DNA from: Candidatus Magnetominusculus dajiuhuensis
GTDB taxonomy: Bacteria > Nitrospirota > Thermodesulfovibrionia > Thermodesulfovibrionales > Magnetobacteriaceae
DNA: 64,000 nt
Assembly (NCBI GenBank): GCA_015233465.1
Contig: JADFXP010000012.1
Location: 1-64,000, forward strand
Reading direction: 5' to 3'
Below the pieces are notes generated by a model. The model was given only the letters and a program-made list of their open reading frames with translations, was not told the origin of the DNA and did no database searches. Positions 1 through 64,000 of this stretch are shown piece after piece (position 1 is the stretch's first letter; each line of letters starts with the position of its first letter). Position numbers and translations under genes: made by a program.

Positions 1-62
1 TCTTGGAATTCAGAAAAATTAAAATCTTGTAGCGTTGTTTGTGGTCTCTTTTGCTCTTCCAT
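1..62 (-). CDS. Start of an unidentified gene, cut by the window edge
   Basis: Twenty codons are visible, beginning MEEQKRPQTTLQDFNF and running off the left edge. An ATG at 60-62 is preceded by AAAAGGAGAATTGAC, a good ribosome binding site, which is why I call it a gene. It lies 131 bp downstream of the Res-like helicase gene in the same direction, so it may be the last member of the defence operon. Too little is visible for any family assignment. Confidence 0.55.
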   Translation of the reverse strand, partial: MEEQKRPQTTLQDFNFSEFQ

Positions 63-193
63 GTCAATTCTCCTTTTAAAGGTTTATTACCTTTTCGGTA
101 CTTTGACACAGTTTATTTAACAGCCTCGAACAACCAAAGACTGGGGTATCGGGGGCTGTACTGTCAACACTTTTCGTGTCTGGCACAAACTAT

Positions 194-3100
194 CTACATC
201 AACACTTTCCTTAGAATCTGCTCAATACATATTTCTTTATCGCTCAGAAATAATACATTCCTATTAGCATAATCATCTTTTGACAACTCCTCAGCCCATA
301 ATTGCAATTCCTCATAATCAGTGGCAGATATGATAAAGGAATTTAATATAATATTTTTATCGCTAAGACGTTTTTCAATTTCTTTAATCTTAATGCCAAA
401 TTCAATTTTTTTATCTTTTATGCCTTTAATGTTTCTTAATCCTTTAGGGTCTATGAAGGTTATATATTGTTTTTCTTTAAGTAATATCCACATAACAAAA
501 TCTGGATAAAAATTATCGGCTTCAAAAAATCCTATTCCATCACTCCCTGTTTTATTCCTTAATAGGTATAATTCCTTGTCTATAAATACATCTGTATTAT
601 TTTCAAAATAAGATTTTAGGGCTAAAACAAATTTTTGTTCGCCTTCATTTAGAGCAACAGGTTTAACCTTAATATTCATGCTTCCTTTGGGTATATGAAT
701 CAATGGATTATATAAATGTCTTTCAAATTTAAAAGGCTGGAATCTGCCTTCAAAAATTTTAAATTCTAAATCCTTAAATTTACCTGTCTTAATAACTTCT
801 ACAAGTTGATTTATCTTTTCAATAATTGTGATTTCGTTTTCTTCAATAGTGATCTCATATTCATTTATCAAAATTGACTCATTAACTTCTACATATTCAA
901 GGTATTGCGATTCCCATTCACATTTTCTCCATTTATAATATTTATCAATATACTTAGCTAAGAGTATCCTTGCTATCTCCTGCCATCTATAAACGCCTTT
1001 AAACTTTATTGTTCTTTCAAATTCCATTTCTTCTTTAGGAATAAATAACGTATACCAGTCTGTACGGTTAAATAATTCAACTAAACCTTTTTTGGTTATA
1101 CTTAAATTATAAAATGATTTTTCATTCTTGTATCTTTGAGCCTCAAAAAATATATCTTCAAAATCCAAAAAAGCAATATGCCTTTCAGTTAATCTTTCTT
1201 CGTTAAGATATTTCAGTTCACCTGCCTTAAAGCCTTTGCTTTGAATCTCTTGAATCCTTGGATACCAGTCTAATATTACCTTATGTGTACTAAGATATGA
1301 AGAAGGTAATAATCCCAAGACAAAATTTGATTCTTCTCTTTTAAATTTATGTATTGGGTTTACCCTTAATGTTTTTAATCCCTTATCGTTAAGATTATCC
1401 ATTTCAATAACAGGAAGCGTAATGTTAATGGTTTCATTTTCGGCAGGCATTCCTTCTGTCTCAAGATATTCCTTAAACTGCGCCATATATTCAGAGCGGA
1501 TTCCAAATATATTAAGCGTTTCAAGTAATCCTATATTTTGCGGTCTGCTTTTTAATCTTTCTATTTCGCTGCTTCGTTTTAAACAAAAATCAAGACCTTT
1601 CAGCCTTACACCTCTGCCAAACAACTGAATTATTTCAGAACCTTCACTCTTTCCAACATTCATAAGTCCCATATTACTGACACGCCAACTGTTCCAGCCT
1701 TCTGTAAATTTCTTTGAACCGATAAGTATATTTATCTTTGACTCATTTTCATTGATTGCAGAAAATAACGATTTTGAAAAATCCTTTGAACTTGTTGAAA
1801 GTCCATTTTTTTCGCAAAGTTTAATTAATTCGTTGTCATCACCAACATTAATAACTCCAAAATATTCTCCATTTCCAGCCCTTAAAGCAATCTCTCCGCC
1901 AACACCCTTTAAATTTTCAATATGAATTACTGCCCCTGCAGAAGATGTATGAAAAATGGTTTTAAGTATACTAGTATAAATATCCTCTGCTCCCATTTTT
2001 TTAGTTACCAGATAATAAAAGCTGTTTTCAAAAAGCTCTCTTTTATGAGTATCAAGCAATTGTGGAGAACCGTTCATTAAAAGGTTTATCATTTCAACGC
2101 TCTTGCCTTTATTTCTAACAAAATCCGACAGGAATATAAGTATATCTACAACATCAGAGATTTCGTGCTTATCTTTTTTCCTTACTGCTGTAACTTTACT
2201 ACCAACAAATATCATTAATGGTTTTTCAACTAAAAAAGGTTGATATAAGTGAATATTCTCTTCAAACAACTTATACTGCTGATAAAAAGTAAGCATACTG
2301 GCGGTGAGATAGAGATTTCTTTTTTCTTCATCTGAATCATCTGCCATATTTAAAATTCTATAATCCTTGCCGTAACCATCTCTATAAAAGTATTTGTATG
2401 AATAATCAAATAAGATACACCTTGCATATTCTTGTAATAAGTCCTTGTTGTTAGATGCCTTCATTGCCTGTCCAAATGTTGCGGAATACTCGAAAGAAAA
2501 CCCATTGCTGCACAATTTATCTCTTTTATCCTTCCATTCAATACCACTTGAACCTCTGTGTCCTTCATCAACTAAAACAAGATTATTTCCTTCAAAGGCA
2601 TCTACTGAAACGGTCTTTTGACCTTTTTCATCTTTTATTTTATGTATATCAATTATCTCAATCTTACTGCCTGCCGCTAACAATCCTTCTTGAAATAGTT
2701 CTGCTGGTAAACCTGATAGTTCAAATTCTTTTAGATGTTGGTTTGAGAGTCCAACATTCGGGGTTAGCAGGATAATCTTGTTAATGTCATTATGCCTATG
2801 ATGAATATTTGCATAATGGAGATACTGTAAGATATTAATGTGCATAAGCAAGGTCTTGCCTGAACCAGTAGCGTTCCAAAAGGCTATCTTAGATAAATCC
2901 TTTAATATGTATTTATCAACTTTTTCAGGGTCTGAGAGATTATTAAAGGTAACTAAATAATTATTCAAATCGTTTAATAATTTTTCAGGATTTTCAAAAT
3001 ACCAATCAAGATAGATTTCTGTAAATAAAAGAGAAAGGTATTGAAAATATTTCCATTTTATCCTCTGCCCTCTTTTTTCACTAATTTTAGATGTATGGGA

Positions 3101-3334
3101 AACAATGTTTTGATCGTATTGAAATAGTTTATCAATAGTTAGCTTATCGCCATACTTTTTTCTATACTCTATTTCATTGAAGAATTTAGTATTATTATCT
3201 TCATCCAGTTCCTCAAGCTGCGAATCCCCCAACAATTCCGTAAATTCAGAGAATTCTTCTACACCAAAAAGACTGAGGAAATATTGATAAAGCACAAGCA
3301 TCTTATCAAATCTGAGTGTTTTTTTCTTAGCCAT
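194..3334 (-). CDS. Type III restriction Res-like helicase with C-terminal nuclease
   Basis: A 1046-residue superfamily 2 helicase-nuclease resembling the Res subunit of type III restriction-modification enzymes. The Walker A motif ATGSGKTLLM is near residue 155, and the Walker B box reads DEGH near 260. A C-terminal helicase part follows with a GRGVRLKG-type arginine motif. Near residues 940-965 it has PDF followed by FIDPKG, a PD-(D/E)xK nuclease core with Asp in the second position. In known type III enzymes this subunit moves along DNA with ATP and cuts with help from the Mod subunit. The gene starts 12 bp after the methyltransferase gene and 3 kb after the SNF2 gene, all in one direction, so they are almost certainly one operon. 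The N-terminal 120 residues match nothing I recognise. The family call is firm; the exact cleavage behaviour is inferred. Confidence 0.85.
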   Translation of the reverse strand: MAKKKTLRFDKMLVLYQYFLSLFGVEEFSEFTELLGDSQLEELDEDNNTKFFNEIEYRKKYGDKLTIDKLFQYDQNIVSHTSKISEKRGQRIKWKYFQYLSLLFTEIYLDWYFENPEKLLNDLNNYLVTFNNLSDPEKVDKYILKDLSKIAFWNATGSGKTLLMHINILQYLHYANIHHRHNDINKIILLTPNVGLSNQHLKEFELSGLPAELFQEGLLAAGSKIEIIDIHKIKDEKGQKTVSVDAFEGNNLVLVDEGHRGSSGIEWKDKRDKLCSNGFSFEYSATFGQAMKASNNKDLLQEYARCILFDYSYKYFYRDGYGKDYRILNMADDSDEEKRNLYLTASMLTFYQQYKLFEENIHLYQPFLVEKPLMIFVGSKVTAVRKKDKHEISDVVDILIFLSDFVRNKGKSVEMINLLMNGSPQLLDTHKRELFENSFYYLVTKKMGAEDIYTSILKTIFHTSSAGAVIHIENLKGVGGEIALRAGNGEYFGVINVGDDNELIKLCEKNGLSTSSKDFSKSLFSAINENESKINILIGSKKFTEGWNSWRVSNMGLMNVGKSEGSEIIQLFGRGVRLKGLDFCLKRSSEIERLKSRPQNIGLLETLNIFGIRSEYMAQFKEYLETEGMPAENETINITLPVIEMDNLNDKGLKTLRVNPIHKFKREESNFVLGLLPSSYLSTHKVILDWYPRIQEIQSKGFKAGELKYLNEERLTERHIAFLDFEDIFFEAQRYKNEKSFYNLSITKKGLVELFNRTDWYTLFIPKEEMEFERTIKFKGVYRWQEIARILLAKYIDKYYKWRKCEWESQYLEYVEVNESILINEYEITIEENEITIIEKINQLVEVIKTGKFKDLEFKIFEGRFQPFKFERHLYNPLIHIPKGSMNIKVKPVALNEGEQKFVLALKSYFENNTDVFIDKELYLLRNKTGSDGIGFFEADNFYPDFVMWILLKEKQYITFIDPKGLRNIKGIKDKKIEFGIKIKEIEKRLSDKNIILNSFIISATDYEELQLWAEELSKDDYANRNVLFLSDKEICIEQILRKVLM

Positions 3335-3346
3335 GAATACTACCCA

Positions 3347-6300
3347 TTATAAAGCCTTTACATCAAACATCTTTTTCTTGAATTCTTCCTCAATCATAAC
3401 AACCTTCCATCTTTCTTCCCCTTCTTTTAAGTTTTGAAGATTGTTATCACCATTAACGAATATAGTATCATATTCAAAATCTATGGGGTTATAGCCTTTT
3501 TTCACAAAGAAGGCATTTAAGGCATAATTATCTCGGCTTATATCATCTGTCAGTCTTCGCCAAATAATCAAAGCCTTTTCACCATTAGGGAGTATTCCAT
3601 CAAGTTCTCTAAAGATGTATTTACCGTTATTGTTTATTATAAGTTTTTTGGTATCAGTCTCAAGGTCAAACCTTTGTGTTTTTTCAATCCTTTTAACAGT
3701 AAGCCCGATAAGATAATTAAAGGTCTCTATCAGGTCAACATTAATCTGTTTAGTCTCACCGTTTCGTTCTATATTTAATTTATATGAAAATGGGTCTTTG
3801 AATTTATCAATGTTTAAAAGAGAATCGCTTTCCCTTGTCTCAACATCAAGCATATAGGAGAGAAGATAGTCTTCTTTAAAACCTTTCATATCTGCTAATG
3901 AGACATTGGGCTTTTTTATAATAAGGTTATTCAGTGTATCTTCGTATGATTCTAAGCAAATGTATTTGAAGAAGTGAGATGAGCCTTCTCTTGAGACAGG
4001 TTTTCCATCTTTCCAATCTTTTGAATAGATGACCTTTTGTATTCTTGGTTTTAATACTGTATCAAAATAGTTTCCCATTTCGACAAGGATGTATTTACGG
4101 TCGCCTTCATCTTCTCTATTAAGATTAATGACTGCATGAGCTGTTGTGCCTGATCCTGCGAAATAATCGAGGATATAATCACATTTACAGGATACTATCT
4201 TAATTACGTCAATGATAGTGTAGATAGATTTAGGGTAATCAAAATATCCTATACCTATTATGTCTTTTACTAAATTAGTTCCATTAAATTCCGATTGATA
4301 CTTTTTTTGTATCCAAACATTTTTTAAAACTTGTTGTTCTCTTAGCTTATGAAATATCTTTATTCCATTATCTTCAAAAATTGCTTTAAAGTATTTATTT
4401 TTATTTAAATCATCAAATGTTTCTTTTATATTTTTCCATGAGAAATCTCCTTGTTTTGTATTTGGATATATCTCATAATAATTCTCATTATACTCAGAAG
4501 TTATATGGTTTAAATCTTTACTAACATATATTGGATACCAATTTTTAGGTTTATTTTTTCTTGACCAAATAGTTCTCGCTCTAATATAGTTCTCATATCT
4601 ATATTTACCATTTTCATCTTCTAATGAAAAAGATGCTAAGACATCTTCATCTATTGCAACTTGATTAAATTGAGCATTATCAATATCCTTACAGTAAACA
4701 AGCATATAATCACTATTCTCTGAAAAAAATTTTGCCTGATTTCTTCCTTTAGGATTATGTTGTATTGTAACAATTCCAATTCTATTCTCTTCTCCATAAA
4801 TATTATCTTTCAGTTTCCCAAGATTAAATAATTCCTCATAATCAATGGCGGTTAAGAAAATTGCATTTCCTGTAGCTAACTTGTTCCCAAACATCATACG
4901 ATCATATATTAGAGAAAACCAACTACTGTGCTTGTATCCATTTTTGTAAATAATTTCTGAAGTATTTGTATTATAAGGAGGATCAATATAAACGCATTTC
5001 ACTTTCTGCTTATACTTTTCCTGCAACAAATTAAGCGCCTGAAAATTCTCGCTATGAATTAAAAGTCCATTTAATTCCTCATCAAGATTATTAAACGTGG
5101 ATATTACTTCTTCAACAAAACCCCTATCAAAATGAATAGTATCAATAACCAGATAAGGATTAGCCTTCAAAAATGCCTCATTTACTACACCATCAAAGCC
5201 ATCAATATCATCAATAGCAAAAAGTCTTTTCCATTCCTCAATCTGCGCCGTATTTATAGATATTTCTCCATATAAAGTTTCTGGAACTTTATCTAAAGTC
5301 AGGCAATAATTAGTCTCTGTAACAAATTTTTTCTTTAACCATAATTTTTTCTGAAAATTCTCTAACTGCTCCAAAAATCTGATGATCTTTTCAGCAATAT
5401 TCTTAATAACCTTTACCTTAGAGATAGATATATTAAGATCTTTATCCGTACCCCAATCATCCACAAAGACAACTTCATTCTTTATATAGAAATCAAGCTC
5501 ACAGCGTAAAAACCCGCCTAAATCCTTATGTATAAAATAATCAAATTCATTTTTGGAAGTATAGTCATTTATCTGCTTTTGTATCAAAGTTCTACTGTTA
5601 TCTTTTTTTGTCGGAGCAGGAGCAAATATTCTATGAAAATCCTTATACTCATTTGTTGGTGTAATGACTTTCTTTAATTTCTCATAAGCCATCTCGTTTA
5701 ATCTTTCTCTTTTTTCAGTATGCGGTTTATATTCAAACTTGATAATAAGCTCATTGTCTTCAATTCCAATAAATCCTTCTTCACACAAAACAAATCTTCT
5801 GTCCTGTGATTTATTATTGTCGTTCTCTGTGCTTGCTTCAACAAGTTTAAAATGTATTCGTTTCCCGTCATCGGTTTTAAAGCAATAGTCTCTGAAATTT
5901 TCAGTTGTCTTGATATAATACTGGTCGCTATTTGCCCAATGGAGTTTTACTTCCTCTCCATTATATGGTATGGCGTATGTATCTTTCTTATATCTCCTAA
6001 GCGATAGAAAATCACCCTCTTTATAATACCTGCTAAAAAAAGTTACAAGGTGTGAAAAGACATCATTTTCTAAACTAAGCTCATCAATCCCTGTATTGAT
6101 CTGATTTTTTAAATCTACGTATTTTGGGGAACTCTCTGGCTTTACTCCAGCATCTTCAAGCTGCCTTTTTAAGTTCTCCAATTCATCAAACTTTGTCTTA
6201 GAATCCCCTACCTTATAGCTCTCAAAGGAATTTTTCACTTCTGGCAGCAGGTCTTTTTCCATGAAATTCTTAATCTCATCTCTCTTTTGGTTCATAATCC

Positions 6301-6385
6301 GATATATACCAAAATCAAGGTCTGCTTGATCCAACTGAAACATCTCTATTAATAGTTTCTTTAATTTATCAATGTTTTCACTCAT
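3347..6385 (-). CDS. Type III-like (beta class) adenine DNA methyltransferase, long form
   Basis: A site-specific DNA methyltransferase of about 1012 residues. The catalytic motif IV DPPYNTN (near 466) precedes the SAM-binding motif FAGSGTT (near 741), the order of beta-class N6-adenine or N4-cytosine enzymes such as type III Mod proteins. It is much longer than classical Mod (about 650). The first 400 residues form a separate region beginning with an LDFGIYRIMN motif that occurs in a family of long methyltransferases beside helicases. It should modify host DNA and so set the self/non-self mark for the neighbouring helicases. Two ATGs are adjacent (6388 and 6385). The Shine-Dalgarno AGGAG sits 5 nt before the second, so I use 6385. 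Only 9-12 bp separate it from the genes on either side. Confidence 0.88.
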   Translation of the reverse strand: MSENIDKLKKLLIEMFQLDQADLDFGIYRIMNQKRDEIKNFMEKDLLPEVKNSFESYKVGDSKTKFDELENLKRQLEDAGVKPESSPKYVDLKNQINTGIDELSLENDVFSHLVTFFSRYYKEGDFLSLRRYKKDTYAIPYNGEEVKLHWANSDQYYIKTTENFRDYCFKTDDGKRIHFKLVEASTENDNNKSQDRRFVLCEEGFIGIEDNELIIKFEYKPHTEKRERLNEMAYEKLKKVITPTNEYKDFHRIFAPAPTKKDNSRTLIQKQINDYTSKNEFDYFIHKDLGGFLRCELDFYIKNEVVFVDDWGTDKDLNISISKVKVIKNIAEKIIRFLEQLENFQKKLWLKKKFVTETNYCLTLDKVPETLYGEISINTAQIEEWKRLFAIDDIDGFDGVVNEAFLKANPYLVIDTIHFDRGFVEEVISTFNNLDEELNGLLIHSENFQALNLLQEKYKQKVKCVYIDPPYNTNTSEIIYKNGYKHSSWFSLIYDRMMFGNKLATGNAIFLTAIDYEELFNLGKLKDNIYGEENRIGIVTIQHNPKGRNQAKFFSENSDYMLVYCKDIDNAQFNQVAIDEDVLASFSLEDENGKYRYENYIRARTIWSRKNKPKNWYPIYVSKDLNHITSEYNENYYEIYPNTKQGDFSWKNIKETFDDLNKNKYFKAIFEDNGIKIFHKLREQQVLKNVWIQKKYQSEFNGTNLVKDIIGIGYFDYPKSIYTIIDVIKIVSCKCDYILDYFAGSGTTAHAVINLNREDEGDRKYILVEMGNYFDTVLKPRIQKVIYSKDWKDGKPVSREGSSHFFKYICLESYEDTLNNLIIKKPNVSLADMKGFKEDYLLSYMLDVETRESDSLLNIDKFKDPFSYKLNIERNGETKQINVDLIETFNYLIGLTVKRIEKTQRFDLETDTKKLIINNNGKYIFRELDGILPNGEKALIIWRRLTDDISRDNYALNAFFVKKGYNPIDFEYDTIFVNGDNNLQNLKEGEERWKVVMIEEEFKKKMFDVKAL

Positions 6386-6397
6386 CATAACTCCTAA

Positions 6398-9280
6398 TCA
6401 TACGATTTCCCATTCAATTATAAATATGATATTATCTTCAATACTTCGGAACATCTTTTTTTTCAAATCTTCTATCATCCCCTTACGCCTTTTTTCAACA
6501 TCATCTTCTACATTAAAAATATTCTGCCGTTTATGCCGTTTTTGCCTCTCAAGTTCGCTAATCTTTGTTTGAAGCTGTAATTGTTCTTCTGTGTTTTCTG
6601 CCAGCCGCAATTTTCTATTTAGATCTTTTATATAATTCTTAATATCTTCAAGCTCCTTTTCAGATGCCTTGACTATATCATCTGCCCATTTTTGAAGTTT
6701 ATCCTGTTCATCTTTAAAATATTTATTGTTTTCATCAAGAACCCTATTTTTTGTGACTTCAACATTTACCTTAGAGTCTTCTATCAATTTCAGTTCAATA
6801 GTTTCATCTATATTAACATTTTGGGATAGCCTCCCATCACATTGAAATATCTTTTCACAGATTTCTTGGTCAATCTGCTCTCCTGTATTAGTAAAACCAT
6901 TAAAAAGCAGATATTCTTCTTTTTCAAAAGAATATACCGTTAATTTAGAAAGCATTAGAAATCCTTTTTTACCTTTTAAATCTTCTACTATAGATATTTT
7001 TACTGGATGGGTTGATATATCAAAGATAAGTTTAGCCTTTGGGGTATCAAGTTCTAAGGCATTACCTAATACATATTCTCCAATAGGATGGGATAATCTA
7101 TATAGAAAACTACCTTCAACATTCTTTTTGGTTTTAGAGATCATATTATAAATGCCAGACTGAATATCTCCTCTAAAAGGTTTATAATAATTAAAACTTA
7201 AGGAATTATCGTCAAATTGCGCTTGCCCTTGAAGGATATATTTTGTTAATATCCAAAACATTTTTTCAATTTTATCAAGAGCGCTGTTTACTTCAATTTT
7301 TAACCTTCTGTGTACTTCTACATCAAATTTATCAAATATAGACTTTAAAATAAATTCACGTTTAGTTTTTATTTTAACTTCAAGCTCTTTTTGAAGTTTT
7401 TTAAATGCGCTGTCAATATCTTTTTTGGGTCTGCATCTTTGATATATCTCTAATATCTTTCTCTCAAAATCAACGCCAGATTCAATCGTTCCCAATACCT
7501 CATCAGAAGAGCCAAATACACCTTCAAATAGATGAAACTTCTCTTCAAGCAGTTTATAAACCCTTATATCTGCATGGTTTCTCAGGTTTAAAAAGTTTAT
7601 AACAACAACATCATAAAGCTGTCCATATCTATGACAACGCCCGATTCTCTGTTCAATCCTTTGGGGATTCCATGGCAGATCGTAATTAACCACAAGGGAA
7701 CAAAACTGAATATTCACTCCCTCAGAAGCAGCCTCTGTTGCCAACATAATTTCAGCTTCATCACGGAAATATTCAATTAACGCAGCTCGTTTATCTGCTA
7801 TTAAAGAACCGCTTAACCTTCCTGTGCATTTATTAGCCTCAACCCATCTTTTATATATTTCTTTTGATTCAATATCAGCATTTGAACCATTAAAGAGTAC
7901 AATCTTACCCTTATATCCATTTGCTTCAAGATATGCCTTTAAATAATCCTGCGTTCTTCTTGATTCTGTAAATATTAAAGCCTTCCGCTTACCCCCTAAT
8001 TGATTCATCATTTCAAAGCCTTTTTTCAAAGCTCCCAGTAGATATTTAGACTTTGTATCGGTTTCAATAAGGGTTGCCATTTTAATAAATCTTTCAATCT
8101 CAGCTATTTCATCATCTAATTTGTTTATTTTTATATTTTCGGGATTATTTTCTAATTTAATTGAGGTTGGGTCTATTGATCCAATTTCAATATCCTGTTC
8201 TAATTCTATTTCCTCATTATTTTCTTCTTCAATCTCCAATTCATCTTCATCAAGAATATCATTAAAATCAAAATCTTTTATTAGCCCTTTTCTAATGTCT
8301 AATAATCTATCTTTTATGGTTTGAAGTGTTTGTTTAATTGCACTTGTAGAAGAGGCTAAAAGTTTTCTTAATACCAGTGTTGTAAGTATTCTTTGACTTT
8401 TCTTTATGGCAAAGGTATCGTCCCTTTTTAAAAACTCTGAAATTGTTTCATAAAATTCTTGTTCAGAATCAGTATTTTTAAATTTTATAGTAAGTGGTAT
8501 TCTTTTTGTAAAATTAACATATTCTTGAACATCAGCCCTTAATGTTCTTTTACAAAATCCATGTAACCGTGTCTTTAATTCATCAAGATTTAGTTCATTA
8601 ACATAATTAGCCCTAAAAGCCTTTATATCTCCAAAAATCCTTTCGTCAATTATCATGGCAAGTCCATATAATTCAAGCAGAGAATTTTGAAGAGGAGTAG
8701 CAGTTAATAAAGCCTTTTTTTTCCCTTCAAGAGCTTCTTTTAAGACTTTACCAATTTTATTGCTGGATTTATAGACATTTCTTAATTTATGAGCTTCATC
8801 TATAACGGCTAAATCCCATTGAACCGTCTTAATCTCAATTCTATGTTTACTTGCGAACTGAAATGATGAAATAATAATCTTATCTTGTTCAAAGGGATTA
8901 ATAGTACCATTCTTTTTTTCTTGATTGAAATTCTTGGTCTCAAGGATGATATTATCAAGGTTAAATTTTTCTTTTAATTCCAAGCTCCATTGCTTTCTAA
9001 GAGAAGATGGACAGATAACAAGTAATTTCCTTTTCCTTTCAGCCCAATATTGACAGATAACAAGCCCAGCTTCAATGGTTTTACCTAATCCAACTTCATC
9101 AGCTAATAAAACACCTTTTGACAGAGGAGAGTTAAATACAAATAATGCGGCTTCAATTTGGTGAGGAGTAATATCAATAGAAGCGTCAAATAATGACATG
9201 GATATTTTTTGCATTTCATTAGCAGATGCGCTTCTTGAAATTTCATTTGCATAGTATTTAGCGTGATATGCTGTACTCAT
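6398..9280 (-). CDS. SNF2/HepA-type DEAD/DEAH helicase of the defence operon
   Basis: A 960-residue SNF2-family ATPase. Motif I is ADEVGLGKTIEAG (near residue 65), motif II is DEAH (near 161), motif III is TATPLQN, and the C-terminal lobe has RIEQRIGRCHRYGQ (near 545), the typical HepA/RapA-like motif VI. An acidic linker lies around 340-380 and a charged, probably coiled-coil tail around 860-930. SNF2-type motors occur in several phage-defence systems (for example DrmD in DISARM), where they act on incoming DNA. Here the gene is first in a tight set with a methyltransferase and a Res-like helicase. AGGA stands 7 nt before the ATG, which supports this start. The upstream 112 bp separates it from the Panacea pair and may hold its own promoter. 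Confidence 0.85.
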   Translation of the reverse strand: MSTAYHAKYYANEISRSASANEMQKISMSLFDASIDITPHQIEAALFVFNSPLSKGVLLADEVGLGKTIEAGLVICQYWAERKRKLLVICPSSLRKQWSLELKEKFNLDNIILETKNFNQEKKNGTINPFEQDKIIISSFQFASKHRIEIKTVQWDLAVIDEAHKLRNVYKSSNKIGKVLKEALEGKKKALLTATPLQNSLLELYGLAMIIDERIFGDIKAFRANYVNELNLDELKTRLHGFCKRTLRADVQEYVNFTKRIPLTIKFKNTDSEQEFYETISEFLKRDDTFAIKKSQRILTTLVLRKLLASSTSAIKQTLQTIKDRLLDIRKGLIKDFDFNDILDEDELEIEEENNEEIELEQDIEIGSIDPTSIKLENNPENIKINKLDDEIAEIERFIKMATLIETDTKSKYLLGALKKGFEMMNQLGGKRKALIFTESRRTQDYLKAYLEANGYKGKIVLFNGSNADIESKEIYKRWVEANKCTGRLSGSLIADKRAALIEYFRDEAEIMLATEAASEGVNIQFCSLVVNYDLPWNPQRIEQRIGRCHRYGQLYDVVVINFLNLRNHADIRVYKLLEEKFHLFEGVFGSSDEVLGTIESGVDFERKILEIYQRCRPKKDIDSAFKKLQKELEVKIKTKREFILKSIFDKFDVEVHRRLKIEVNSALDKIEKMFWILTKYILQGQAQFDDNSLSFNYYKPFRGDIQSGIYNMISKTKKNVEGSFLYRLSHPIGEYVLGNALELDTPKAKLIFDISTHPVKISIVEDLKGKKGFLMLSKLTVYSFEKEEYLLFNGFTNTGEQIDQEICEKIFQCDGRLSQNVNIDETIELKLIEDSKVNVEVTKNRVLDENNKYFKDEQDKLQKWADDIVKASEKELEDIKNYIKDLNRKLRLAENTEEQLQLQTKISELERQKRHKRQNIFNVEDDVEKRRKGMIEDLKKKMFRSIEDNIIFIIEWEIV

Positions 9281-9392
9281 TGTTGTTCCTGTGTCATTAT
9301 CTTATAATAAATTCAACTTATTATTATAACTTTAAGATTTAATAAATTGATATATTCCCCAATTTACTTACTATTTACTCTTATAACATAAG

Positions 9393-9830
9393 TTAAACAG
9401 ACTTCTTTATATATCCTTTAACCATAGGACTATTTTTAATGCCATCAATAATTTTATCTTTTAATTCATCAGTTATTGTTCTTGACAAAATCTCAAATCC
9501 CTGCGCTTTTTCAATACGATATAATAAAGATTTTTGAGTGAATATTTCTGCTTGGTTACATTCTATAATTGTTTTTCTGTCAAGAAAATCAATATCAGTG
9601 TTATCAATATAAATTAAAGATTGTAAGGCTTTTTCGTTGGTTTTAGAGTAATATTTATTTTTTTCTATTATGCGGGAAGTAAAAATACACAATATAAACT
9701 TATCTTTGATAGAGCAAGGGACATATACATAATAATGAGGATGTGCCGATTTATCATGAGTAGTATCTTTAAATCGACATATACAGTAAGGAGATAATAA
9801 AGCTATTTTTTGTTCAATAGTAAAATCCAC
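9393..9830 (-). CDS. Unidentified 145-aa partner of the Panacea-domain gene (possible toxin)
   Basis: I do not recognise this 145-residue protein by family. It has a compact alpha/beta look, with a central hydrophobic strand region (YYVYVPCSIKDKFILCIF) and a basic C-terminus ending GYIKKSV. It starts with GTG 8 nt after the stop of the Panacea-domain gene, so the two are translated as a pair. Panacea (DUF4065/SocA) proteins are known as promiscuous antitoxins that sit beside very different toxins. By that context this gene is a candidate toxin, but nothing in the sequence proves toxicity. No predicted signal peptide or membrane segment is seen. It could instead be a type II-like nuclease-binding partner or a plain hypothetical. 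Confidence 0.7.
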   Translation of the reverse strand: MDFTIEQKIALLSPYCICRFKDTTHDKSAHPHYYVYVPCSIKDKFILCIFTSRIIEKNKYYSKTNEKALQSLIYIDNTDIDFLDRKTIIECNQAEIFTQKSLLYRIEKAQGFEILSRTITDELKDKIIDGIKNSPMVKGYIKKSV

Positions 9831-9838
9831 ATCTAATG

Positions 9839-10399
9839 CTAAATTCCTCTTAATATTCTTTTTGACTCATTTATGTGATCGTTATCTATGAATAATGCGT
9901 CATTTTCAATGACAGACATAAGTTCTTCAATTTTAAGTTTAAATCTTTTAGACGTACCAGATGTTAATTCATCTTCATATTTAAGCCATTCAGGATATTT
10001 ATGGCTATATTCACTTAATTCCCATTGAGTTTTATTTCCAAAATTATTAATTATAAAATCTAAAGCCTCTATATCGGTTTCAGAAAGCATATCATAAGAA
10101 TATTCGATATTTTTCTTAGATTTGAAATTATTTTCATCTATTTTTTCAATGAAATCACTAACATCTTTAAATTCTTGCTTACTAAGCATATTAGAATTGA
10201 AAGAAAGAATATCTTTAAGAGTTGAACCAACGATTCCAAGCGGCATTGCAAAATATGTATCATGAGTAATAGAGCGACCATAGCGGGTAAGATGATATTT
10301 ATCAGCAAAAAATATTAGTTTGATAAGTTTTATCTTATCGCAAGTACCTAATTTATCTAATAAATAATGTACTGCTTCTATTATAGTCTTAGTTTCCAT
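9839..10399 (-). CDS. Panacea/SocA-domain (DUF4065) protein, probable antitoxin
   Basis: A 187-residue protein with the DUF4065 pattern: an N-terminal helix pair (YLLDKLGTCDKIKLIKLIFF), then ADKYHLTRYGRSITHDTYFAMPLG, a hallmark of this family, and a C-terminal part with WELSEYSHKYPEW. DUF4065 proteins include SocA, a proteolysis adaptor/antitoxin, and the PanA antitoxins found beside many unrelated toxins. It lies 8 nt upstream of the 145-aa gene, the usual pairing. The ATG at 10399 has AAGGA 5 nt upstream; a TTG directly before it is less likely. It stands at the head of the minus-strand defence cluster, so the pair may guard or regulate the helicase-methyltransferase operon downstream. Confidence 0.82.
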   Translation of the reverse strand: METKTIIEAVHYLLDKLGTCDKIKLIKLIFFADKYHLTRYGRSITHDTYFAMPLGIVGSTLKDILSFNSNMLSKQEFKDVSDFIEKIDENNFKSKKNIEYSYDMLSETDIEALDFIINNFGNKTQWELSEYSHKYPEWLKYEDELTSGTSKRFKLKIEELMSVIENDALFIDNDHINESKRILRGI

Positions 10400-10523
10400 C
10401 AAATCCTTAACTTCTGATATAATATCGGTTCATAATGTAATTACTTTAACATATTTTGTATTTATTAGTATTATTATATCAATCTTATTAATACTAAATA
10501 AATAAACTTACTTTATATGCTTT

Positions 10524-10609
10524 GATTTCTAAAAATTATACGTACTTGCTAATAGATTTAGATTATCCTTTCAGTATAATTCATTTATCCCCCGCTATCC
10601 CTATCTGGA
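10524..10609. repeat. Island-specific intergenic repeat, copy 1
   Basis: An 86-bp segment that aligns end to end with 11366-11452. Both start with GATTTCTAAAAA, continue with TTAT(A/T)CG(T/C)ACTTG, have a variable A+T middle and end in a C-run of the form TCCCCC..TACCCCTATC(T/G)G. No gene is seen in 10403-10690 apart from this repeat. It may be a regulatory site or a remnant of a duplicated promoter or origin region. Confidence 0.6.
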
Positions 10610-10690
10610 CAGTGAATAGATTAACTTTTGTAGCTGGGCTTGGACTTGATGCGAGTATGTTTGACATAAACTGTTATTCAGGTTCTACTT

Positions 10691-11095
10691 TTAAGCTATT
10701 TCTAAAGGTTTATAAGTTGCTCTACCTCTAAATTCTTTTGGAATTTCACTAAAATGGAATGTTTCCTTTACAGATACATCAATCTTTGGCTGCGTTCTTT
10801 TCAATATTTCTTTTGCAGCAGCTAACGCAGTTGAAGCCTTAACTACCTTTATGTCTCCAAAAGGTTTACCTTGAACTAAATGTTCTATAGCTTTATAAGC
10901 AAGAGGTTCAAGATTAGTTAAATCAAAATTACTATTAATGCCCAATTGACGTTTTATTTTTTGAATATATGAACGGCTAACTTTGAATCGTTCTACAATA
11001 TCAACATCACGGAATCCGTGTTCCATAAGCGATATTATAGCAACTTGTTTAAGGGTTAGCTTAGGTGCAACATCTGTTAGTTGAATAGTATTCAT
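10691..11095 (-). CDS. HTH protein resembling phage terminase small subunits
   Basis: A small HTH protein. An N-terminal helix-turn-helix (LTLKQVAIISLMEHGFRDVD then IVERFKVSRSYIQKIKRQLG) is followed by a helical region ending KASTALAAAKEILKRTQPK, a pattern typical of small terminase subunits and related phage HTH proteins. This suggests a phage or satellite origin for the island. The frame is open back to a TTG at 11143, and an ATG at 11110 also exists. I use the ATG at 11095 because the recognisable domain begins just after it, although no start has a strong ribosome binding site. No large terminase or structural phage gene is nearby, so it is either an orphan or co-opted as a regulator. Confidence 0.6.
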   Translation of the reverse strand: MNTIQLTDVAPKLTLKQVAIISLMEHGFRDVDIVERFKVSRSYIQKIKRQLGINSNFDLTNLEPLAYKAIEHLVQGKPFGDIKVVKASTALAAAKEILKRTQPKIDVSVKETFHFSEIPKEFRGRATYKPLEIA

Positions 11096-11365
11096 AGGAA
11101 ATAATAACATAAAATAAATATGCCTGTCTATTTCTTGCGTCAAAATCTGCCTAAATAATAGTTAATCTGTATAACTTCAATCTTAGTCAAGGATAAATGA
11201 CAATCGCCGAAAGATTATTAACAAAGTATTAAGAAACCTTGAATAAATACATTAATGTAAACTGTTTTTTTGTACATTATATCTTATGTTTATTCCTTGT
11301 ATTCCCTTGTCTTTACTTAATTTTTTTAATATTTCTATTGTGTACTAAAATTTATAAAATAACCC

Positions 11366-11452
11366 GATTTCTAAAAAATTATTCGCACTTGAGAAGAGGT
11401 CTAAAATATAATCATATAACTAATTAGAATCCCCCCTGTACCCCTATCGGTA
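11366..11452. repeat. Island-specific intergenic repeat, copy 2
   Basis: The second copy of the 86-87 bp repeat seen at 10524-10609, in the same orientation. One copy lies on each side of the HTH gene, about 840 bp apart. Apart from this repeat and the short palindrome at 11511-11529, the interval 11144-11546 holds nothing I can call a gene. Confidence 0.6.
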
Positions 11453-11510
11453 GAGTTGTGACTTATCTATGGATAAACCTTTAAAGTGATATATACGATA
11501 TATTTTTATT

Positions 11511-11529
11511 TTGTAAAATCATTTCACAA
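11511..11529. promoter_or_regulatory. Possible operator palindrome
   Basis: TTGTAAAATCATTTCACAA is a 19-bp imperfect palindrome (TTGT(A/G)AAA arms around a short centre). It lies 17 bp upstream of the ATG of the 125-aa gene, a position suited to a repressor binding site. No protein is identified that would bind it; the nearby HTH gene is one candidate. Confidence 0.35.
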
Positions 11530-11546
11530 TTAGATACACTTAACTT

Positions 11547-11924
11547 ATGATAATTTTAAATAAATCTATTTCAACTAAAAAAGGTAAAGACCTTGACAAT
11601 GAAATCCAAGCGATAATAGATATAAATAATAAGGTTATTTGCAAAGCATTGAACCGAAGGCCTGTTCTTCTTGATAAATATCTTGAAGCCTGTAATAACC
11701 GAAAGGATAAAACAAGGCGAAAGCAGCTATTCAAAGCAGCAACAGAATTGATTAAGGTAGCCACAGAAGCCGATATAATATCTACACGAAAAGAACGGCT
11801 TGGGATAGGTTATAGTCTAAAAGGATTGTTGCCAAACAGTAAAATAATAAATATACATATTAGAGAAGAGATTGTCAGCAAGAATAAAATACTTTTTCTT
11901 ATATCTACTTTTATCAGGGAATAA
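11547..11924 (+). CDS. Unidentified 125-aa protein of the island
   Basis: I do not recognise this protein. It has a basic, helical N-terminal two-thirds (KSISTKKGKDLDNEIQAIID, then a run rich in Lys and Arg) and a C-terminal beta-like segment ending KNKILFLISTFIRE. An opposite-strand reading frame covers part of the same DNA, but the plus frame has the more natural composition, runs to a clean stop and is followed 3 bp later by an inverted repeat. No clear Shine-Dalgarno is seen before the ATG. The position between phage-like and integrase remnants suggests an accessory gene. Confidence 0.45.
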   Translation: MIILNKSISTKKGKDLDNEIQAIIDINNKVICKALNRRPVLLDKYLEACNNRKDKTRRKQLFKAATELIKVATEADIISTRKERLGIGYSLKGLLPNSKIINIHIREEIVSKNKILFLISTFIRE

Positions 11925-11927
11925 AAA

Positions 11928-11979
11928 AAGTCTAACTATCAAGCGCCCATATTTAATGAGGAAAAGACTGTTAGACTTT
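11928..11979. terminator. Inverted repeat after the 125-aa gene
   Basis: AAAGTCTAAC (11928-11937) pairs with GTTAGACTTT (11970-11979), a perfect 10-bp stem with a 32-nt loop. It begins 3 bp after the stop codon of the 125-aa gene. The long loop and lack of a T-run make it an atypical terminator; it could also protect the mRNA 3' end. Confidence 0.4.
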
Positions 11980-12168
11980 CAAGTTTTCTACTGCCGTTAG
12001 GACACTACAATTACTTGTAATGATTTTTCACCTTTTCAGTAAAATAGAAAACCCATTCCCTTTCTTATGTCTTATTATATATCAGGAAAATTATAATAGT
12101 CAAGCCCTCTGTCTATTTTTTAATATCGGACTGTATAGTAATTGTATAGTAGACAGACAGAAATATAA

Positions 12169-12194
12169 GGAAAAGGGGAGTAATCCCCTTTTCC
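12169..12194. terminator. Strong hairpin near the island end
   Basis: GGAAAAGGGGA and TCCCCTTTTCC form a perfect 11-bp stem around a GTAA loop. It is followed by CTATTTTG, so it could act as a weak rho-independent terminator. It lies 75 bp before the tRNA-Thr fragment. The remainder of 11980-12268 holds no gene I can support. Confidence 0.55.
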
Positions 12195-12268
12195 CTATTT
12201 TGACAAAAACTAAGGACTGGCAAGGATTTAGAAAGATATGGTAAATTAATAAGCCCGCATATTAATAA

Positions 12269-12310
12269 TTCGTAATCAGCAGGTCGGCGGTTCAAATCCG
12301 CTCCTCGGCT
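12269..12310 (+). other. 3' half of a tRNA-Thr(CGU) gene: attachment-site scar
   Basis: The sequence reads as the 3' part of a tRNA: anticodon loop TTCGTAA (CGT at 12271-12273), 3' anticodon stem TCAGC, variable loop AGGTC, T stem GGCGG, T loop TTCAAAT, T stem CCGCT, 3' acceptor strand CCTCGGC and discriminator T. There is no D arm or 5' acceptor strand upstream. The intact tRNA would begin GCCGAGG. Tyrosine integrases commonly target tRNA 3' halves and leave such a copy at the far end of the inserted element. The decayed integrase immediately after it supports this reading. It is therefore probably one att site of the island, with the intact tRNA-Thr beyond the left edge of the window. Confidence 0.8.
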
Positions 12311-12390
12311 TTAAATTATTCTTATATTTCAATTAGTTATGGTTAGCTGAAATTTCTAATTATTTGCTCTTCTCATATTTTCTCATATTC

Positions 12391-12576
12391 TTAAAATTTC
12401 TTAGACTTAAAGATAACAATAGAGGCATATGCGGTTATCGTTTCTATCCCTGAACCATGCGTATATATTTCATTAGCTTGGATGCTTTTATGACCTGTCA
12501 TTACCTTCCGTTTGTCTACAGTTATAACCTGCGTCTGCCAGTCCAATTAGGCTTGAGCTATAGTCCCATTATCCAT
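12391..12576 (-). pseudogene. Decayed C-terminal end of a tyrosine recombinase (integrase)
   Basis: On the minus strand a frame ending at 12391 reads VMTGHKSIQANEIYTHGSG, close to the box II region of tyrosine recombinases (GHKS...T..YTH with the catalytic Tyr). A second frame just upstream reads LIGLADAGYNCRQ, matching the preceding (A)DAG part of such integrases. The two pieces are joined by a frameshift. An ATG at 12576 with AAGGAGA upstream opens the first frame but meets a stop after nine codons. The remnant lies 80 bp from the tRNA-Thr fragment, where an integrase is expected. The gene is clearly non-functional. Confidence 0.6.
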
Positions 12577-12615
12577 ATAACATCTCCTTTTAATCACATA
12601 TAGAGTATTGCATGT

Positions 12616-13914
12616 TTATGCTTTACTCTCTGTCAGAATATAAAGAGAAGTTATTTCCTTAACTAACTCTACGATAAGCTGCTCATTCTCTTTGGTTAAT
12701 GTTACATGACCTAAGTCAAAAATTTTCAATAATCTCTCCCATTCAGTGTCAAACCAAGAACCTTTATTCTCTATGACCAATTTTAAAAGTTCAACACATA
12801 TACTGTTTAACTCTGATGCCGACAATAATGGATAAAGTTTTTTTAGGATTTCTAACAATAAACCCAAACGCATTTTGATAGTTTCCGTAACCTGTAACCC
12901 TTCATCCTTGACTGACAATATAAAGTTTATCCAATCACTATGATTCCAACAGCCTTTTTTAGATAACACAAACTTTAAGGCAAAATCTACTATCTTATTT
13001 GTGTCTATCGGGGTCTTTATCTGTAAATCATTATAGAAAACAAAACAGTTTTTGCCATTTTGCTTTGCGTGATACATTGCCATGTCAGATTTTTTAATTA
13101 ACATTTCAGGATCATTGCCGTCATCTGGGCATAAAGCAATACCTATACTTGCGCCAATAGCACAGATTGGCGTTTTGAAGTCAAATGGAGCGCAAAAGGA
13201 TAAAAGCACCTTTTGAGCAACTGTGGCTGCATCTGCCTTGTTTAATATATTTATAACTAAGATTATAAATTCATCGCCTCCAAGTCTGGCTACAGTATCT
13301 GATTCACGTACGCTATTTTCTAATCTAAAGGCTACATCCTTGAGCACCTTATCTCCAGCATCGTGTCCCATTCTATCATTTACACATTTAAAACCATCAA
13401 GATCAACCATAAAAATAGCTATCATTTTGTTATTGCGTTTTGATATATTTAGATGCTGCATGAGCCGGTCATAGAAGAGAGTTCTATTGGGAAGACCGGT
13501 TAGCGCATCATGATAAGCCAATCTTTTAATCTCCTTTTCTATTTTGTGTTTATTCAAAGCCAATTCAATATTACAATGTAAATCCTTCTCATCAAACGGC
13601 TTTAAAACATAACCATACGGCTGAGAGAATTTAGCCCGTTCAATCATTGGCCCATCTGAGTGAGCTGTTAGAAAAACCACAGGGATGTCGAATTTAGAAC
13701 GTATTTCAACCGCAGTTTCTATCCCGTCAATATCTCCACTGAGCTTTATATCCATCAGTACCAAATCAGGTTTATTGTCGTTTAACGTTTTTAATGCCAT
13801 CTCGCCTGAGTTCTCTACTGATAGTATTGTATATCCTAAACGAATCAGAATGGTTTGTATATAATGGGCAGTGATGCCTTCATCCTCAACAATCATTATT
13901 TTTTCGCTATCCAT
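12616..13914 (-). CDS. Response regulator with GGDEF diguanylate cyclase and novel C-terminal repeat region
   Basis: A 432-residue response regulator. A receiver domain (about residues 4-120) has the acidic start IVEDE, the phosphorylated Asp in LVLMDIKLSGD and the Lys in VLKPFD. A GGDEF domain follows (about 135-295) with an intact GGDEF (near 215) preceded by RESD, an RxxD inhibitory site at the expected spacing. It should make c-di-GMP under control of phosphorylation. The last 125 residues are not a known output domain to me and contain two similar blocks, KKGCWNHSDW and NKGSWFDTEW, about 85 residues apart. The ATG at 13914 has GGAGAG 6 nt upstream, and the kinase gene stops 2 nt earlier, so the two genes are coupled. 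Confidence 0.9.
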   Translation of the reverse strand: MDSEKIMIVEDEGITAHYIQTILIRLGYTILSVENSGEMALKTLNDNKPDLVLMDIKLSGDIDGIETAVEIRSKFDIPVVFLTAHSDGPMIERAKFSQPYGYVLKPFDEKDLHCNIELALNKHKIEKEIKRLAYHDALTGLPNRTLFYDRLMQHLNISKRNNKMIAIFMVDLDGFKCVNDRMGHDAGDKVLKDVAFRLENSVRESDTVARLGGDEFIILVINILNKADAATVAQKVLLSFCAPFDFKTPICAIGASIGIALCPDDGNDPEMLIKKSDMAMYHAKQNGKNCFVFYNDLQIKTPIDTNKIVDFALKFVLSKKGCWNHSDWINFILSVKDEGLQVTETIKMRLGLLLEILKKLYPLLSASELNSICVELLKLVIENKGSWFDTEWERLLKIFDLGHVTLTKENEQLIVELVKEITSLYILTESKA

Positions 13915-13915
13915 T

Positions 13916-16513
13916 TTATCTCTCCATGACACATGTTACACTATCATCAAATTTTAGTCTGATAGTATATTTTGTGCCATTAGTTCTGTCTACTTCTAAG
14001 ACAGCATCAAGTTGTTTAACCAATATGGTTATTATCGTTAATCCGAGACTTTTTGGGTTTATTAAATCAAGATTCTCAGGTAACCCAATTCCATTATCGC
14101 CTATGGAAAGTTCTATTTCATTGTCATTCTTTAGCTTCAATGTGATATTAACTTGGCAGATTTCTTTTCCTATAAAAGCGTGTTTTAATATATTTGTAAA
14201 AATTTCGTTTATTATTAATCCACTGGGTATAGCTACATCAATGCCTACACAAATATTTTCCATATCAAGATTTAATAATACCTCTTTATTCTTGTCTGCA
14301 AAAGATGAATTAAGGCTTGTAATAAGATTAAATATGTACTCTTTCATATTCACATCAACAAGGCTTTTTGAACTATAGAGTCTTTCATGAATCATAGCAA
14401 TAGTTTTTATCCTGTTTTGACTCTCTTCAAATATTGCTCGGTAAGTCTCATCTTCAATTTGCATAAACTGAAGTCCTAAGAGACCTGAAATCAACTGTAG
14501 ATTGTTTTTTACTCTGTGGTGCATTTCCTTAAGAAGCAGTTCCTTTTCATGAATAGATTTTTTGAGTTTTTCTTCCATTGCCTTACGCTCTGTTATGTCT
14601 CTTAAAATCATCAGTTTTGATACGCTGCCGTCAGGATTATTTAAAGGAGTATCTATAACGTCATAGGTCTTTTTAGATTTTGCCATAGTAAACTCCCAGT
14701 GAACTGTTTTGCCTTGAAATACTTCAATATTCTTACACCATGGGCATGCTCCACCAAGTTGATGAAAATATGAAAAACATTTATTATCTTTAAAGTTGCC
14801 GAATTCCCTGATTATTGTTGGGTTTGCGTATTGCAGGTTAAATTTATTATCTATAATGTAGATTCCGTCATGCATTGTGTCCATTATATTTAATAATTTT
14901 TTACGTTCAAATTCAAGAGTTGCCTCCATGACTTTACGCTCTGTAATATCTCTGATAATAGCCTGGAAGATAGAGTTATTAAGCATCTTGGCGCTTATTT
15001 CTACATCAAAGACAGTGCGGTCTTTGCGGATCAATCTACGCTCTGTCATTATCGTTTCTCCAGTTCTTAATAGATCAAAGCGTATCGGATTTTTAGTCAA
15101 ATTATCAGGCTCAATAATTTCTCTGACATTGAGCTTTAGTATTTCATCAATGGTGTAACCCAGCATTTCTGAGGCTTTTGTGTTGCAGTCAATATAATTT
15201 CCGCTCAGATCTGAAAGCATTATACCGTCAGAGGCTTGTTCAACCAATGTCCTATATTTATTCTCGCTGATTCGCAGTAACTCCTCTGCTCGCACTCGAT
15301 TACTTATGTCATATCCGTAGATATTAATATAGTGCTTTTCCTGAAGTGGAGCAATTGTGAAATGAAAGTTTTTATTACCTTCCATTATTTCTATTTCTTC
15401 TAAAATATTATTGGATAGGGCATTGTTTATACGTTGTTTCCACATATTGTCAGTAATCTCAAAAGCATCATCTTTTTTTGTTGAAAAAAGAGGTAATAAA
15501 CCTCTGCTTGCCTTGTTTGCATAAATTATCTCACGAACATTATTTATACGAAAGACCGGATTAGGGTTTTCGTTAGGAAATCTGGCAACGCTTTCTGTTA
15601 GCTCTTCGGCTTCTCTTCTTTTTATTTCCTCTGAGTTAATCAATATTGAATTTTTTATGACTATATATACCAGCGCTATCATAGTAAATATCATTGTTAC
15701 CGCATCACTGAAAGGATCCGTTAAAAGACCAAAATGTACCCCTAAACCTCCTATAATATCAAAGACAGTAGGGATTGAAATAACAGTTATAAGCATTCGG
15801 CGAGTTATTAAACCACCTATTGTATCTGAGGTTACTGTTTTCATAAAACCTTTATCTGGTCTTACTAAGAGCATACCTACAAATACAATAAAAAATGTAA
15901 ACAAAGCATCCATTGGCATTGTTATAGAATCATGTACTGCATAAAGACTTGAAACATTATAAATATATCCCTCAAGAGAAAGAATTGTTATAATTCCTGT
16001 AAAAGCTATAAATAATTGCGATATAGTAAACATTTTTTTTGTTTTTATGTCTACTAACATGAGAGAGGTTCCAATCAACATAAAATTTAACGCTGTGCTA
16101 AATGCGATTCTATTATTGTAAACACCGTTTAAATAATTTTCACCTCTCCACATGAAAATCTCAAGACCAAGATTAATGTTAAAAACATATTCTATCACAG
16201 TGAGAAATCCGATTAAAAAAGTGAAGAAAGCGCAGATAAAAGAAAGTTTCATTTTATGTCGTTTTGTTTGTAACGACCATAGAGATATGCCTGTTAAAAT
16301 GAAAGCAATGGCTGCATTTACCCTCATCATCTCGTATTTACAACAAAGCGTCTGTGAATAAAAAAATCTTAAAATCCACACAACCAATGCTATTAATCCA
16401 GTGGAGAAAACGATAATTGAGGCAATTTCAGAAATTTTTGAAAACAAGATTACGTAATCTAAGCTGTTTTTATTTGCATCTTCTTGTGTTCTAAAAGTGT
16501 TTCCTAAAACCAT
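13916..16513 (-). CDS. Membrane PAS sensor histidine kinase (HisKA_2/HWE-like)
   Basis: An 865-residue sensor kinase. About eight hydrophobic segments fill residues 20-290. Then come PAS-type domains (about 300-400, 415-540 with NKYRTLVEQASDGIMLSD, and 550-655 with FNLQYANPTI), each followed by an ITERK-type PAC ending. The phospho-acceptor region is LLLKEMHHRVKNNLQLISGL, the signature of HisKA_2 kinases. The ATPase part has NEIFTNILKHAF (N box) and GDNGIGLPEN. A CPWC pair in the third PAS domain could bind a metal or sense redox state. The stop overlaps the regulator's translation signals, so this kinase very likely phosphorylates the RR-GGDEF protein. The stimulus is unknown. Confidence 0.88.
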   Translation of the reverse strand: MVLGNTFRTQEDANKNSLDYVILFSKISEIASIIVFSTGLIALVVWILRFFYSQTLCCKYEMMRVNAAIAFILTGISLWSLQTKRHKMKLSFICAFFTFLIGFLTVIEYVFNINLGLEIFMWRGENYLNGVYNNRIAFSTALNFMLIGTSLMLVDIKTKKMFTISQLFIAFTGIITILSLEGYIYNVSSLYAVHDSITMPMDALFTFFIVFVGMLLVRPDKGFMKTVTSDTIGGLITRRMLITVISIPTVFDIIGGLGVHFGLLTDPFSDAVTMIFTMIALVYIVIKNSILINSEEIKRREAEELTESVARFPNENPNPVFRINNVREIIYANKASRGLLPLFSTKKDDAFEITDNMWKQRINNALSNNILEEIEIMEGNKNFHFTIAPLQEKHYINIYGYDISNRVRAEELLRISENKYRTLVEQASDGIMLSDLSGNYIDCNTKASEMLGYTIDEILKLNVREIIEPDNLTKNPIRFDLLRTGETIMTERRLIRKDRTVFDVEISAKMLNNSIFQAIIRDITERKVMEATLEFERKKLLNIMDTMHDGIYIIDNKFNLQYANPTIIREFGNFKDNKCFSYFHQLGGACPWCKNIEVFQGKTVHWEFTMAKSKKTYDVIDTPLNNPDGSVSKLMILRDITERKAMEEKLKKSIHEKELLLKEMHHRVKNNLQLISGLLGLQFMQIEDETYRAIFEESQNRIKTIAMIHERLYSSKSLVDVNMKEYIFNLITSLNSSFADKNKEVLLNLDMENICVGIDVAIPSGLIINEIFTNILKHAFIGKEICQVNITLKLKNDNEIELSIGDNGIGLPENLDLINPKSLGLTIITILVKQLDAVLEVDRTNGTKYTIRLKFDDSVTCVMER

Positions 16514-16704
16514 TGTAGTCTGTTCCCCTTTCTCTGAAACAATTTACAGCCATCTATGCAAAAAAGAGATTTATAAACAAACTACCTAAAACACCTTATC
16601 CTGTTTTACTTTATTATGGTCTAATATAATGAGGAAAATCAACTCTTCAGAAAATATTATGGGACTGTAGCTCAAGTCTAATACCAAGCTGATTTCTAAT
16701 AGAA

Positions 16705-16816
16705 GACCTCTGCATAACCTAAGAATTGGCGATATATGATGTACTTACTTATAATTAACTAAGGAGGTAGTATGGATAAAATTACTAAGATTGTAAGACA
16801 AATTTCTCATATTTGA
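16705..16816 (+). pseudogene. Possible insertion-sequence end with start of a dead ORF
   Basis: GACCTCTGCATAACC at 16705-16719 resembles the inverted-repeat ends of the element at 38566-38671 (CCTCTGCGTAAATACC). Fifty bases further on, a very strong Shine-Dalgarno (AAGGAGG) precedes ATG at 16772, but the frame stops after 14 codons (MDKITKIVRQISHI). This arrangement is what the left end of an insertion sequence with a truncated transposase would look like. No transposase domain is left to prove it. The rest of 16514-16946 shows nothing else. Confidence 0.3.
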
Positions 16817-16946
16817 GGTTATCTCTATTACTGCAGCTTGATATGAGCCTAAAAATGAATTTCTAATCTATTAAACAGGGCTTTTAATGAGATATATCCA
16901 AAAGGTTAAACCATAATTGAATATTTCTCCGACAATAGCATTTATA

Positions 16947-18683
16947 TTAAAACTGATTCTCAATTGTTGTGAATACCAATTCCCTCTTTCCTTCAATTGA
17001 AACATCAGAGTCTTTTTCTAAGCCTTCATTTTTAGCAGCCACGAAATCAACCTTATCTTGATAAACTGTGGACGGTTCAAAATTAAAACTTTGCGCATAT
17101 CTTTTCTCTTCTTTTTTCATGGAGGATAATATAACTCTGCCTATTATTGGGGCAATTAATCTGGTCACAACTCCAAATGTCTTATAGATTTCCATCAGAA
17201 GCTCTTTGGTCTTTATCTCCATATGCTTATCATTGCTATACCATTTTGTCATTGCCCAAATTGCTCCAGCGTATGTTGAGCGGAGCGGTTTTACCTCACG
17301 AGCATAGCGATTCCTTATCCTAACATCAGAATGGTCTTTATAATACTGCCAGCCCTTTAACAGCACTTGTATAAGCCGCAAAAGACTTGGGCCATTAATC
17401 TCAAAATCCCTATTAAAGGCATCCATTAGAAGAGGTTCTTCTTGATTGCTGCTAAAATTAGGGTGTCTGTGATTAAATCTGTATTGACCGTGTGTATCTG
17501 CAAGGGCGAATTCATTTTCAGAGAGTACCCTTCCACTTTCTTTTAGCTCTTTATGCAGAGGCGTTCCGGGTACTGCAGTATATAACATGAATTGATGAAA
17601 GACTGTATTATGACTGACTGCATAATCAATAATATCCTTGATGTTATCAGGGGTATGATTTTCTAGTCCTATAATGGATGATCCTAATACTCGGATTCCA
17701 TGAGACTGTAGTTGCATAACCAAGTCACGGGTATCAACTCCGCTAAGTTTCTGGTATTGGCTGTTCTGACCTTCCAGACCCATCCAGACCCAAGATATTC
17801 CAAGTCTGACTAATTGTTCAATAGTATAAGATTTAAGCACACGTGCAGAACTAAAAACTGACATTGACCAGTCTTTTCCATGTTCTTCCATTAATTCAAG
17901 CAAACGCAATGCCCTCTTTCTATGAAATAGAAAATTCTCATCAAGAATAAAAAAAGACTTCGTCTTGAGTTTTTCCTCTAACTGCAGCATTACTGAGTAT
18001 AATTCATCGCCTGTTTCATAAAAATTAATAAACTTTCCCTTCCCGCCAAAGAAATTTGAAGTTGAGCAAAAATTACACCCCATTGGGCAGCCTGCAGAAG
18101 GAATAAGAATTGCTGCAGTATCCCCTTTTTTATTTTTGAGAGATTGTCCCATAATCCTTGTAGTTGTTGCTGAATAAAGCGCAGGATGTCGTATTGGGGC
18201 AAATTCATCTTGACCAAGAAATCTTCGAAACCAGCTTATTCCATCACCTTTGACTACATGATCTGCTAAAGACAGTCCAACATGTCCATCAAGATTGGCA
18301 ACATGACCGCCTACTACAATTGTGGCATTTGGCTGATACTGTCTTATCAACTGACACATCTTATGCACCTTGCCCACATTTGGGATGATTGAGCTGATAC
18401 CGACTATATCGTAGACATGCTCTTTAATCTCTTTAATAAAGCGCTCTAAATCTGGAAAATCAAGCAAAGTACAAGGGGCTTCAATGTTTGCTTGAATCAT
18501 ATGTAAGCCGAAGGATTGATGAAACATCCTTAGTGAAAACACTCCCTGAGCACGAGTTACCTGATTATGATAAAGCTCCATTGGATTTACCTTTCGGCTG
18601 CCAAACTCATCGTCTGTGGCATAAGGACCAAAAACGCTTGATAATAGAATATTAGCTTTAACGCCAAGTTTATGTGTAGTCAT
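16947..18683 (-). CDS. B12-binding-type radical-SAM protein
   Basis: A 578-residue radical-SAM enzyme. The first 190 residues form a Rossmann-like region of the cobalamin-binding type (VGISSIIPNVGKV, TIVVGGHVANLDGHVG). The [4Fe-4S] motif CPMGCNFC lies near residue 205, followed by an (alpha/beta) barrel with DENFLFHRKRALRLLELM and GLEGQNSQYQKLSG. The last 150 residues are helical and contain a hydrophobic stretch near 515-530, so the protein may associate with the membrane. Such enzymes carry out methyl transfers or other radical reactions, often on lipids or secondary metabolites; the substrate here cannot be told. It stands alone, divergent from the downstream HK/RR pair. A second member of the same broad family lies at 47.5-49.1 kb. 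Confidence 0.82.
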   Translation of the reverse strand: MTTHKLGVKANILLSSVFGPYATDDEFGSRKVNPMELYHNQVTRAQGVFSLRMFHQSFGLHMIQANIEAPCTLLDFPDLERFIKEIKEHVYDIVGISSIIPNVGKVHKMCQLIRQYQPNATIVVGGHVANLDGHVGLSLADHVVKGDGISWFRRFLGQDEFAPIRHPALYSATTTRIMGQSLKNKKGDTAAILIPSAGCPMGCNFCSTSNFFGGKGKFINFYETGDELYSVMLQLEEKLKTKSFFILDENFLFHRKRALRLLELMEEHGKDWSMSVFSSARVLKSYTIEQLVRLGISWVWMGLEGQNSQYQKLSGVDTRDLVMQLQSHGIRVLGSSIIGLENHTPDNIKDIIDYAVSHNTVFHQFMLYTAVPGTPLHKELKESGRVLSENEFALADTHGQYRFNHRHPNFSSNQEEPLLMDAFNRDFEINGPSLLRLIQVLLKGWQYYKDHSDVRIRNRYAREVKPLRSTYAGAIWAMTKWYSNDKHMEIKTKELLMEIYKTFGVVTRLIAPIIGRVILSSMKKEEKRYAQSFNFEPSTVYQDKVDFVAAKNEGLEKDSDVSIEGKRELVFTTIENQF

Positions 18684-18911
18684 TTAAATTATTCTCCTTT
18701 TAAGGAAATATCACAATAAAACGCTCAAGTCTCAAAGACGATTATTTGCTATTATACGACTATGTAGAAACCGCTAAGTGATGTAAAAATCGTAGTTATT
18801 TATTTCCTTTTTTAAATTCTTATATATATTGTATGAATAATAATTTTAAAAAGTATAGGGCTGGTCTTTGATATTACAAAAGTTTTACAATAACCTATAG
18901 GTTGGAAAAAT

Positions 18912-19901
18912 ATGAAAAGAGCTGCGATTTTAATACATCCTGTGTTTATATTTATTTTTTCTATAGTGGCACTTGCCATGTCGCTATCTCTTTATATTTA
19001 TTGGTATATAGAGGTAAGCTTGACGCTCAAAGGGTTAATAAAGAGATTTGAACTTGACTCAGAACAATTTTTCAGCCTTGAGACATGGGTAGTCATTGTT
19101 GTCTTATCAATCCTCGTTGGCATCATCTTGATTGGGATTGTTATTATCTTCACTTATAATATGAAGACTCTTAACCTCTACCGCCTTCAGTACAATTTTA
19201 TTAATAGTTTCACGCACGAACTGAAAACCCCTGTAACGTCAATAAAGATTTATCTTGAAACTCTAAAAAAATATGAACTATCACGAGATAATCAGATTAA
19301 ATATATTGATTACATGATTGATGATTTAGGCCGTCTCACTGCTAATATCAATCGTATCTTGAACTTAGCTCAATTTGAAGGCAAGATGTTCGAAGGTGAT
19401 TTTAAAAACCTTGATATTGCTGCATTAGTGGAGGAGTTCTTTGAAAATAACAAACAATTATTCAGAGGAGCAGCAATTAAAATTCTTAACCCTTTAAATC
19501 GTCCCTTTCACTGCCTGATAAATCGCCAGCTCTTTGAAATGATCCTTATGAATCTTATGACTAATGCTATAAAATATAATAAATCAGAGACTTTAGAAAT
19601 GGAGATTAGCTTTAATATTAAACAAAACAAATTATACTTAACTTTTACAGATAATGGTATCGGTTTTGAGAAAAAAGAAGCTAAAAAAATATTTAAAAAA
19701 TTCTATCAGATTGACTCAGGCGATCGCCCGCAAGGCGAAGGAACAGGTCTTGGTCTATATATGGTCAAACACATTGTCAGGATTCACAAATGGAATATAT
19801 CAGCAGAAAGTAAGGGTCAAGGCTTAGGCGCAGCATTTACCATCATCATACCTCTTAGTCAAGAAGATAGAAAAGAACTTAAAAGAAAAAATCTGTTATA
19901 G
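18912..19901 (+). CDS. Sensor histidine kinase (two-TM)
   Basis: A 329-residue kinase. There are two membrane segments (about residues 8-33 and 58-82) with a short periplasmic loop of about 25 residues, so it probably senses something in or near the membrane. The HisKA box FTHELKTPVTSIKIYLETLK holds the phospho-acceptor His near residue 100. The ATPase part has NLMTNAIKYNK, TDNGIGFEKKEAKKIFKKFY and GTGLGLYMVKHI. It is followed after 18 bp by an OmpR-type regulator in the same direction, its evident partner. No HAMP domain is seen. Confidence 0.9.
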   Translation: MKRAAILIHPVFIFIFSIVALAMSLSLYIYWYIEVSLTLKGLIKRFELDSEQFFSLETWVVIVVLSILVGIILIGIVIIFTYNMKTLNLYRLQYNFINSFTHELKTPVTSIKIYLETLKKYELSRDNQIKYIDYMIDDLGRLTANINRILNLAQFEGKMFEGDFKNLDIAALVEEFFENNKQLFRGAAIKILNPLNRPFHCLINRQLFEMILMNLMTNAIKYNKSETLEMEISFNIKQNKLYLTFTDNGIGFEKKEAKKIFKKFYQIDSGDRPQGEGTGLGLYMVKHIVRIHKWNISAESKGQGLGAAFTIIIPLSQEDRKELKRKNLL

Positions 19902-19919
19902 TTTATAAAGATATATAAA

Positions 19920-20651
19920 ATGATAAATGAAATTAATAAAAAAATTCTTATAATTGAAGATGACGCTCACATTGCTGAAGGCTTACGTATAAACCTTGTC
20001 ATGCAAGGCTATGAGGTAACAATAGCGCCTGATGGACTGACAGGTTTGGAGTTATGGGAAAGCTGGCAGCCTGATCTTATTGTCCTTGATATAATGCTTC
20101 CAGGGATGAACGGCATAAATGTATTACAGAAAATTCGGATTGAAAATGAATGGATTCCGATTCTCATATTATCTGCAAAGGCTACTGTTGACGATAAAAT
20201 CACAGGGCTGACTCTAGGCGTAGATGATTACCTTTCAAAGCCATTTAATCTGGAAGAATTTTTACTGCGGGTGAATCGCCTATTGTCAAGGTCATTAAGA
20301 CAGAGCACACTTGCTACTGAGCAGAACAAAAACCATTTATCAACTGAACAGGTATATATATTCGGAAATAATCGGATTGATTTTACAAATGCAACTGCAT
20401 ATTGTAAAAGCGGAGAAATTCAACTGACAGATCAAGAAATTAAATTGCTAAAACTTTTTATTGCCAATAAAGGTAAGCTGCTTGCGCGAAATACACTCTT
20501 AAAAATAGGCTGGGGATATTCTCAAACCACAATAACTCGTACCCTTGATAATTTTATCGTTAGATTCCGCAAGTATTTTGAAGACAATCCTAAAAAACCA
20601 ATCTATTTTAAAAGCCACAGGTCTTTTGGATATATATTTGACCACGATTAA
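19920..20651 (+). CDS. OmpR-family response regulator
   Basis: A 243-residue regulator. The receiver domain (about 1-125) has the acid pair IIEDD, the phospho-Asp in LIVLDIMLPGMNG (near residue 55) and YLSKPF with the conserved Lys. The C-terminal winged helix (about 145-240) has LTDQEIKLLKLFIANKGKLL and the recognition region TRTLDNFIVRFRKYFEDNP ending FKSHRSFGYIF. It should bind DNA when phosphorylated by the kinase encoded just upstream. A clear rho-independent terminator follows 58 bp after the stop, so the operon is these two genes. Confidence 0.92.
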   Translation: MINEINKKILIIEDDAHIAEGLRINLVMQGYEVTIAPDGLTGLELWESWQPDLIVLDIMLPGMNGINVLQKIRIENEWIPILILSAKATVDDKITGLTLGVDDYLSKPFNLEEFLLRVNRLLSRSLRQSTLATEQNKNHLSTEQVYIFGNNRIDFTNATAYCKSGEIQLTDQEIKLLKLFIANKGKLLARNTLLKIGWGYSQTTITRTLDNFIVRFRKYFEDNPKKPIYFKSHRSFGYIFDHD

Positions 20652-20661
20652 TTATATCAAT

Positions 20662-20785
20662 TTATACTAAGACGAGTTCATAAAAGTATATATTCACACT
20701 ATAATGTAGGGGCAGCCCTTGTGGCTGCCCTTTTTTTACGTTTAATCTACATGTAATCAGGGTTACCCCCAACGAAAAACTGTTT
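20662..20785. mobile_element. MITE-like dispersed element, copy A
   Basis: This segment is the reverse complement of most of 34955-35085. Shared blocks are the hairpin GGGCAGCC..GGCTGCCC, GATTACATGTAGATTAAACG, GGTAACCC and a TATGAAC..CTTAG stretch beyond the hairpin. Copy A has lost one arm of the GGTAACCC hairpin seen in copy B. It fills the space between the response regulator and htpG, and its hairpin has been taken over as a terminator. Confidence 0.7.
20709..20737 (+). terminator. Rho-independent terminator (repeat-derived)
   Basis: GGGCAGCC pairs with GGCTGCCC around CTTGT and is followed by seven T residues. It lies after the HK/RR operon and before the convergent htpG gene. The stem is part of the dispersed repeat, and the T-run is specific to this copy. 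Confidence 0.75.
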
Positions 20786-20863
20786 TTAATATAATTATTT
20801 ATAGAAAAAATCCTTGAGCCTTGCTTACCTGCCAATTCCACCACTTCAGCAAGAGTTTATCAC

Positions 20864-22807
20864 TTAAGAACTTTTAATATTATCTACCATCAACTGCGTA
20901 ACTGCCTTAGCAAATCCAGACGGATCTTTTAGCGTAGAGCCTTCAAGCAACAATGCCTGATTATAGAGCAATAAGCTGTATTGTTTTAACATCTCTTTAT
21001 GGGTGCCGCCCTGCGACTCTTTGTCCTTTTCAAATATATTCTGCATTGAAGTTACAATTGGATGCGTTGGATTAATCTCAAGTATCCTCTTATTATCAGG
21101 AACTTCTTGCCCCATAGACTTTAAGATCTTTTCCATGCTTGGCTCCATTGCATGTTCTGCTGCAACTAAGCAGCAAGGAGAATCCTTCAAACGTCCAGAT
21201 GCCCGTACCTCTGAAACATCATCCTTTAGATGCTCCTTTAAGACATCAAATAAATCCTTAAAATGAGCCTGTTCCTTTGTCTTTTCAGCCTTTTTACTTT
21301 CGTCAAGCTCTATATCACCCTTAACTACTGATTTAAATGTCTTATCTTTATATGTAAAATGATCAAATACAAATGAATCTATCTCATCAGTCAACACCAA
21401 GACATCAAAATCCTGCTCCTTAAATGCCTCAATATAAGGTGATGTTAGGGCTGAACTTATTGACGGACTTGTAATAAAATATATATTTCCCTTTTGTTTT
21501 ATCGGCATATTATCAATATATTTCTGTAATGTAATATACTGCCCTTCTGGAGTCTTTAGAGATGAAAAAAGCAGAAGTTCTGCTATAGTCTCTCTCTTTG
21601 CATGATCATGATGCAGGCCTTCCTTTACAATATGGCCAAATTCCTTATAGAATGCAAGATACTTATCATAATCATTTTCAAGCATTTCTTTGAATGTATC
21701 TAGGATTTTTTTGGAGATATTCTTTTTTATCACCTCTATCTGACGATTTTTCTGTAATAACTCACGGGATACATTTAAAGGCAGGTCTTTTGAATCTACC
21801 ACTCCTTTAATAAACCGCAGATATATCGGGATTAAATCCTCACAGTTTTCCATTATCTGGACACGATTCACATAAAGACTTGGACCAATCTTGAAATCTT
21901 TAAATAATATATTAAACGGAGCGTGTGAGGGAATAAATAAAAGGGCATTAAATTCATTTGTACCCTCTGCCTTATAATGAATCACCTTTGATGGATCGGT
22001 AAAATCATGAGATACATGCTTATAAAATTCATTATATTCATTTTCCTCTATCTCAGATTTATTCCTAAGCCAGATTGCCTTCATCATATTTAAGGTCTCT
22101 GTCTCCTTGACCTTAATCCTTTTTTCTTTATCAGCATCATTTTGAGGGTCGTCTATCGGCCTTTCACGCTCTACTTCCATAACGATTGGATGGGCAATAT
22201 AATCTGAATATTTCTTGATAATAGTGCGTATCTCCCATTCATCCAGATATTTCTTTTCCTCATCCTTTATATAGAGAATAACGTCTGTGCCTTTAGTTTT
22301 TTTCTCATATTCCTCAATTGTATATGTCCCATCAGATGTAGATTCCCATCTCACCCCAAGATTATAATCAGTACCAGCCTTTCTTGTAAGCACAACTACT
22401 CTGTCAGCTACCATAAATGATGAATAAAACCCTACCCCAAATTGACCAATCAGTTCAGGATTATCCTTAATCTCCTTACTCTGTATTGCGCTCAAAAACT
22501 CCTTAGTCCCTGAATGAGCAATAGTTCCAAGCTGCTTAATAACCTCATCCATGACCATCCCAATACCATTATCACTGACTGTAAGCGTCTTAGCCTCTTT
22601 GTCAGACTTAATCTCTATCTTCCAATCCTTGTCTTCTTCGTGAAGATGCGGGTTAGTTAGAGCCTCATATCTCGCCTTATCAATAGCATCTGAGGCATTA
22701 GAGATCAACTCCCGTAGAAATATCTCCTTATGGGAATATAGGGAATGGATCATTAGATCAAGTAATTGTTTTACCTCTGTCTTAAATTCAAGATTCTGTT
22801 TTGACAT
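20864..22807 (-). CDS. htpG: Molecular chaperone HtpG (Hsp90)
   Basis: A 647-residue bacterial Hsp90. The N-terminal ATPase domain has ELISNASDAIDKARYEAL, DNGIGM, GTIAHSGTKEF and IGQFGVGFYSSFMVAD, all classical GHKL motifs. The middle domain has RVQIMENCEDLIPIYLRF, KGVVDSKDLPLNVSRELLQ with the catalytic Arg, and the C-terminal dimerisation domain has the usual NPTHPI region. The length matches the family (about 620-650). It helps fold client proteins under stress. It is separated from the upstream HEAT-repeat gene by a short palindromic repeat, which could read through or attenuate. No anomaly is seen. Confidence 0.97.
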   Translation of the reverse strand: MSKQNLEFKTEVKQLLDLMIHSLYSHKEIFLRELISNASDAIDKARYEALTNPHLHEEDKDWKIEIKSDKEAKTLTVSDNGIGMVMDEVIKQLGTIAHSGTKEFLSAIQSKEIKDNPELIGQFGVGFYSSFMVADRVVVLTRKAGTDYNLGVRWESTSDGTYTIEEYEKKTKGTDVILYIKDEEKKYLDEWEIRTIIKKYSDYIAHPIVMEVERERPIDDPQNDADKEKRIKVKETETLNMMKAIWLRNKSEIEENEYNEFYKHVSHDFTDPSKVIHYKAEGTNEFNALLFIPSHAPFNILFKDFKIGPSLYVNRVQIMENCEDLIPIYLRFIKGVVDSKDLPLNVSRELLQKNRQIEVIKKNISKKILDTFKEMLENDYDKYLAFYKEFGHIVKEGLHHDHAKRETIAELLLFSSLKTPEGQYITLQKYIDNMPIKQKGNIYFITSPSISSALTSPYIEAFKEQDFDVLVLTDEIDSFVFDHFTYKDKTFKSVVKGDIELDESKKAEKTKEQAHFKDLFDVLKEHLKDDVSEVRASGRLKDSPCCLVAAEHAMEPSMEKILKSMGQEVPDNKRILEINPTHPIVTSMQNIFEKDKESQGGTHKEMLKQYSLLLYNQALLLEGSTLKDPSGFAKAVTQLMVDNIKSS

Positions 22808-22828
22808 AATATGTTCACCTTAGAGCCT

Positions 22829-22861
22829 TTCAAGGTTTGGGGGCACAGCCCCCATCACCTC
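22829..22861. repeat. Short palindromic repeat between HEAT gene and htpG
   Basis: GGGGGCACAGCCCCC is a hairpin embedded in a longer block, AAGGTTTGGGGGC. The same block occurs inside the truA coding region (58324-58338), which makes this the intergenic relative of the truA insertion. Confidence 0.6.
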
Positions 22862-23521
22862 TTAATTAATTAGTTTTGCATTCTCAACAATTTCATTGAT
22901 GCTGAGAAATTTTAGAGTATCTTCATTATATATAAGTACCTTTTCAGTTCGATTTTTAAGCCGGTCTAATATCCTGATGTCAACCTTTAGTTTGAGTCTG
23001 CCAGCAGCTATTATAGCATTTGCACAAACTTCAGCATGCTTATCCTCAAGATATTCGTATATTAAATCAACAGCATCCTTTGGAATGTATTCCCTATGAA
23101 CCTCACCAATCCTGCCAATTGCATAAAGTCCGCCTGCTCTAAATATATTATCAGGGGAGTCTTCCTCAGTAAGCCCAACTATTAGATGTATAACATCTTC
23201 AAAAGGAGCTGGATTTTCTCTGATAACCTCACCTAATATTTCTGCGGCGCTCCAGCAGATTGTGCCTGATTCATCAGAAGTGTTCCAAAATATCCTCCTT
23301 ACCTGTCCCCGTGCTTCATCATAATGCGCTCGTGCTATAATGCCGATTATCCTGCCTGCAAAATACGCTGCCCGCCATGAGAGTAAGGTTGATTTATCGT
23401 ACGACATTGATATTATTGCGCTCAACGCCCTCTTCTCAATCAGGACAAATTTATATAGGTCATCAAATCTATTTTGCTCAATAAAGGTCTTAACCTGAGA
23501 CTTGATTTGTCTTAATGTCAT
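22862..23521 (-). CDS. HEAT-repeat protein (DVU0298-like)
   Basis: A 219-residue all-helical protein. It contains HEAT-like units such as LLSWRAAYFAGRIIGIIA, WSAAEILGEVIRENP, FRAGGLYAIGRIGEVH and ANAIIAAGRLKLKVD. The layout resembles the small DVU0298-type HEAT proteins of sulfate reducers and related anaerobes. HEAT solenoids bind other proteins; the partner is unknown. There is no signal peptide, so it is cytoplasmic. It is followed by htpG in the same direction across a repeat. Confidence 0.75.
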   Translation of the reverse strand: MTLRQIKSQVKTFIEQNRFDDLYKFVLIEKRALSAIISMSYDKSTLLSWRAAYFAGRIIGIIARAHYDEARGQVRRIFWNTSDESGTICWSAAEILGEVIRENPAPFEDVIHLIVGLTEEDSPDNIFRAGGLYAIGRIGEVHREYIPKDAVDLIYEYLEDKHAEVCANAIIAAGRLKLKVDIRILDRLKNRTEKVLIYNEDTLKFLSINEIVENAKLIN

Positions 23522-23572
23522 GTTTATTTATAACTGATATATTTACAAGTTGTCAATGCAGATTCATTATAA

Positions 23573-25690
23573 TTAATAAGAATTTAATGGTCTTAACGGA
23601 CAGTTTTGCTCATGACCTTCTAAATGAAGATTTTCATAAACTGAGGAAATCGCTTGTTCAAGGTTTGTATAGAAATTACCTTCACCTATTTTTTCAACAA
23701 GATGAGTACGCTGCATTACTTGATAAACCTGCATCTTTATTCCTATAAATGAAATATCAATCCCCCTGTCTCTAAGCCTGTCAATAAGCATATTCAACAT
23801 TTCCTCACCTGTTGCATCAAGTTCATTTATACCATGTCCTACAATAAATACATGTTTTAGATTTTTCTTAACAGATATTCTTTCAAGTATCTGGTCTTCA
23901 AGATAACTTGTATTTGCAAAAAATAAAGACCCGTCAAACCTTATTATCGTCATATATTCACAACGAGGGAGATCTAATAACTCTGCATCCCTGTAAGCAT
24001 TATCTTTAGTCTTTGAGAGTATCGCTATTCTTGGTTTCATGTGACGATAAAGATAATGACCAAGTGATAGCCCTACCCCTACCATAATTCCCTTATCAAG
24101 ATGAGGTGCAAACGCAAGTGTCATTACAAAAGATATTATAGCAATGATTCCATCATATTTTTGAGCATGAAATGCGTGCATTATTCCCTTAATATTTATC
24201 AATCCAACTACTGCCATCATTATTACTACTGCTAATACAGATTGAGGAAGATGGAAAAGCAGAGGAGTGAAAAATAACAGAGTTAAAGCAACAATACCGC
24301 TTGTAAAAACACTGGACATTCCAGTCAGGGCACCGGATTGAATATTAACAGCAGATCGAGAAAAAGATCCGCTTACTGCATAACATTGACTGAATGACCC
24401 TACAATATTTGACAGCCCTTGACCAATCAATTCTTGATTAGGATCAAGACGCTGACCTGTTTTTGTCGCCATTGCCTTTGCAATTGATATTGCCTCCATA
24501 AAACCAAGCAATGAAATGATTGCAGCAGTTGGAAACAACTCAAGTGCAACAGCTAAACTGATCTTAGGAAGGGCAAATTTAGGCAGACCCTTTGGTATCT
24601 CACCAATAACAGACCCTCCGCCCATTATCGTCATAGTATTTTTATCAATCGGAGTGTTTGCAACCCTTAAACGCCAAACCCTTCCGTCACTTTTTAGATC
24701 AAGAGGGAGTTTATCTTTTATATAAAATTTTAGTTGATCGCCGTCTTTTACTGCAACAAACAAGCAGCTGCGTAGTATCCTTCTATCTTCACTTGATGAT
24801 TCTTTGTATTCGGACATCAGGAGAGATATTTTATCTATTGATAATTTTATATCAAGCGCCTCAGCATTATTCTTTCCAAATTTCTTTTCTACTTCTCTAA
24901 GTTTTTCTGTTTCAAGGGTCTTTTTTTCTGAAAGTTCTTTAATTGCTGAGGTTGTCTTATTAAATTGTTCAATAATACTGATGGTATCTTCATCCATAAT
25001 TGCAGAAATATCTATTTTTTTGTTGTTCTGAAACCCAATCCCCCAAGAAATCACGGTTGTAATAACAACTGCTATCAATACATTTGGTATCTTGCGGTTA
25101 ATTCTTTTAAGCCCAGCCATTATGATAAACGCAAGTACTGCAAGCATTAATGTTGGCATATGGATATATTCAATTGCTGACTTAATAACATTTATGACAG
25201 TCATATAATGATGCTCTGCCTCATCTACATATACTCCAAAGATTTTAGATAATTGAGAAGTGCCGATGATTATAGCAGCTGCATTAGTAAATCCAAGCAC
25301 AACAGGATGAGCGAGAAAATTTACAAGCATCCCTAATCGTAATAATCCAAGCGATAATTGAAATATTCCAATTATGAGAGCTAGCAATATAGCGTAAGCA
25401 ATAAATCCCTCACTTCCAGCCCTTGCTAAAGGCTCAAGCGATGCAGCGCTCATCAAAGAAACTACAGCAACAGGACCTGTTTGCAGCTGATTGCTTGAAC
25501 CAAACATTGCCGCAAGCATTGGAGGCAAAAATGAGGCGTATAATCCATAATAAGGAGGAAGACCAGCAAGCTGCGCATAAGCCATTGACTGCGGAATTAA
25601 CACCAGCGCTACTGTTATTCCAGCAAGCAAATCTGCACGAATTGAAGCCCAAGAAAAAGTTTTATACCATGTCAATATTGCTGGACGCAA
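23573..25690 (-). CDS. SulP-family anion transporter with STAS domain and large loop insertion
   Basis: A 705-residue SLC26/SulP transporter. The N-terminal signature is GITVALVLIPQSMAYAQLAG followed by PPYYGLYASFLPP. About ten to twelve membrane segments and a C-terminal STAS domain (about 590-690) are present. Members import sulfate, bicarbonate or related anions. Between the membrane segments near residues 220 and 363 there is an extra, charged region of about 140 residues, partly coiled-coil and partly beta-like (CLFVAVKDGDQLKFYIKDKL), not found in ordinary SulP proteins. The gene starts with TTG behind GAAGAGG. The insertion may face the periplasm. The substrate cannot be told. Confidence 0.9.
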   Translation of the reverse strand: MRPAILTWYKTFSWASIRADLLAGITVALVLIPQSMAYAQLAGLPPYYGLYASFLPPMLAAMFGSSNQLQTGPVAVVSLMSAASLEPLARAGSEGFIAYAILLALIIGIFQLSLGLLRLGMLVNFLAHPVVLGFTNAAAIIIGTSQLSKIFGVYVDEAEHHYMTVINVIKSAIEYIHMPTLMLAVLAFIIMAGLKRINRKIPNVLIAVVITTVISWGIGFQNNKKIDISAIMDEDTISIIEQFNKTTSAIKELSEKKTLETEKLREVEKKFGKNNAEALDIKLSIDKISLLMSEYKESSSEDRRILRSCLFVAVKDGDQLKFYIKDKLPLDLKSDGRVWRLRVANTPIDKNTMTIMGGGSVIGEIPKGLPKFALPKISLAVALELFPTAAIISLLGFMEAISIAKAMATKTGQRLDPNQELIGQGLSNIVGSFSQCYAVSGSFSRSAVNIQSGALTGMSSVFTSGIVALTLLFFTPLLFHLPQSVLAVVIMMAVVGLINIKGIMHAFHAQKYDGIIAIISFVMTLAFAPHLDKGIMVGVGLSLGHYLYRHMKPRIAILSKTKDNAYRDAELLDLPRCEYMTIIRFDGSLFFANTSYLEDQILERISVKKNLKHVFIVGHGINELDATGEEMLNMLIDRLRDRGIDISFIGIKMQVYQVMQRTHLVEKIGEGNFYTNLEQAISSVYENLHLEGHEQNCPLRPLNSY

Positions 25691-25916
25691 ATTTATTTAC
25701 CTCTTCAATGTTTTATTCTCAATCCTAAAAAAGATTTTTAAGTATAACAGATGATATTTTTATTGTCAAACAATAAAAGATAGATAAATCTATCTTTAGA
25801 TAACGTTTTTTCTTTTATTACAGATTGGACAGTTCTAAATGATTTATGGTAGTATATAAAATTCAAGAAAATTATAATAAAATATAATTAATTTATGTAA
25901 AAGATGGAGTTAAACC

Positions 25917-26744
25917 ATGTCAATTATAACTTTAACAGCAGCAACATATTGTGAAAGCGATGAAATTATTTCTTCTGCTGCAAAGGAATTAAATTATGAA
26001 TTAGTAGGAAATGAAATAATTGATATAGCTGCAAAAGAATTTAATATTCCAAAAGACAAAATATTGAAAGCAATCTATAAAGCTCCAGCATCAGCAAGCC
26101 GCGTTCATCCAGATAAGGATAAATATATTACATCCCTGCAGCTATCGCTAATTCAACTATTTTTAAAAGATAATATAGCTTATTATGGGCCTGGCGGATT
26201 TGTATTAGTACAAGGAATTTCACATGTGTTTAAGGTCAGGATCATTGCAAATCTTGAAAATCGTATAAATACTATGATGAAAAAAGACGGCATATCCTCT
26301 AAGGCTGCAGAAAAAAGTATTATTAAATCTGATAATGAATTATCAAAATGGTCAGAATTTATCTTTAAGGCAGATATATCAGATCCAAACTTCTATGATT
26401 TAGTTATAAATCTTGACCAAATAGGCGCTCCGCAGGCTATTGATATAATCGTTAATGCTATCAAATCCAAAAGATTCCAGCCTATGACATACTCCGTCAA
26501 CTGCCTAAAAGATGCGCAACTTGCCTTGACGTTAAAGTCTAAACTCCTTGATATAGACCCTAAAATCATGCTTACAGTAAAAGCAGGCAGGATTTCTATT
26601 GATACTGTATGCTTAAAGAAACACTCTGAAAAACGAATAAAACAGATTAACACAGTTGTCGAGGTGGTAACTGATATTAATAATATTGAAAGGATTAGAG
26701 TTATTGAAGACTATCTTGAAAATATAATATCAAAATATTCTTAA
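25917..26744 (+). CDS. Cytidylate-kinase-like protein without P-loop, with BON-like end
   Basis: A 275-residue protein of the cytidylate-kinase-like family (PF13189 type). The overall helix order, with GGFVLVQGISHVFKVRIIA and RINTMMKKDGIS, fits the family. The normal N-terminal GSGG-type P-loop is replaced by LTAATYCESDE, so nucleotide phosphoryl transfer is doubtful. The last 70 residues (LDIDPKIMLTVKAGRISID...) look like a BON domain. It lies 64 bp before a sensor kinase gene in the same direction, an association that suggests a signalling or ligand-sensing role rather than CMP phosphorylation. The catalytic status is an inference. Confidence 0.7.
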   Translation: MSIITLTAATYCESDEIISSAAKELNYELVGNEIIDIAAKEFNIPKDKILKAIYKAPASASRVHPDKDKYITSLQLSLIQLFLKDNIAYYGPGGFVLVQGISHVFKVRIIANLENRINTMMKKDGISSKAAEKSIIKSDNELSKWSEFIFKADISDPNFYDLVINLDQIGAPQAIDIIVNAIKSKRFQPMTYSVNCLKDAQLALTLKSKLLDIDPKIMLTVKAGRISIDTVCLKKHSEKRIKQINTVVEVVTDINNIERIRVIEDYLENIISKYS

Positions 26745-26808
26745 GCATAAGTAATTGCAAATCGTATAAACCACTCACAAATCTCTAACAAATTGGAAGT
26801 TGGAATTA

Positions 26809-28296
26809 ATGCGAAAATTTATAGAAAAAATTAAGAATTTTAATAATACACCACATATTATTAGCCTTTTAAAGCAAATAACCATAGTTTTATTATTTTT
26901 ATTAACGATTGCTTTAATTGTACTTGTCAAAGAAAAAAATTCCGTTGATATTTTAGCGCGCAGGGTTACATTTATTGATTTAACCAATGAATTTATATTC
27001 AGAGTACATAAATCTCAACAATTAGAAGAAGATTATTTTTTGTATGGAAAGATTTCAGATGATATTACCAATAATATCATAGAATCAAGGGAGATTATAC
27101 TTGATAATTATGACCGCTTCAAAAGACATGCTGGAGATACTCAGACAAAATTAATTATAAATAATCTCTCAAAATATAACGATCTATTTGAAAAATTATT
27201 TGCGCTTCGTAATAAAAATCAAAACCTTTCTTCAAATGATCCAGAAGTAACTGCCTTGACTGATGAAATCAGGACTACTGGGCGGTCTATATCAAGTTTC
27301 GCCAGAACACTTATGGGTGTTGAAAGAAATTCTTTACATGAAAACATGGACAGTTTCATTAATTATAACTTATTTTATTTATCTGGCCCATTTATTACAT
27401 TATTCACTTTAGGATTTTTTCTATTTCAAAAGGTTATATTACCTATTCGTAAATTGCTTGAGCATTCCATAAATGTAAGCAAAGGAACATATACCCCTAT
27501 TGAATTAAATCAAAAAATCAAGGATGAATTTGATACATTTGCTAATGCCTTTAATAACATGGTAGCAACCCTTGAGAGCCGTCAGCAGCAATCTATTCAA
27601 ACGCATAAACTTCGAGCAATAGGCACTTTAACAGCAGGAGTTGCCCATGAATTAAACAATCCTCTTAATAATATTATTATTACTGCTAACACGCTTACAG
27701 ATGAATTTAATGATTTTTCTCGAGAAGAGATAAAGGAAATGATAACTGATATTGTTAATGATTCTGAGAGGGCACGAAAGATAGTTCGCGATCTGCTTGA
27801 CTTTAGCCGTGAAAGTTCTAGCAATATGAAGTCAATCAGCATACAACAATTAATTGATGAAACCTTGAGTTTAATCAAAAATGAACTTTCGCTTAAAGAT
27901 ATCTCAATAGATCTGCATATTGAAAGGAACCTGCCTTCAATCTATGGCGATGATCAAAAACTCAAACAAGTGTTGATTAATTTGGCCTTAAATGCAAAGG
28001 ATGCAATGAGTGAAAAGGGGCATTTACTAGTTACGGCAGGATTATCAAGAAAGTCGAATTTTGTAAAGATAAAGGTAACGGATGATGGAACAGGGATTCC
28101 AAAGCATATACTTGACCACATATTTGACCCATTTTTTACAACTAAAAATATCAGCGCTGGAACTGGCTTAGGGCTTTCAGTATGCCAAGGTATTATTGCA
28201 AATCATAATGGCACAATGAGCGTATCTTCCTTAGTCGGCGTTGGAACCACATTTACAATCCGCCTGCCTATAATTACAGTACGGTCTGAGATTTAA
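26809..28296 (+). CDS. Sensor histidine kinase with HAMP-like linker
   Basis: A kinase of about 495 residues. A first membrane segment (about residues 17-40), a periplasmic helical sensor of about 150 residues and a second membrane segment (about 187-207) are followed by a HAMP-like linker. The HisKA box is TAGVAHELNNPLNNIIITAN with the phospho-His near residue 280. The ATPase motifs are NLALNAKDAM, TDDGTGIPKHILDHIFDPFF and GTGLGLSV. The ATG at 26809 follows GGAAG with 9-nt spacing; a TTG at 26800 is an alternative. It has no adjacent response regulator but follows the cytidylate-kinase-like gene. Confidence 0.9.
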   Translation: MRKFIEKIKNFNNTPHIISLLKQITIVLLFLLTIALIVLVKEKNSVDILARRVTFIDLTNEFIFRVHKSQQLEEDYFLYGKISDDITNNIIESREIILDNYDRFKRHAGDTQTKLIINNLSKYNDLFEKLFALRNKNQNLSSNDPEVTALTDEIRTTGRSISSFARTLMGVERNSLHENMDSFINYNLFYLSGPFITLFTLGFFLFQKVILPIRKLLEHSINVSKGTYTPIELNQKIKDEFDTFANAFNNMVATLESRQQQSIQTHKLRAIGTLTAGVAHELNNPLNNIIITANTLTDEFNDFSREEIKEMITDIVNDSERARKIVRDLLDFSRESSSNMKSISIQQLIDETLSLIKNELSLKDISIDLHIERNLPSIYGDDQKLKQVLINLALNAKDAMSEKGHLLVTAGLSRKSNFVKIKVTDDGTGIPKHILDHIFDPFFTTKNISAGTGLGLSVCQGIIANHNGTMSVSSLVGVGTTFTIRLPIITVRSEI

Positions 28297-28375
28297 AAAC
28301 ACATTTTTATTTACAAACTAACAATTATATTTTATAATTTGTAATAAGAAATACTCTCAGATAAGGACACAAATA

Positions 28376-29002
28376 ATGAAATTACAAGCCGCTATAGATT
28401 TATTAAATATGGACGAGGCTATAGATATAGCGCGTTATGTAGGAGGCGTAGGGGTTGATCTCATTGAAGTCGGCTCTCCTCTTATCAAATCTGTTGGTAT
28501 TAGTTCAATTGAACGAATCAAAGAACTCTTTCCAATGATACCAATATGCGCGGATATGAAGATTGCAGACATCGGATTTATTGAAACAGGTCTTGCTCTT
28601 TATTCTGGGGCATCAATGGTTACAGTGCTTTCTGTCATCTCTGATAGAACTATTACAGAATCCCTTAGAGCAGGCAGTCATTATGGCTGTATTATTATTG
28701 CCGATTTGCTTGGCGAAAAAGATATGATCAAACGAATCCCTCAACTAAAGTCGCTTGGAATAAAAAATATCCACTTTAATTACCCGCTCGAAAATGCGAA
28801 AACATCAGATATAGATTTTCTCAAAAGACTGACAAACGACCCAGATATAAAATTTTCAATTGCTGGCGCTATTAATAACAAAAATGTCTATAAATTAAAG
28901 GGCGTAAATGTTGATATCGTTGTAGTTGGAAGGTATATCACAGAGTCCAAAACCCCAGATAAAAATGCCTATCAAATGATGGAAATTATTAAGAGCTTTT
29001 AA
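28376..29002 (+). CDS. HUMPS/OMPDC-family decarboxylase or hexulose-phosphate synthase-like
   Basis: A 208-residue (beta/alpha)8 protein of the OMP decarboxylase/3-hexulose-6-phosphate synthase suprafamily. [17 protein letters not shown] and [12 protein letters not shown] match the synthase branch. The catalytic DxKxxD array is present as ADMKIAD. The usual DAG after it is replaced by DIG, and the later residues are divergent. Hexulose-phosphate synthase fixes formaldehyde onto ribulose 5-phosphate; others in the family act on ascorbate intermediates. No hexulose-phosphate isomerase gene is near, so the true reaction is open. The gene converges with hemL and overlaps its end by 14 bp. Confidence 0.72.
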
Positions 29003-30314
29003 TTAATGCCTCATAACAAGCCTTAACAGTATCTTCAATATCTCTTTCGCTATGAACAGTAGACATAAATCCAGCCTCAAATTGTGACGGAGCTATATTA
29101 ATGCCATTCTCTAACAATAAACTAAAATAACGTCCAAATCTCTTTGTATCGCATGTCTTTACAGATTCCCAATCACTGACCTCATGGTCTGTAAAATACG
29201 AACAAAACATTGTGCCTACTCTATAAAATTTAGTCTTCGCCCCTGCCCTAATTGCCGCATCTTTTAATCCATCTTCTAACATTTTAGAACGGTTCTCAAG
29301 TAGATCATAAGTGCCAGCTCTATTTAATATTTCAAGGGTCTTAAGCCCTGCAGCCATTGCAAGCGGATTTCCTGAAAGAGTGCCAGCCTGATAAACAGAT
29401 CCCTGAGGAGCGATATTGGACATTATTTCAATAGACCCGCCATATACCCCTACTGGAAGCCCTCCTCCAATGACCTTACCAAGACAAGTCATATCAGGGA
29501 CTATTCCATAAAGCTCCTGCGCCCCGCCATATGCAGCCCTAAATCCTGTCATTACTTCATCAAATATCAGAATAATTCCATGCTGTTTTGTTATTCTCCT
29601 TAAACCCTCTAAAAATCCAGCCTTTGGAGGAACGCAGCCCATATTACCAGCAATTGGTTCTACTATTACCGCAGCAATATCCTTACCATCCTGTTTTATA
29701 ACTGCCTCAACTGCTGAAATATCATTATATGGAACAGTAATAGTCTCAGAGGCATATGACTGCGGCACGCCAGGGCAGTCAGGAATTCCAAGCGTAGCAA
29801 GCCCAGACCCAGCCTTCGAGAGTAGTCCGTCAGCGTGACCATGATAACAACCCTCAAATTTTATAATCTTATCACGCTTCTGTCCTCCATGCAGACTATG
29901 AAATCCACGCGCAGCACGCAAAGCGCTCATCGTTGCCTCAGTGCCGGAATTTACAGCCCTGACCATAGCCATTGATGGATATGCCTTTTTGATTTCTTGT
30001 GCAAGCCTTATTTCAAGTTCAGTAGGTGCGCCAAAACTTGTGCCAAGCTCTGCAGTTTTTTTTATAACTTCTATTACCTCAGGATGCGCATGTCCAATGA
30101 TTAACGGCCCCCACGAAAGCACATAATCTATATAATCATTACCATCAACATCATAAATACGCGACCCCTTGCCATGATCTATGAATAGAGGCTTCCCGCC
30201 TACAGCCTTAAATGCCCTGACCGGACTATTTACCCCGCCCGGGATTAGACAACTCGCCTGCCGAAATAACTCCTGTGATTTATTGAATATCCTGCTCACA
30301 GAAAAATATAACAT
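28989..30314 (-). CDS. hemL: Glutamate-1-semialdehyde 2,1-aminomutase
   Basis: A class III aminotransferase of about 441 residues that makes 5-aminolevulinate for heme and corrin synthesis (C5 pathway). Evidence: [18 protein letters not shown] near the start, [40 protein letters not shown] and the PLP lysine in [18 protein letters not shown]. The reading frame is open another 49 codons upstream, but that part is encoded by a palindromic repeat (30336-30389). I therefore start at ATG 30314, which gives the family length; a GTG at 30299 is also possible. No strong ribosome binding site is visible for either. Confidence 0.95.
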
Positions 30315-30335
30315 ATTAATAATAAAAAAATCTAT

Positions 30336-30389
30336 CTTGAGGGTTTCACCCTCAAACTCCCATAAGGGGACTCGTCCCCTTAACCCCAT
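30336..30389. repeat. Two adjacent palindromes upstream of hemL
   Basis: CTTGAGGGTTTCACCCTCAA and AAGGGGACTCGTCCCCTT are two hairpins in tandem. The same two-hairpin layout recurs at 31204-31265 and, in related form, at 32866-32940. The block is free of stops in the hemL frame. Confidence 0.7.
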
Positions 30390-30493
30390 TATAAAAAAAT
30401 TACATTGACAATAATAAATAATAAATGTTAATTTTAAAGTAACGGTATTAATTGGCTTCATAAATATAAATAATATACAACCTGGAGAAAATA

Positions 30494-31192
30494 ATGAAAT
30501 CTCTCAAAAACAAGGCAAAAGCGCTTGTCGAATCAATAAAAGAAGAACATGTAAAAGAACCAGCATTAAGATTGAATTGCTGGGAATTTAAAAAATGCGG
30601 CAGAGAGCCCGGAGGCTTCAGAGTTCATGAACTCGGAGTATGTCCAACTACAATTGAAACTGCTCTGGATGGACTTAACGGCGGGAATAACGCTGGACGC
30701 GCTTGTTGGGCAGTAGCAGGAACATTTTGCGGTGGAGAACCTAAAGGTACTTACGCAAAAAAATTGAAAGACTGCACAAGATGCGATTTTCATCAAACCA
30801 TTATAAAAGAAGAAGATAAATACGAAAGCGCAGTCTTATATCTTAGAAAACACCGCAGGGCTGAAAAAGAACGCATCCATAAAGAGCCAGGATTTCTACA
30901 ATACGCATATGCAAAAAGCAAACGCTCAGCAGAAGAAAATCTTGAAGTAGAATCAACATACATCTCATTATTAATAGCAGTAGCCAATACCTGCCCAGCT
31001 ATCAATATGCTCGCTGGAAGCAAGAGACTCTGTAAAGATGACCTCGTTGACGAACTCATGGTCATTGATGCTATTGCTGATAATCCAAGAATCAGGGCAT
31101 CAAAAATATTCTTTAAAACCGTTATAACTAAAGGTATATTAAGACAAGTTCAAATGTACCTTGATCCGCTTACATCTAAGTTAAAGAAATAA
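30494..31192 (+). CDS. Two-CW domain protein
   Basis: A 232-residue protein whose N-terminal part carries the two-CW pattern: [14 protein letters not shown], then [25 protein letters not shown] and CTRCDF (about residues 28-100). The repeated Cys-Trp and paired Cys residues suggest a metal-bound or disulfide-stabilised small domain, common in anaerobic Proteobacteria and Nitrospirota signalling proteins. The rest is helical with no recognised domain. It has no signal peptide. Function unknown; it is divergent from hemL and flanked by palindromic repeats on both sides. Confidence 0.72.
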
Positions 31193-31203
31193 ATAGCATT
31201 TAT

Positions 31204-31265
31204 CTTGAGGGCTCTACCCTCACAATCTATGGGCTCCCGCAAGGGAGCTCGTCCCCTTGACCCCT
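31204..31265. repeat. Palindromic repeat block
   Basis: TGAGGGCTCTACCCTCA and GGGCTCCCGCAAGGGAGCTC lie in tandem just after the two-CW gene. They belong to the same hairpin family as the block before hemL. They may end the two-CW transcript. Confidence 0.65.
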
Positions 31266-31404
31266 TAATAAAAACTATTAATTATAAGTTTTTATATCTA
31301 TTTCATTATCATATTTCTTTCAAAATTACAAATTGATTTATAAATAATGTTAATATTACAATAATCTTTTTAACATATCCAATAACTCAAAGGAAAAATG
31401 AGGA

Positions 31405-32514
31405 ATGAATACATGTTTTGTAATAATGCAAATTGGTAATCCTGAACTTGATGAAGTTTATTATAAAACTATTAAATCCGCTATAGAATCTTGTGGACTA
31501 GAGGCAAAACGAATCGATGAAGATAAAAAAGGAGATCTTATCACACCTAATATCTTAAATAATATTGAAGAATCACAAATAATTATTGGTGATATTACAA
31601 ATGAAAGACAGAATTGTTACTTTGAAATTGGTTATGCTATGGGATTAGGTAAGAAAACAAACCTCATTCTCACTGTACAAGAAGATTATAAGATTCATTT
31701 TGACTTAATGAATTTCCCATTAGTACGTTGGAACAAAGATAACCTTTGTGAAAAACTTATAAAAGAAATTAAAGCTCGCCAATCCGAACTGAATAAAACA
31801 ATAAGAATATCTTCCAATCCTTGGGATGAGAATTGGATAGCTTCAAATAGAGAAAAGGCTATGTTAGGATTAAGGGCAACTGGACAATCAGGTTTCATGG
31901 AAATTCGTTTTGCTCTTGACCACCCGAAAATTAATATAAATCAAAAAAGTCTTAAAGAAGCAGCAAATGTTTCTATTATTAATTACTGGGGACATCCAAT
32001 AGGAGATTCTATATCAGAAAATCCACAATCGACAGTTGATGGTATTATTGCTAATCTAACAAAAGAAAATACTTTATATGAATATTTGACGATTAGAACC
32101 AATGGGGATTTTTACCTTCTTCAATCCTTTTTTGAGGATTCTCAAGAGCCTAATAAACTTCTTTCAGATATTAGTATTGAAAGAGTAACAAAAACTCTTT
32201 ATTATTGTACCAGATTATATAAAAATTTAGGCGTTGATTCTGAAACTTATGTGAATATATCCATATTACACGATGGCTTAAGAAATAGAGTTTTGGATGC
32301 AAGGACACAAAATAAATTTGCGCAAGGCACTTGTAATGTAGAAGAGCCTCATGAAAAGACACTGCATAAAACTTTTACGGAATTAGAATCAAATATTTTA
32401 TTTTATGTTAAAGAAATAACCTCATCATTATTTATGTTATTTGATTTTGCAACGGTTCCTGATGAAAATTATGAAAATATTGTTACTAAATTTCTGTCAA
32501 TACAAATTACTTAA
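31405..32514 (+). CDS. TIR-like/nucleoside deoxyribosyltransferase-like domain protein
   Basis: A 369-residue protein. The N-terminal 130 residues read CFVIMQIGNPELDEVYYKTI, then IKSAIESCGLEAKRID, IIIGDITNERQNCYFEIGYA and a final beta strand. This is the flavodoxin-like fold shared by nucleoside 2-deoxyribosyltransferase-type and TIR-like NAD-binding domains, where the Glu in YFEIGYA is usually catalytic. The C-terminal 230 residues are not recognised by me. Proteins with this N-terminus fused to variable partners are common in phage defence, so it may be a single-gene effector. It is isolated between repeat blocks, which fits an acquired gene. Confidence 0.6.
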   Translation: MNTCFVIMQIGNPELDEVYYKTIKSAIESCGLEAKRIDEDKKGDLITPNILNNIEESQIIIGDITNERQNCYFEIGYAMGLGKKTNLILTVQEDYKIHFDLMNFPLVRWNKDNLCEKLIKEIKARQSELNKTIRISSNPWDENWIASNREKAMLGLRATGQSGFMEIRFALDHPKININQKSLKEAANVSIINYWGHPIGDSISENPQSTVDGIIANLTKENTLYEYLTIRTNGDFYLLQSFFEDSQEPNKLLSDISIERVTKTLYYCTRLYKNLGVDSETYVNISILHDGLRNRVLDARTQNKFAQGTCNVEEPHEKTLHKTFTELESNILFYVKEITSSLFMLFDFATVPDENYENIVTKFLSIQIT

Positions 32515-32528
32515 TAAATAATTCTGAT

Positions 32529-32635
32529 GCGGGAGCAAGTCTGTGACTTGCTCCTAAATGTTTCACTATTTTAAGTTTGATGTTCAGATATTTAAATATT
32601 AAGGAGCAGGTGCCCTTTGGGACACCTGCTCCCGC
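32529..32635. repeat. Nested inverted repeat
   Basis: GGAGCAAGTCTGTGACTTGCTCC and the hairpin GGAGCAGGTGCCC..GGACACCTGCTCC lie 48 bp apart, and their outer ends GCGGGAGCA and TGCTCCCGC also pair, giving a 107-bp inverted structure. A degenerate single copy is at 38521-38545. Confidence 0.65.
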
Positions 32636-32664
32636 ACATTAGGTTTTAAATTGTGAGACAAAAG

Positions 32665-32844
32665 ATGAAAGAGACAATTTCTGAGTTTATTAAGAGAATA
32701 TTAACTAATAATAAAACTAAAAATGATAATCTTATAGAATCATCAAATAAAGTATTTGGTATGTGGAAAGACAGAGACTTTAATACAGATAATTATATAA
32801 GAGCGCTCAGAAAAGGTAAGAGGTTAGATTATTTATCAATCTAA
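32665..32844 (+). CDS. Small antitoxin-like protein
   Basis: About 59 residues. The C-terminal half, KVFGMWKDRDFNTDNYIRAL then RKGKRLD, resembles the toxin-binding tail of VapB-type antitoxins (GxWKDRxD...RKGR). No toxin gene (for example a PIN domain) follows within the window, so it would be an orphan antitoxin or a remnant. The frame also allows a GTG start at 32653; neither start has a good ribosome binding site. Confidence 0.5.
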   Translation: MKETISEFIKRILTNNKTKNDNLIESSNKVFGMWKDRDFNTDNYIRALRKGKRLDYLSI

Positions 32845-32865
32845 AGCATCAATTTCTTTAATTAT

Positions 32866-32940
32866 GGGTTCAAAGGGACAAGTCCCTTTGCGGGTCAAGG
32901 GCAGTGCCCTTGCAGGAGTTTGAGGGCAGAGCCCTCAATA
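32866..32940. repeat. Three palindromes in tandem before pyrD
   Basis: AAAGGGACAAGTCCCTTT, CAAGGGCAGTGCCCTTG and TTGAGGGCAGAGCCCTCAA follow one another and end 2 bp before the pyrD ATG. The block carries no stop in the pyrD frame from 32904 onward. The first hairpin recurs at 62070-62097 and, split by another hairpin, at 36810-36857. Confidence 0.75.
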
Positions 32941-32942
32941 AA

Positions 32943-33842
32943 ATGAATTTAAAAATAAAAATAAAAAATTTAACGCTTAAAAACCCGGTAATGACGGCAT
33001 CTGGGACGTTTGGATATGGTGAGGAGAATGCTGAGTTTTTTGACCTTTCGTTACTTGGGGCGGTTGTTGTTAAGGGGCTCTCTATAAAGCCGTCAATGGG
33101 CAATCCTCCTCCGCGCATATGGGAGACGCCTTGCGGGATGCTTAATTCTATTGGGTTACAGAATATTGGAATTGAGGCATTTAACAGGGATAAACTTCCG
33201 TGGCTTAGACAGTTTGACACAAGGATAATTGCGAATTTTTATGGTAATGAGATCTCTGAATTTGTGGAGGCTGCAAGGGCTCTGGAAGGCGTTGATGCAC
33301 TTGAGATGAATGTATCGTGTCCGAATAAACAGGCTGGATGGATAGCCTTTGGGACGGATCCTTTGATGTTATCAAAGGTTGTGGGAGCGGTGAGGAAGGT
33401 AACGGAACTGCCGTTGATTGTAAAGCTCTCGCCAAATGTAACGGATATTACTGTGCTTGCGAAGTCAGCAGTAGATGCTGGGGCTGATGCGCTTTCACTG
33501 ATTAATACATTGACTGCTATGGCTATAGATATTGAGACGAGAAGACCGAGATTATCAAATATTATTGGCGGGCTTTCTGGGCCTGCGATTAAACCTATTG
33601 CAATAAGAATGGTCTATCAGGTGCATAAGGCAGTTAATGTGCCTTTGATTGGGATGGGCGGGATAATGAATGGAAATGATGCTGTGGAATTTCTGCTTGC
33701 TGGGGCGGGCGGGGTTGCGGTTGGGACTGCTAATTTTATAGACCCTGTGGCTTCTGTTAAGGTATTAGATGGGATTATTGATTATATGAGGAGAAAGAAT
33801 ATCTCTGATATAAATGATATAATAGGCGGAGTAATGGTTTGA
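32943..33842 (+). CDS. pyrD: Dihydroorotate dehydrogenase, catalytic subunit (class 1B type)
   Basis: A 299-residue FMN enzyme oxidising dihydroorotate to orotate in pyrimidine synthesis. NPVMTASGTFGYGEE, NPPPRIWETPCGMLNSIGLQ, the active-site Cys in NVSCPN and LSPNVTDI are class 1 features; the Cys nucleophile and sequence fit class 1B (PyrD of PyrDK). The partner pyrK is not next to it, which is unusual for 1B enzymes. The open frame reaches back to 32904, but the extra 13 codons derive from the palindromic block, so ATG 32943 is used. The stop overlaps the next gene by 4 bp. Confidence 0.93.
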   Translation: MNLKIKIKNLTLKNPVMTASGTFGYGEENAEFFDLSLLGAVVVKGLSIKPSMGNPPPRIWETPCGMLNSIGLQNIGIEAFNRDKLPWLRQFDTRIIANFYGNEISEFVEAARALEGVDALEMNVSCPNKQAGWIAFGTDPLMLSKVVGAVRKVTELPLIVKLSPNVTDITVLAKSAVDAGADALSLINTLTAMAIDIETRRPRLSNIIGGLSGPAIKPIAIRMVYQVHKAVNVPLIGMGGIMNGNDAVEFLLAGAGGVAVGTANFIDPVASVKVLDGIIDYMRRKNISDINDIIGGVMV

Positions 33843-34642
33843 GTGTTATTACCCTTTTGACTGATTTTGGCAGGCAAGATTCATTTACAGCTCAGATGAA
33901 AGGGGTTATATTAACCATTAATTCTGCTTGTAGAATTATAGATATTACCCACGAAATAGACTCATTTAATATCAAAAAGGCTGCGATTACGCTTGGATTT
34001 TGCTATAAATATTTTCCTACTGGTACGATAAATGTTGCAGTTGTCGACCCTGGTGTTGGTTCAAACAGAAGGGGAATTGTGGCTGCTGCAGGGGGTTATT
34101 ATTTTGTTGGCCCAGATAATGGGATATTTAGTTATATCTATCAAGACTGTAAAGATGAGGTTAGTGTTTATCATTTGACTAATAATGAGATATTTTTGAG
34201 TAATGATAGTTCCACATTTCATGGACGAGATGTATTTGCGCCAGTTGCAGCACATCTTTCTAAAGGATTTCCAATTGATAAACTTGGAATAAAGATAAAT
34301 GATTATATAAAGATTAACATACCAAAACCTCAAATTAACAAAGAAATTATCAAAGGCGAGATTTTATATATAGACCACTTTGGAAATGCAATTACAAACA
34401 TTGAAGGGAAATATATTCCTAAAAAAGCAACAGTGACATTTAATGGTATGGACATTAAGATAATAAATTATTACGGACAAGCTGATAGTGATACCCCATA
34501 TGCCCCATACGCATTAATAAACAGTTCTGGTTTATTAGAATTATTTATCAAAAACGGTCATTTTGCTCAAGAATATTTAATCACAGAAGGACAGCCAGTT
34601 GAAATAGCAAAAGAATTCATTCCTTACCATGTTCAATTATAA
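33839..34642 (+). CDS. SAM hydroxide adenosyltransferase (DUF62)
   Basis: A 267-residue protein of the SAM-dependent chlorinase/fluorinase superfamily, hydroxide branch, which hydrolyses SAM to adenosine and methionine. Evidence: LLTDFGRQDSFTAQMKG at the N-terminus, VAVVDPGVGSNRRG, FVGPDNGIF and the C-terminal barrel with IDHFGNAITNI. The start is TTG overlapping the pyrD stop, so the gene is translationally coupled to pyrD. Its end overlaps a convergent lipoprotein gene by 26 bp. The in vivo role of this family is still poorly understood. Confidence 0.88.
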   Translation: MSVITLLTDFGRQDSFTAQMKGVILTINSACRIIDITHEIDSFNIKKAAITLGFCYKYFPTGTINVAVVDPGVGSNRRGIVAAAGGYYFVGPDNGIFSYIYQDCKDEVSVYHLTNNEIFLSNDSSTFHGRDVFAPVAAHLSKGFPIDKLGIKINDYIKINIPKPQINKEIIKGEILYIDHFGNAITNIEGKYIPKKATVTFNGMDIKIINYYGQADSDTPYAPYALINSSGLLELFIKNGHFAQEYLITEGQPVEIAKEFIPYHVQL

Positions 34643-34781
34643 TAAGTGTTCCGCTTTCTGTTTTTATTCCAGTAATACGCATCTTTTTTTCGCTTGAACT
34701 GCAAGATGTCAAAAGAATTATTGCTAAACTTATAAGGATAATTATTGCATAAATATTCACAGTAATTTTTTGTTTTCTCAT
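34617..34781 (-). CDS. Small lipoprotein, 54 residues
   Basis: ATG at 34781 follows GGAGGTGG, a very strong ribosome binding site. The product has a basic start (MRKQK), a hydrophobic stretch, and the lipobox LLTSC with the lipidated Cys near residue 27, leaving a mature peptide of about 28 residues rich in charged and hydrophobic residues. Its 3' end overlaps the SAM hydrolase gene. Function unknown. A small membrane-anchored lipoprotein is plausible, and I judge the gene real from the start signals and lipobox. Confidence 0.65.
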   Translation of the reverse strand: MRKQKITVNIYAIIILISLAIILLTSCSSSEKKMRITGIKTESGTLIIIEHGKE

Positions 34782-34922
34782 AATCCACCTCCATTACTTT
34801 TATTATATCGTCACAATAATATAAAACCTTTACCATATTTATCATTTTTTTGACAATTAAATTTTGACAGCTATGATATTGAAAATTAAACAACACCTAT
34901 ATTTAATTCTAAGGCGCTTCCA

Positions 34923-35117
34923 TAGAAGCAATTTTGTTAATTCTATTTAAACCGTATTTCGTAGGGGTAACCCTTGTGGTTACCCTGATTACATGTAGAT
35001 TAAACGCAACACAGGGCAGCCACAAGGGCTGCCCCTACATTCCAATATGAATAAATACTGTTATGAACGCAGCTTAGGATAAAGAATATCCTACAATAGG
35101 CACGAAAATTGCTTCTA
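34923..35117. mobile_element. MITE-like dispersed element, copy B (complete)
   Basis: A 195-bp element with perfect 13-bp terminal inverted repeats TAGAAGCAATTTT / AAAATTGCTTCTA. Inside lie two hairpins, GGGTAACC..GGTTACCC and GGGCAGCC..GGCTGCCC, separated by GATTACATGTAGATTAAACG. The interior is shared with copy A at 20662-20785 in the opposite orientation. No open reading frame is contained. It separates the lipoprotein promoter from the ExeA-like gene. Confidence 0.75.
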
Positions 35118-35158
35118 AATATATTGTAATTAACTAACGTAGATTTAGGAGACATAAA

Positions 35159-36715
35159 ATGGAATATTTAAAGCAAGTATTAGATACATTTACAGACAAC
35201 TTTGATCCAGAGTTTTTTTATAAGCCAGAGCCTATCATTGATAAATTAGAAAATGCTATAAGAATTAAAAGTGGACTTAGCATAGTAACAGGTGAAACAG
35301 GAACTGGGAAAAGCGCTCTTTGCAATTATCTTAACAATAGACTATACATTCGGAATGAAGACGATAAAATATTAACTTTTATTATAAAAGAGCCTTATTG
35401 CATATCAATTGCCGAGTTCATCTTACGCATTGCTGAGGCATTTGAATTGGAACAGGTAAAGGACAAAAAAATTGAACAGCTTAAGATATTAATAAGGAAT
35501 TTTATCGTTAAAAAGACTAACGAAGGGTTTTTGTTAGTATTAATGATTGATGATGGTCAGCAGCTCCAGCATTTTTGTCTTGAGTATTTATCTGAGCTTT
35601 TAAATCTTGAGGCATCTGGAGAAAAACTGCTTCAGATTGTGATATTTGGACAATCAGGTTTAGAGCAGAGATTGATTGCCATACATGGTCTTTATCAAAG
35701 AATAAGAGAACATTGCAGATTAAATCCGCTTGGATTTAAAGAGACAAGGGAATTGATAAGCCTTAGAATCAAGGTTGCCTCTAATAATTTCAAACTGCCA
35801 AGATTATTTACATATATGGGGATTGCAGCTATATTTCAGGCAACATCAGGGAATCAGAAAAAGATAATTGATCTTTGTCATAAAGTTTTAATATCAATGT
35901 CTACAAATAAAAAAAGACATGCTGGATGGTTTCACATAAGGAATCTTACAAATATCAATAATAGATCTAACAGCGCTAAAAAGGTAAAAAATGTTAAACA
36001 AAATTATGCTTTAGCCACTGTCTTTCTATTGTCAGTGATAATTCTATTGATAGGTAAATTTACTCCTTTTAGCAGTGTTGAAGCAAAAAACTCTACTCAA
36101 CCAACCGTAACCATCAATAAACCTATGGAAATAATCATCCCAGAAAAGACACCTTCTACCACAGAGGATAATCAAATTACTTATAAAAAAATATCAATGA
36201 CAGAAATACCATCAGACTCACACATTGAACCTAATGAAATAATGGGCATTTTAACTGAAGAAACAGATATGTCCGTGTGGTCAAAGATCGGAATATTATT
36301 TAATAATAAAGTAAATAGAGAATTTGTTAATAGACTGATAGCAATAAATAGTCAAATCCATGATTTTAATCATCTTAAGTCAGGCGACTTTCTTAAAATT
36401 CCCTTTGTTCCTTCAACATGTGATGCGTATACTGACAAAAAGCTGCATATTAAGATTCAATCATTTGATACGCTTGATGGAGCCATAGAATATGTTGCAG
36501 AATATCCTGATAATTTTCCTAGTATCAAGATATTCCCATATATTAATAAGATAAATAAAAAAGTCTACGATATTATGCTTGAAGAAAATTTTAATACAAA
36601 AGATGATGCAGACAATTTTATCAACAATGAATTAGCTGGACAATATGCAAACTCTGCGCAGATAATTGACAAGATAGATGACATGACCTATTGTTATAAA
36701 ATATGGGTTGATTAA
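35159..36715 (+). CDS. ExeA/GspA-type AAA ATPase with C-terminal SPOR-like domain
   Basis: A 518-residue membrane ATPase. The Walker A motif GETGTGKSAL lies near residue 43, and Walker B LVLMIDDGQQLQ near 126. The AAA domain ends near 270, a single membrane segment follows at about 283-305 (ATVFLLSVIILLIGKF), then a linker and a periplasmic C-terminal region (about 425-515) that looks like a SPOR peptidoglycan-binding domain. Proteins of this kind (ExeA/GspA, MshM) help pass secretion or pilus complexes through the cell wall. No secretion gene is adjacent. The gene starts behind AGGAG. Confidence 0.82.
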   Translation: MEYLKQVLDTFTDNFDPEFFYKPEPIIDKLENAIRIKSGLSIVTGETGTGKSALCNYLNNRLYIRNEDDKILTFIIKEPYCISIAEFILRIAEAFELEQVKDKKIEQLKILIRNFIVKKTNEGFLLVLMIDDGQQLQHFCLEYLSELLNLEASGEKLLQIVIFGQSGLEQRLIAIHGLYQRIREHCRLNPLGFKETRELISLRIKVASNNFKLPRLFTYMGIAAIFQATSGNQKKIIDLCHKVLISMSTNKKRHAGWFHIRNLTNINNRSNSAKKVKNVKQNYALATVFLLSVIILLIGKFTPFSSVEAKNSTQPTVTINKPMEIIIPEKTPSTTEDNQITYKKISMTEIPSDSHIEPNEIMGILTEETDMSVWSKIGILFNNKVNREFVNRLIAINSQIHDFNHLKSGDFLKIPFVPSTCDAYTDKKLHIKIQSFDTLDGAIEYVAEYPDNFPSIKIFPYINKINKKVYDIMLEENFNTKDDADNFINNELAGQYANSAQIIDKIDDMTYCYKIWVD

Positions 36716-36809
36716 TCAAAACTTTTTAACACCTCAAGACAATCTCACTTTTAAAAAAACCCACCAAAAAATTTATCAATATTATATAATAATATAATAT
36801 TTTTAAAAT

Positions 36810-36880
36810 GGGTTCAAAGGGAGGGTCTCAGACCCGTTTCAAAAATCCCTTTGCAGGTCTTGTGGCAGAGCCCTTGAAGG
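36810..36880. repeat. Composite palindrome: one hairpin inserted in another
   Basis: The outer hairpin GGGTTCAAAGGGA..TCCCTTTGCAGG is the family found at 32866 and 62070. Its loop is occupied by GAGGGTCTCAGACCCGTTTC and AAAAA, the element also found in mutS and in the DUF512 gene. This shows one element inserted into another. Confidence 0.7.
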
Positions 36881-36901
36881 AACCTTTAGGAGGTATTGGT
36901 T

Positions 36902-38428
36902 ATGAAAAAAGTAACAATATTTATTTTATTTATTATTATGATAGTTATAGCGCCATTGAGTTATGCCCTTGATAATCGAGCAATCTCAATAAAGGCGCTG
37001 CAGAGCGAAAAACGTGTTGCCTTAGTTATTGGGAATGGTAAATACAAAGACTCTCCTCTAAATAATCCTGTAAACGATGCTTTGGCAATGGCTAAGGTAT
37101 TAGAAGGTCTGAACTTTAAGGTTTTATCAGGCACAAACTTGACTCAAAAAGAGATGAAGCAGCTTGTTATATCATTTGGGAAAGAGATAAAAGACGGAGG
37201 AGTTGGTTTATTTTATTTTGCAGGCCATGGAGTTCAGGTTAATGGACAGAATTATCTCATCCCTGTAAGCGCAGTTATAGAATCAGAAGAAGATGTTGAT
37301 GTAGAGGCATTGAATGTTGATTCTGTACTTGCCAAGATGGCAAGCGCTAACAATCGTTTAAATATTGTAATCTTAGACGCATGCAGAAACAATCCATTTG
37401 CAAGGAGTTTTAGGTCGGCAGCAAGCGGACTTGCTCAAATGAAGGCACCAAAGGGAACGTTTATAGCATACGCAACTGCCCCAGGATCTGTAGCAAGCGA
37501 TGGCGATGGTCAAAACGGACTTTATACACAAGAATTAATGCGTAACATGAAAAAATCGGGTTTAAAGATAGAGGAGATGTTTAAGGATGTAAGGAGTTCT
37601 GTACAAACAAAATCAAATGAAAAACAGACCCCATGGGAATCATCTTCATTAACAGGAGATTTCTATTTCAAGCTGGATACAAATACATTGGTATCAAGCA
37701 GCTCAGAACCTGCTCCTCAAAAGGCTTCAAAAAGTTTTGACCCTGAAGGGGAGATGTGGGAGACAATAAAAGACTCTAATGATGCCTCAGATTTCAAGAC
37801 ATTTATAAAAGAATTCCCAAACAGCAAACTTACAGCAACTGCGCGTTTAAAGATAAAACAGCTTGAAAAAACACGCCAAAAAACAGCCCCTACAGAGACT
37901 GCTCTAATGCAAGGGCCTCCTCAAGGTAATTATATGCAGGGCCCTCCTATGCAAGGCCAGCCTCAAGGTAATTATATGCAGGGGCCGCCTAAAATGACAG
38001 CAAATAATTCCAAGTCAAGCGGTTCTAAATATAAAGACAATGGCGACGGCACTGTAACAGATACTAAGACAGGCTTAATGTGGACTCAGAAAGACAGTTA
38101 TGCAGATTTAGGCAAGTGTATGAGCTGGGATGCCTCAAAAAGTTATATAAGCGGGCTAAAAACAGGAGGCCATAGTGATTGGCGTATGCCTACAGTTGAC
38201 GAACTAAAGGGAATATTTGAGGAATCAAAATCTAACACGACCTTTAATGGAGGCCCTGTACACCTTGATACAACATTTGCAAGCGGGGGTTCATATTGGT
38301 ATTGGTCATCAGAAGAAGCTAATTTTTGCTGCGCTAAGTTCGTTCTCTTTTATGACGGCACTGTCAACGCCCCACCAAAATCATATTGCGATTTAGGAGG
38401 AGTACGCGCAGTTCGCAGTGGAAATTAA
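36902..38428 (+). CDS. Secreted caspase-like (C14) protein with Lcl/DUF1566 domain
   Basis: A 508-residue exported protein. A signal peptide (residues 1-22) is followed by a caspase-like domain (about 33-255) with RVALVIGNGKY, the catalytic His in FAGHG (near 108) and the catalytic Cys in LDACRNNPF (near 160). A linker with a QGPPQGNYMQG tandem repeat (about 335-360) precedes a C-terminal DUF1566/Lcl domain (YKDNGDGTVTDTKTGLMWTQ, WRMPTVDELKG, GGVRAVRSG). The Cys/His dyad suggests an active cysteine peptidase outside the cytoplasm. ATG 36902 follows AGGAGG. A second caspase-like gene lies at the right edge. Confidence 0.85.
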   Translation: MKKVTIFILFIIMIVIAPLSYALDNRAISIKALQSEKRVALVIGNGKYKDSPLNNPVNDALAMAKVLEGLNFKVLSGTNLTQKEMKQLVISFGKEIKDGGVGLFYFAGHGVQVNGQNYLIPVSAVIESEEDVDVEALNVDSVLAKMASANNRLNIVILDACRNNPFARSFRSAASGLAQMKAPKGTFIAYATAPGSVASDGDGQNGLYTQELMRNMKKSGLKIEEMFKDVRSSVQTKSNEKQTPWESSSLTGDFYFKLDTNTLVSSSSEPAPQKASKSFDPEGEMWETIKDSNDASDFKTFIKEFPNSKLTATARLKIKQLEKTRQKTAPTETALMQGPPQGNYMQGPPMQGQPQGNYMQGPPKMTANNSKSSGSKYKDNGDGTVTDTKTGLMWTQKDSYADLGKCMSWDASKSYISGLKTGGHSDWRMPTVDELKGIFEESKSNTTFNGGPVHLDTTFASGGSYWYWSSEEANFCCAKFVLFYDGTVNAPPKSYCDLGGVRAVRSGN

Positions 38429-38565
38429 TCTGACTATAGAGGATGAGGTCTCAGCCCCTTTATCTACCGTCTGCCTGAAGTTTTGGATTATGTAAAGCAC
38501 TCTTGCACAACTTGAAATATGAGGAACAAGTCACAGACTTGCTCCGCACGAAGACCTGCGTAAGC

Positions 38566-38671
38566 CCTCTGCACATCTACCTATTTTTTTTATTCTCCTT
38601 TCATAAAAGAGGTGGATGGCAGCAGACAGGATATTTTTTATAGTTAAAGAATAGGTATTTACGCAGAGGTC
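38566..38671. mobile_element. Short element with inverted CCTCTGC ends
   Basis: CCTCTGCACATCTACCTATT (38566-38585) matches, imperfectly, the reverse complement of the right end, CCTCTGCGTAAATACCTATT. About 65 bp lie between and no gene is seen. The ends resemble the sequence at 16705-16719. This may be a deletion derivative of an insertion sequence. The other parts of 38429-38821 hold a degenerate hairpin (38521-38545), a terminator and nothing else. Confidence 0.5.
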
Positions 38672-38697
38672 ATTAAAATAGAGAGCATTTATAGAAA

Positions 38698-38728
38698 CCC
38701 CGCTATAAAAAGCGGGGATTTTATTTTG
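38698..38728. terminator. Rho-independent terminator
   Basis: CCCCGCT and AGCGGGG form a 7-bp stem around ATAAAA, followed by ATTTTATTTT. It lies between the caspase-like gene and the convergent HU gene and could serve either. Confidence 0.7.
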
Positions 38729-38821
38729 ATTATATCTTCACTTAACACTGCCTACATCAACAAAATGCTTACTTAAAAAAATAATGATTTATATAATATT
38801 AATCAATAATGCTATTAGAAT

Positions 38822-39094
38822 TTACTTAATTGAACTTTTAAATGCCTTGCCTGGGATAAACTTTGGTACGCGGGCAGCAGGTATTTTTATTGTCTCGCCT
38901 GTTCTTGGATTACGTCCTTCTCTAGCCTTTCTTTCTGTAATCATAAATGTTCCAAATCCAATCAATGTAACCTTTTGTCCATCATTGACTGCCTTAATAA
39001 TAGCATCAATCATAGCATCTAAAGCCCTGCCTGCATCTGCCTTGCTAAGATCAACTGACTTTGCTATCTGTGATATTAAATCTGTTTTATTCAT
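38822..39094 (-). CDS. HU-family DNA-binding protein
   Basis: A 90-residue histone-like protein. MNKTDLISQIAKSVDLSKAD starts the helical dimerisation part, and GFGTFMITERKAREGRNPRT then GETIKIPA form the beta arm that binds the minor groove. The length is exactly that of HU. AGGAGG lies about 9 nt before the ATG. It compacts and bends DNA and probably affects many promoters. It stands alone in its transcription unit. Confidence 0.95.
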   Translation of the reverse strand: MNKTDLISQIAKSVDLSKADAGRALDAMIDAIIKAVNDGQKVTLIGFGTFMITERKAREGRNPRTGETIKIPAARVPKFIPGKAFKSSIK

Positions 39095-39217
39095 GAAACA
39101 TAACCTCCTACCTAAATTTATATACCATAGCTATATGTAATTATATTGGATATTTTTACATTTAATAAAAAAGTTTGTCAAGAAAAAATGTAACATATTA
39201 ATATATTTTATAGGTCA

Positions 39218-41704
39218 TTACACAGGCTTAACGCCCCAAATATCATCAGCATATTCCTTAATCGTTCTATCGCTGGAAAATACCCCCATATTTGCTGTAT
39301 TTAAAATTGACATACGCCTCCATTTATCTTGATCCAGAAATGCCTTGTCAACATGTTTTTGACACTCTATATATGATGCAAAATCTGCTAAAACCATATA
39401 TTTATCGCCATGTATAAGCAATGAATCAACCAATGGCATAAATAGATATTGATCATGTTTTGAGAAATATCCATTTGCGATCATCTCAAGCACCTGTTTT
39501 AGTTCAGGGTTATTATTATAATAATTTAAAGGATTATAATCTGAATGTTTTAGATGACTGACTTCAAGTTCATTCATTCCAAAGATGAAGATATTTTCAT
39601 CTCCAACATTATCCTTGATCTCAATGTTTGCCCCATCAAGAGTGCCTATTGTGAGAGCGCCGTTAAGTGCGAATTTCATATTTCCTGTGCCTGAGGCTTC
39701 TGTTCCTGCTGTTGAAATCTGCTCAGAAAGATCTGCAGCAGGAATAATTTTTTCAGCAAGAGATACTGAATAATTAGCGACAAATACTACCTTTAAAAAA
39801 TCCGAGACCTCTTTATCATTATTTATTACCTCTGCAACTGAATTTATCAGCTTTATTATTAACTTGGCAATATAATATCCTGGGGCTGCCTTGCCTGCAA
39901 ACATTATTGTTCTTGGAGCCATGCCCTTAGTATCCCTGCACTTTATGCGGTTATATCTATGAATTACTTGCAGCACGTTTAATAACTGCCTCTTATACTC
40001 ATGGATTCGTTTTATATGACAATCAAAGATAGAATCAATATTGACATCAATCCCATTGTTATTTTTAATATAGTTAGCAAGCCTCTGTTTATTTTCCTGT
40101 TTTACCTGATGCCATTGATTTTGAAACGACTTATTTTTACTTACTTTAATGAGTTTTTTTAGTCTTTCTAAATCAGCCTCCCAGCCTTCTCCAATATTTT
40201 CAGTAATTAACCTTGAAAGTCCAGGATTACAAAGTTTTAACCATCTGCGAGGTGTAATACCATTGGTTTTATTATTAAACCGTTCTGGCCATATATCAAA
40301 GAAATCCTTAAAAACTTCATGTTTCAATATTTCGGAATGCAGGGCTGAAACACCATTTACACTATGGCTTCCAATAATTGAAAGCAGCGCCATTCTTACC
40401 TTTTTAACATCTCCTTCCTCAATGATTGACATCCTAGAAAGGCGGCTTATCTCTCCAGGAAATTTATCAGATATATACTCTATAAACCTATGATTAATCT
40501 CATAAATTATTTGTAAATGTCTTGGCAAAACCATCCCAATAAGCGAAACAGACCATTTTTCAAGCGCCTCTGGCAATACAGTATGATTAGTATATGCAAA
40601 GGTCTGGGTTGTAATATCCCATGCCTCATCCCAATCAAGTTTCTCTATATCTACAAAAATCCTCATTAGCTCTGGAATTGCAAATGCTGGATGTGTATCG
40701 TTTAACTGAATTGCAACCTTTTTATGAAATTGAGTAAAGTCTTTATGCCCTTTTTTATAACGCCTAATAATATCTTGCAAAGTTGCGCTAACAAAGAAAT
40801 ACTCTTGTTTTAAACGCAGTTCCTGCCCCTCAAAGATATTATCATTTGGATATAACACCTTTGATATTGTCTCAGATTGAGCCTTGTCAGATACTGCCTT
40901 TGCATAATCTCCATCATTAAAATATTGAAAATCAAACTCTCTTGATGCCTTAGCAGACCAGAGTCTTAATGTATTTACAGTTTCATTATTATATCCAGGT
41001 ACAGGAGTATCATAAGCAGCAGCCATGACCTCTTGAGTATTAACCCAATCATGCTGAAGTCTTCCATTTGCATCAACATATTGATTAACATTGCCATAAT
41101 ATAGCACTGGATACATAAACTCAGGACGTTCAAATTCCCATGGATTACCAAGTCTTAACCAGTTATCAGGGGTTTCATGCTGTGCTCCATCAATAATTTT
41201 TTGAAAAAATATTCCAAACTCATATCTTATCCCATAACCATATGCAGGAATTCTAAGCGTAGCCATTGAATCCAAAAAACATGCAGCAAGCCTTCCTAAT
41301 CCGCCATTTCCAAGCCCTGCATCCCATTCTGTCTCAATTATTTCTTCAACATCATGTTTAACCTCAGAAAACATCTTGCCCACACCATCTGTTAATTTAA
41401 GATTAACTATAGAGTTGCCTAATGTCCTTCCCATAAGAAATTCAAGAGAGAGATAATACACGCGTTTTACATCATTATTATAGTAGGACTGCTGAGTGTT
41501 AATCCATTTTTCGGTAAGTCTGTCTCTCACAGCATATGCAAGACTTGTATAAAAATCCCTGTCTACAGCAGAGTATTCATCTTTTGAAAGAGAATAAGTA
41601 AGATGAAAGATAAATGCCCTTCTAAGATATTCAACGTCACTTTCACTTTCATTTTTAGCCTGCATATATAATTTTTCTTCACAGTGTTTATTTGTATATT
41701 TCAT
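39218..41704 (-). CDS. glgP: Glycogen/starch phosphorylase
   Basis: An 828-residue PLP-dependent glucan phosphorylase that releases glucose 1-phosphate from glycogen. YLSLEFLMGRTLGNSIVNL, DAGLGNGGLGRLAACFLDS, the acceptor-site QLNDTHPAFAIPELMRI and the PLP-binding EASGTGNMKFALNGALTIGT are all intact. The length fits the family (about 810-850). GAGAGG lies upstream of the ATG. It stands alone, not in a glg operon. No anomaly is seen. Confidence 0.96.
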   Translation of the reverse strand: MKYTNKHCEEKLYMQAKNESESDVEYLRRAFIFHLTYSLSKDEYSAVDRDFYTSLAYAVRDRLTEKWINTQQSYYNNDVKRVYYLSLEFLMGRTLGNSIVNLKLTDGVGKMFSEVKHDVEEIIETEWDAGLGNGGLGRLAACFLDSMATLRIPAYGYGIRYEFGIFFQKIIDGAQHETPDNWLRLGNPWEFERPEFMYPVLYYGNVNQYVDANGRLQHDWVNTQEVMAAAYDTPVPGYNNETVNTLRLWSAKASREFDFQYFNDGDYAKAVSDKAQSETISKVLYPNDNIFEGQELRLKQEYFFVSATLQDIIRRYKKGHKDFTQFHKKVAIQLNDTHPAFAIPELMRIFVDIEKLDWDEAWDITTQTFAYTNHTVLPEALEKWSVSLIGMVLPRHLQIIYEINHRFIEYISDKFPGEISRLSRMSIIEEGDVKKVRMALLSIIGSHSVNGVSALHSEILKHEVFKDFFDIWPERFNNKTNGITPRRWLKLCNPGLSRLITENIGEGWEADLERLKKLIKVSKNKSFQNQWHQVKQENKQRLANYIKNNNGIDVNIDSIFDCHIKRIHEYKRQLLNVLQVIHRYNRIKCRDTKGMAPRTIMFAGKAAPGYYIAKLIIKLINSVAEVINNDKEVSDFLKVVFVANYSVSLAEKIIPAADLSEQISTAGTEASGTGNMKFALNGALTIGTLDGANIEIKDNVGDENIFIFGMNELEVSHLKHSDYNPLNYYNNNPELKQVLEMIANGYFSKHDQYLFMPLVDSLLIHGDKYMVLADFASYIECQKHVDKAFLDQDKWRRMSILNTANMGVFSSDRTIKEYADDIWGVKPV

Positions 41705-41975
41705 TTACATGCCTCTCAGATATAGTTTTAAAATATTACATTATTACTTTATATAATAAATAATTTATAGACAAAAATACAAAAGTATGTTAAATTATTG
41801 TAAATGGTACTCATTGTTAAGGTGTTCATTATAAATTTACAGTCAAACATAATAAAAACTAATTGATGTTATACTCAGTTACTATGATGTTTAAATATTA
41901 CTTATATTATCATTTCCAATATATTTTGGCAATACACCATAATTATCAATAATTTAATTAGGAGGTTTAAACACT

Positions 41976-42188
41976 ATGGATGAGCGCGTAACAGGTATTG
42001 TAAAGTGGTTTAATGCAACTAAGGGTTATGGATTTATCACTCGTGATGAAGGCGGCGATGTATTTGTTCACTATAGCGCAATAAAAGGTTCTGGCTATCG
42101 TTCACTTGAAGAAGGACAAAAGGTTGAGTTTACTGTTACTCAAGGCGAAAAGGGTGTTCAAGCTCAGGAAGTTACTGTAATAAGTTAA
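41976..42188 (+). CDS. Cold-shock-domain protein (CspA family)
   Basis: A 70-residue CSD protein with [15 protein letters not shown] (RNP1 KGYGFI) and VFVHYSAI (RNP2). It binds single-stranded RNA or DNA and acts as an RNA chaperone. TTAGGAGG precedes the ATG. The 270-bp upstream region is A+T-rich and non-coding, long enough for the structured 5' leader typical of such genes. Confidence 0.95.
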
Positions 42189-42557
42189 TTACTATAATCA
42201 ACTCTCATCAAATAATACGATGTCATGATTTCTCATATGATTGACAAAGAGCTTAATTTGATGCAGCGTTATTATTACTTAGTTAAATTAATTAGAAGTA
42301 ATAACTAAATTATAGACATTGCGTAATGATTTTATATAAATTCAAAAGATAACTTTTTAGTAAAGTCAAGGGTATATTAATTGTGACATGAGTGAGAGTT
42401 GTCTCAGACACAACCATACTAAAGTAGTAGATTTTAGAATTGAATTTATTAATAAAATTATTATCTAATAATTATTTTGCCTTATACTCGTTTTCTATTT
42501 CAGCTTTATTTATATAATGAAGTGATATTTTAAATCTAACAATATCTATATATCATA
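42189..42557. other. Non-coding gap after the cold-shock gene
   Basis: No gene is seen in these 369 bases. A hairpin TTATTACTT..AAGTAATAA spans 42268-42306, and a short GTTGT..ACAAC palindrome lies near 42398-42414. The 3' part probably carries the promoter of the GGDEF-EAL gene. Confidence 0.5.
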
Positions 42558-44285
42558 ATGAATGAATATGGTCAAAACTTGACTTATAAATCTATTTTAC
42601 AGACTATTTCTCAGTTAGCTGCGGGTGATAACCCAGTCAGGCTTACTTGTCCTGAAGATGATAAGATTAGATTTGAAGAATTAATTAATCAATTAAATGA
42701 ATTAATATCTGCTATAGCTGTTGCTCGGTCTAATATTACATCGCTTCTAAAAGGACAGTTAGATCAAAATAATCTGCAAAATGAAAATGTTTTTGGTAAG
42801 GATTTAAGAGATATTACATCTGGATTATCCTATATCACTAAGCTAATAGACTCTACAGTAAAAGGGAAGCAGATTCAGACTGAAATACCTAAGGAACTCC
42901 CAGATTTTTTTTTAGAAACGATTAAATCTTTAAATCTATTATTCTCAACTAATAAGTTACTTGAGATAGAGAATCAACCGATTTCTTACCTTGATCCAAT
43001 CACAAACACTCCAAACCGCACACTGTTTGAGGATCGTCTAAATCATGCAATAATTCAGGCAAGACGAAGAAATCTCAAGGTTGGGCTGTTATATTTATAT
43101 CTTGAACGTCTTAGACTCTCATTTGACGCTTTTGGAGATGAGTTTGGCAATAACTTATTAAGGGCTGCGGTTCAGAGACTAACGTTATGTATCAGAGAAT
43201 CAGATACTATAGCAAGATTAGGCGAGACTGAATTTTGTGTAATATTAATTGATTTACAGATGACTGAACACGCTGCAAGCGTTGCAAACAAGATGTTAAC
43301 TGCATTTGAGGAACCATTTAATATTGATGGTCATGACAATACCTTAAGTTTATGTATCGGCATAAGTATGTTTCCTGATGATAGTGATAATTGTTCTGAT
43401 TTATTACGAAATGCAGGACTTGCCCTTTATCATGTAAAAAAGCAAGGAATCAGCGGATGTGAATATTATGGCTCTCAAATGAATGAGGCAATTCAAAGGC
43501 GCATGAGTCTTGAAGACAGGCTTCGAAAGGCAATAAAAAGAGAGGAACTGGAATTATATTACCAGCCTAAAATAAATATCTCTACAGGCAGGATAACAGG
43601 ATTTGAGGCGCTTCTGCGTTGGCATAACAAAAAAGGTGAAATGGTTGTGCCTAATGATTTTATTCCATTTGCTGAAGAAACTGGTTTAATAATACCTATT
43701 GGAGATTGGGTTATACAATCTGCGTGCAGACAAAACAAGATTTGGCGTGATGCTGGGCTGCCATCAGTTAGGATAGCAGTAAATATCTCAGCAAGACAAT
43801 TTCGGCATGGCGGTTTTTTAAATACTCTGACAGATGTCTTAAAAGAAACGAGGCTTAAACCTGACAGCATTGACATTGAAATAACAGAAAGCATGTTGAT
43901 AGAAGATATTCAAAAGACTGTTTTAATGCTTGCTGAATTAAAAGAAATGGGGTTCAAGATTTCTATGGATGATTTTGGCACTGGTTATTCATCCTTAAAT
44001 TATCTAAAAAAATTCCCTATTGATACGTTAAAGATAGATAAATCCTTTGTACAAAATTGCTCATCTGACCCATTTGACTCAGTAATATTGTCAACAATAA
44101 TCGCCATGGCACATAATCTTAATATTAGGGTAGTGGCTGAAGGCGTTGAAACCTCAGCTCAACTTGAATTACTTCGTGTATTTAATTGTGACGAAGTACA
44201 AGGTTTTTACTTTTCAAGACCAATTCCTGCTGATAAGGCTGCCGAGATGTTAAAAGAAGAATCACTGCATCTATTGAATGTATAA
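42558..44285 (+). CDS. Degenerate-GGDEF/EAL c-di-GMP phosphodiesterase
   Basis: A 575-residue protein. The N-terminal 130 residues are an unrecognised helical sensor. A GGDEF-like domain (about 150-310) has RLGETEF in place of GGDEF, so cyclase activity is unlikely; RESD of the I-site is kept. The EAL domain (about 330-570) is complete: FEALLRW, NISARQF, DIEITES, MDDFGTGYSSL, KIDKSFV and VVAEGVET. It should hydrolyse c-di-GMP, balancing the RR-GGDEF protein at 12.6 kb. No membrane segment is seen. It is a single-gene unit. Confidence 0.92.
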   Translation: MNEYGQNLTYKSILQTISQLAAGDNPVRLTCPEDDKIRFEELINQLNELISAIAVARSNITSLLKGQLDQNNLQNENVFGKDLRDITSGLSYITKLIDSTVKGKQIQTEIPKELPDFFLETIKSLNLLFSTNKLLEIENQPISYLDPITNTPNRTLFEDRLNHAIIQARRRNLKVGLLYLYLERLRLSFDAFGDEFGNNLLRAAVQRLTLCIRESDTIARLGETEFCVILIDLQMTEHAASVANKMLTAFEEPFNIDGHDNTLSLCIGISMFPDDSDNCSDLLRNAGLALYHVKKQGISGCEYYGSQMNEAIQRRMSLEDRLRKAIKREELELYYQPKINISTGRITGFEALLRWHNKKGEMVVPNDFIPFAEETGLIIPIGDWVIQSACRQNKIWRDAGLPSVRIAVNISARQFRHGGFLNTLTDVLKETRLKPDSIDIEITESMLIEDIQKTVLMLAELKEMGFKISMDDFGTGYSSLNYLKKFPIDTLKIDKSFVQNCSSDPFDSVILSTIIAMAHNLNIRVVAEGVETSAQLELLRVFNCDEVQGFYFSRPIPADKAAEMLKEESLHLLNV

Positions 44286-44350
44286 AAATACTATCAATAT
44301 TTTTATACAATAATGTTGACTATGTAATATGTAATATGCTTATATATCAT

Positions 44351-45169
44351 ATGAAATTATTAAACTTTGCCTTTGCGGTAATATTATTTGCAAGTATGTC
44401 AATTCTTCCAGAAACTGTAATAGCCTTTGGAGGTTGTGACACAAATTGCAAAACATGCCATACCCTTTCAATAAAAGATGCACAAAGCCTTCTTCAGGGA
44501 TTTGATAAAAAAATAATAGTCAAAAATATAGAGATGTCTCCTTCACAAGGGCTTTGGGAGGTAACATTTACAATTGATAACCAACAGATTATCGGTTATA
44601 TTGATTTTGCTAAGAAAAATTTTATTCACGGCGATATTATCAAACTTGATTCAAAGCAAAATCTGACAAGAGATCATCTAATTGATTTAAATTATGCAAA
44701 TGCAGAAAAGGTAGACATAAAAAAGATACCAACCAATGATGCAATTATAATGGGCAATCCAAAGGCTAAAAAGAGAATAATAGTATTTACTGATCCTGAA
44801 TGCCCATATTGCGCAAGACTTCATCAAGAGATAACTACACTTTTAAAAGAAAGATCAGATATAGTTTTTCTTATAAAGATGTATCCTTTAATTTCAATTC
44901 ACAAAGACGCTTATAGAAAATCAAAGATAATCGTATGTGAAAAGACACTAGACACACTTGAAAAGGCTTTTAATAGAAAACCACTATCTGAAGCACCCTG
45001 TGAAACAAATGTTGTAGATGAGACAATCAGGCTTGCAGAGCAGCTTGGAATTACAGGCACACCTGCAATAGTGTTTCCAGATGGCCGGCTTATTAAAAGT
45101 ATGCTAAGCGCATATGACCTTAATAGACTCATCCCAGAAGATCAAAACACAGATAGATCTGCCAAATAG
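44351..45169 (+). CDS. DsbC/DsbG-like thioredoxin-fold protein with CxxCH motif
   Basis: A 272-residue periplasmic protein. After a signal peptide (about 1-25) comes GGCDTNCKTCHTLS, with a CxxCH sequence of the heme c type preceded by a further Cys. A DsbC-like dimerisation part follows (SPSQGLWEVTFTIDN), then the thioredoxin domain with the redox pair in FTDPECPYCARLHQE and the cis-Pro loop GTPAIVFPDG. It should be a disulfide isomerase or reductase of exported proteins, perhaps cytochromes. An upstream ATG at 44336 is also possible. Whether heme is bound is unknown. Confidence 0.85.
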   Translation: MKLLNFAFAVILFASMSILPETVIAFGGCDTNCKTCHTLSIKDAQSLLQGFDKKIIVKNIEMSPSQGLWEVTFTIDNQQIIGYIDFAKKNFIHGDIIKLDSKQNLTRDHLIDLNYANAEKVDIKKIPTNDAIIMGNPKAKKRIIVFTDPECPYCARLHQEITTLLKERSDIVFLIKMYPLISIHKDAYRKSKIIVCEKTLDTLEKAFNRKPLSEAPCETNVVDETIRLAEQLGITGTPAIVFPDGRLIKSMLSAYDLNRLIPEDQNTDRSAK

Positions 45170-45342
45170 TTTTTTATTATAAAAACTATCTAATCTGTTT
45201 TTCTAAATAGCCAATACATAAAACAAAAAATAACTTTCAAAAAATAATCATTTTGTCACTAAACTGTCACATGTATTATGTTATAGTAGATAATAAAAAA
45301 ATATATCCATAGGATATAAATCTACAGTATGGGGAGAAATCC

Positions 45343-45678
45343 ATGTCACAGAAAATATTAAAGAGGATTGACAAAGGTACGATATCACAGAAATCAAGTC
45401 ATAAGGTTTATTTTGGGCCGTTTCAATTTGAGATTGATCTTGATCTCCAAAAATCTGAGATTGAACTAACATGTAAATTTCTAAATATGATGGCATTTGA
45501 CTGCAAGTTTGATAAGAAAGAGATTAAGTTTCAAAGAACAATGAATCTTATAATATTCAGCTGCTTATTTGACTGTGATGCTGATTTTGATAAAGAATGT
45601 CAATTAAGATGCACAATAACGCCTTGTTTTCTCAAGGTATTATGCAAGAAAATAAACTTGATATTGATAAAATGGTAA
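45343..45678 (+). CDS. Unidentified Cys-rich small protein
   Basis: I do not recognise this 111-residue protein. It has eight Cys residues concentrated in the second half (DCKFDKK, SCLFDCDADF, KECQLRCTIT, LKVLCKK) and a beta-rich pattern resembling an all-beta sandwich. GGGGAG stands a few bases before the ATG, which supports a real gene. There is no signal peptide. A metal-binding role is possible but not shown. Confidence 0.6.
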   Translation: MSQKILKRIDKGTISQKSSHKVYFGPFQFEIDLDLQKSEIELTCKFLNMMAFDCKFDKKEIKFQRTMNLIIFSCLFDCDADFDKECQLRCTITPCFLKVLCKKINLILIKW

Positions 45679-45692
45679 TATTGGAAATTAAA

Positions 45693-45852
45693 GAATAAGG
45701 GCACTGCCCTTTGCGGGAGCCATTATTAAAAAATATTAGCGGGGTATTTATTGGTTATTTAAGATATTATTTCGTTTAAAGCTAAGCTATTTTTAGACAA
45801 TTACGATATGGGCTATACCGTAGGGGCAGCCCTTGTGGCTGCCCTGAATATG
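45693..45852. repeat. Palindromic repeats after the Cys-rich gene
   Basis: GGGCACTGCCC (about 45700) belongs to the intergenic hairpin family. GTAGGGGCAGCCCTTGTGGC (about 45822-45841) continues into TGCCC and is the core hairpin of the MITE-like element, here without its other parts. Between them is no gene. Confidence 0.65.
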
Positions 45853-45895
45853 CAATAGCCCTAAACCTAATTATAACCCACTACAATCTTAAAGT

Positions 45896-47176
45896 TTATA
45901 CACGTTTTTTACGGCTCAAAAAATAAACGACAGACGACCCCATTATGCAAAAAACTCCTCCAGCCTGAAACGCATGCCCAGAACCTACACTTCGCGCTAT
46001 TACGCCCATACAAAAACTTCCAATTGGCAAGCTCCCCCCAAATACCAGCGCCCAAATTCCCATAAGCCTTCCCCGTAAATGATCAGGCGATTGGGTTTGG
46101 ATTAAACTATTTCCAATAGAAAAAAATAAGATTATTCCAAATCCTGCAAAGAAAAGAAAAAAAGCTGCGCCAATCGGCTGATGCATAAAACCAAAGATAT
46201 TAATAAATACTCCATAAATTCCTGCGCCTATATAAAGCGCTTTAATCCGCACAATACGATACCCAAAAGATGCGACAAATAACGCAGCAGTACAAGCTCC
46301 AAGTCCATTCAGCGCAAGCAGCCAGCCATAACCTTTAGCGTCCAAGTGTAATTGAGTTACTGCAAAGGCTGATAACTGTGACTGGTATGCCCATCCACCT
46401 ATTCCCATAATAAAAAGCAGGATTACAGCTTGGGCTAAGGTTGAGTTTGTTTTCAGATACCTGAATCCTTCTAAGGTATATTTCAAGTCAGCTTTCACTT
46501 TTTTAGGTTCATAGTGGGAAGGAGGAAGCAGAATTTTATAAATCGCATAAAGAACTGCCAAAAAACTTATAGAGTCCAAAAGAAAACACCACGCTGCGCC
46601 ATATGAAGCTAATATTAGGCCTCCAATTGCTGGTCCTATAACACGAGTCGAATTTACCATTGCGCTGTTGAGCGCTATTGCGTTTACTAGGTCCTTTTTA
46701 CCAACAAGTTCCACCATCAAGGTCTGTCGTGACGGCATCTCAAAGGTAGTGAACAGCCCCCAAAGTGATGAAAAAACCATTAGATATGCAATTTGAACTG
46801 GGCCATGAAACAACATTATCGCCAAAGTTAATGAAGACAACATTGATAAACAACTTGTCAAAGTAAAAATTCTTATCTTAGGAACGCGGTCTGCAAGAGA
46901 TCCAGCATAAACTGCGAAGATTAAAAAAGGAAGGGAACCAAGCATAAAAACAATACCTAATAAATATTCCGAATGTGTAAACTGAAACGTAACCCAACCT
47001 AAGGCTGCTCCACGCGCCCATGTACCAATCAACGAAATAGTATGCCCCAAATAAAAATAACGATAATTTGGATTGCGTAAGGCAGAAAAAGTTTTATACC
47101 TTCCTTTGTATGTTGAAAACCCAGGGGTATCTGACTCAGATTGTTTTGATGAATCATTAGAGTTCTCTGAACTCAA
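45896..47176 (-). CDS. MFS exporter (EntS-like)
   Basis: A 426-residue major facilitator with twelve predicted membrane segments. GHTISLIGTWARGAALGWV, YAGSLADRVPKIRIF (loop 2-3 motif) and the later half LMGIWALVFGGSLPIGSF fit the multidrug/siderophore exporter branch (EntS-type). The substrate is unknown. It starts with TTG immediately after the stop of the isochorismatase remnant, behind AGGGGGAAT. The pair may once have been a functional operon. Confidence 0.88.
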   Translation of the reverse strand: MSSENSNDSSKQSESDTPGFSTYKGRYKTFSALRNPNYRYFYLGHTISLIGTWARGAALGWVTFQFTHSEYLLGIVFMLGSLPFLIFAVYAGSLADRVPKIRIFTLTSCLSMLSSLTLAIMLFHGPVQIAYLMVFSSLWGLFTTFEMPSRQTLMVELVGKKDLVNAIALNSAMVNSTRVIGPAIGGLILASYGAAWCFLLDSISFLAVLYAIYKILLPPSHYEPKKVKADLKYTLEGFRYLKTNSTLAQAVILLFIMGIGGWAYQSQLSAFAVTQLHLDAKGYGWLLALNGLGACTAALFVASFGYRIVRIKALYIGAGIYGVFINIFGFMHQPIGAAFFLFFAGFGIILFFSIGNSLIQTQSPDHLRGRLMGIWALVFGGSLPIGSFCMGVIARSVGSGHAFQAGGVFCIMGSSVVYFLSRKKRV

Positions 47177-47431
47177 TCATTCCCCCTGCTCAGAAATAAA
47201 GGCATCTACTGTGAGAACCGCTGCTTGCGCTGGAAAAATCTTCTTTGTTAGAACGCGGTGAACTTCATGATCAGCATCAAAACAGGCATCTTTTAAAACA
47301 ACACATCGGAAATCAAGATCAAATGCCCTCCTTAAAGTTGAAAGAGTGATACCGCTTGTAGAAATTCCAAAAAACACCAAATTCTCAATACCGCGGGATA
47401 GCATTGCTGTTTTTTTCGGATCAAGTTTCAT
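47177..47431 (-). pseudogene. Isochorismatase-family hydrolase with internal deletion
   Basis: An 84-residue frame. The first eleven residues, MKLDPKKTAML, look like the start of an isochorismatase-like hydrolase. The following 70 residues, NLVFFGISTSGITLSTLRRA then CVVLKDACFDADHEVHRVL, match the C-terminal third of the same family. The central part with the catalytic Asp and Lys is missing, and the catalytic Cys position reads TSGIT. An in-frame internal deletion of about 100-120 residues is the simplest reading. The protein can hardly be active. Confidence 0.7.
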
Positions 47432-47507
47432 ATTTTAATATATTAAAACTATCCTTTCATCAATGACAACAATTATTGTCTTTTACATTACTGCCCTACC
47501 CTTCAGA

Positions 47508-49121
47508 TTACTCTCTTTGAATCAATTCATCTTTAGCAATCCTAATTTTTTCTAAAAAATCATCTTCTTTAAATTTTTTAACCCATTTTTTTACTATAAA
47601 ATAGCCTCCAAATCTAAACGCTTGATTTCTAAAATATCTTCTATGCCAAAGCTCAAATGCTACGGTCACATATTTAATCGTGCCCAAAAAAATCGTAATT
47701 AAAGATGTCAATACAATGACTGGAAAGTTAATAAGCACATTATTGACAATCTTCCAAAAATTATTAAAACTATAAAACTTAAACATCACCTCTTGAGTAC
47801 ATTGCAGCAATTTCTCTGGAGTTACCCCATCATCTGGCATAAAAATAGGAAATTGACCATCATAGTATTCCCAGCCAATCTTATTTAATGGAAATAATCT
47901 ATTTTCTTTTGCCAGCCGCTCTCTTAACTGTGTGCCTGGCAAAGGAATCGTAAGCAATACCTGAACAGTATCCAGATTTGATTTTTTAATAAATTCTTTA
48001 AAAATCTCTACTTTTTTCTCTAAAGGTACAACATTATCACCGATATCCCCTATATCTCTAATACGAGGATAACCAAAGATAAACATACCGTGTATATAAA
48101 AGCCATAACGATGAAATGTATTAGTCCATTCAATCATGTCCTTTGACAGATAACCCTTTTTCATTGCTATTAGGTCTTCGTCAATAGGAGACTCAAAACC
48201 AATACAAGCAACGTCAATATTTGCCTTCTGCATTGCCTCTAAGAGTTCAGGGTATCTAGCGTCAGTGAGCCTTGTCTGAACTGTGAAAGAGAGTTTTATC
48301 TTATATTCAGCTTGGTATTCGGCAAGTAATCTGCAAAATTCAAGGGCATCATCCCTGTTGGAGGCAAAATGATCACTGACTTCAAAAAAACTGCGTGCAT
48401 TTTGGCTCTCAACGAGATATTTCACCTGCTTCATCATATACTGAGGAGAGCAAGACCTTGTCCTATCTTTAACAGCGCAGAATTCACAATTTAAATTACA
48501 GCCCCTTGTGCGAGCTATAGGATATAATTTCATCTTTGCATAATAAAGCAGCTTAAAATCAGGCAGAGGCATGGAATCAAAGTCTTGGATTAATTCACGA
48601 GGCTCTGTTTTAAAAGACATATTATCTTTTAAAAATGCAATCCCCTTTATATCAGAGAGATCGCTCTCATTCTCCCAAGCCACAAGCAATTCAGTAATCG
48701 TTATCTCGCCTTCTTTTAGCGCAACTACATCTATATTATTACTCAAGGCCTCTTCAATTAGATGTTCAACATGCTTTCCGCCAGCAACAGTTTTAACCCC
48801 TAAAGACTTATAAAATCTGGCAAGTTCATATATATGCGGGACAGTTGATGATATTGAGGCATAAAATCCTACTACATCCGCTGGCCTTTCCTTTTGCAGC
48901 CGCTCATGATCTAATGCTCCGTCAGGAGTTGCAGGATAGAATCTTCCATGACAATTAGTCTCATCAATAACCTCAACATCCCAATTAAGTAATTTATTAG
49001 CGCAAGTTGCTACATAGATAGGCCCGACTGAGGTTGTTGTTCTGGCAATAGTGGTGTAAATATTATAATGTGTAAATGCAGGGACAATTATTCGAAAGCG
49101 AAACCTCTTTGTATTCAGCAT
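47508..49121 (-). CDS. B12-binding-type radical-SAM protein with C-terminal membrane segment
   Basis: A 537-residue radical-SAM enzyme. The N-terminal part has a cobalamin-binding-like fold (VGFYASISSTVPHIYELARF, KTVAGGKHVEHLIEEAL). CNLNCEFC (near 200) binds the [4Fe-4S] cluster, and GFESPIDEDLIAMKKG and GMFIFGYPRIRD are typical barrel parts. Residues about 450-485 form a strongly hydrophobic stretch (FPVIVLTSLITIFLGTIKYV), so the enzyme is probably tied to the inner membrane. Lipid-modifying enzymes of this class (hopanoid, for example) look similar, but no substrate can be named. ATG 49121 has GAGAGG upstream; ATG 49139 is less likely. Confidence 0.82.
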   Translation of the reverse strand: MLNTKRFRFRIIVPAFTHYNIYTTIARTTTSVGPIYVATCANKLLNWDVEVIDETNCHGRFYPATPDGALDHERLQKERPADVVGFYASISSTVPHIYELARFYKSLGVKTVAGGKHVEHLIEEALSNNIDVVALKEGEITITELLVAWENESDLSDIKGIAFLKDNMSFKTEPRELIQDFDSMPLPDFKLLYYAKMKLYPIARTRGCNLNCEFCAVKDRTRSCSPQYMMKQVKYLVESQNARSFFEVSDHFASNRDDALEFCRLLAEYQAEYKIKLSFTVQTRLTDARYPELLEAMQKANIDVACIGFESPIDEDLIAMKKGYLSKDMIEWTNTFHRYGFYIHGMFIFGYPRIRDIGDIGDNVVPLEKKVEIFKEFIKKSNLDTVQVLLTIPLPGTQLRERLAKENRLFPLNKIGWEYYDGQFPIFMPDDGVTPEKLLQCTQEVMFKFYSFNNFWKIVNNVLINFPVIVLTSLITIFLGTIKYVTVAFELWHRRYFRNQAFRFGGYFIVKKWVKKFKEDDFLEKIRIAKDELIQRE

Positions 49122-49205
49122 ACCTTGACCTCTCAACATTAACTGTTCTTATGATCAAATAAAGCTGCCCTTTAACTTTGTTATTTTATCAAATCCTGTT
49201 TAAAT

Positions 49206-49438
49206 AATCAATCTATTGCAAATTGTAAATAATATTTTCTTTGGGAGTTTCTGCAGGAGTGTGAGGGCTGCAAGCCCTCGCAGACTAAAATTGCGGTAAT
49301 ATAGCAAAGCGCGGTAATATAGCAAAGCTATAAAATCAATCTATTGCAAATTGAAAATAATATTTTCTTTGGGAGTTTCTGCAGGAGTGTGAGGGCTGCA
49401 AGCCCTCGCAGACTAAAATTGCGGTAATATAGCAAAGC
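49206..49438. repeat. Tandem duplication of a 105-bp block
   Basis: 49206-49310 and 49334-49438 are near-identical (one visible difference, TTGTAAAT versus TTGAAAAT), with a 128-bp period. Each contains the palindrome TGAGGGCTGCAAGCCCTCG and ends with GCGGTAATATAGCAAAGC, which is itself present once more between the copies. It fills the gap before the mutS 3' end. Confidence 0.85.
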
Positions 49439-49442
49439 TATA

Positions 49443-52169
49443 TTACTGCACAGCATTTTTTTTAAGTTCCTTCAATACATTCAACGCCTCATCGCCTTTC
49501 ATTCCTTTTAAATTCAACTGCGCAAGCGCCATAATCACTGGATTTTCCATATCTGTAAATAGATCAAGCTGTGCCTTATAACTTCTTTTTTGAGTTACAG
49601 TAAATTTCTGTTTTCCAGTATCAGCGAGTTCATCCTTTTCAAGACCAGATAATATCTCCCTAGCCCTGTCAATTATCTTATCTGGCAGTCCTGCAAGTCT
49701 TGCAACATGTATCCCATAACTTTTATCAGCAGCGCCCTTTGCTATCTTATGGAGAAACATTATCTCATCCCCCCACTCCTTAACCGTAACATTGTAATTA
49801 ACCACGCCCTCTGTAGTTAAAGAAAGCTCAGTGAGTTCATTATAATGAGTTGCAAAAAGGGTCTTGGTCTTGATTGAGGAAGCAATATAATCAGCAACCG
49901 CCCATGCAATGCTTATCCCGTCAAATGTGCTTGTCCCCCTGCCGACTTCATCAAGTATTATCAGGGATTTATCTGTAGCATTATTAACTATATTAGCTGT
50001 CTCAACCATCTCTACCATAAATGTACTCTGCCCGCGGGCAAGATAATCAGATGCCCCAATACGAGTAAAGATCCTATCCACTATCCCAATTGTTGCAGAC
50101 TCTGCAGGTACATACGAACCGATTTGAGCCATCAAGACAATAAGCGCTGTTTGACGCATAAATGTTGATTTTCCAGCCATATTTGGTCCTGTTATTATAA
50201 GCAGCCATTCCGTTTCCATATCCATGACTGCGTCATTTGGTATAAATCTCTCTGTTTCAAGTAATTGCTCAATAACAGGATGCCTGCCTTCAATTATATT
50301 AATTACCCCATCATCAGTAATCTCTGGCTTTACATAATTATTCCTCTTAGCAACACTTGCCATAGACTGAAGCAAATCAAGCAGCCCTACTGCCTCAGAT
50401 GTAGTCCTAAGCCTTGGTACATAAGCAGCAAGTTTTTCAATCAGCTCCAAATAAGTATGCTGCTCAAGGGACTTTAAACGTTCCTCAGCCCCAAGTATCT
50501 TGTGTTCATAGTCTTTTAATTCTTCTGTAATATATCTTTCGCCGTTTACAAGGGTCTGTTTTCTAATAAAATAAGGAGGAACCAGCGGGATATTTGCCTT
50601 TGAGACCTCAAAATAATATCCAAATACTCTGTTATAACCGATCTTTAGATTTATGCCAGAAGCCGCGCGTTCCCGCTCTTCAAGTTCAAGGAGATATTTT
50701 TTACCGCTTGTAGACAGATGCTTTAACTCATCAATATTTGGGTCTAAACCAATTTTAATTACATTGCCGTCTTTGATATTATTTGGCGGAGGATCGCTTA
50801 TTGTATTTGTGATTATCTCAGCTAAATCTCTAAAATCACTAAGCTGCCCCCTTATCATATGAATTAAAACTCCTGAAGAATTATTATGGGCTTTTTGAAA
50901 CGGGTCGAGACCCTCGTCCCACGACTTATGGGTATCGTCCCACGACTTATGGGTATCGTCCCACGACTTATGGGTATCGTCCCACGACTTATGGGTATCG
51001 TCCCACGACCTATGGGTGTCGTCCCACGACTTTTCAAGGGCAATCTTTAACTTTGCTATTTCTTCAACTGAGTTTCTTATAGCCATTAAATCACGAGGGG
51101 ATATGGTCTTTCTCATTAAAGAAGAAGAAAGCCTCTCTAAATCCGATACATTTTTCAGTGACTGCCTGATTGACTCAATAAGTTCATAATCACCAATTAA
51201 TATAGTTACTCCATCAAGCCTTTGCTCAATCTCCAGTTTATTTATTAAAGGACGGGCAATAATATCCCTTAAAAGTCTGCCTCCCATTGGAGTAAGCGTA
51301 TGATCAATGACTGAAACAAGCGTGCCTTTTGAGCTGCCATTTTTTAGATTATTAAAAAGCTCAAGATTTCTTATTGCTGAGGCATCTAAAAACATATGAT
51401 CAGAAGTATTTAAAATCCTGATTCCCTTAAGATTCAGATGCGATTTCTGGGTCTCTATAAGATACTTTACAAGTCCTCCAGCAGCAGAGATTATGCTTTT
51501 ACTCATCCCATACAACCCAAATCCATCAAGAGTACTAACCTTAAAATACTCAAGCAGTGTCTTATAACTGACTGTGTGATCAAACCAGTAATTGTCATAA
51601 TAAGTGGTATAATGCTCACCCTGATTATGAGAATAAAATATATCACCCTTTAGAGATTCAGGGCATATGACCTCGCCGGGTTTAAAGCGAAAGATCTCAT
51701 CCATCAATGGTTTATCACTCTCAAAGACAAACAAATCTCCTGTTGAAATATCTGATACAGCAATTCCGTGTCCTTGTCCAGACGGAACAAAACTCAATAT
51801 ATATTTATTTTCCTTTGGCTCATCAGGTTCAAATGTGCCTGGGGTTATGACCCTGACAACATCCCTTGCAACAATGCCTTTGACGTCAGCAGGGTTTTCC
51901 ATCTGCTCGCATACTGCTACCTTTCTGCCTGCATCAATGAGTCTTTTTAGATAAGTGTCAATTGCATGATATGGAACACCGCACATAGGCAGCGGATTTT
52001 CCTTCTTACGGTCTCTTGTGGTCAAGGCAATATTAAGGATAGGAGCGGCCTCCTCTGCGTCAGTCCCAAACATCTCATAAAAATCTCCAAGCCTAAACAA
52101 AATCAAGGCATCTGGATACCTTTTCTTTATATCTGTATACTGCTTCATAACTGGAGTTAACTCATTCAT
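49443..52169 (-). CDS. mutS: DNA mismatch repair protein MutS with in-frame repeat insertion
   Basis: A 908-residue MutS. The mismatch-contacting Phe-x-Glu is in GDFYEMFGTDAEEA, the Walker A motif is GPNMAGKSTFMRQTALI, and DEVGRGTSTFDG and ATHYNELTEL complete the ATPase. MutS scans DNA for mismatches with MutL and ATP. Between about residues 380 and 430 it holds an insertion absent from ordinary MutS: five SWDDTH-type units from a 21-bp minisatellite and then DEGLDPFQKAHN from a palindromic element. It lies in the lever/core region before KIGYNRVFGYYFEVSKANI. All catalytic motifs are intact, so the protein is probably functional, but repeat expansion could alter it. Confidence 0.95.
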   Translation of the reverse strand: MNELTPVMKQYTDIKKRYPDALILFRLGDFYEMFGTDAEEAAPILNIALTTRDRKKENPLPMCGVPYHAIDTYLKRLIDAGRKVAVCEQMENPADVKGIVARDVVRVITPGTFEPDEPKENKYILSFVPSGQGHGIAVSDISTGDLFVFESDKPLMDEIFRFKPGEVICPESLKGDIFYSHNQGEHYTTYYDNYWFDHTVSYKTLLEYFKVSTLDGFGLYGMSKSIISAAGGLVKYLIETQKSHLNLKGIRILNTSDHMFLDASAIRNLELFNNLKNGSSKGTLVSVIDHTLTPMGGRLLRDIIARPLINKLEIEQRLDGVTILIGDYELIESIRQSLKNVSDLERLSSSLMRKTISPRDLMAIRNSVEEIAKLKIALEKSWDDTHRSWDDTHKSWDDTHKSWDDTHKSWDDTHKSWDEGLDPFQKAHNNSSGVLIHMIRGQLSDFRDLAEIITNTISDPPPNNIKDGNVIKIGLDPNIDELKHLSTSGKKYLLELEERERAASGINLKIGYNRVFGYYFEVSKANIPLVPPYFIRKQTLVNGERYITEELKDYEHKILGAEERLKSLEQHTYLELIEKLAAYVPRLRTTSEAVGLLDLLQSMASVAKRNNYVKPEITDDGVINIIEGRHPVIEQLLETERFIPNDAVMDMETEWLLIITGPNMAGKSTFMRQTALIVLMAQIGSYVPAESATIGIVDRIFTRIGASDYLARGQSTFMVEMVETANIVNNATDKSLIILDEVGRGTSTFDGISIAWAVADYIASSIKTKTLFATHYNELTELSLTTEGVVNYNVTVKEWGDEIMFLHKIAKGAADKSYGIHVARLAGLPDKIIDRAREILSGLEKDELADTGKQKFTVTQKRSYKAQLDLFTDMENPVIMALAQLNLKGMKGDEALNVLKELKKNAVQ
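50886..51030. repeat. 21-bp minisatellite and hairpin element inside mutS
   Basis: Six copies of CGTCCCACGAC start at 50915, 50936, 50957, 50978, 50999 and 51020 with an exact 21-bp period; the spacer is TTATGGGTAT, with CTATGGGTGT in the last. Immediately beside it, 50886-50914 carries the hairpin AACGGGTCGAGACCCTCGTC. Since 21 is a multiple of three, gain or loss of units keeps the mutS frame. Confidence 0.92.
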
Positions 52170-52264
52170 AACTCATTATAGCAATTATAATTAGATAGTG
52201 AAAAGTTTTAATTTAATCATATGTTATAATATGAAATAACTTTAAAATCTATTATGGAGGTAAT

Positions 52265-52858
52265 ATGGGTTCAATTACACTTGATGGGTCTGCTGCCAAA
52301 CTGGATGACGCAGAAACTCATACTAAACAAGGTATTTTTTATAGTAAATTAGAAAATCATAAACAGGCTATAACAGAGTTTAATAGAGCAATTGAACTTG
52401 ATCCTAATTATGCTGAGGCTTACTTGCATCGGGGGTTTTCTTATCACAATATTGGTAATGATCAAATAGCAATTACTGATTTTACAAAGGCAATTGAATT
52501 AAACCCTCAAGATGTTACCGCATATCTATGGCGGGGGGTTTCTTATAGCAGCATAAACAAAACCAACGAAGCTGTCAATGATTTAACTAAGGCAATAGAG
52601 CTTAATCCTAATGATATAGATATATATATAAAGCGAGGGCTGCTATATAGCGAATTAGAAAATCATCAAGAGGCAATTGCTGATTTCAGTAAAGTAATTG
52701 AGCTTAATCCTGATTATCCTTGGGCTTATACTCATAGAGCACATTCTTATCATCAAATTGGCAGTAACCATGAAAGCATACAAGATTATAAAATTGCTGC
52801 ACGTATGGGCTATAAAAACGCTCAAGATTATTTAAAGAAAAAAGGCATTAGATGGTAA
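52265..52858 (+). CDS. TPR-repeat protein
   Basis: A 197-residue protein made of about five tetratricopeptide repeats, each of the type AITEFNRAIELDPNYAEAYL then HRGFSYHNIGN. Such solenoids mediate protein-protein contacts. There is no signal peptide. GGAGG precedes the ATG. It is divergent from mutS and upstream of the sigma-54 regulator gene, but no specific partner can be named. Confidence 0.85.
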   Translation: MGSITLDGSAAKLDDAETHTKQGIFYSKLENHKQAITEFNRAIELDPNYAEAYLHRGFSYHNIGNDQIAITDFTKAIELNPQDVTAYLWRGVSYSSINKTNEAVNDLTKAIELNPNDIDIYIKRGLLYSELENHQEAIADFSKVIELNPDYPWAYTHRAHSYHQIGSNHESIQDYKIAARMGYKNAQDYLKKKGIRW

Positions 52859-52948
52859 AATATCAGAGTGAAAAGTGAAATACATTAAAAAATAATATTA
52901 ACCATAGGGGCAGTTTCAAAAAATCCCTAAACCCAATTATGAACTAAT

Positions 52949-54394
52949 ATGCAATCACATTCTACACCTGCTTTAACTAATTTATCTGGCATAAGCTTTA
53001 TTGCTTTGGATAAAAACCCAGCCTCTATTTCCCAATTTACAAACGGGCTCAGAAGTCTCGGAGCAGATGTATTTACATTTAATAATCTTGATGATGCTCA
53101 AACGCTTCTTTCGCAGCGAGTTACAAATGTAGATCACGTGCCTATTGACATCATCCTCTTAGATATTAAACTCGCTGATGAGCAGGCATTTTCCTTAATC
53201 AAAACCTATAAAGAAAGTAATCCATTTCTTTTACTTTATATAACATTAGACTCTGGATTCAAAAATGTTGATACAGAATTAAACATCAATGCGCTGGGAA
53301 TAGATGATTTCCTTCAAAAACCCCTTCAATTTGAACGTTTCGGAAGTTTAATAGAACTAACGCTTGGACGCAAATCCTCTCAAAGCACATCTCTAACATT
53401 AACAGAACCTTTAATAGGAAATGCACGGCCATTCTTCCTCTTCCGCTCCTCTGCAATGCGTTCTGCGCTAATGAATCTGCCTGAAATTGCAGAGTCCAGA
53501 CAGCATGTCCTTATCACAGGTGAAACAGGCACAGGCAAAGAAATAATCGCGCGTGCAATCCATGCCCTTAGTAAACTGCAAGGTCATTTTGTTGCCGTAA
53601 ACTGCGGCGCTATACCTGAGGGACTTATTGAAGGCGAGCTATTTGGTCATGAAAAGGGCGCTTTTACTGGAGCTATTAAGACTAGAAAAGGCAAATTTGA
53701 ACTTGCAGAAGGCGGCACACTGCTCCTTGATGAGATTGGCGATATGCCTTTGGGACTCCAAATGCGCCTGCTTAGGGTACTTGAAGACGGCTATGTATAT
53801 CGAGTCGGCGGTGAAACGCCGATTGCTCTTAATATGCGAATAATCTCTGCAACACGTGTTGACCTTAAAAAAGCCGTTATTGATAAACTATTTAGAGAAG
53901 ACCTATATTATCGCTTAAATATCTTAAACATCCATCTCCCGCCTTTGAGGGAAAGAAAAGAAGATATTTCATATCTATCGGTATTTTTTATGCAGCGCGC
54001 ATTTGCGCAATTAGGGAGACAACTGCCGTATCCAAGCCTCTCTCCTGAGACAATTCATATACTTGAAAATCATATCTGGAGCGGTAATGTCAGAGAACTG
54101 CGAAATCTGATAACACGACTTGCCGTAATTCTCCCTAAAAATATCAACCAAGTGCTTCCAATTCATATACTGCCACACATTGAAGATGAGGCAGCTGCAC
54201 CAATTAATATCAATAATGAGGCTATGGGTGTCGTCCCACGACCATTTTTCAGTATTCAATCTCCTCTAATTCTTAGTAAATTAGAAGATGATTACATCAA
54301 AAAAGTCCTTTCTGAAACAAACGGCAATCGCACAAATGCTGCAAAAATTTTAGGCATCAGCACTAGAACTTTAAGGAGAAAATTAAATTCTTAA
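52949..54394 (+). CDS. Sigma-54-dependent response regulator (NtrC family)
   Basis: A 481-residue regulator. The receiver domain (about 15-140) keeps the phospho-Asp (ILLDIKL) and Lys (LQKPL), but one of the usual acidic pair is replaced (ALDKN). The AAA+ domain has GETGTGKEIIARAIHAL, the sigma-54-contacting GAFTGA and the GEL..GHEKG context, and the arginine finger region SGNVRELRN. The C-terminal Fis-type HTH is NGNRTNAAKILGISTRTLRR. Near residues 424-431 a single unit of the mutS 21-bp repeat encodes MGVVPRP in the linker between the ATPase and the DNA-binding domain. No partner kinase is adjacent. Confidence 0.92.
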   Translation: MQSHSTPALTNLSGISFIALDKNPASISQFTNGLRSLGADVFTFNNLDDAQTLLSQRVTNVDHVPIDIILLDIKLADEQAFSLIKTYKESNPFLLLYITLDSGFKNVDTELNINALGIDDFLQKPLQFERFGSLIELTLGRKSSQSTSLTLTEPLIGNARPFFLFRSSAMRSALMNLPEIAESRQHVLITGETGTGKEIIARAIHALSKLQGHFVAVNCGAIPEGLIEGELFGHEKGAFTGAIKTRKGKFELAEGGTLLLDEIGDMPLGLQMRLLRVLEDGYVYRVGGETPIALNMRIISATRVDLKKAVIDKLFREDLYYRLNILNIHLPPLRERKEDISYLSVFFMQRAFAQLGRQLPYPSLSPETIHILENHIWSGNVRELRNLITRLAVILPKNINQVLPIHILPHIEDEAAAPININNEAMGVVPRPFFSIQSPLILSKLEDDYIKKVLSETNGNRTNAAKILGISTRTLRRKLNS

Positions 54395-54451
54395 AAAAAA
54401 TTTAATTTTCATGTTATAATAATCGCTAATCTATATATTAAAGGAGGTAAC

Positions 54452-55060
54452 ATGAAAAAACTTTTAATCATTTTAATGACTTGCTTATTTATCTTCACCA
54501 TAGCGCTGCCTGTAACTGCTGCTGAAACAAAAAATACAAGCGCTAAGATCGCCTTTATTGACGTTAACAAGGTACTACAAGAATCAAAAACAGGCATAGA
54601 AGCCTTAAAGACCTTTAATGCCTTTGCAATGACTAAAAAAGATCCACTTATGGCTAAGGCAAAGGAAATTAATGATCTTCAGACAGAGTTAGATCAAAAA
54701 TCCACGGCTATTAGCGATGCAGCTAAGTCTAAACTTCAAGATAAAATCCTTGAACTAAAAATAGAAGCTCAAAAAATGCAAAATAGCGCTCAAAATGAGG
54801 TCATGGAAAAACAAGAACAGCTCATTGAACCAATATTTAAAGAACTAAGGGTATTAATTGAGACAATTGCAAAAGAAAAAGGCTATTCAGCAGTTTTTCA
54901 AATAAATGAGATTTTACCTCTTCATCAACACAGACCTACTCCTGACGGCAATTCTGTTATTATACCTGATGTCAGGGTCTTAATGCTTTACATTGCAGAT
55001 GATGCAAATATCACTAAACTTGTTATACAAAGATATAATGACATGAAAAAAACTAAATAA
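54452..55060 (+). CDS. OmpH/Skp family periplasmic chaperone
   Basis: A 202-residue exported protein. Signal peptide residues 1-23 (ending VTAAE) are followed by KIAFIDVNKVLQESKTG, then a long coiled-coil (about 60-125) and the beta part near KEKGYSAVFQINEI. This is the Skp/OmpH layout: a chaperone that holds outer membrane proteins on the way to the BAM complex. A 20-residue Pro/His-rich loop (PLHQHRPTPDGNS) replaces the usual end before the final strand. It heads the lipid A cluster with lpxD next, 27 bp away. GGAGG is present before the ATG. Confidence 0.88.
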   Translation: MKKLLIILMTCLFIFTIALPVTAAETKNTSAKIAFIDVNKVLQESKTGIEALKTFNAFAMTKKDPLMAKAKEINDLQTELDQKSTAISDAAKSKLQDKILELKIEAQKMQNSAQNEVMEKQEQLIEPIFKELRVLIETIAKEKGYSAVFQINEILPLHQHRPTPDGNSVIIPDVRVLMLYIADDANITKLVIQRYNDMKKTK

Positions 55061-55087
55061 GATTGGGGTTAATATAGTACTTATTTT

Positions 55088-56134
55088 ATGACGCAAACAA
55101 ACACTATTAATACAACTCTTAGAGAGATCTCAGGATTAATTGACGGTCAAATTTATGGTGATTCTTCAACAGAAATCACCTCTGTATGCGGTATTGCAGA
55201 AGCTGTCACTGGATGTATTACCTATGTAGAGGCGCACTATGACATGTCTCTGCTTAACCAATTAAAATCATCTAAGGCAAGCGCAGTAATTGTTGCAGCA
55301 CAAATCTATGACCTTAAACTGCCTCAGATTGTCACAGTAGATCCAGTCTTATCATATATAAAACTCCTAAACCACTTTTATGTAAAAAATCATCCCGCTA
55401 AAGGAGTTATGAATGGAGCAATTTTAAATGATGACATACATTTAGGTGATGATATTTCCATATATCCAAATGTATATATATCTAAAAATGTATCCATTGG
55501 CGACCGCTCAATACTATATCCAGGGACATTTATTGGAGAAAATTCCTCTATAGGATCTGATTGCGTTATTTATGCAAATGTGACCATTAATGATAACGTC
55601 CAAGTCGGAGATCGAGTTAGAATTCATCCAAATTCAGTAATCGGAGCAGACGGTTTTGGTTACGTTTTTATTGAGGGTCAGCATGTAAAAAAGCCTCAGA
55701 TTGGAGGAGTTTTAATTGACGATGACGTTGAAATCGGGGCAAATGTTACGATAGACAGGGCAGCCACAGGAAATACGATTATTGGCAAAGGCTCTAAGAT
55801 TGATAACCTCGTTCAAATTGCGCATAATGTTAAAATAGGGAAGTTTGTGATTGTTGTTGCCCAAGCAGGTATTGCAGGTAGTTCAATAATTGGAGACCGC
55901 ACAATAATTGCAGCTCAAGCAGGCATCCCTGACCATATAAACATTGAGCCAGACAGTTTTATTGGCCCGCAAAGCGGAGTTATGAAGGATTTAAAGAGCG
56001 GTAAGTATCTTGGTTCCCCTGCCATTCCTTATAGAGATTTCATAAAGAGAGAATCCATATTAAAACGTCTCCCTGAAATTGTAAAAAAAATAGATGATAT
56101 TGAAAAAAAATCAGATAAAATATATAATAAATAA
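55088..56134 (+). CDS. lpxD: UDP-3-O-acylglucosamine N-acyltransferase
   Basis: A 348-residue left-handed beta-helix enzyme that adds the second acyl chain to UDP-glucosamine in lipid A synthesis. The N-terminal uridine-binding domain (about 1-105) is followed by hexapeptide repeats ([20 protein letters not shown] and so on), [11 protein letters not shown] and the catalytic His region [11 protein letters not shown]. The order skp-lpxD-fabZ-lpxA-lpxI is standard for Gram-negative bacteria outside the gamma group. The genes are separated by only 1-27 bp or overlap. Confidence 0.96.
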
Positions 56135-56155
56135 AAAAATATTTTTGGAGAGAAA

Positions 56156-56587
56156 ATGCTTGATATCTTTGAGATTCAAAAATGTATACCACATAGGTAT
56201 CCATTTCTTTTGGTAGACCGTATAATTGAACTTGTCCCTGATAAAAGTATCGTAGGCTTAAAAAATGTATCCATTAATGAACCTTTTTTCCAAGGACATT
56301 TCCCGGGTAATCCTGTAATGCCCGGAGTTTTGACAATTGAGGCAATGGCGCAAACAGCAGGCGTGCTTGGGGCAAAATCAGGAATAGCTGCAAAGGCAAT
56401 CTATTTTATGAGTATTGAAAACGCAAAATTTCGTAAACCAGTCCGTCCCGGCGACCAGCTTAGAATAGAGATTGAACTTACTCACAGACGCAGTATGGTC
56501 ATGAAATTTAATGGTAAGGTATTCGTTGACGATCAGTTAGTATCAGAGGCTCAAATGACTGCAATGGCTTCTGATAAGGAGATCTAA
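56156..56587 (+). CDS. fabZ: (3R)-hydroxyacyl-ACP dehydratase
   Basis: A 143-residue hot-dog-fold dehydratase of fatty acid synthesis. IPHRYPFLLVDRI and the catalytic HFPGNPVMPGVLTIEAMAQ (His and Glu) are intact. The length matches the family. It competes with lipid A synthesis for hydroxyacyl-ACP. It starts behind GGAGAG and ends 1 bp before lpxA. Confidence 0.96.
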   Translation: MLDIFEIQKCIPHRYPFLLVDRIIELVPDKSIVGLKNVSINEPFFQGHFPGNPVMPGVLTIEAMAQTAGVLGAKSGIAAKAIYFMSIENAKFRKPVRPGDQLRIEIELTHRRSMVMKFNGKVFVDDQLVSEAQMTAMASDKEI

Positions 56588-56588
56588 T

Positions 56589-57368
56589 ATGCCATCCATT
56601 ATTCACCCCTCTGCAATAGTTGACCCAAAGGCATTTATTGATGAAGATGTTGAAATAGGGCCATTTTGTATTATTGGCAAAGATGTAAAAATAGCTCATA
56701 AAACCAAACTCCATTCAAATGTAATCATTGACGGCGATACAACTATTGGCAGCGGTTGTGAAATATTCCAATTTACAACAATAGGACTGCCTCCTCAATG
56801 TGTTCAATATAGAAATGAACCAACAAAGGTAATAATTGGCAATAATAATCTTATAAGGGAATACATGTCTATACACAGGGCATCTGTAAATGGCGATGGG
56901 ACAACAACCATTGGAGATAATAATTATATGATGGCTTATGTTCATATTGCCCATGACTGCAAGATCGGCAGCAATACTATCTTATCAAACGTTGCCTCAT
57001 GCGCAGGTCATGTTCAGGTAGGTGACTTTGCGGTCATTGGCGGCCTAACAGCAGCCCATCAATTTTCAAGGATTGGGGCTTATGCAATGGTTGGAGCGTG
57101 CAGCTATGTAAATCAAGACATCCCGCCTTACACCCTTGCTTCTGGCACAAGGACAAAACTTTACGGGTTAAATATAGTAGGACTAAAGAGACAAGGATTT
57201 TCCGCTGAGAAGATAAGTATTTTAAAAAAGGCTTATAGAATACTATTTATGGATGAATTAAAACTCAAAGACGCATTAATCAAAGTAGAAACAGAACTTC
57301 CACAAATAGATGAGATTAAGATATTGATTGAATTTATGAAGGCAAGCAAAAGGGGTATTAGTCAATGA
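56589..57368 (+). CDS. lpxA: UDP-N-acetylglucosamine acyltransferase
   Basis: A 259-residue hexapeptide-repeat enzyme catalysing the first step of lipid A synthesis. IHPSAIVDPKAFIDEDVEIG, EYMSIHRASVNGDGTTTIGD, the catalytic His in MAYVHIAHDCKIG and GGLTAAHQFSRIG are present. The helical C-terminal domain (about 190-259) is normal. It overlaps lpxI by 4 bp, which indicates coupled translation. No anomaly is seen. Confidence 0.97.
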   Translation: MPSIIHPSAIVDPKAFIDEDVEIGPFCIIGKDVKIAHKTKLHSNVIIDGDTTIGSGCEIFQFTTIGLPPQCVQYRNEPTKVIIGNNNLIREYMSIHRASVNGDGTTTIGDNNYMMAYVHIAHDCKIGSNTILSNVASCAGHVQVGDFAVIGGLTAAHQFSRIGAYAMVGACSYVNQDIPPYTLASGTRTKLYGLNIVGLKRQGFSAEKISILKKAYRILFMDELKLKDALIKVETELPQIDEIKILIEFMKASKRGISQ

Positions 57369-58183
57369 AGACATTAGGATTACTTGCAGCTAGCGGAGAG
57401 CTGCCTTATATAGTTGCTTATCAAGCCAAAAAAATGGGGTACACGGTCAATGCAATTGGACTGGATCCCCTTGTTAATGAATCTCTTAGAAAATATGTTG
57501 ATCATCTTGAGATTATTCACGTAGGCAAGATGGGGACTATTATCAAGACACTATTAAATTCTGGAGCAGAAAAAACAGTCATGGCTGGCAAAGTTCCAAA
57601 AATCATGTTATCTAATAGTCAAATAAAACCAGATCTAAAGGCTGCTTCGATGCTGCTTAAATTAAAAAACAAAAGCGATGACGAAATCTTATTAACCATT
57701 ATCAATGAATTTGAAAGACAGGGCATTAACATTATAAACATCACTGATATTATCTCCTCACTATTAACCCCTAAAGGCGTGCTTGGTAAACATAAACTTG
57801 ATAAACATATGCAAAAAGATATAGACTTTGGTCTTCCGATTGCCAGAGCGATAGGAAGTCTTGATATAGGCCAGACCATTATAATATCTGACCGTGCTGT
57901 TATGGCAGTTGAAGCGATTGAGGGTACTGATCAAGCGATAATACGAGGATGCTCTCTATGTAATAATGGAAGTAATGGAAACGCAGTTGTAATTAAGGTA
58001 CTAAAACCACAGCAAGATATGAGATATGACGTTCCAACCGCTGGAGTTGACACAATTAATACCATGATCAAGGCAGGTGCAAAAGTTCTTGCTCTTGAGG
58101 CAGGACGCACCTTAATGATTAATAAAGAAGAGATGATTGCACTTGCAGATAAGGCTGGTATTACTATTGCTGGTGTAGCTTAA
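57365..58183 (+). CDS. lpxI: UDP-2,3-diacylglucosamine pyrophosphatase (LpxI)
   Basis: A 272-residue DUF1009-family enzyme that removes UMP from UDP-diacylglucosamine, the LpxH-independent route. LGLLAASGELPYIVAYQAKK at the start, TVMAGKVPK, AVEAIEGTDQAIIRG and the end VPTAGVDTINTMIKAGAKVL then ALEAG are characteristic, with the catalytic Asp in GVDT. Its presence shows that this organism uses LpxI in place of LpxH for this step, at least here. Convergent with truA, 8 bp apart. Confidence 0.95.
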   Translation: MKTLGLLAASGELPYIVAYQAKKMGYTVNAIGLDPLVNESLRKYVDHLEIIHVGKMGTIIKTLLNSGAEKTVMAGKVPKIMLSNSQIKPDLKAASMLLKLKNKSDDEILLTIINEFERQGINIINITDIISSLLTPKGVLGKHKLDKHMQKDIDFGLPIARAIGSLDIGQTIIISDRAVMAVEAIEGTDQAIIRGCSLCNNGSNGNAVVIKVLKPQQDMRYDVPTAGVDTINTMIKAGAKVLALEAGRTLMINKEEMIALADKAGITIAGVA

Positions 58184-58191
58184 AAAACCTT

Positions 58192-59031
58192 TCACAATTT
58201 CATCAATGAGTCCTCATAAAAAACCCGCTCAAGATAAAGCCCATTTGGAGGGGCAGCAATGCCTGCAGCACATCTATCTTTTGCGCTGATAATCTGATTA
58301 ATACTCTTTTTATTAACGCTTTGCGAGGTTTGGGGGCGCAACTGCCGTCGTTGCGCTTTATTAATCTTTCCGCTTGATACATCTACCAATGTGCCGACAA
58401 TATTTCTTACCATATATCTTAGAAAGCCGTCAGCTTGTACTGAAATCTTGATAAAATCCACATTATTTTGAACAGCCCCAAAAAAACCAAGGGATTTCTC
58501 AATTGTTATAGTTAGATCATAAATCTCTCTAACAGTAGACCCTGTGACAGTAGAATTTGTAGTAAAAGATTTAAAATCATGGATTCCTTTAAAATAAACA
58601 ACGCTCTGCTTCATAATATCAAGGTCAATTGGATATTTTATGTGCCAAGCGTAACGCAAAAGAAAAGGATTTATATCTGAAGTATTATATATTAAATAAA
58701 AATACCGTTTACTTAAGGCATTAAATCTTGGATGAAAATCCATCCCAACTTCTACTGCATCAATAATCCTAATATCTTCAGGTAAAAGTGCATTTAATGC
58801 CTTATAGAAATCACGGGCAGCAAGGCGGGATCTTGTATCAAATATAGCTCTCTGTCCAAGTGCATGAACGCCAGCATCAGTTCTTCCAGAGCCATATATC
58901 CTAACAAATTCTCCAGTAATTCTGCTAAGAACGCCTTCAATTACGCCTTGAATAGTCTTGACAGAATTTTGTATCTGCCAGCCGTGATAAGCAGAGCCGT
59001 CATATTGTATTGTCAATAACAATCTTTTCAT
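58192..59031 (-). CDS. truA: tRNA pseudouridine(38-40) synthase with repeat-derived insertion
   Basis: A 279-residue TruA. LLLTIQYDGSAYHGWQIQ, the catalytic Asp in GSGRTDAGVHALGQ, FHPRFNALSKRYFYLI and FLRYMVRNIVGTLVDVSSG are intact. TruA modifies the anticodon arm of tRNAs. Near residues 225-238 the protein has AQRRQLRPQTSQS, encoded by a palindrome (GCGCAAC..GTTGCGC) joined to a block seen in an intergenic repeat at 22829. Ordinary TruA lacks this segment. ATG 59031 follows AAGG with 6-nt spacing; the frame is open to 59085. Confidence 0.94.
   Translation of the reverse strand: MKRLLLTIQYDGSAYHGWQIQNSVKTIQGVIEGVLSRITGEFVRIYGSGRTDAGVHALGQRAIFDTRSRLAARDFYKALNALLPEDIRIIDAVEVGMDFHPRFNALSKRYFYLIYNTSDINPFLLRYAWHIKYPIDLDIMKQSVVYFKGIHDFKSFTTNSTVTGSTVREIYDLTITIEKSLGFFGAVQNNVDFIKISVQADGFLRYMVRNIVGTLVDVSSGKINKAQRRQLRPQTSQSVNKKSINQIISAKDRCAAGIAAPPNGLYLERVFYEDSLMKL
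58319..58360. repeat. Palindromic element inside truA
   Basis: GCGCAACTGCCGTCGTTGCGC is an interrupted palindrome. It is joined to GCGAGGTTTGGGGGC, which resembles AAGGTTTGGGGGC at 22832-22844. It adds about 14 codons to truA without a frame change. Confidence 0.6.
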
Positions 59032-59197
59032 TAGTGCCTTGCTGGGTTTGCCCATAGTTAATATGCAGCCCACCAAATAATTCAATCTATTCTATTCTTT
59101 TAAAAAAATTCCATACAAATAATAACATTTTCTTTACTTTAGATGTCAAAACCTTTTAAAATACAAAAGGGATAACCCTCAGTGTTTTATTAATACA

Positions 59198-59758
59198 ATG
59201 AATGAAAAAATAAATAACGCTTCTCAAAGGGTTATAAATCTGCCAAATTTTCTTACAATATTAAGAATTCTGGCAATACCTTTATTTGTGACTACAATTA
59301 TCTATCATAAATATATGATAGCTCTGATTGTATTTATAAGCGCTGCTATTACAGATGCACTTGATGGTCTTATTGCAAGGCTGACGAATCAGCAGACTGA
59401 TATTGGCAGATTTCTTGATCCGCTTGCGGATAAGATTTTACTTACTACATCATTTGTATTATTCTCTTATTATGGCTGGATTCCGATATGGCTGACAATA
59501 ATAGTAATAACAAGGGATACAATTGTTGTAGTCGGATGGTTTATAATATATCTTATTCGTCATACAACTGTCATTAATCCCAGCATTTTGGGAAAGACTG
59601 CGATAGCTGCTCAACTTATATTTATTGCATACACAATTTTACAGATTAATTATGTAGGAGTTCCAGATTCAATTATCTTAATAGTTCTGACAGCTTTATT
59701 TACAGTTATATCAGGACTACATTATATTTATAAAGGTTTTGCATACAATAATGGCTGA
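59198..59758 (+). CDS. pgsA: CDP-diacylglycerol-glycerol-3-phosphate phosphatidyltransferase
   Basis: A 186-residue inner-membrane enzyme of phosphatidylglycerol synthesis. The CDP-alcohol phosphotransferase motif is DALDGLIARLTNQQTDIGRF and LDPLADKILL (D..DG..AR..G...D...D). About five to six membrane segments are present. NLPNFLTILRILAIPLF is the typical start. It overlaps the DUF512 gene by 8 bp. Confidence 0.93.
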   Translation: MNEKINNASQRVINLPNFLTILRILAIPLFVTTIIYHKYMIALIVFISAAITDALDGLIARLTNQQTDIGRFLDPLADKILLTTSFVLFSYYGWIPIWLTIIVITRDTIVVVGWFIIYLIRHTTVINPSILGKTAIAAQLIFIAYTILQINYVGVPDSIILIVLTALFTVISGLHYIYKGFAYNNG

Positions 59759-61088
59759 AGTTCAAGATTTAGAGATTCAAAGCCCTGCACAAAGAGCAGG
59801 CATATTATCAGGAGATAACATTGTCTCAATCAATGGAAACCCAATTAACGATGAGATTGATGTCACTTTTTACAGTCAATCCCCTATTTTAGAACTCGTC
59901 ATAAAAAGGAAAGGCAAGATACTTGAAAAAACCATTGAGAAAGATGAATATGAGCAGCCAGGGTTTACGCTAAAACCATTTAAGATAAAACAATGCGCTA
60001 ATCGCTGCTTATTTTGCTTTGTATCTCAGCTTCCAAAAGGTCTGAGAAAGACCCTTTATATCAAAGATGAAGACTTTAGATTATCCTTTCAATACGGCAG
60101 TTATCTTACACTTTCAAACCTAACCCCTGAAGACAAAAAACGTATAATCACTCAAAGACTCAGCCCATTATATGTCTCAATACATTCAACAAATGATGAG
60201 ATACGCCGCCATATGCTTAGAAATAATAACGCTGCCCCAATTATTAAAGAGATAAAATACTTAGTTAAAAATAAGATTAAACTACATACTCAGATAGTTC
60301 TTTGTCCTGGGTTTAATGATGGGGAAGACCTTAAGAATTCCATTAATGACCTCTATAAGTTTTATCCTTATGTAAATACAATTGCAGTCATACCAGTAGG
60401 ACTTACTGCACTCGGAAATAAAAAACTAAGACCTGTGACAAAAGAAGATGCCGTTGACGCGCTGACTATAATTGAAAAAGCACAAAAGAAATTCTCTAAA
60501 AAACACGGAGATTATGTAGTTTACGGGGCAGATGAATTATACATAAAGGCTGATATTAATTTCCCTCCTCTTAGAAATTATGGAGAGCTTCATCAGATTG
60601 AAAACGGCGTAGGCATGGTTCCACAATTTATTGAAAAGGCAAGGAGATTCCGCAAACACATTCAACCCTCTAACTCAAAGATTATTGCAATTACAGGTAT
60701 ATCATTTTATCCATATCTAAACAAGTTCGTTCAAAGGCTGATAGATAAATACGGTTTCAATATAACAATAATACCTGTTGAGAATCTATTTTTTGGCCAA
60801 TCTGTTACTGTAACCGGCCTTCTTTCAGGAAGAGACATCTTAAGGGCGCTTATGGGCAAGATTCACGAAAATGATATATTATTAATCCCTGATGTAACGC
60901 TTCGTAATGGCGAAGATATATTTTTGGATGATATATCCTTTGATTTTATCGGCGAGACCCTAAAGGTAAAGACGATATTAATTGAATCAACCTTTGAAGG
61001 TCTAATACACGCCCTCACCAATATAAAGCAACAGGGCGAGGGTCTTGACCCTTCTCAAAAAGCTCATAATGATAACCTCACAAACTAA
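59751..61088 (+). CDS. DUF512 radical-SAM protein with PDZ-like start
   Basis: A 445-residue member of the DUF512 family. An N-terminal PDZ-like domain (SPAQRAGILSGDNIVSINGN) is followed by a radical-SAM-type cysteine motif CANRCLFCFVSQLPKGLR, the DUF512 core (LYVSIHSTNDEIR, QIVLCPGFNDG) and TGLLSGRDILRAL at the end. The function of the family is not established. The last 20 residues, GEGLDPSQKAHNDN, are encoded by a palindromic element also present in mutS; this tail runs over the aroE start. ATG 59751 overlaps the pgsA stop. Confidence 0.88.
   Translation: MAEVQDLEIQSPAQRAGILSGDNIVSINGNPINDEIDVTFYSQSPILELVIKRKGKILEKTIEKDEYEQPGFTLKPFKIKQCANRCLFCFVSQLPKGLRKTLYIKDEDFRLSFQYGSYLTLSNLTPEDKKRIITQRLSPLYVSIHSTNDEIRRHMLRNNNAAPIIKEIKYLVKNKIKLHTQIVLCPGFNDGEDLKNSINDLYKFYPYVNTIAVIPVGLTALGNKKLRPVTKEDAVDALTIIEKAQKKFSKKHGDYVVYGADELYIKADINFPPLRNYGELHQIENGVGMVPQFIEKARRFRKHIQPSNSKIIAITGISFYPYLNKFVQRLIDKYGFNITIIPVENLFFGQSVTVTGLLSGRDILRALMGKIHENDILLIPDVTLRNGEDIFLDDISFDFIGETLKVKTILIESTFEGLIHALTNIKQQGEGLDPSQKAHNDNLTN
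61037..61077. repeat. Hairpin element at the DUF512/aroE junction
   Basis: GGCGAGGGTCTTGACCCTTC then TCAAAAAGCTCATAATGATA. It aligns base for base with the mutS copy (GACGAGGGTCTCGACCCGTT then TCAAAAAGCCCATAATAATT) and with the inner hairpin at 36822-36845. The aroE ATG lies within it. Confidence 0.75.
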
Positions 61089-61887
61089 GATAACAGGTCT
61101 ATTTGGTTATCCAATCAAACACAGCCTCTCCCCAAAGATGCACAATGCAGGGTTTGCCCAACTTAATCTTGATTATTGTTACCTGCCGTTTCTTGTTAAA
61201 CCAGAAGATCTAAAAGATGCAGTTAATGGCATACGCGCAATGGGATTTGCAGGCGTTAATCTAACTATTCCGCATAAGGAAATGGTTATTAAACTTCTTG
61301 ACGAGACTGATAAAGAGGCTCAATTTATCGGGGCAGTTAATACCATTGTTAATATGAATGGGCATTTAAAGGGATATAATACAGACGGAAGGGGATTTAT
61401 AAAATCGCTTGAAGAACAAGGAATTAATCTTTCAGATAAAACTGTTTTGGTAATTGGAGCAGGAGGGGCATCAAAGGGGATATGTTATTATTTAGCTCAA
61501 AAAGTTAAGAAATTAATCATATATAATCGTTCAATAGACAGACGTGATGCCTTGATTGAAAGTCTATGCAATCTAAATCCAGTATTTCCTTGCTATGAAC
61601 TCTCAGATGCTGACTCCTGCGATATTATTATAAACACAACTCCGCTTGGGTTAAAATCTGACGACCCTCTTCCAATTGATTCTAAATATATACGCAAAAA
61701 TCACATAGTCTGTGACCTTATATTTTCTGATACCAACCTTTTACAAGCTGCGCGTCAGGCAAGGGCAAAGACAATAAGCGGTCATGGAATGCTTTTATGG
61801 CAGGGAATTTACGCATTTGAATTATGGACAGGGGTAAAAGCTCCTGTTGACATTATGCGTGAGGCGGTCTATAATTCTCGACAATAA
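61069..61887 (+). CDS. aroE: Shikimate dehydrogenase
   Basis: A 272-residue NADP-dependent shikimate dehydrogenase of aromatic amino acid synthesis. FGYPIKHSLSPKMHNAGF, the Lys in NLTIPHKE, GAVNTIV, YNTDGRGF and the nucleotide-binding VIGAGGASKGICYYL are intact. The ATG at 61069 lies inside the repeat-derived tail of the DUF512 gene, so start signals and the element overlap by 20 bp. A TTG at 61045 is an unlikely alternative. It ends the pgsA-DUF512-aroE operon. Confidence 0.94.
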   Translation: MITSQTKITGLFGYPIKHSLSPKMHNAGFAQLNLDYCYLPFLVKPEDLKDAVNGIRAMGFAGVNLTIPHKEMVIKLLDETDKEAQFIGAVNTIVNMNGHLKGYNTDGRGFIKSLEEQGINLSDKTVLVIGAGGASKGICYYLAQKVKKLIIYNRSIDRRDALIESLCNLNPVFPCYELSDADSCDIIINTTPLGLKSDDPLPIDSKYIRKNHIVCDLIFSDTNLLQAARQARAKTISGHGMLLWQGIYAFELWTGVKAPVDIMREAVYNSRQ

Positions 61888-62069
61888 AACAGGGCAGCCC
61901 CTACTAGTATATTCATTTTAAACGAAATCTTATTTTGAATAACCTTCAAATACCCCGTCTGCTACGCATCCACCACTTTTTCTAAAATGGGAATTTAAAC
62001 GAAATTTACTTTTGACAATAACTATAGTATTTACCAACAAAACTTAAACAGAAATTTATAAAAATTAAT

Positions 62070-62125
62070 GGGTTCAAAGGGACGAGTCCCTTTGCGGAGA
62101 TTTTTAAGAGGCGGAGTCTCTTAAA
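62070..62125. repeat. Palindromic repeats before the WD40-caspase gene 3' end
   Basis: GGGTTCAAAGGGACGAGTCC continues into CTTTGCGG, the same family as 32866. TTTAAGAGGCGGAGTCTCTTAAA is a second hairpin right after it. They probably end both convergent transcripts. Confidence 0.7.
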
Positions 62126-62128
62126 GGG

Positions 62129-64000
62129 TTATTTCATACTAATAGGAAAATCCATACCTTGAAGGTTTTTTTGTGGAATCTGTTCGTATCCCCATTTTTT
62201 CATAGTGATTTCAGGCAGAGTTTCTTCCACGATTGTTGCAAGGGCATTTATGGTCAATTGATTATTACTATATTTATCAAGCCCATTTAAGGCCTTTAGC
62301 ACAGAAAATGTAAAGACTCCGTGGCCTTCTATACCTTCAAGTGCTACCTGATCTTTGCTGCTTGCAACTATGGTTGATCTCCCAGTTGCTCTGTTTAATT
62401 TATTTATTGCTGTTTTTTCGAGCATCCCTCTGCTTGCCTTTGCCTCAGTAAATGAACCGCTGTTACAGGTATCAAGCAATAGAAGTGATTTTAGCGCCTT
62501 AACATTTGTTAAATACCTCATAAAATCATCTTTAGATATACCTTGCTGTGGGATTGCTTCAGCGGAGGTAAATCTAAAGTTTACTGGGATATAATAATAA
62601 CTGCCGTCTTTCTCATAGGTTATGCCATGACCGGCAATAAAGAGTAGAAATACATCCTCTGTGTTAGTCTTAATTTCTTCAAATCTCTTTTGTATATTAG
62701 CCTTTGTAGCGTCTCCATCATGAATTGAATATACATAGATATTTTTAAATAACGGGGCAGAGTGTTTCTTAATAGTCTCAATAATACCGCTTGCGTCATT
62801 GACAGAATATTTTAGCCTTAGGTCAATGTCATTATATTTATCAATTGCTATAGTCATAATATGCAGGTCTGGTTTTTCAATTGTCTTAGATTTATAGACA
62901 AGCTCTATCTCTGGGCGGTTGGATTCTATGTTATTTCCCTTATTCATTGCCATTATTCCAATCTTATTTGTACCTTGCTGAAGTGATATAAGTTTTTCAA
63001 AGTCTGAACATCCTTGATCATGAGTTGTCTTTCCGCTTGATTGAATGCTTACCCCCCTGCTTGAATGTTCTATTGATATAGGAACATCATTTATGAACAG
63101 AGTTATATCTCCAATTCCATTACCAGTATCGCAAATCCTTGCCTTAAGTTTGATGTCTTTGGTCTGTGAGACTCCGGATGTTGTAATCATCTCAACCCTT
63201 GGCGGGAGTCCGCCTTTTAGTATGGTTTCAATATTGATTTCCTTTGTATATTTTACTATGTCTCTTCCATTAAGCCTTGCATCAATAAGGTCTGGGCGGT
63301 AGAATGAATTATAGAATTTATCTATGGTTACAATACCAGCCTCTTTATCAGGTCCTCTATTCATATGGTAAGCAATATACCTTGAGCCATTTTTTGACGC
63401 ACTAAAAAAACCCTCATTAGTCCATACTACCCATTCATTATCATCTGATACAAATATAGTTACTATAGGATAAAGATTTTTTTTACCTGCCTTTATTTCT
63501 TTTAAATCCCACAACATAATAGTTTGATCATCAGAGCCCGAAACAAGGGTATCACCATCTACGGCAATGCTCCAGATTATGCCTGAATGTCCAATAAAGC
63601 GCGCAATCATTTGACCTTGTAAATTATATGCCATAAGATGACCATTTGTTCCGCCTGTAATTATAGTTCCATCGCCTGTAAAACCATAGGATCTATGACT
63701 ATAACCATTTGACGCAGTCCTTAAGATCCGACCTATTTCTTTACCATTTTCTTTGATCACAAGAGCGCCATTTGAAAAACCAAAATCTCCGCCTACAGCA
63801 TGATTCAATGAATAAGCCTGATAATTTGTATCCATCCTCTTAAACTCTTGAGTATCGGCTGTCTTTTTTAGTGAAAAGGTATCAAGATTGAATATCTTTT
63901 CAAATTTACCGCGGTTATTATAGCTCTTGCTCTCTAAAGTATTTCCAAAGGCAATCTCTTTATCCTTTATACCTACTGCCCAGATTCTCTTGCCATGACC
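62129..64000 (-). CDS. WD40-repeat caspase-like (C14) protein, 5' end beyond the window
   Basis: The frame is open to the last base of the window, giving 623 visible residues; an ATG at 63835 is internal. The N-terminal visible part has WD40-type blades (RIWAVGIKDKEIAFG, GHSGIIWSIAVDGDTLVSGS, DDQTIMLWDL). A beta-rich middle region follows, then a C-terminal caspase-like domain with AIDKYNDIDLRLKYSVNDAS, the catalytic His in LLFIAGHGITYEKDGSYYYI and the catalytic Cys in LLLDTCNSGSF. The WD40 part likely recognises a partner or signal and controls the peptidase. It is the second caspase-like gene in this window. Confidence 0.88.
   Translation of the reverse strand, partial: GHGKRIWAVGIKDKEIAFGNTLESKSYNNRGKFEKIFNLDTFSLKKTADTQEFKRMDTNYQAYSLNHAVGGDFGFSNGALVIKENGKEIGRILRTASNGYSHRSYGFTGDGTIITGGTNGHLMAYNLQGQMIARFIGHSGIIWSIAVDGDTLVSGSDDQTIMLWDLKEIKAGKKNLYPIVTIFVSDDNEWVVWTNEGFFSASKNGSRYIAYHMNRGPDKEAGIVTIDKFYNSFYRPDLIDARLNGRDIVKYTKEINIETILKGGLPPRVEMITTSGVSQTKDIKLKARICDTGNGIGDITLFINDVPISIEHSSRGVSIQSSGKTTHDQGCSDFEKLISLQQGTNKIGIMAMNKGNNIESNRPEIELVYKSKTIEKPDLHIMTIAIDKYNDIDLRLKYSVNDASGIIETIKKHSAPLFKNIYVYSIHDGDATKANIQKRFEEIKTNTEDVFLLFIAGHGITYEKDGSYYYIPVNFRFTSAEAIPQQGISKDDFMRYLTNVKALKSLLLLDTCNSGSFTEAKASRGMLEKTAINKLNRATGRSTIVASSKDQVALEGIEGHGVFTFSVLKALNGLDKYSNNQLTINALATIVEETLPEITMKKWGYEQIPQKNLQGMDFPISMK

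Follow-up and report, generated by a model that had tools for sequence, protein, structure and literature searches.

Does an in-frame tandem repeat inside a mismatch-repair gene mark a switch of the mutation rate, or did it arrive there for reasons unrelated to repair? The question is raised by mutS (49443–52169, minus strand) in the 64,000-nt stretch of DNA analysed here (the window), for which the original prediction proposed an in-frame minisatellite inside the gene. The gene encodes an intact MutS of 908 aa with a lineage-specific insertion. The protein scores 994 bits against NCBIfam PRK05399 (cut-off 480) and, judged by Walker A/B and the N-terminal F-x-E mismatch motif, belongs to the family, with GDFYEMF, GPNMAGKST and DEVGRGT all present and conserved. 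As set out below, the repeat is very probably a REP/RPE-like miniature dispersed palindromic repeat that inserted in a permissive loop, expanded in situ and is near-neutral.

The array spans 50914–51030 on the minus strand, starting at 50914 rather than at 50886 as first proposed, and encodes (SWDDTHK)n at residues ~380–419. TRF reports 50914–51032 with a period of 21 bp, 5.7 copies and 96% matches, and CGTCCCACGAC starts at 50915, 50936, 50957, 50978, 50999 and 51020, giving a period of exactly 21 bp. The proposed six in-frame copies are confirmed by TRF, by the period and by the intact MutS, except that the array comprises five REP-like units of 21 bp and a sixth truncated to 12 nt. Unit 1 (51010–51030, minus strand), GTCGTGGGACGACACCCATAG, is an exact match to a 17-bp core found genome-wide; units 2–5 (50926–51009, minus strand) are four copies of GTCGTGGGACGATACCCATAA; and unit 6 (50914–50925, minus strand) is GTCGTGGGACGA. 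Identity of all six, as had been implied, holds for units 2–5 only, since unit 1 differs from them on the coding strand. The resulting peptide reads SWDDTHR-(SWDDTHK)4-SWDE. Units 2–5 have in common a private C-to-T change that is synonymous, indicating that the repeat, once inserted, was multiplied on the spot by tandem duplication. As a structured mRNA, the array does not surpass shuffled sequences in folding (z −0.98), and Rfam returned only a sub-threshold match, outside the array.

To place the repeat in the protein, MutS was compared with homologues and solved structures. The array block is absent from the MutS of all 28 relatives from the same family and order, in which the loop is short, and is also missing from the MutS of one Clostridiales genome and of two IMG/VR contigs. 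The whole insertion relative to these 28 proteins covers approximately 50872–51032 on the minus strand (~50 aa, residues ~380–433). Alignment to solved MutS structures (PDB) stops at query residue 379 and resumes at 436, equivalent to E. coli MutS residues 383 and 390. Given the short loop in relatives and this alignment gap, the array sits in a core-domain loop that varies in length (E. coli residues 383–390), which upholds the original placement of the repeat in the core domain and the view that it is not a feature of the MutS family. The loop is neither a catalytic nor a DNA-contact motif. An AlphaFold2 model (four sequences) was poor (pLDDT 51.5), with the insertion at low confidence between two core helices. 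One of the 28 relatives, from genus g2 of the same family (L069), carries an unrelated 18-residue insertion at the identical loop, which suggests an insertion-tolerant site.

The repeat unit is not confined to mutS. Within the window, TCGTCCCACGAC has seven matches with ≤2 mismatches, against 0.7 expected, and the seventh (54231) lies outside mutS. This copy, an exact 17-bp core at 54226–54242 (minus strand), sits 3.2 kb from the array in a sigma-54 regulator gene (52949–54394, plus strand), where its antisense reading gives GVVPRP in the linker that joins the AAA+ and HTH domains. We made targeted searches of the 75-contig draft genome. The core, GTCGTGGGACGACACCC, consists of a 5-bp stem, a GGG loop and a CCC tail, and has 29 genome-wide matches with ≤1 mismatch. 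A 19-position pattern, AGTCGTGGGACGACNCCCA, has 40 matches with ≤3 mismatches, compared with one for its reversed control. These repeat-family matches are spread over about 22 places on 14 contigs, many of them unlinked to repair, so the array is not a mutS-specific minisatellite. The unit consensus is [A-rich]GTCGTGGGACGAC[A/T]CCC[RTA], with one unit measuring ~20–22 bp. As DNA the hairpin is short and of modest stability (−3.9 to −4.7 kcal/mol).

A dispersed palindrome could instead be an operator or a nucleoid-protein site, placed by selection and not by copying. A short inverted repeat with fixed spacing fits such a site, as do the mostly intra-operonic placement and the orientation bias towards the sense strand (~16:4, counted by eye; two-sided p about 0.012). 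All 24 of the GTCGTNNNACGAC palindromes, however, have the loop GGG (22) or AGG (2), and the CCC tail is common to most of the 38 aligned units; with a dimer site, other spacers should be tolerated. Nor would a binding site be expected to form tandem arrays or to appear as net insertions in coding genes. We rejected the operator reading because the palindromes have loop and tail in common, and consider protein-selected placement in general very unlikely. The uniform loop and largely common tail point instead to copies by descent, and it is as such, not as protein-binding palindromes, that we read the GTCGTNNNACGAC palindromes from their sequence.

The copies between genes lie mostly within operons (gene names assigned by eye from translations), for example between RnfE/RnfA-like genes and after a tuf-like gene, and at 8 of about 12 intergenic sites the copy starts ≤8 nt from a stop codon. 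One copy (L053, G000:C38:15806) falls exactly between a Cas1-like gene and a Cas2-like one and immediately follows the stop codon. At L105 (G000:C31:14791-14887), five units with 20-bp spacing separate histidine kinase and response regulator genes, and the first unit provides the G that ends the kinase stop codon (TAG). TCCC-tailed copies at G000:C11:126972, C55:85565 and C7:5929 are preceded by A-runs, some being followed by AAAAGTGAAA-like sequence, and perhaps form a subfamily.

Copies within genes occupy either strand and vary in reading frame. Relative to homologues, rph has an insertion of 11 aa, the TIGR00275 flavoprotein one of exactly 7 aa (21 bp) and trpE one of 12 aa (against PDB homologues). 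In ispE the element is present with no net gap relative to E. coli IspE, and so reflects replacement or a limit of the alignment. These reading frames bear on whether (SWDDTHK)n was selected as a MutS-specific interaction or stability module. Such a module would account for an aromatic and charged peptide repeated in a loop, and the L069 insertion shows another genus of the family also extending that loop. Yet elsewhere the same DNA is read in other frames and on other strands: the sense peptide is SWDDTH in mutS, SRGTTP in rph and ispE, and GRGTTP in the flavoprotein, and copies in trpE and rnpA give VSSHD antisense. The peptide is therefore not what is conserved, and we regard a selected protein feature as highly unlikely.

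Spacing was compared between coding and intergenic arrays. The arrays in coding sequence (mutS, trpE and an ORF at C11:66129) keep 21-bp spacing throughout, and those between genes are spaced at 20, 21 or 22 bp. An array of 21-bp units is free of stops in five of six frames, while sense-strand arrays of 20 or 22 bp always meet a stop. An exact period of 21 bp, as seen in mutS, is thus the outcome expected of purifying selection on the reading frame. The same observations bear on misassembly, a concern in a 75-contig draft. At 117 bp the mutS array fits within ordinary read length, its reading frame is intact, and arrays occur at independent loci with different spacings, making an assembly artefact extremely unlikely.

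The original prediction was that copy-number variants of the array could act back on the mutation rate as a mutator switch, with mismatch repair toggled or tuned by the number of units in the loop. Identical in-frame units do imply past changes in copy number, and mutL offers a precedent, in which a 6-bp in-frame tandem repeat in the ATP-binding region acts as a mutator switch (PMC2955026). Both cases are in-frame tandem repeats in mismatch-repair genes, but the mutS array differs in its 21-bp unit, in its derivation from a dispersed element and in its position in a length-variable core-domain loop, as opposed to the ATP pocket. The proposed feedback of MutS on slippage of its own array also conflicts with work in E. 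coli, in which loss of mutS left the stability of 15-bp repeats and of 28 VNTRs with units >5 bp unaffected, because mismatch repair handles bulges of 1–4 nt and does not act on slippage of longer units (PMC3477136). The element is found in unrelated genes as well, so mutS is not singled out, and with one genome per species no unit-number polymorphism is known. The same unit number in all relatives had been named as the outcome that would speak against a switch; what we find is relatives with no array altogether. We consider a mutator switch very unlikely. There is equally little reason to expect a combined case, in which an untagged miniature mobile repeat, its 21-bp unit open in five of six frames, spreads harmlessly in genes while its expansion in mutS tunes mismatch repair.

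Returning to the dispersed repeat, the evidence suggests how the mutS array formed. Very probably, a unit inserted in the MutS core domain, in a permissive loop flanked by two helices, and then grew to six units by in-situ tandem duplication. The unit being 21 bp long and the frame being used without a stop, the gene remains open, and it carries a hydrophilic loop of ~50 residues. MutS most likely tolerates the insertion, which would be nearly neutral; both this neutrality and retained MutS activity are what we infer. The insertion itself, the identical units 2–5, the preserved frame and the dispersed copies are observed directly, and comparison with relatives at about 60% protein identity suggests that units move as such.

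The units may have spread through replication error or through the action in trans of a Y1/HUH transposase. No transposase was found beside any copy. We rejected mobilisation by a RAYT, as none of the five Y1_Tnp (PF01797) matches in the genome has the core within 1.5 kb. Phage origin was also rejected: the only exact 17-mer in IMG/VR falls within an ordinary coding gene on a 322-kb contig and was taken as chance. At L123 (G000:C5:67920), an IS200-like tnpA is flanked by other palindromic repeats, AGCCCTGAAAGGGC with a CAGGGTG-rich partner, and these possibly constitute a separate REP family.

The family appears restricted to this lineage. The core was not found in other genomes of the host's own family, and 99 relatives yielded a single match beyond this genome, in G021, carrying one mismatch. 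A search of 395 further genomes from the phylum gave nothing beyond isolated one-mismatch matches, one each in 9, from which we conclude that the family is probably lineage-restricted (comparison genomes, one per species and all from other genera).

Comparison with known repeat systems places the family among REP-like elements in the broad sense: dispersed 20–40-bp palindromes in many copies, mostly intergenic and near ORF 3′ ends. GTAG- or CGTC-tagged REPs are known in over 80 species near ORF 3′ ends, occur also inside genes, many of them for DNA replication and repair, and sometimes supply a stop codon (PMC3733652; mutS is not named in its main text). The present family is similarly small, palindromic, dispersed, near ORF 3′ ends and also intragenic. 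The GTAG superfamily is defined by an unpaired GTAG (or GYRG-like) tag beside the stem in >90% of members and by a RAYT flanked by repeats; here GTAG occurs at 2 of 38 units, most having AAAG, TAAG, TAGG or ATAG, and no Y1 transposase is flanked by the core. The CGTC superfamily, whose members have a CGTC tag, an 8–9-bp stem, a 4–5-nt loop and a CCA tail, includes a class without a dedicated transposase (PMC3733652). None of the 38 units has an upstream CGTC, the stem is 5 bp and the loop 3 nt, and the ACCC[A] tail bears only a loose resemblance to CCA. Tagged REPs also form head-to-head dimers, in contrast to the head-to-tail arrays of 20–22-bp units seen here.

Rickettsia palindromic elements (RPEs) are likewise palindromic and have entered many protein-coding genes in frame, as this element has in mutS, rph, the flavoprotein gene and trpE relative to homologues. 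Some RPEs correspond to CGTC REPs (PMC3733652), whose tag is missing here. The present family differs from RPEs in sequence, and RPE-1 is longer than its unit. Cyanobacterial small dispersed repeats are reportedly mobile, with units of 20-odd bases, and are also found inside genes (Elhai and others, 2008); these belong to a different phylum, differ in sequence and are set apart by description. PARCELs are tandem coding repeats with DNA dyad symmetry that are mobile within genomes, but conserve a 25-residue protein motif (PMC2996958), whereas frame and strand vary between genes in the present family. The family is, then, a new one: untagged, lineage-restricted and REP/RPE-like, outside both tagged superfamilies.

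The mutS repeat accordingly has the appearance of genomic litter that is tolerated, not of a switch of the mutation rate. It adds a REP/RPE-like family with in-frame insertions in housekeeping genes (mutS, rph, trpE, rnpA, ispE), and offers a natural set of loop insertions for studying the spread of units without an obvious transposase. It also cautions that a repeat should be sought elsewhere in the genome before an in-frame repeat in a repair gene is called an adaptive mutator device. Just downstream of mutS, at 49206–49438, lies a 128-bp tandem duplication (1.8 copies, 99%) that carries a GAGGGCTGCAAGCCCTC palindrome and an extra copy of GCGGTAATATAGCAAA, a 16-mer found nowhere else in the genome.
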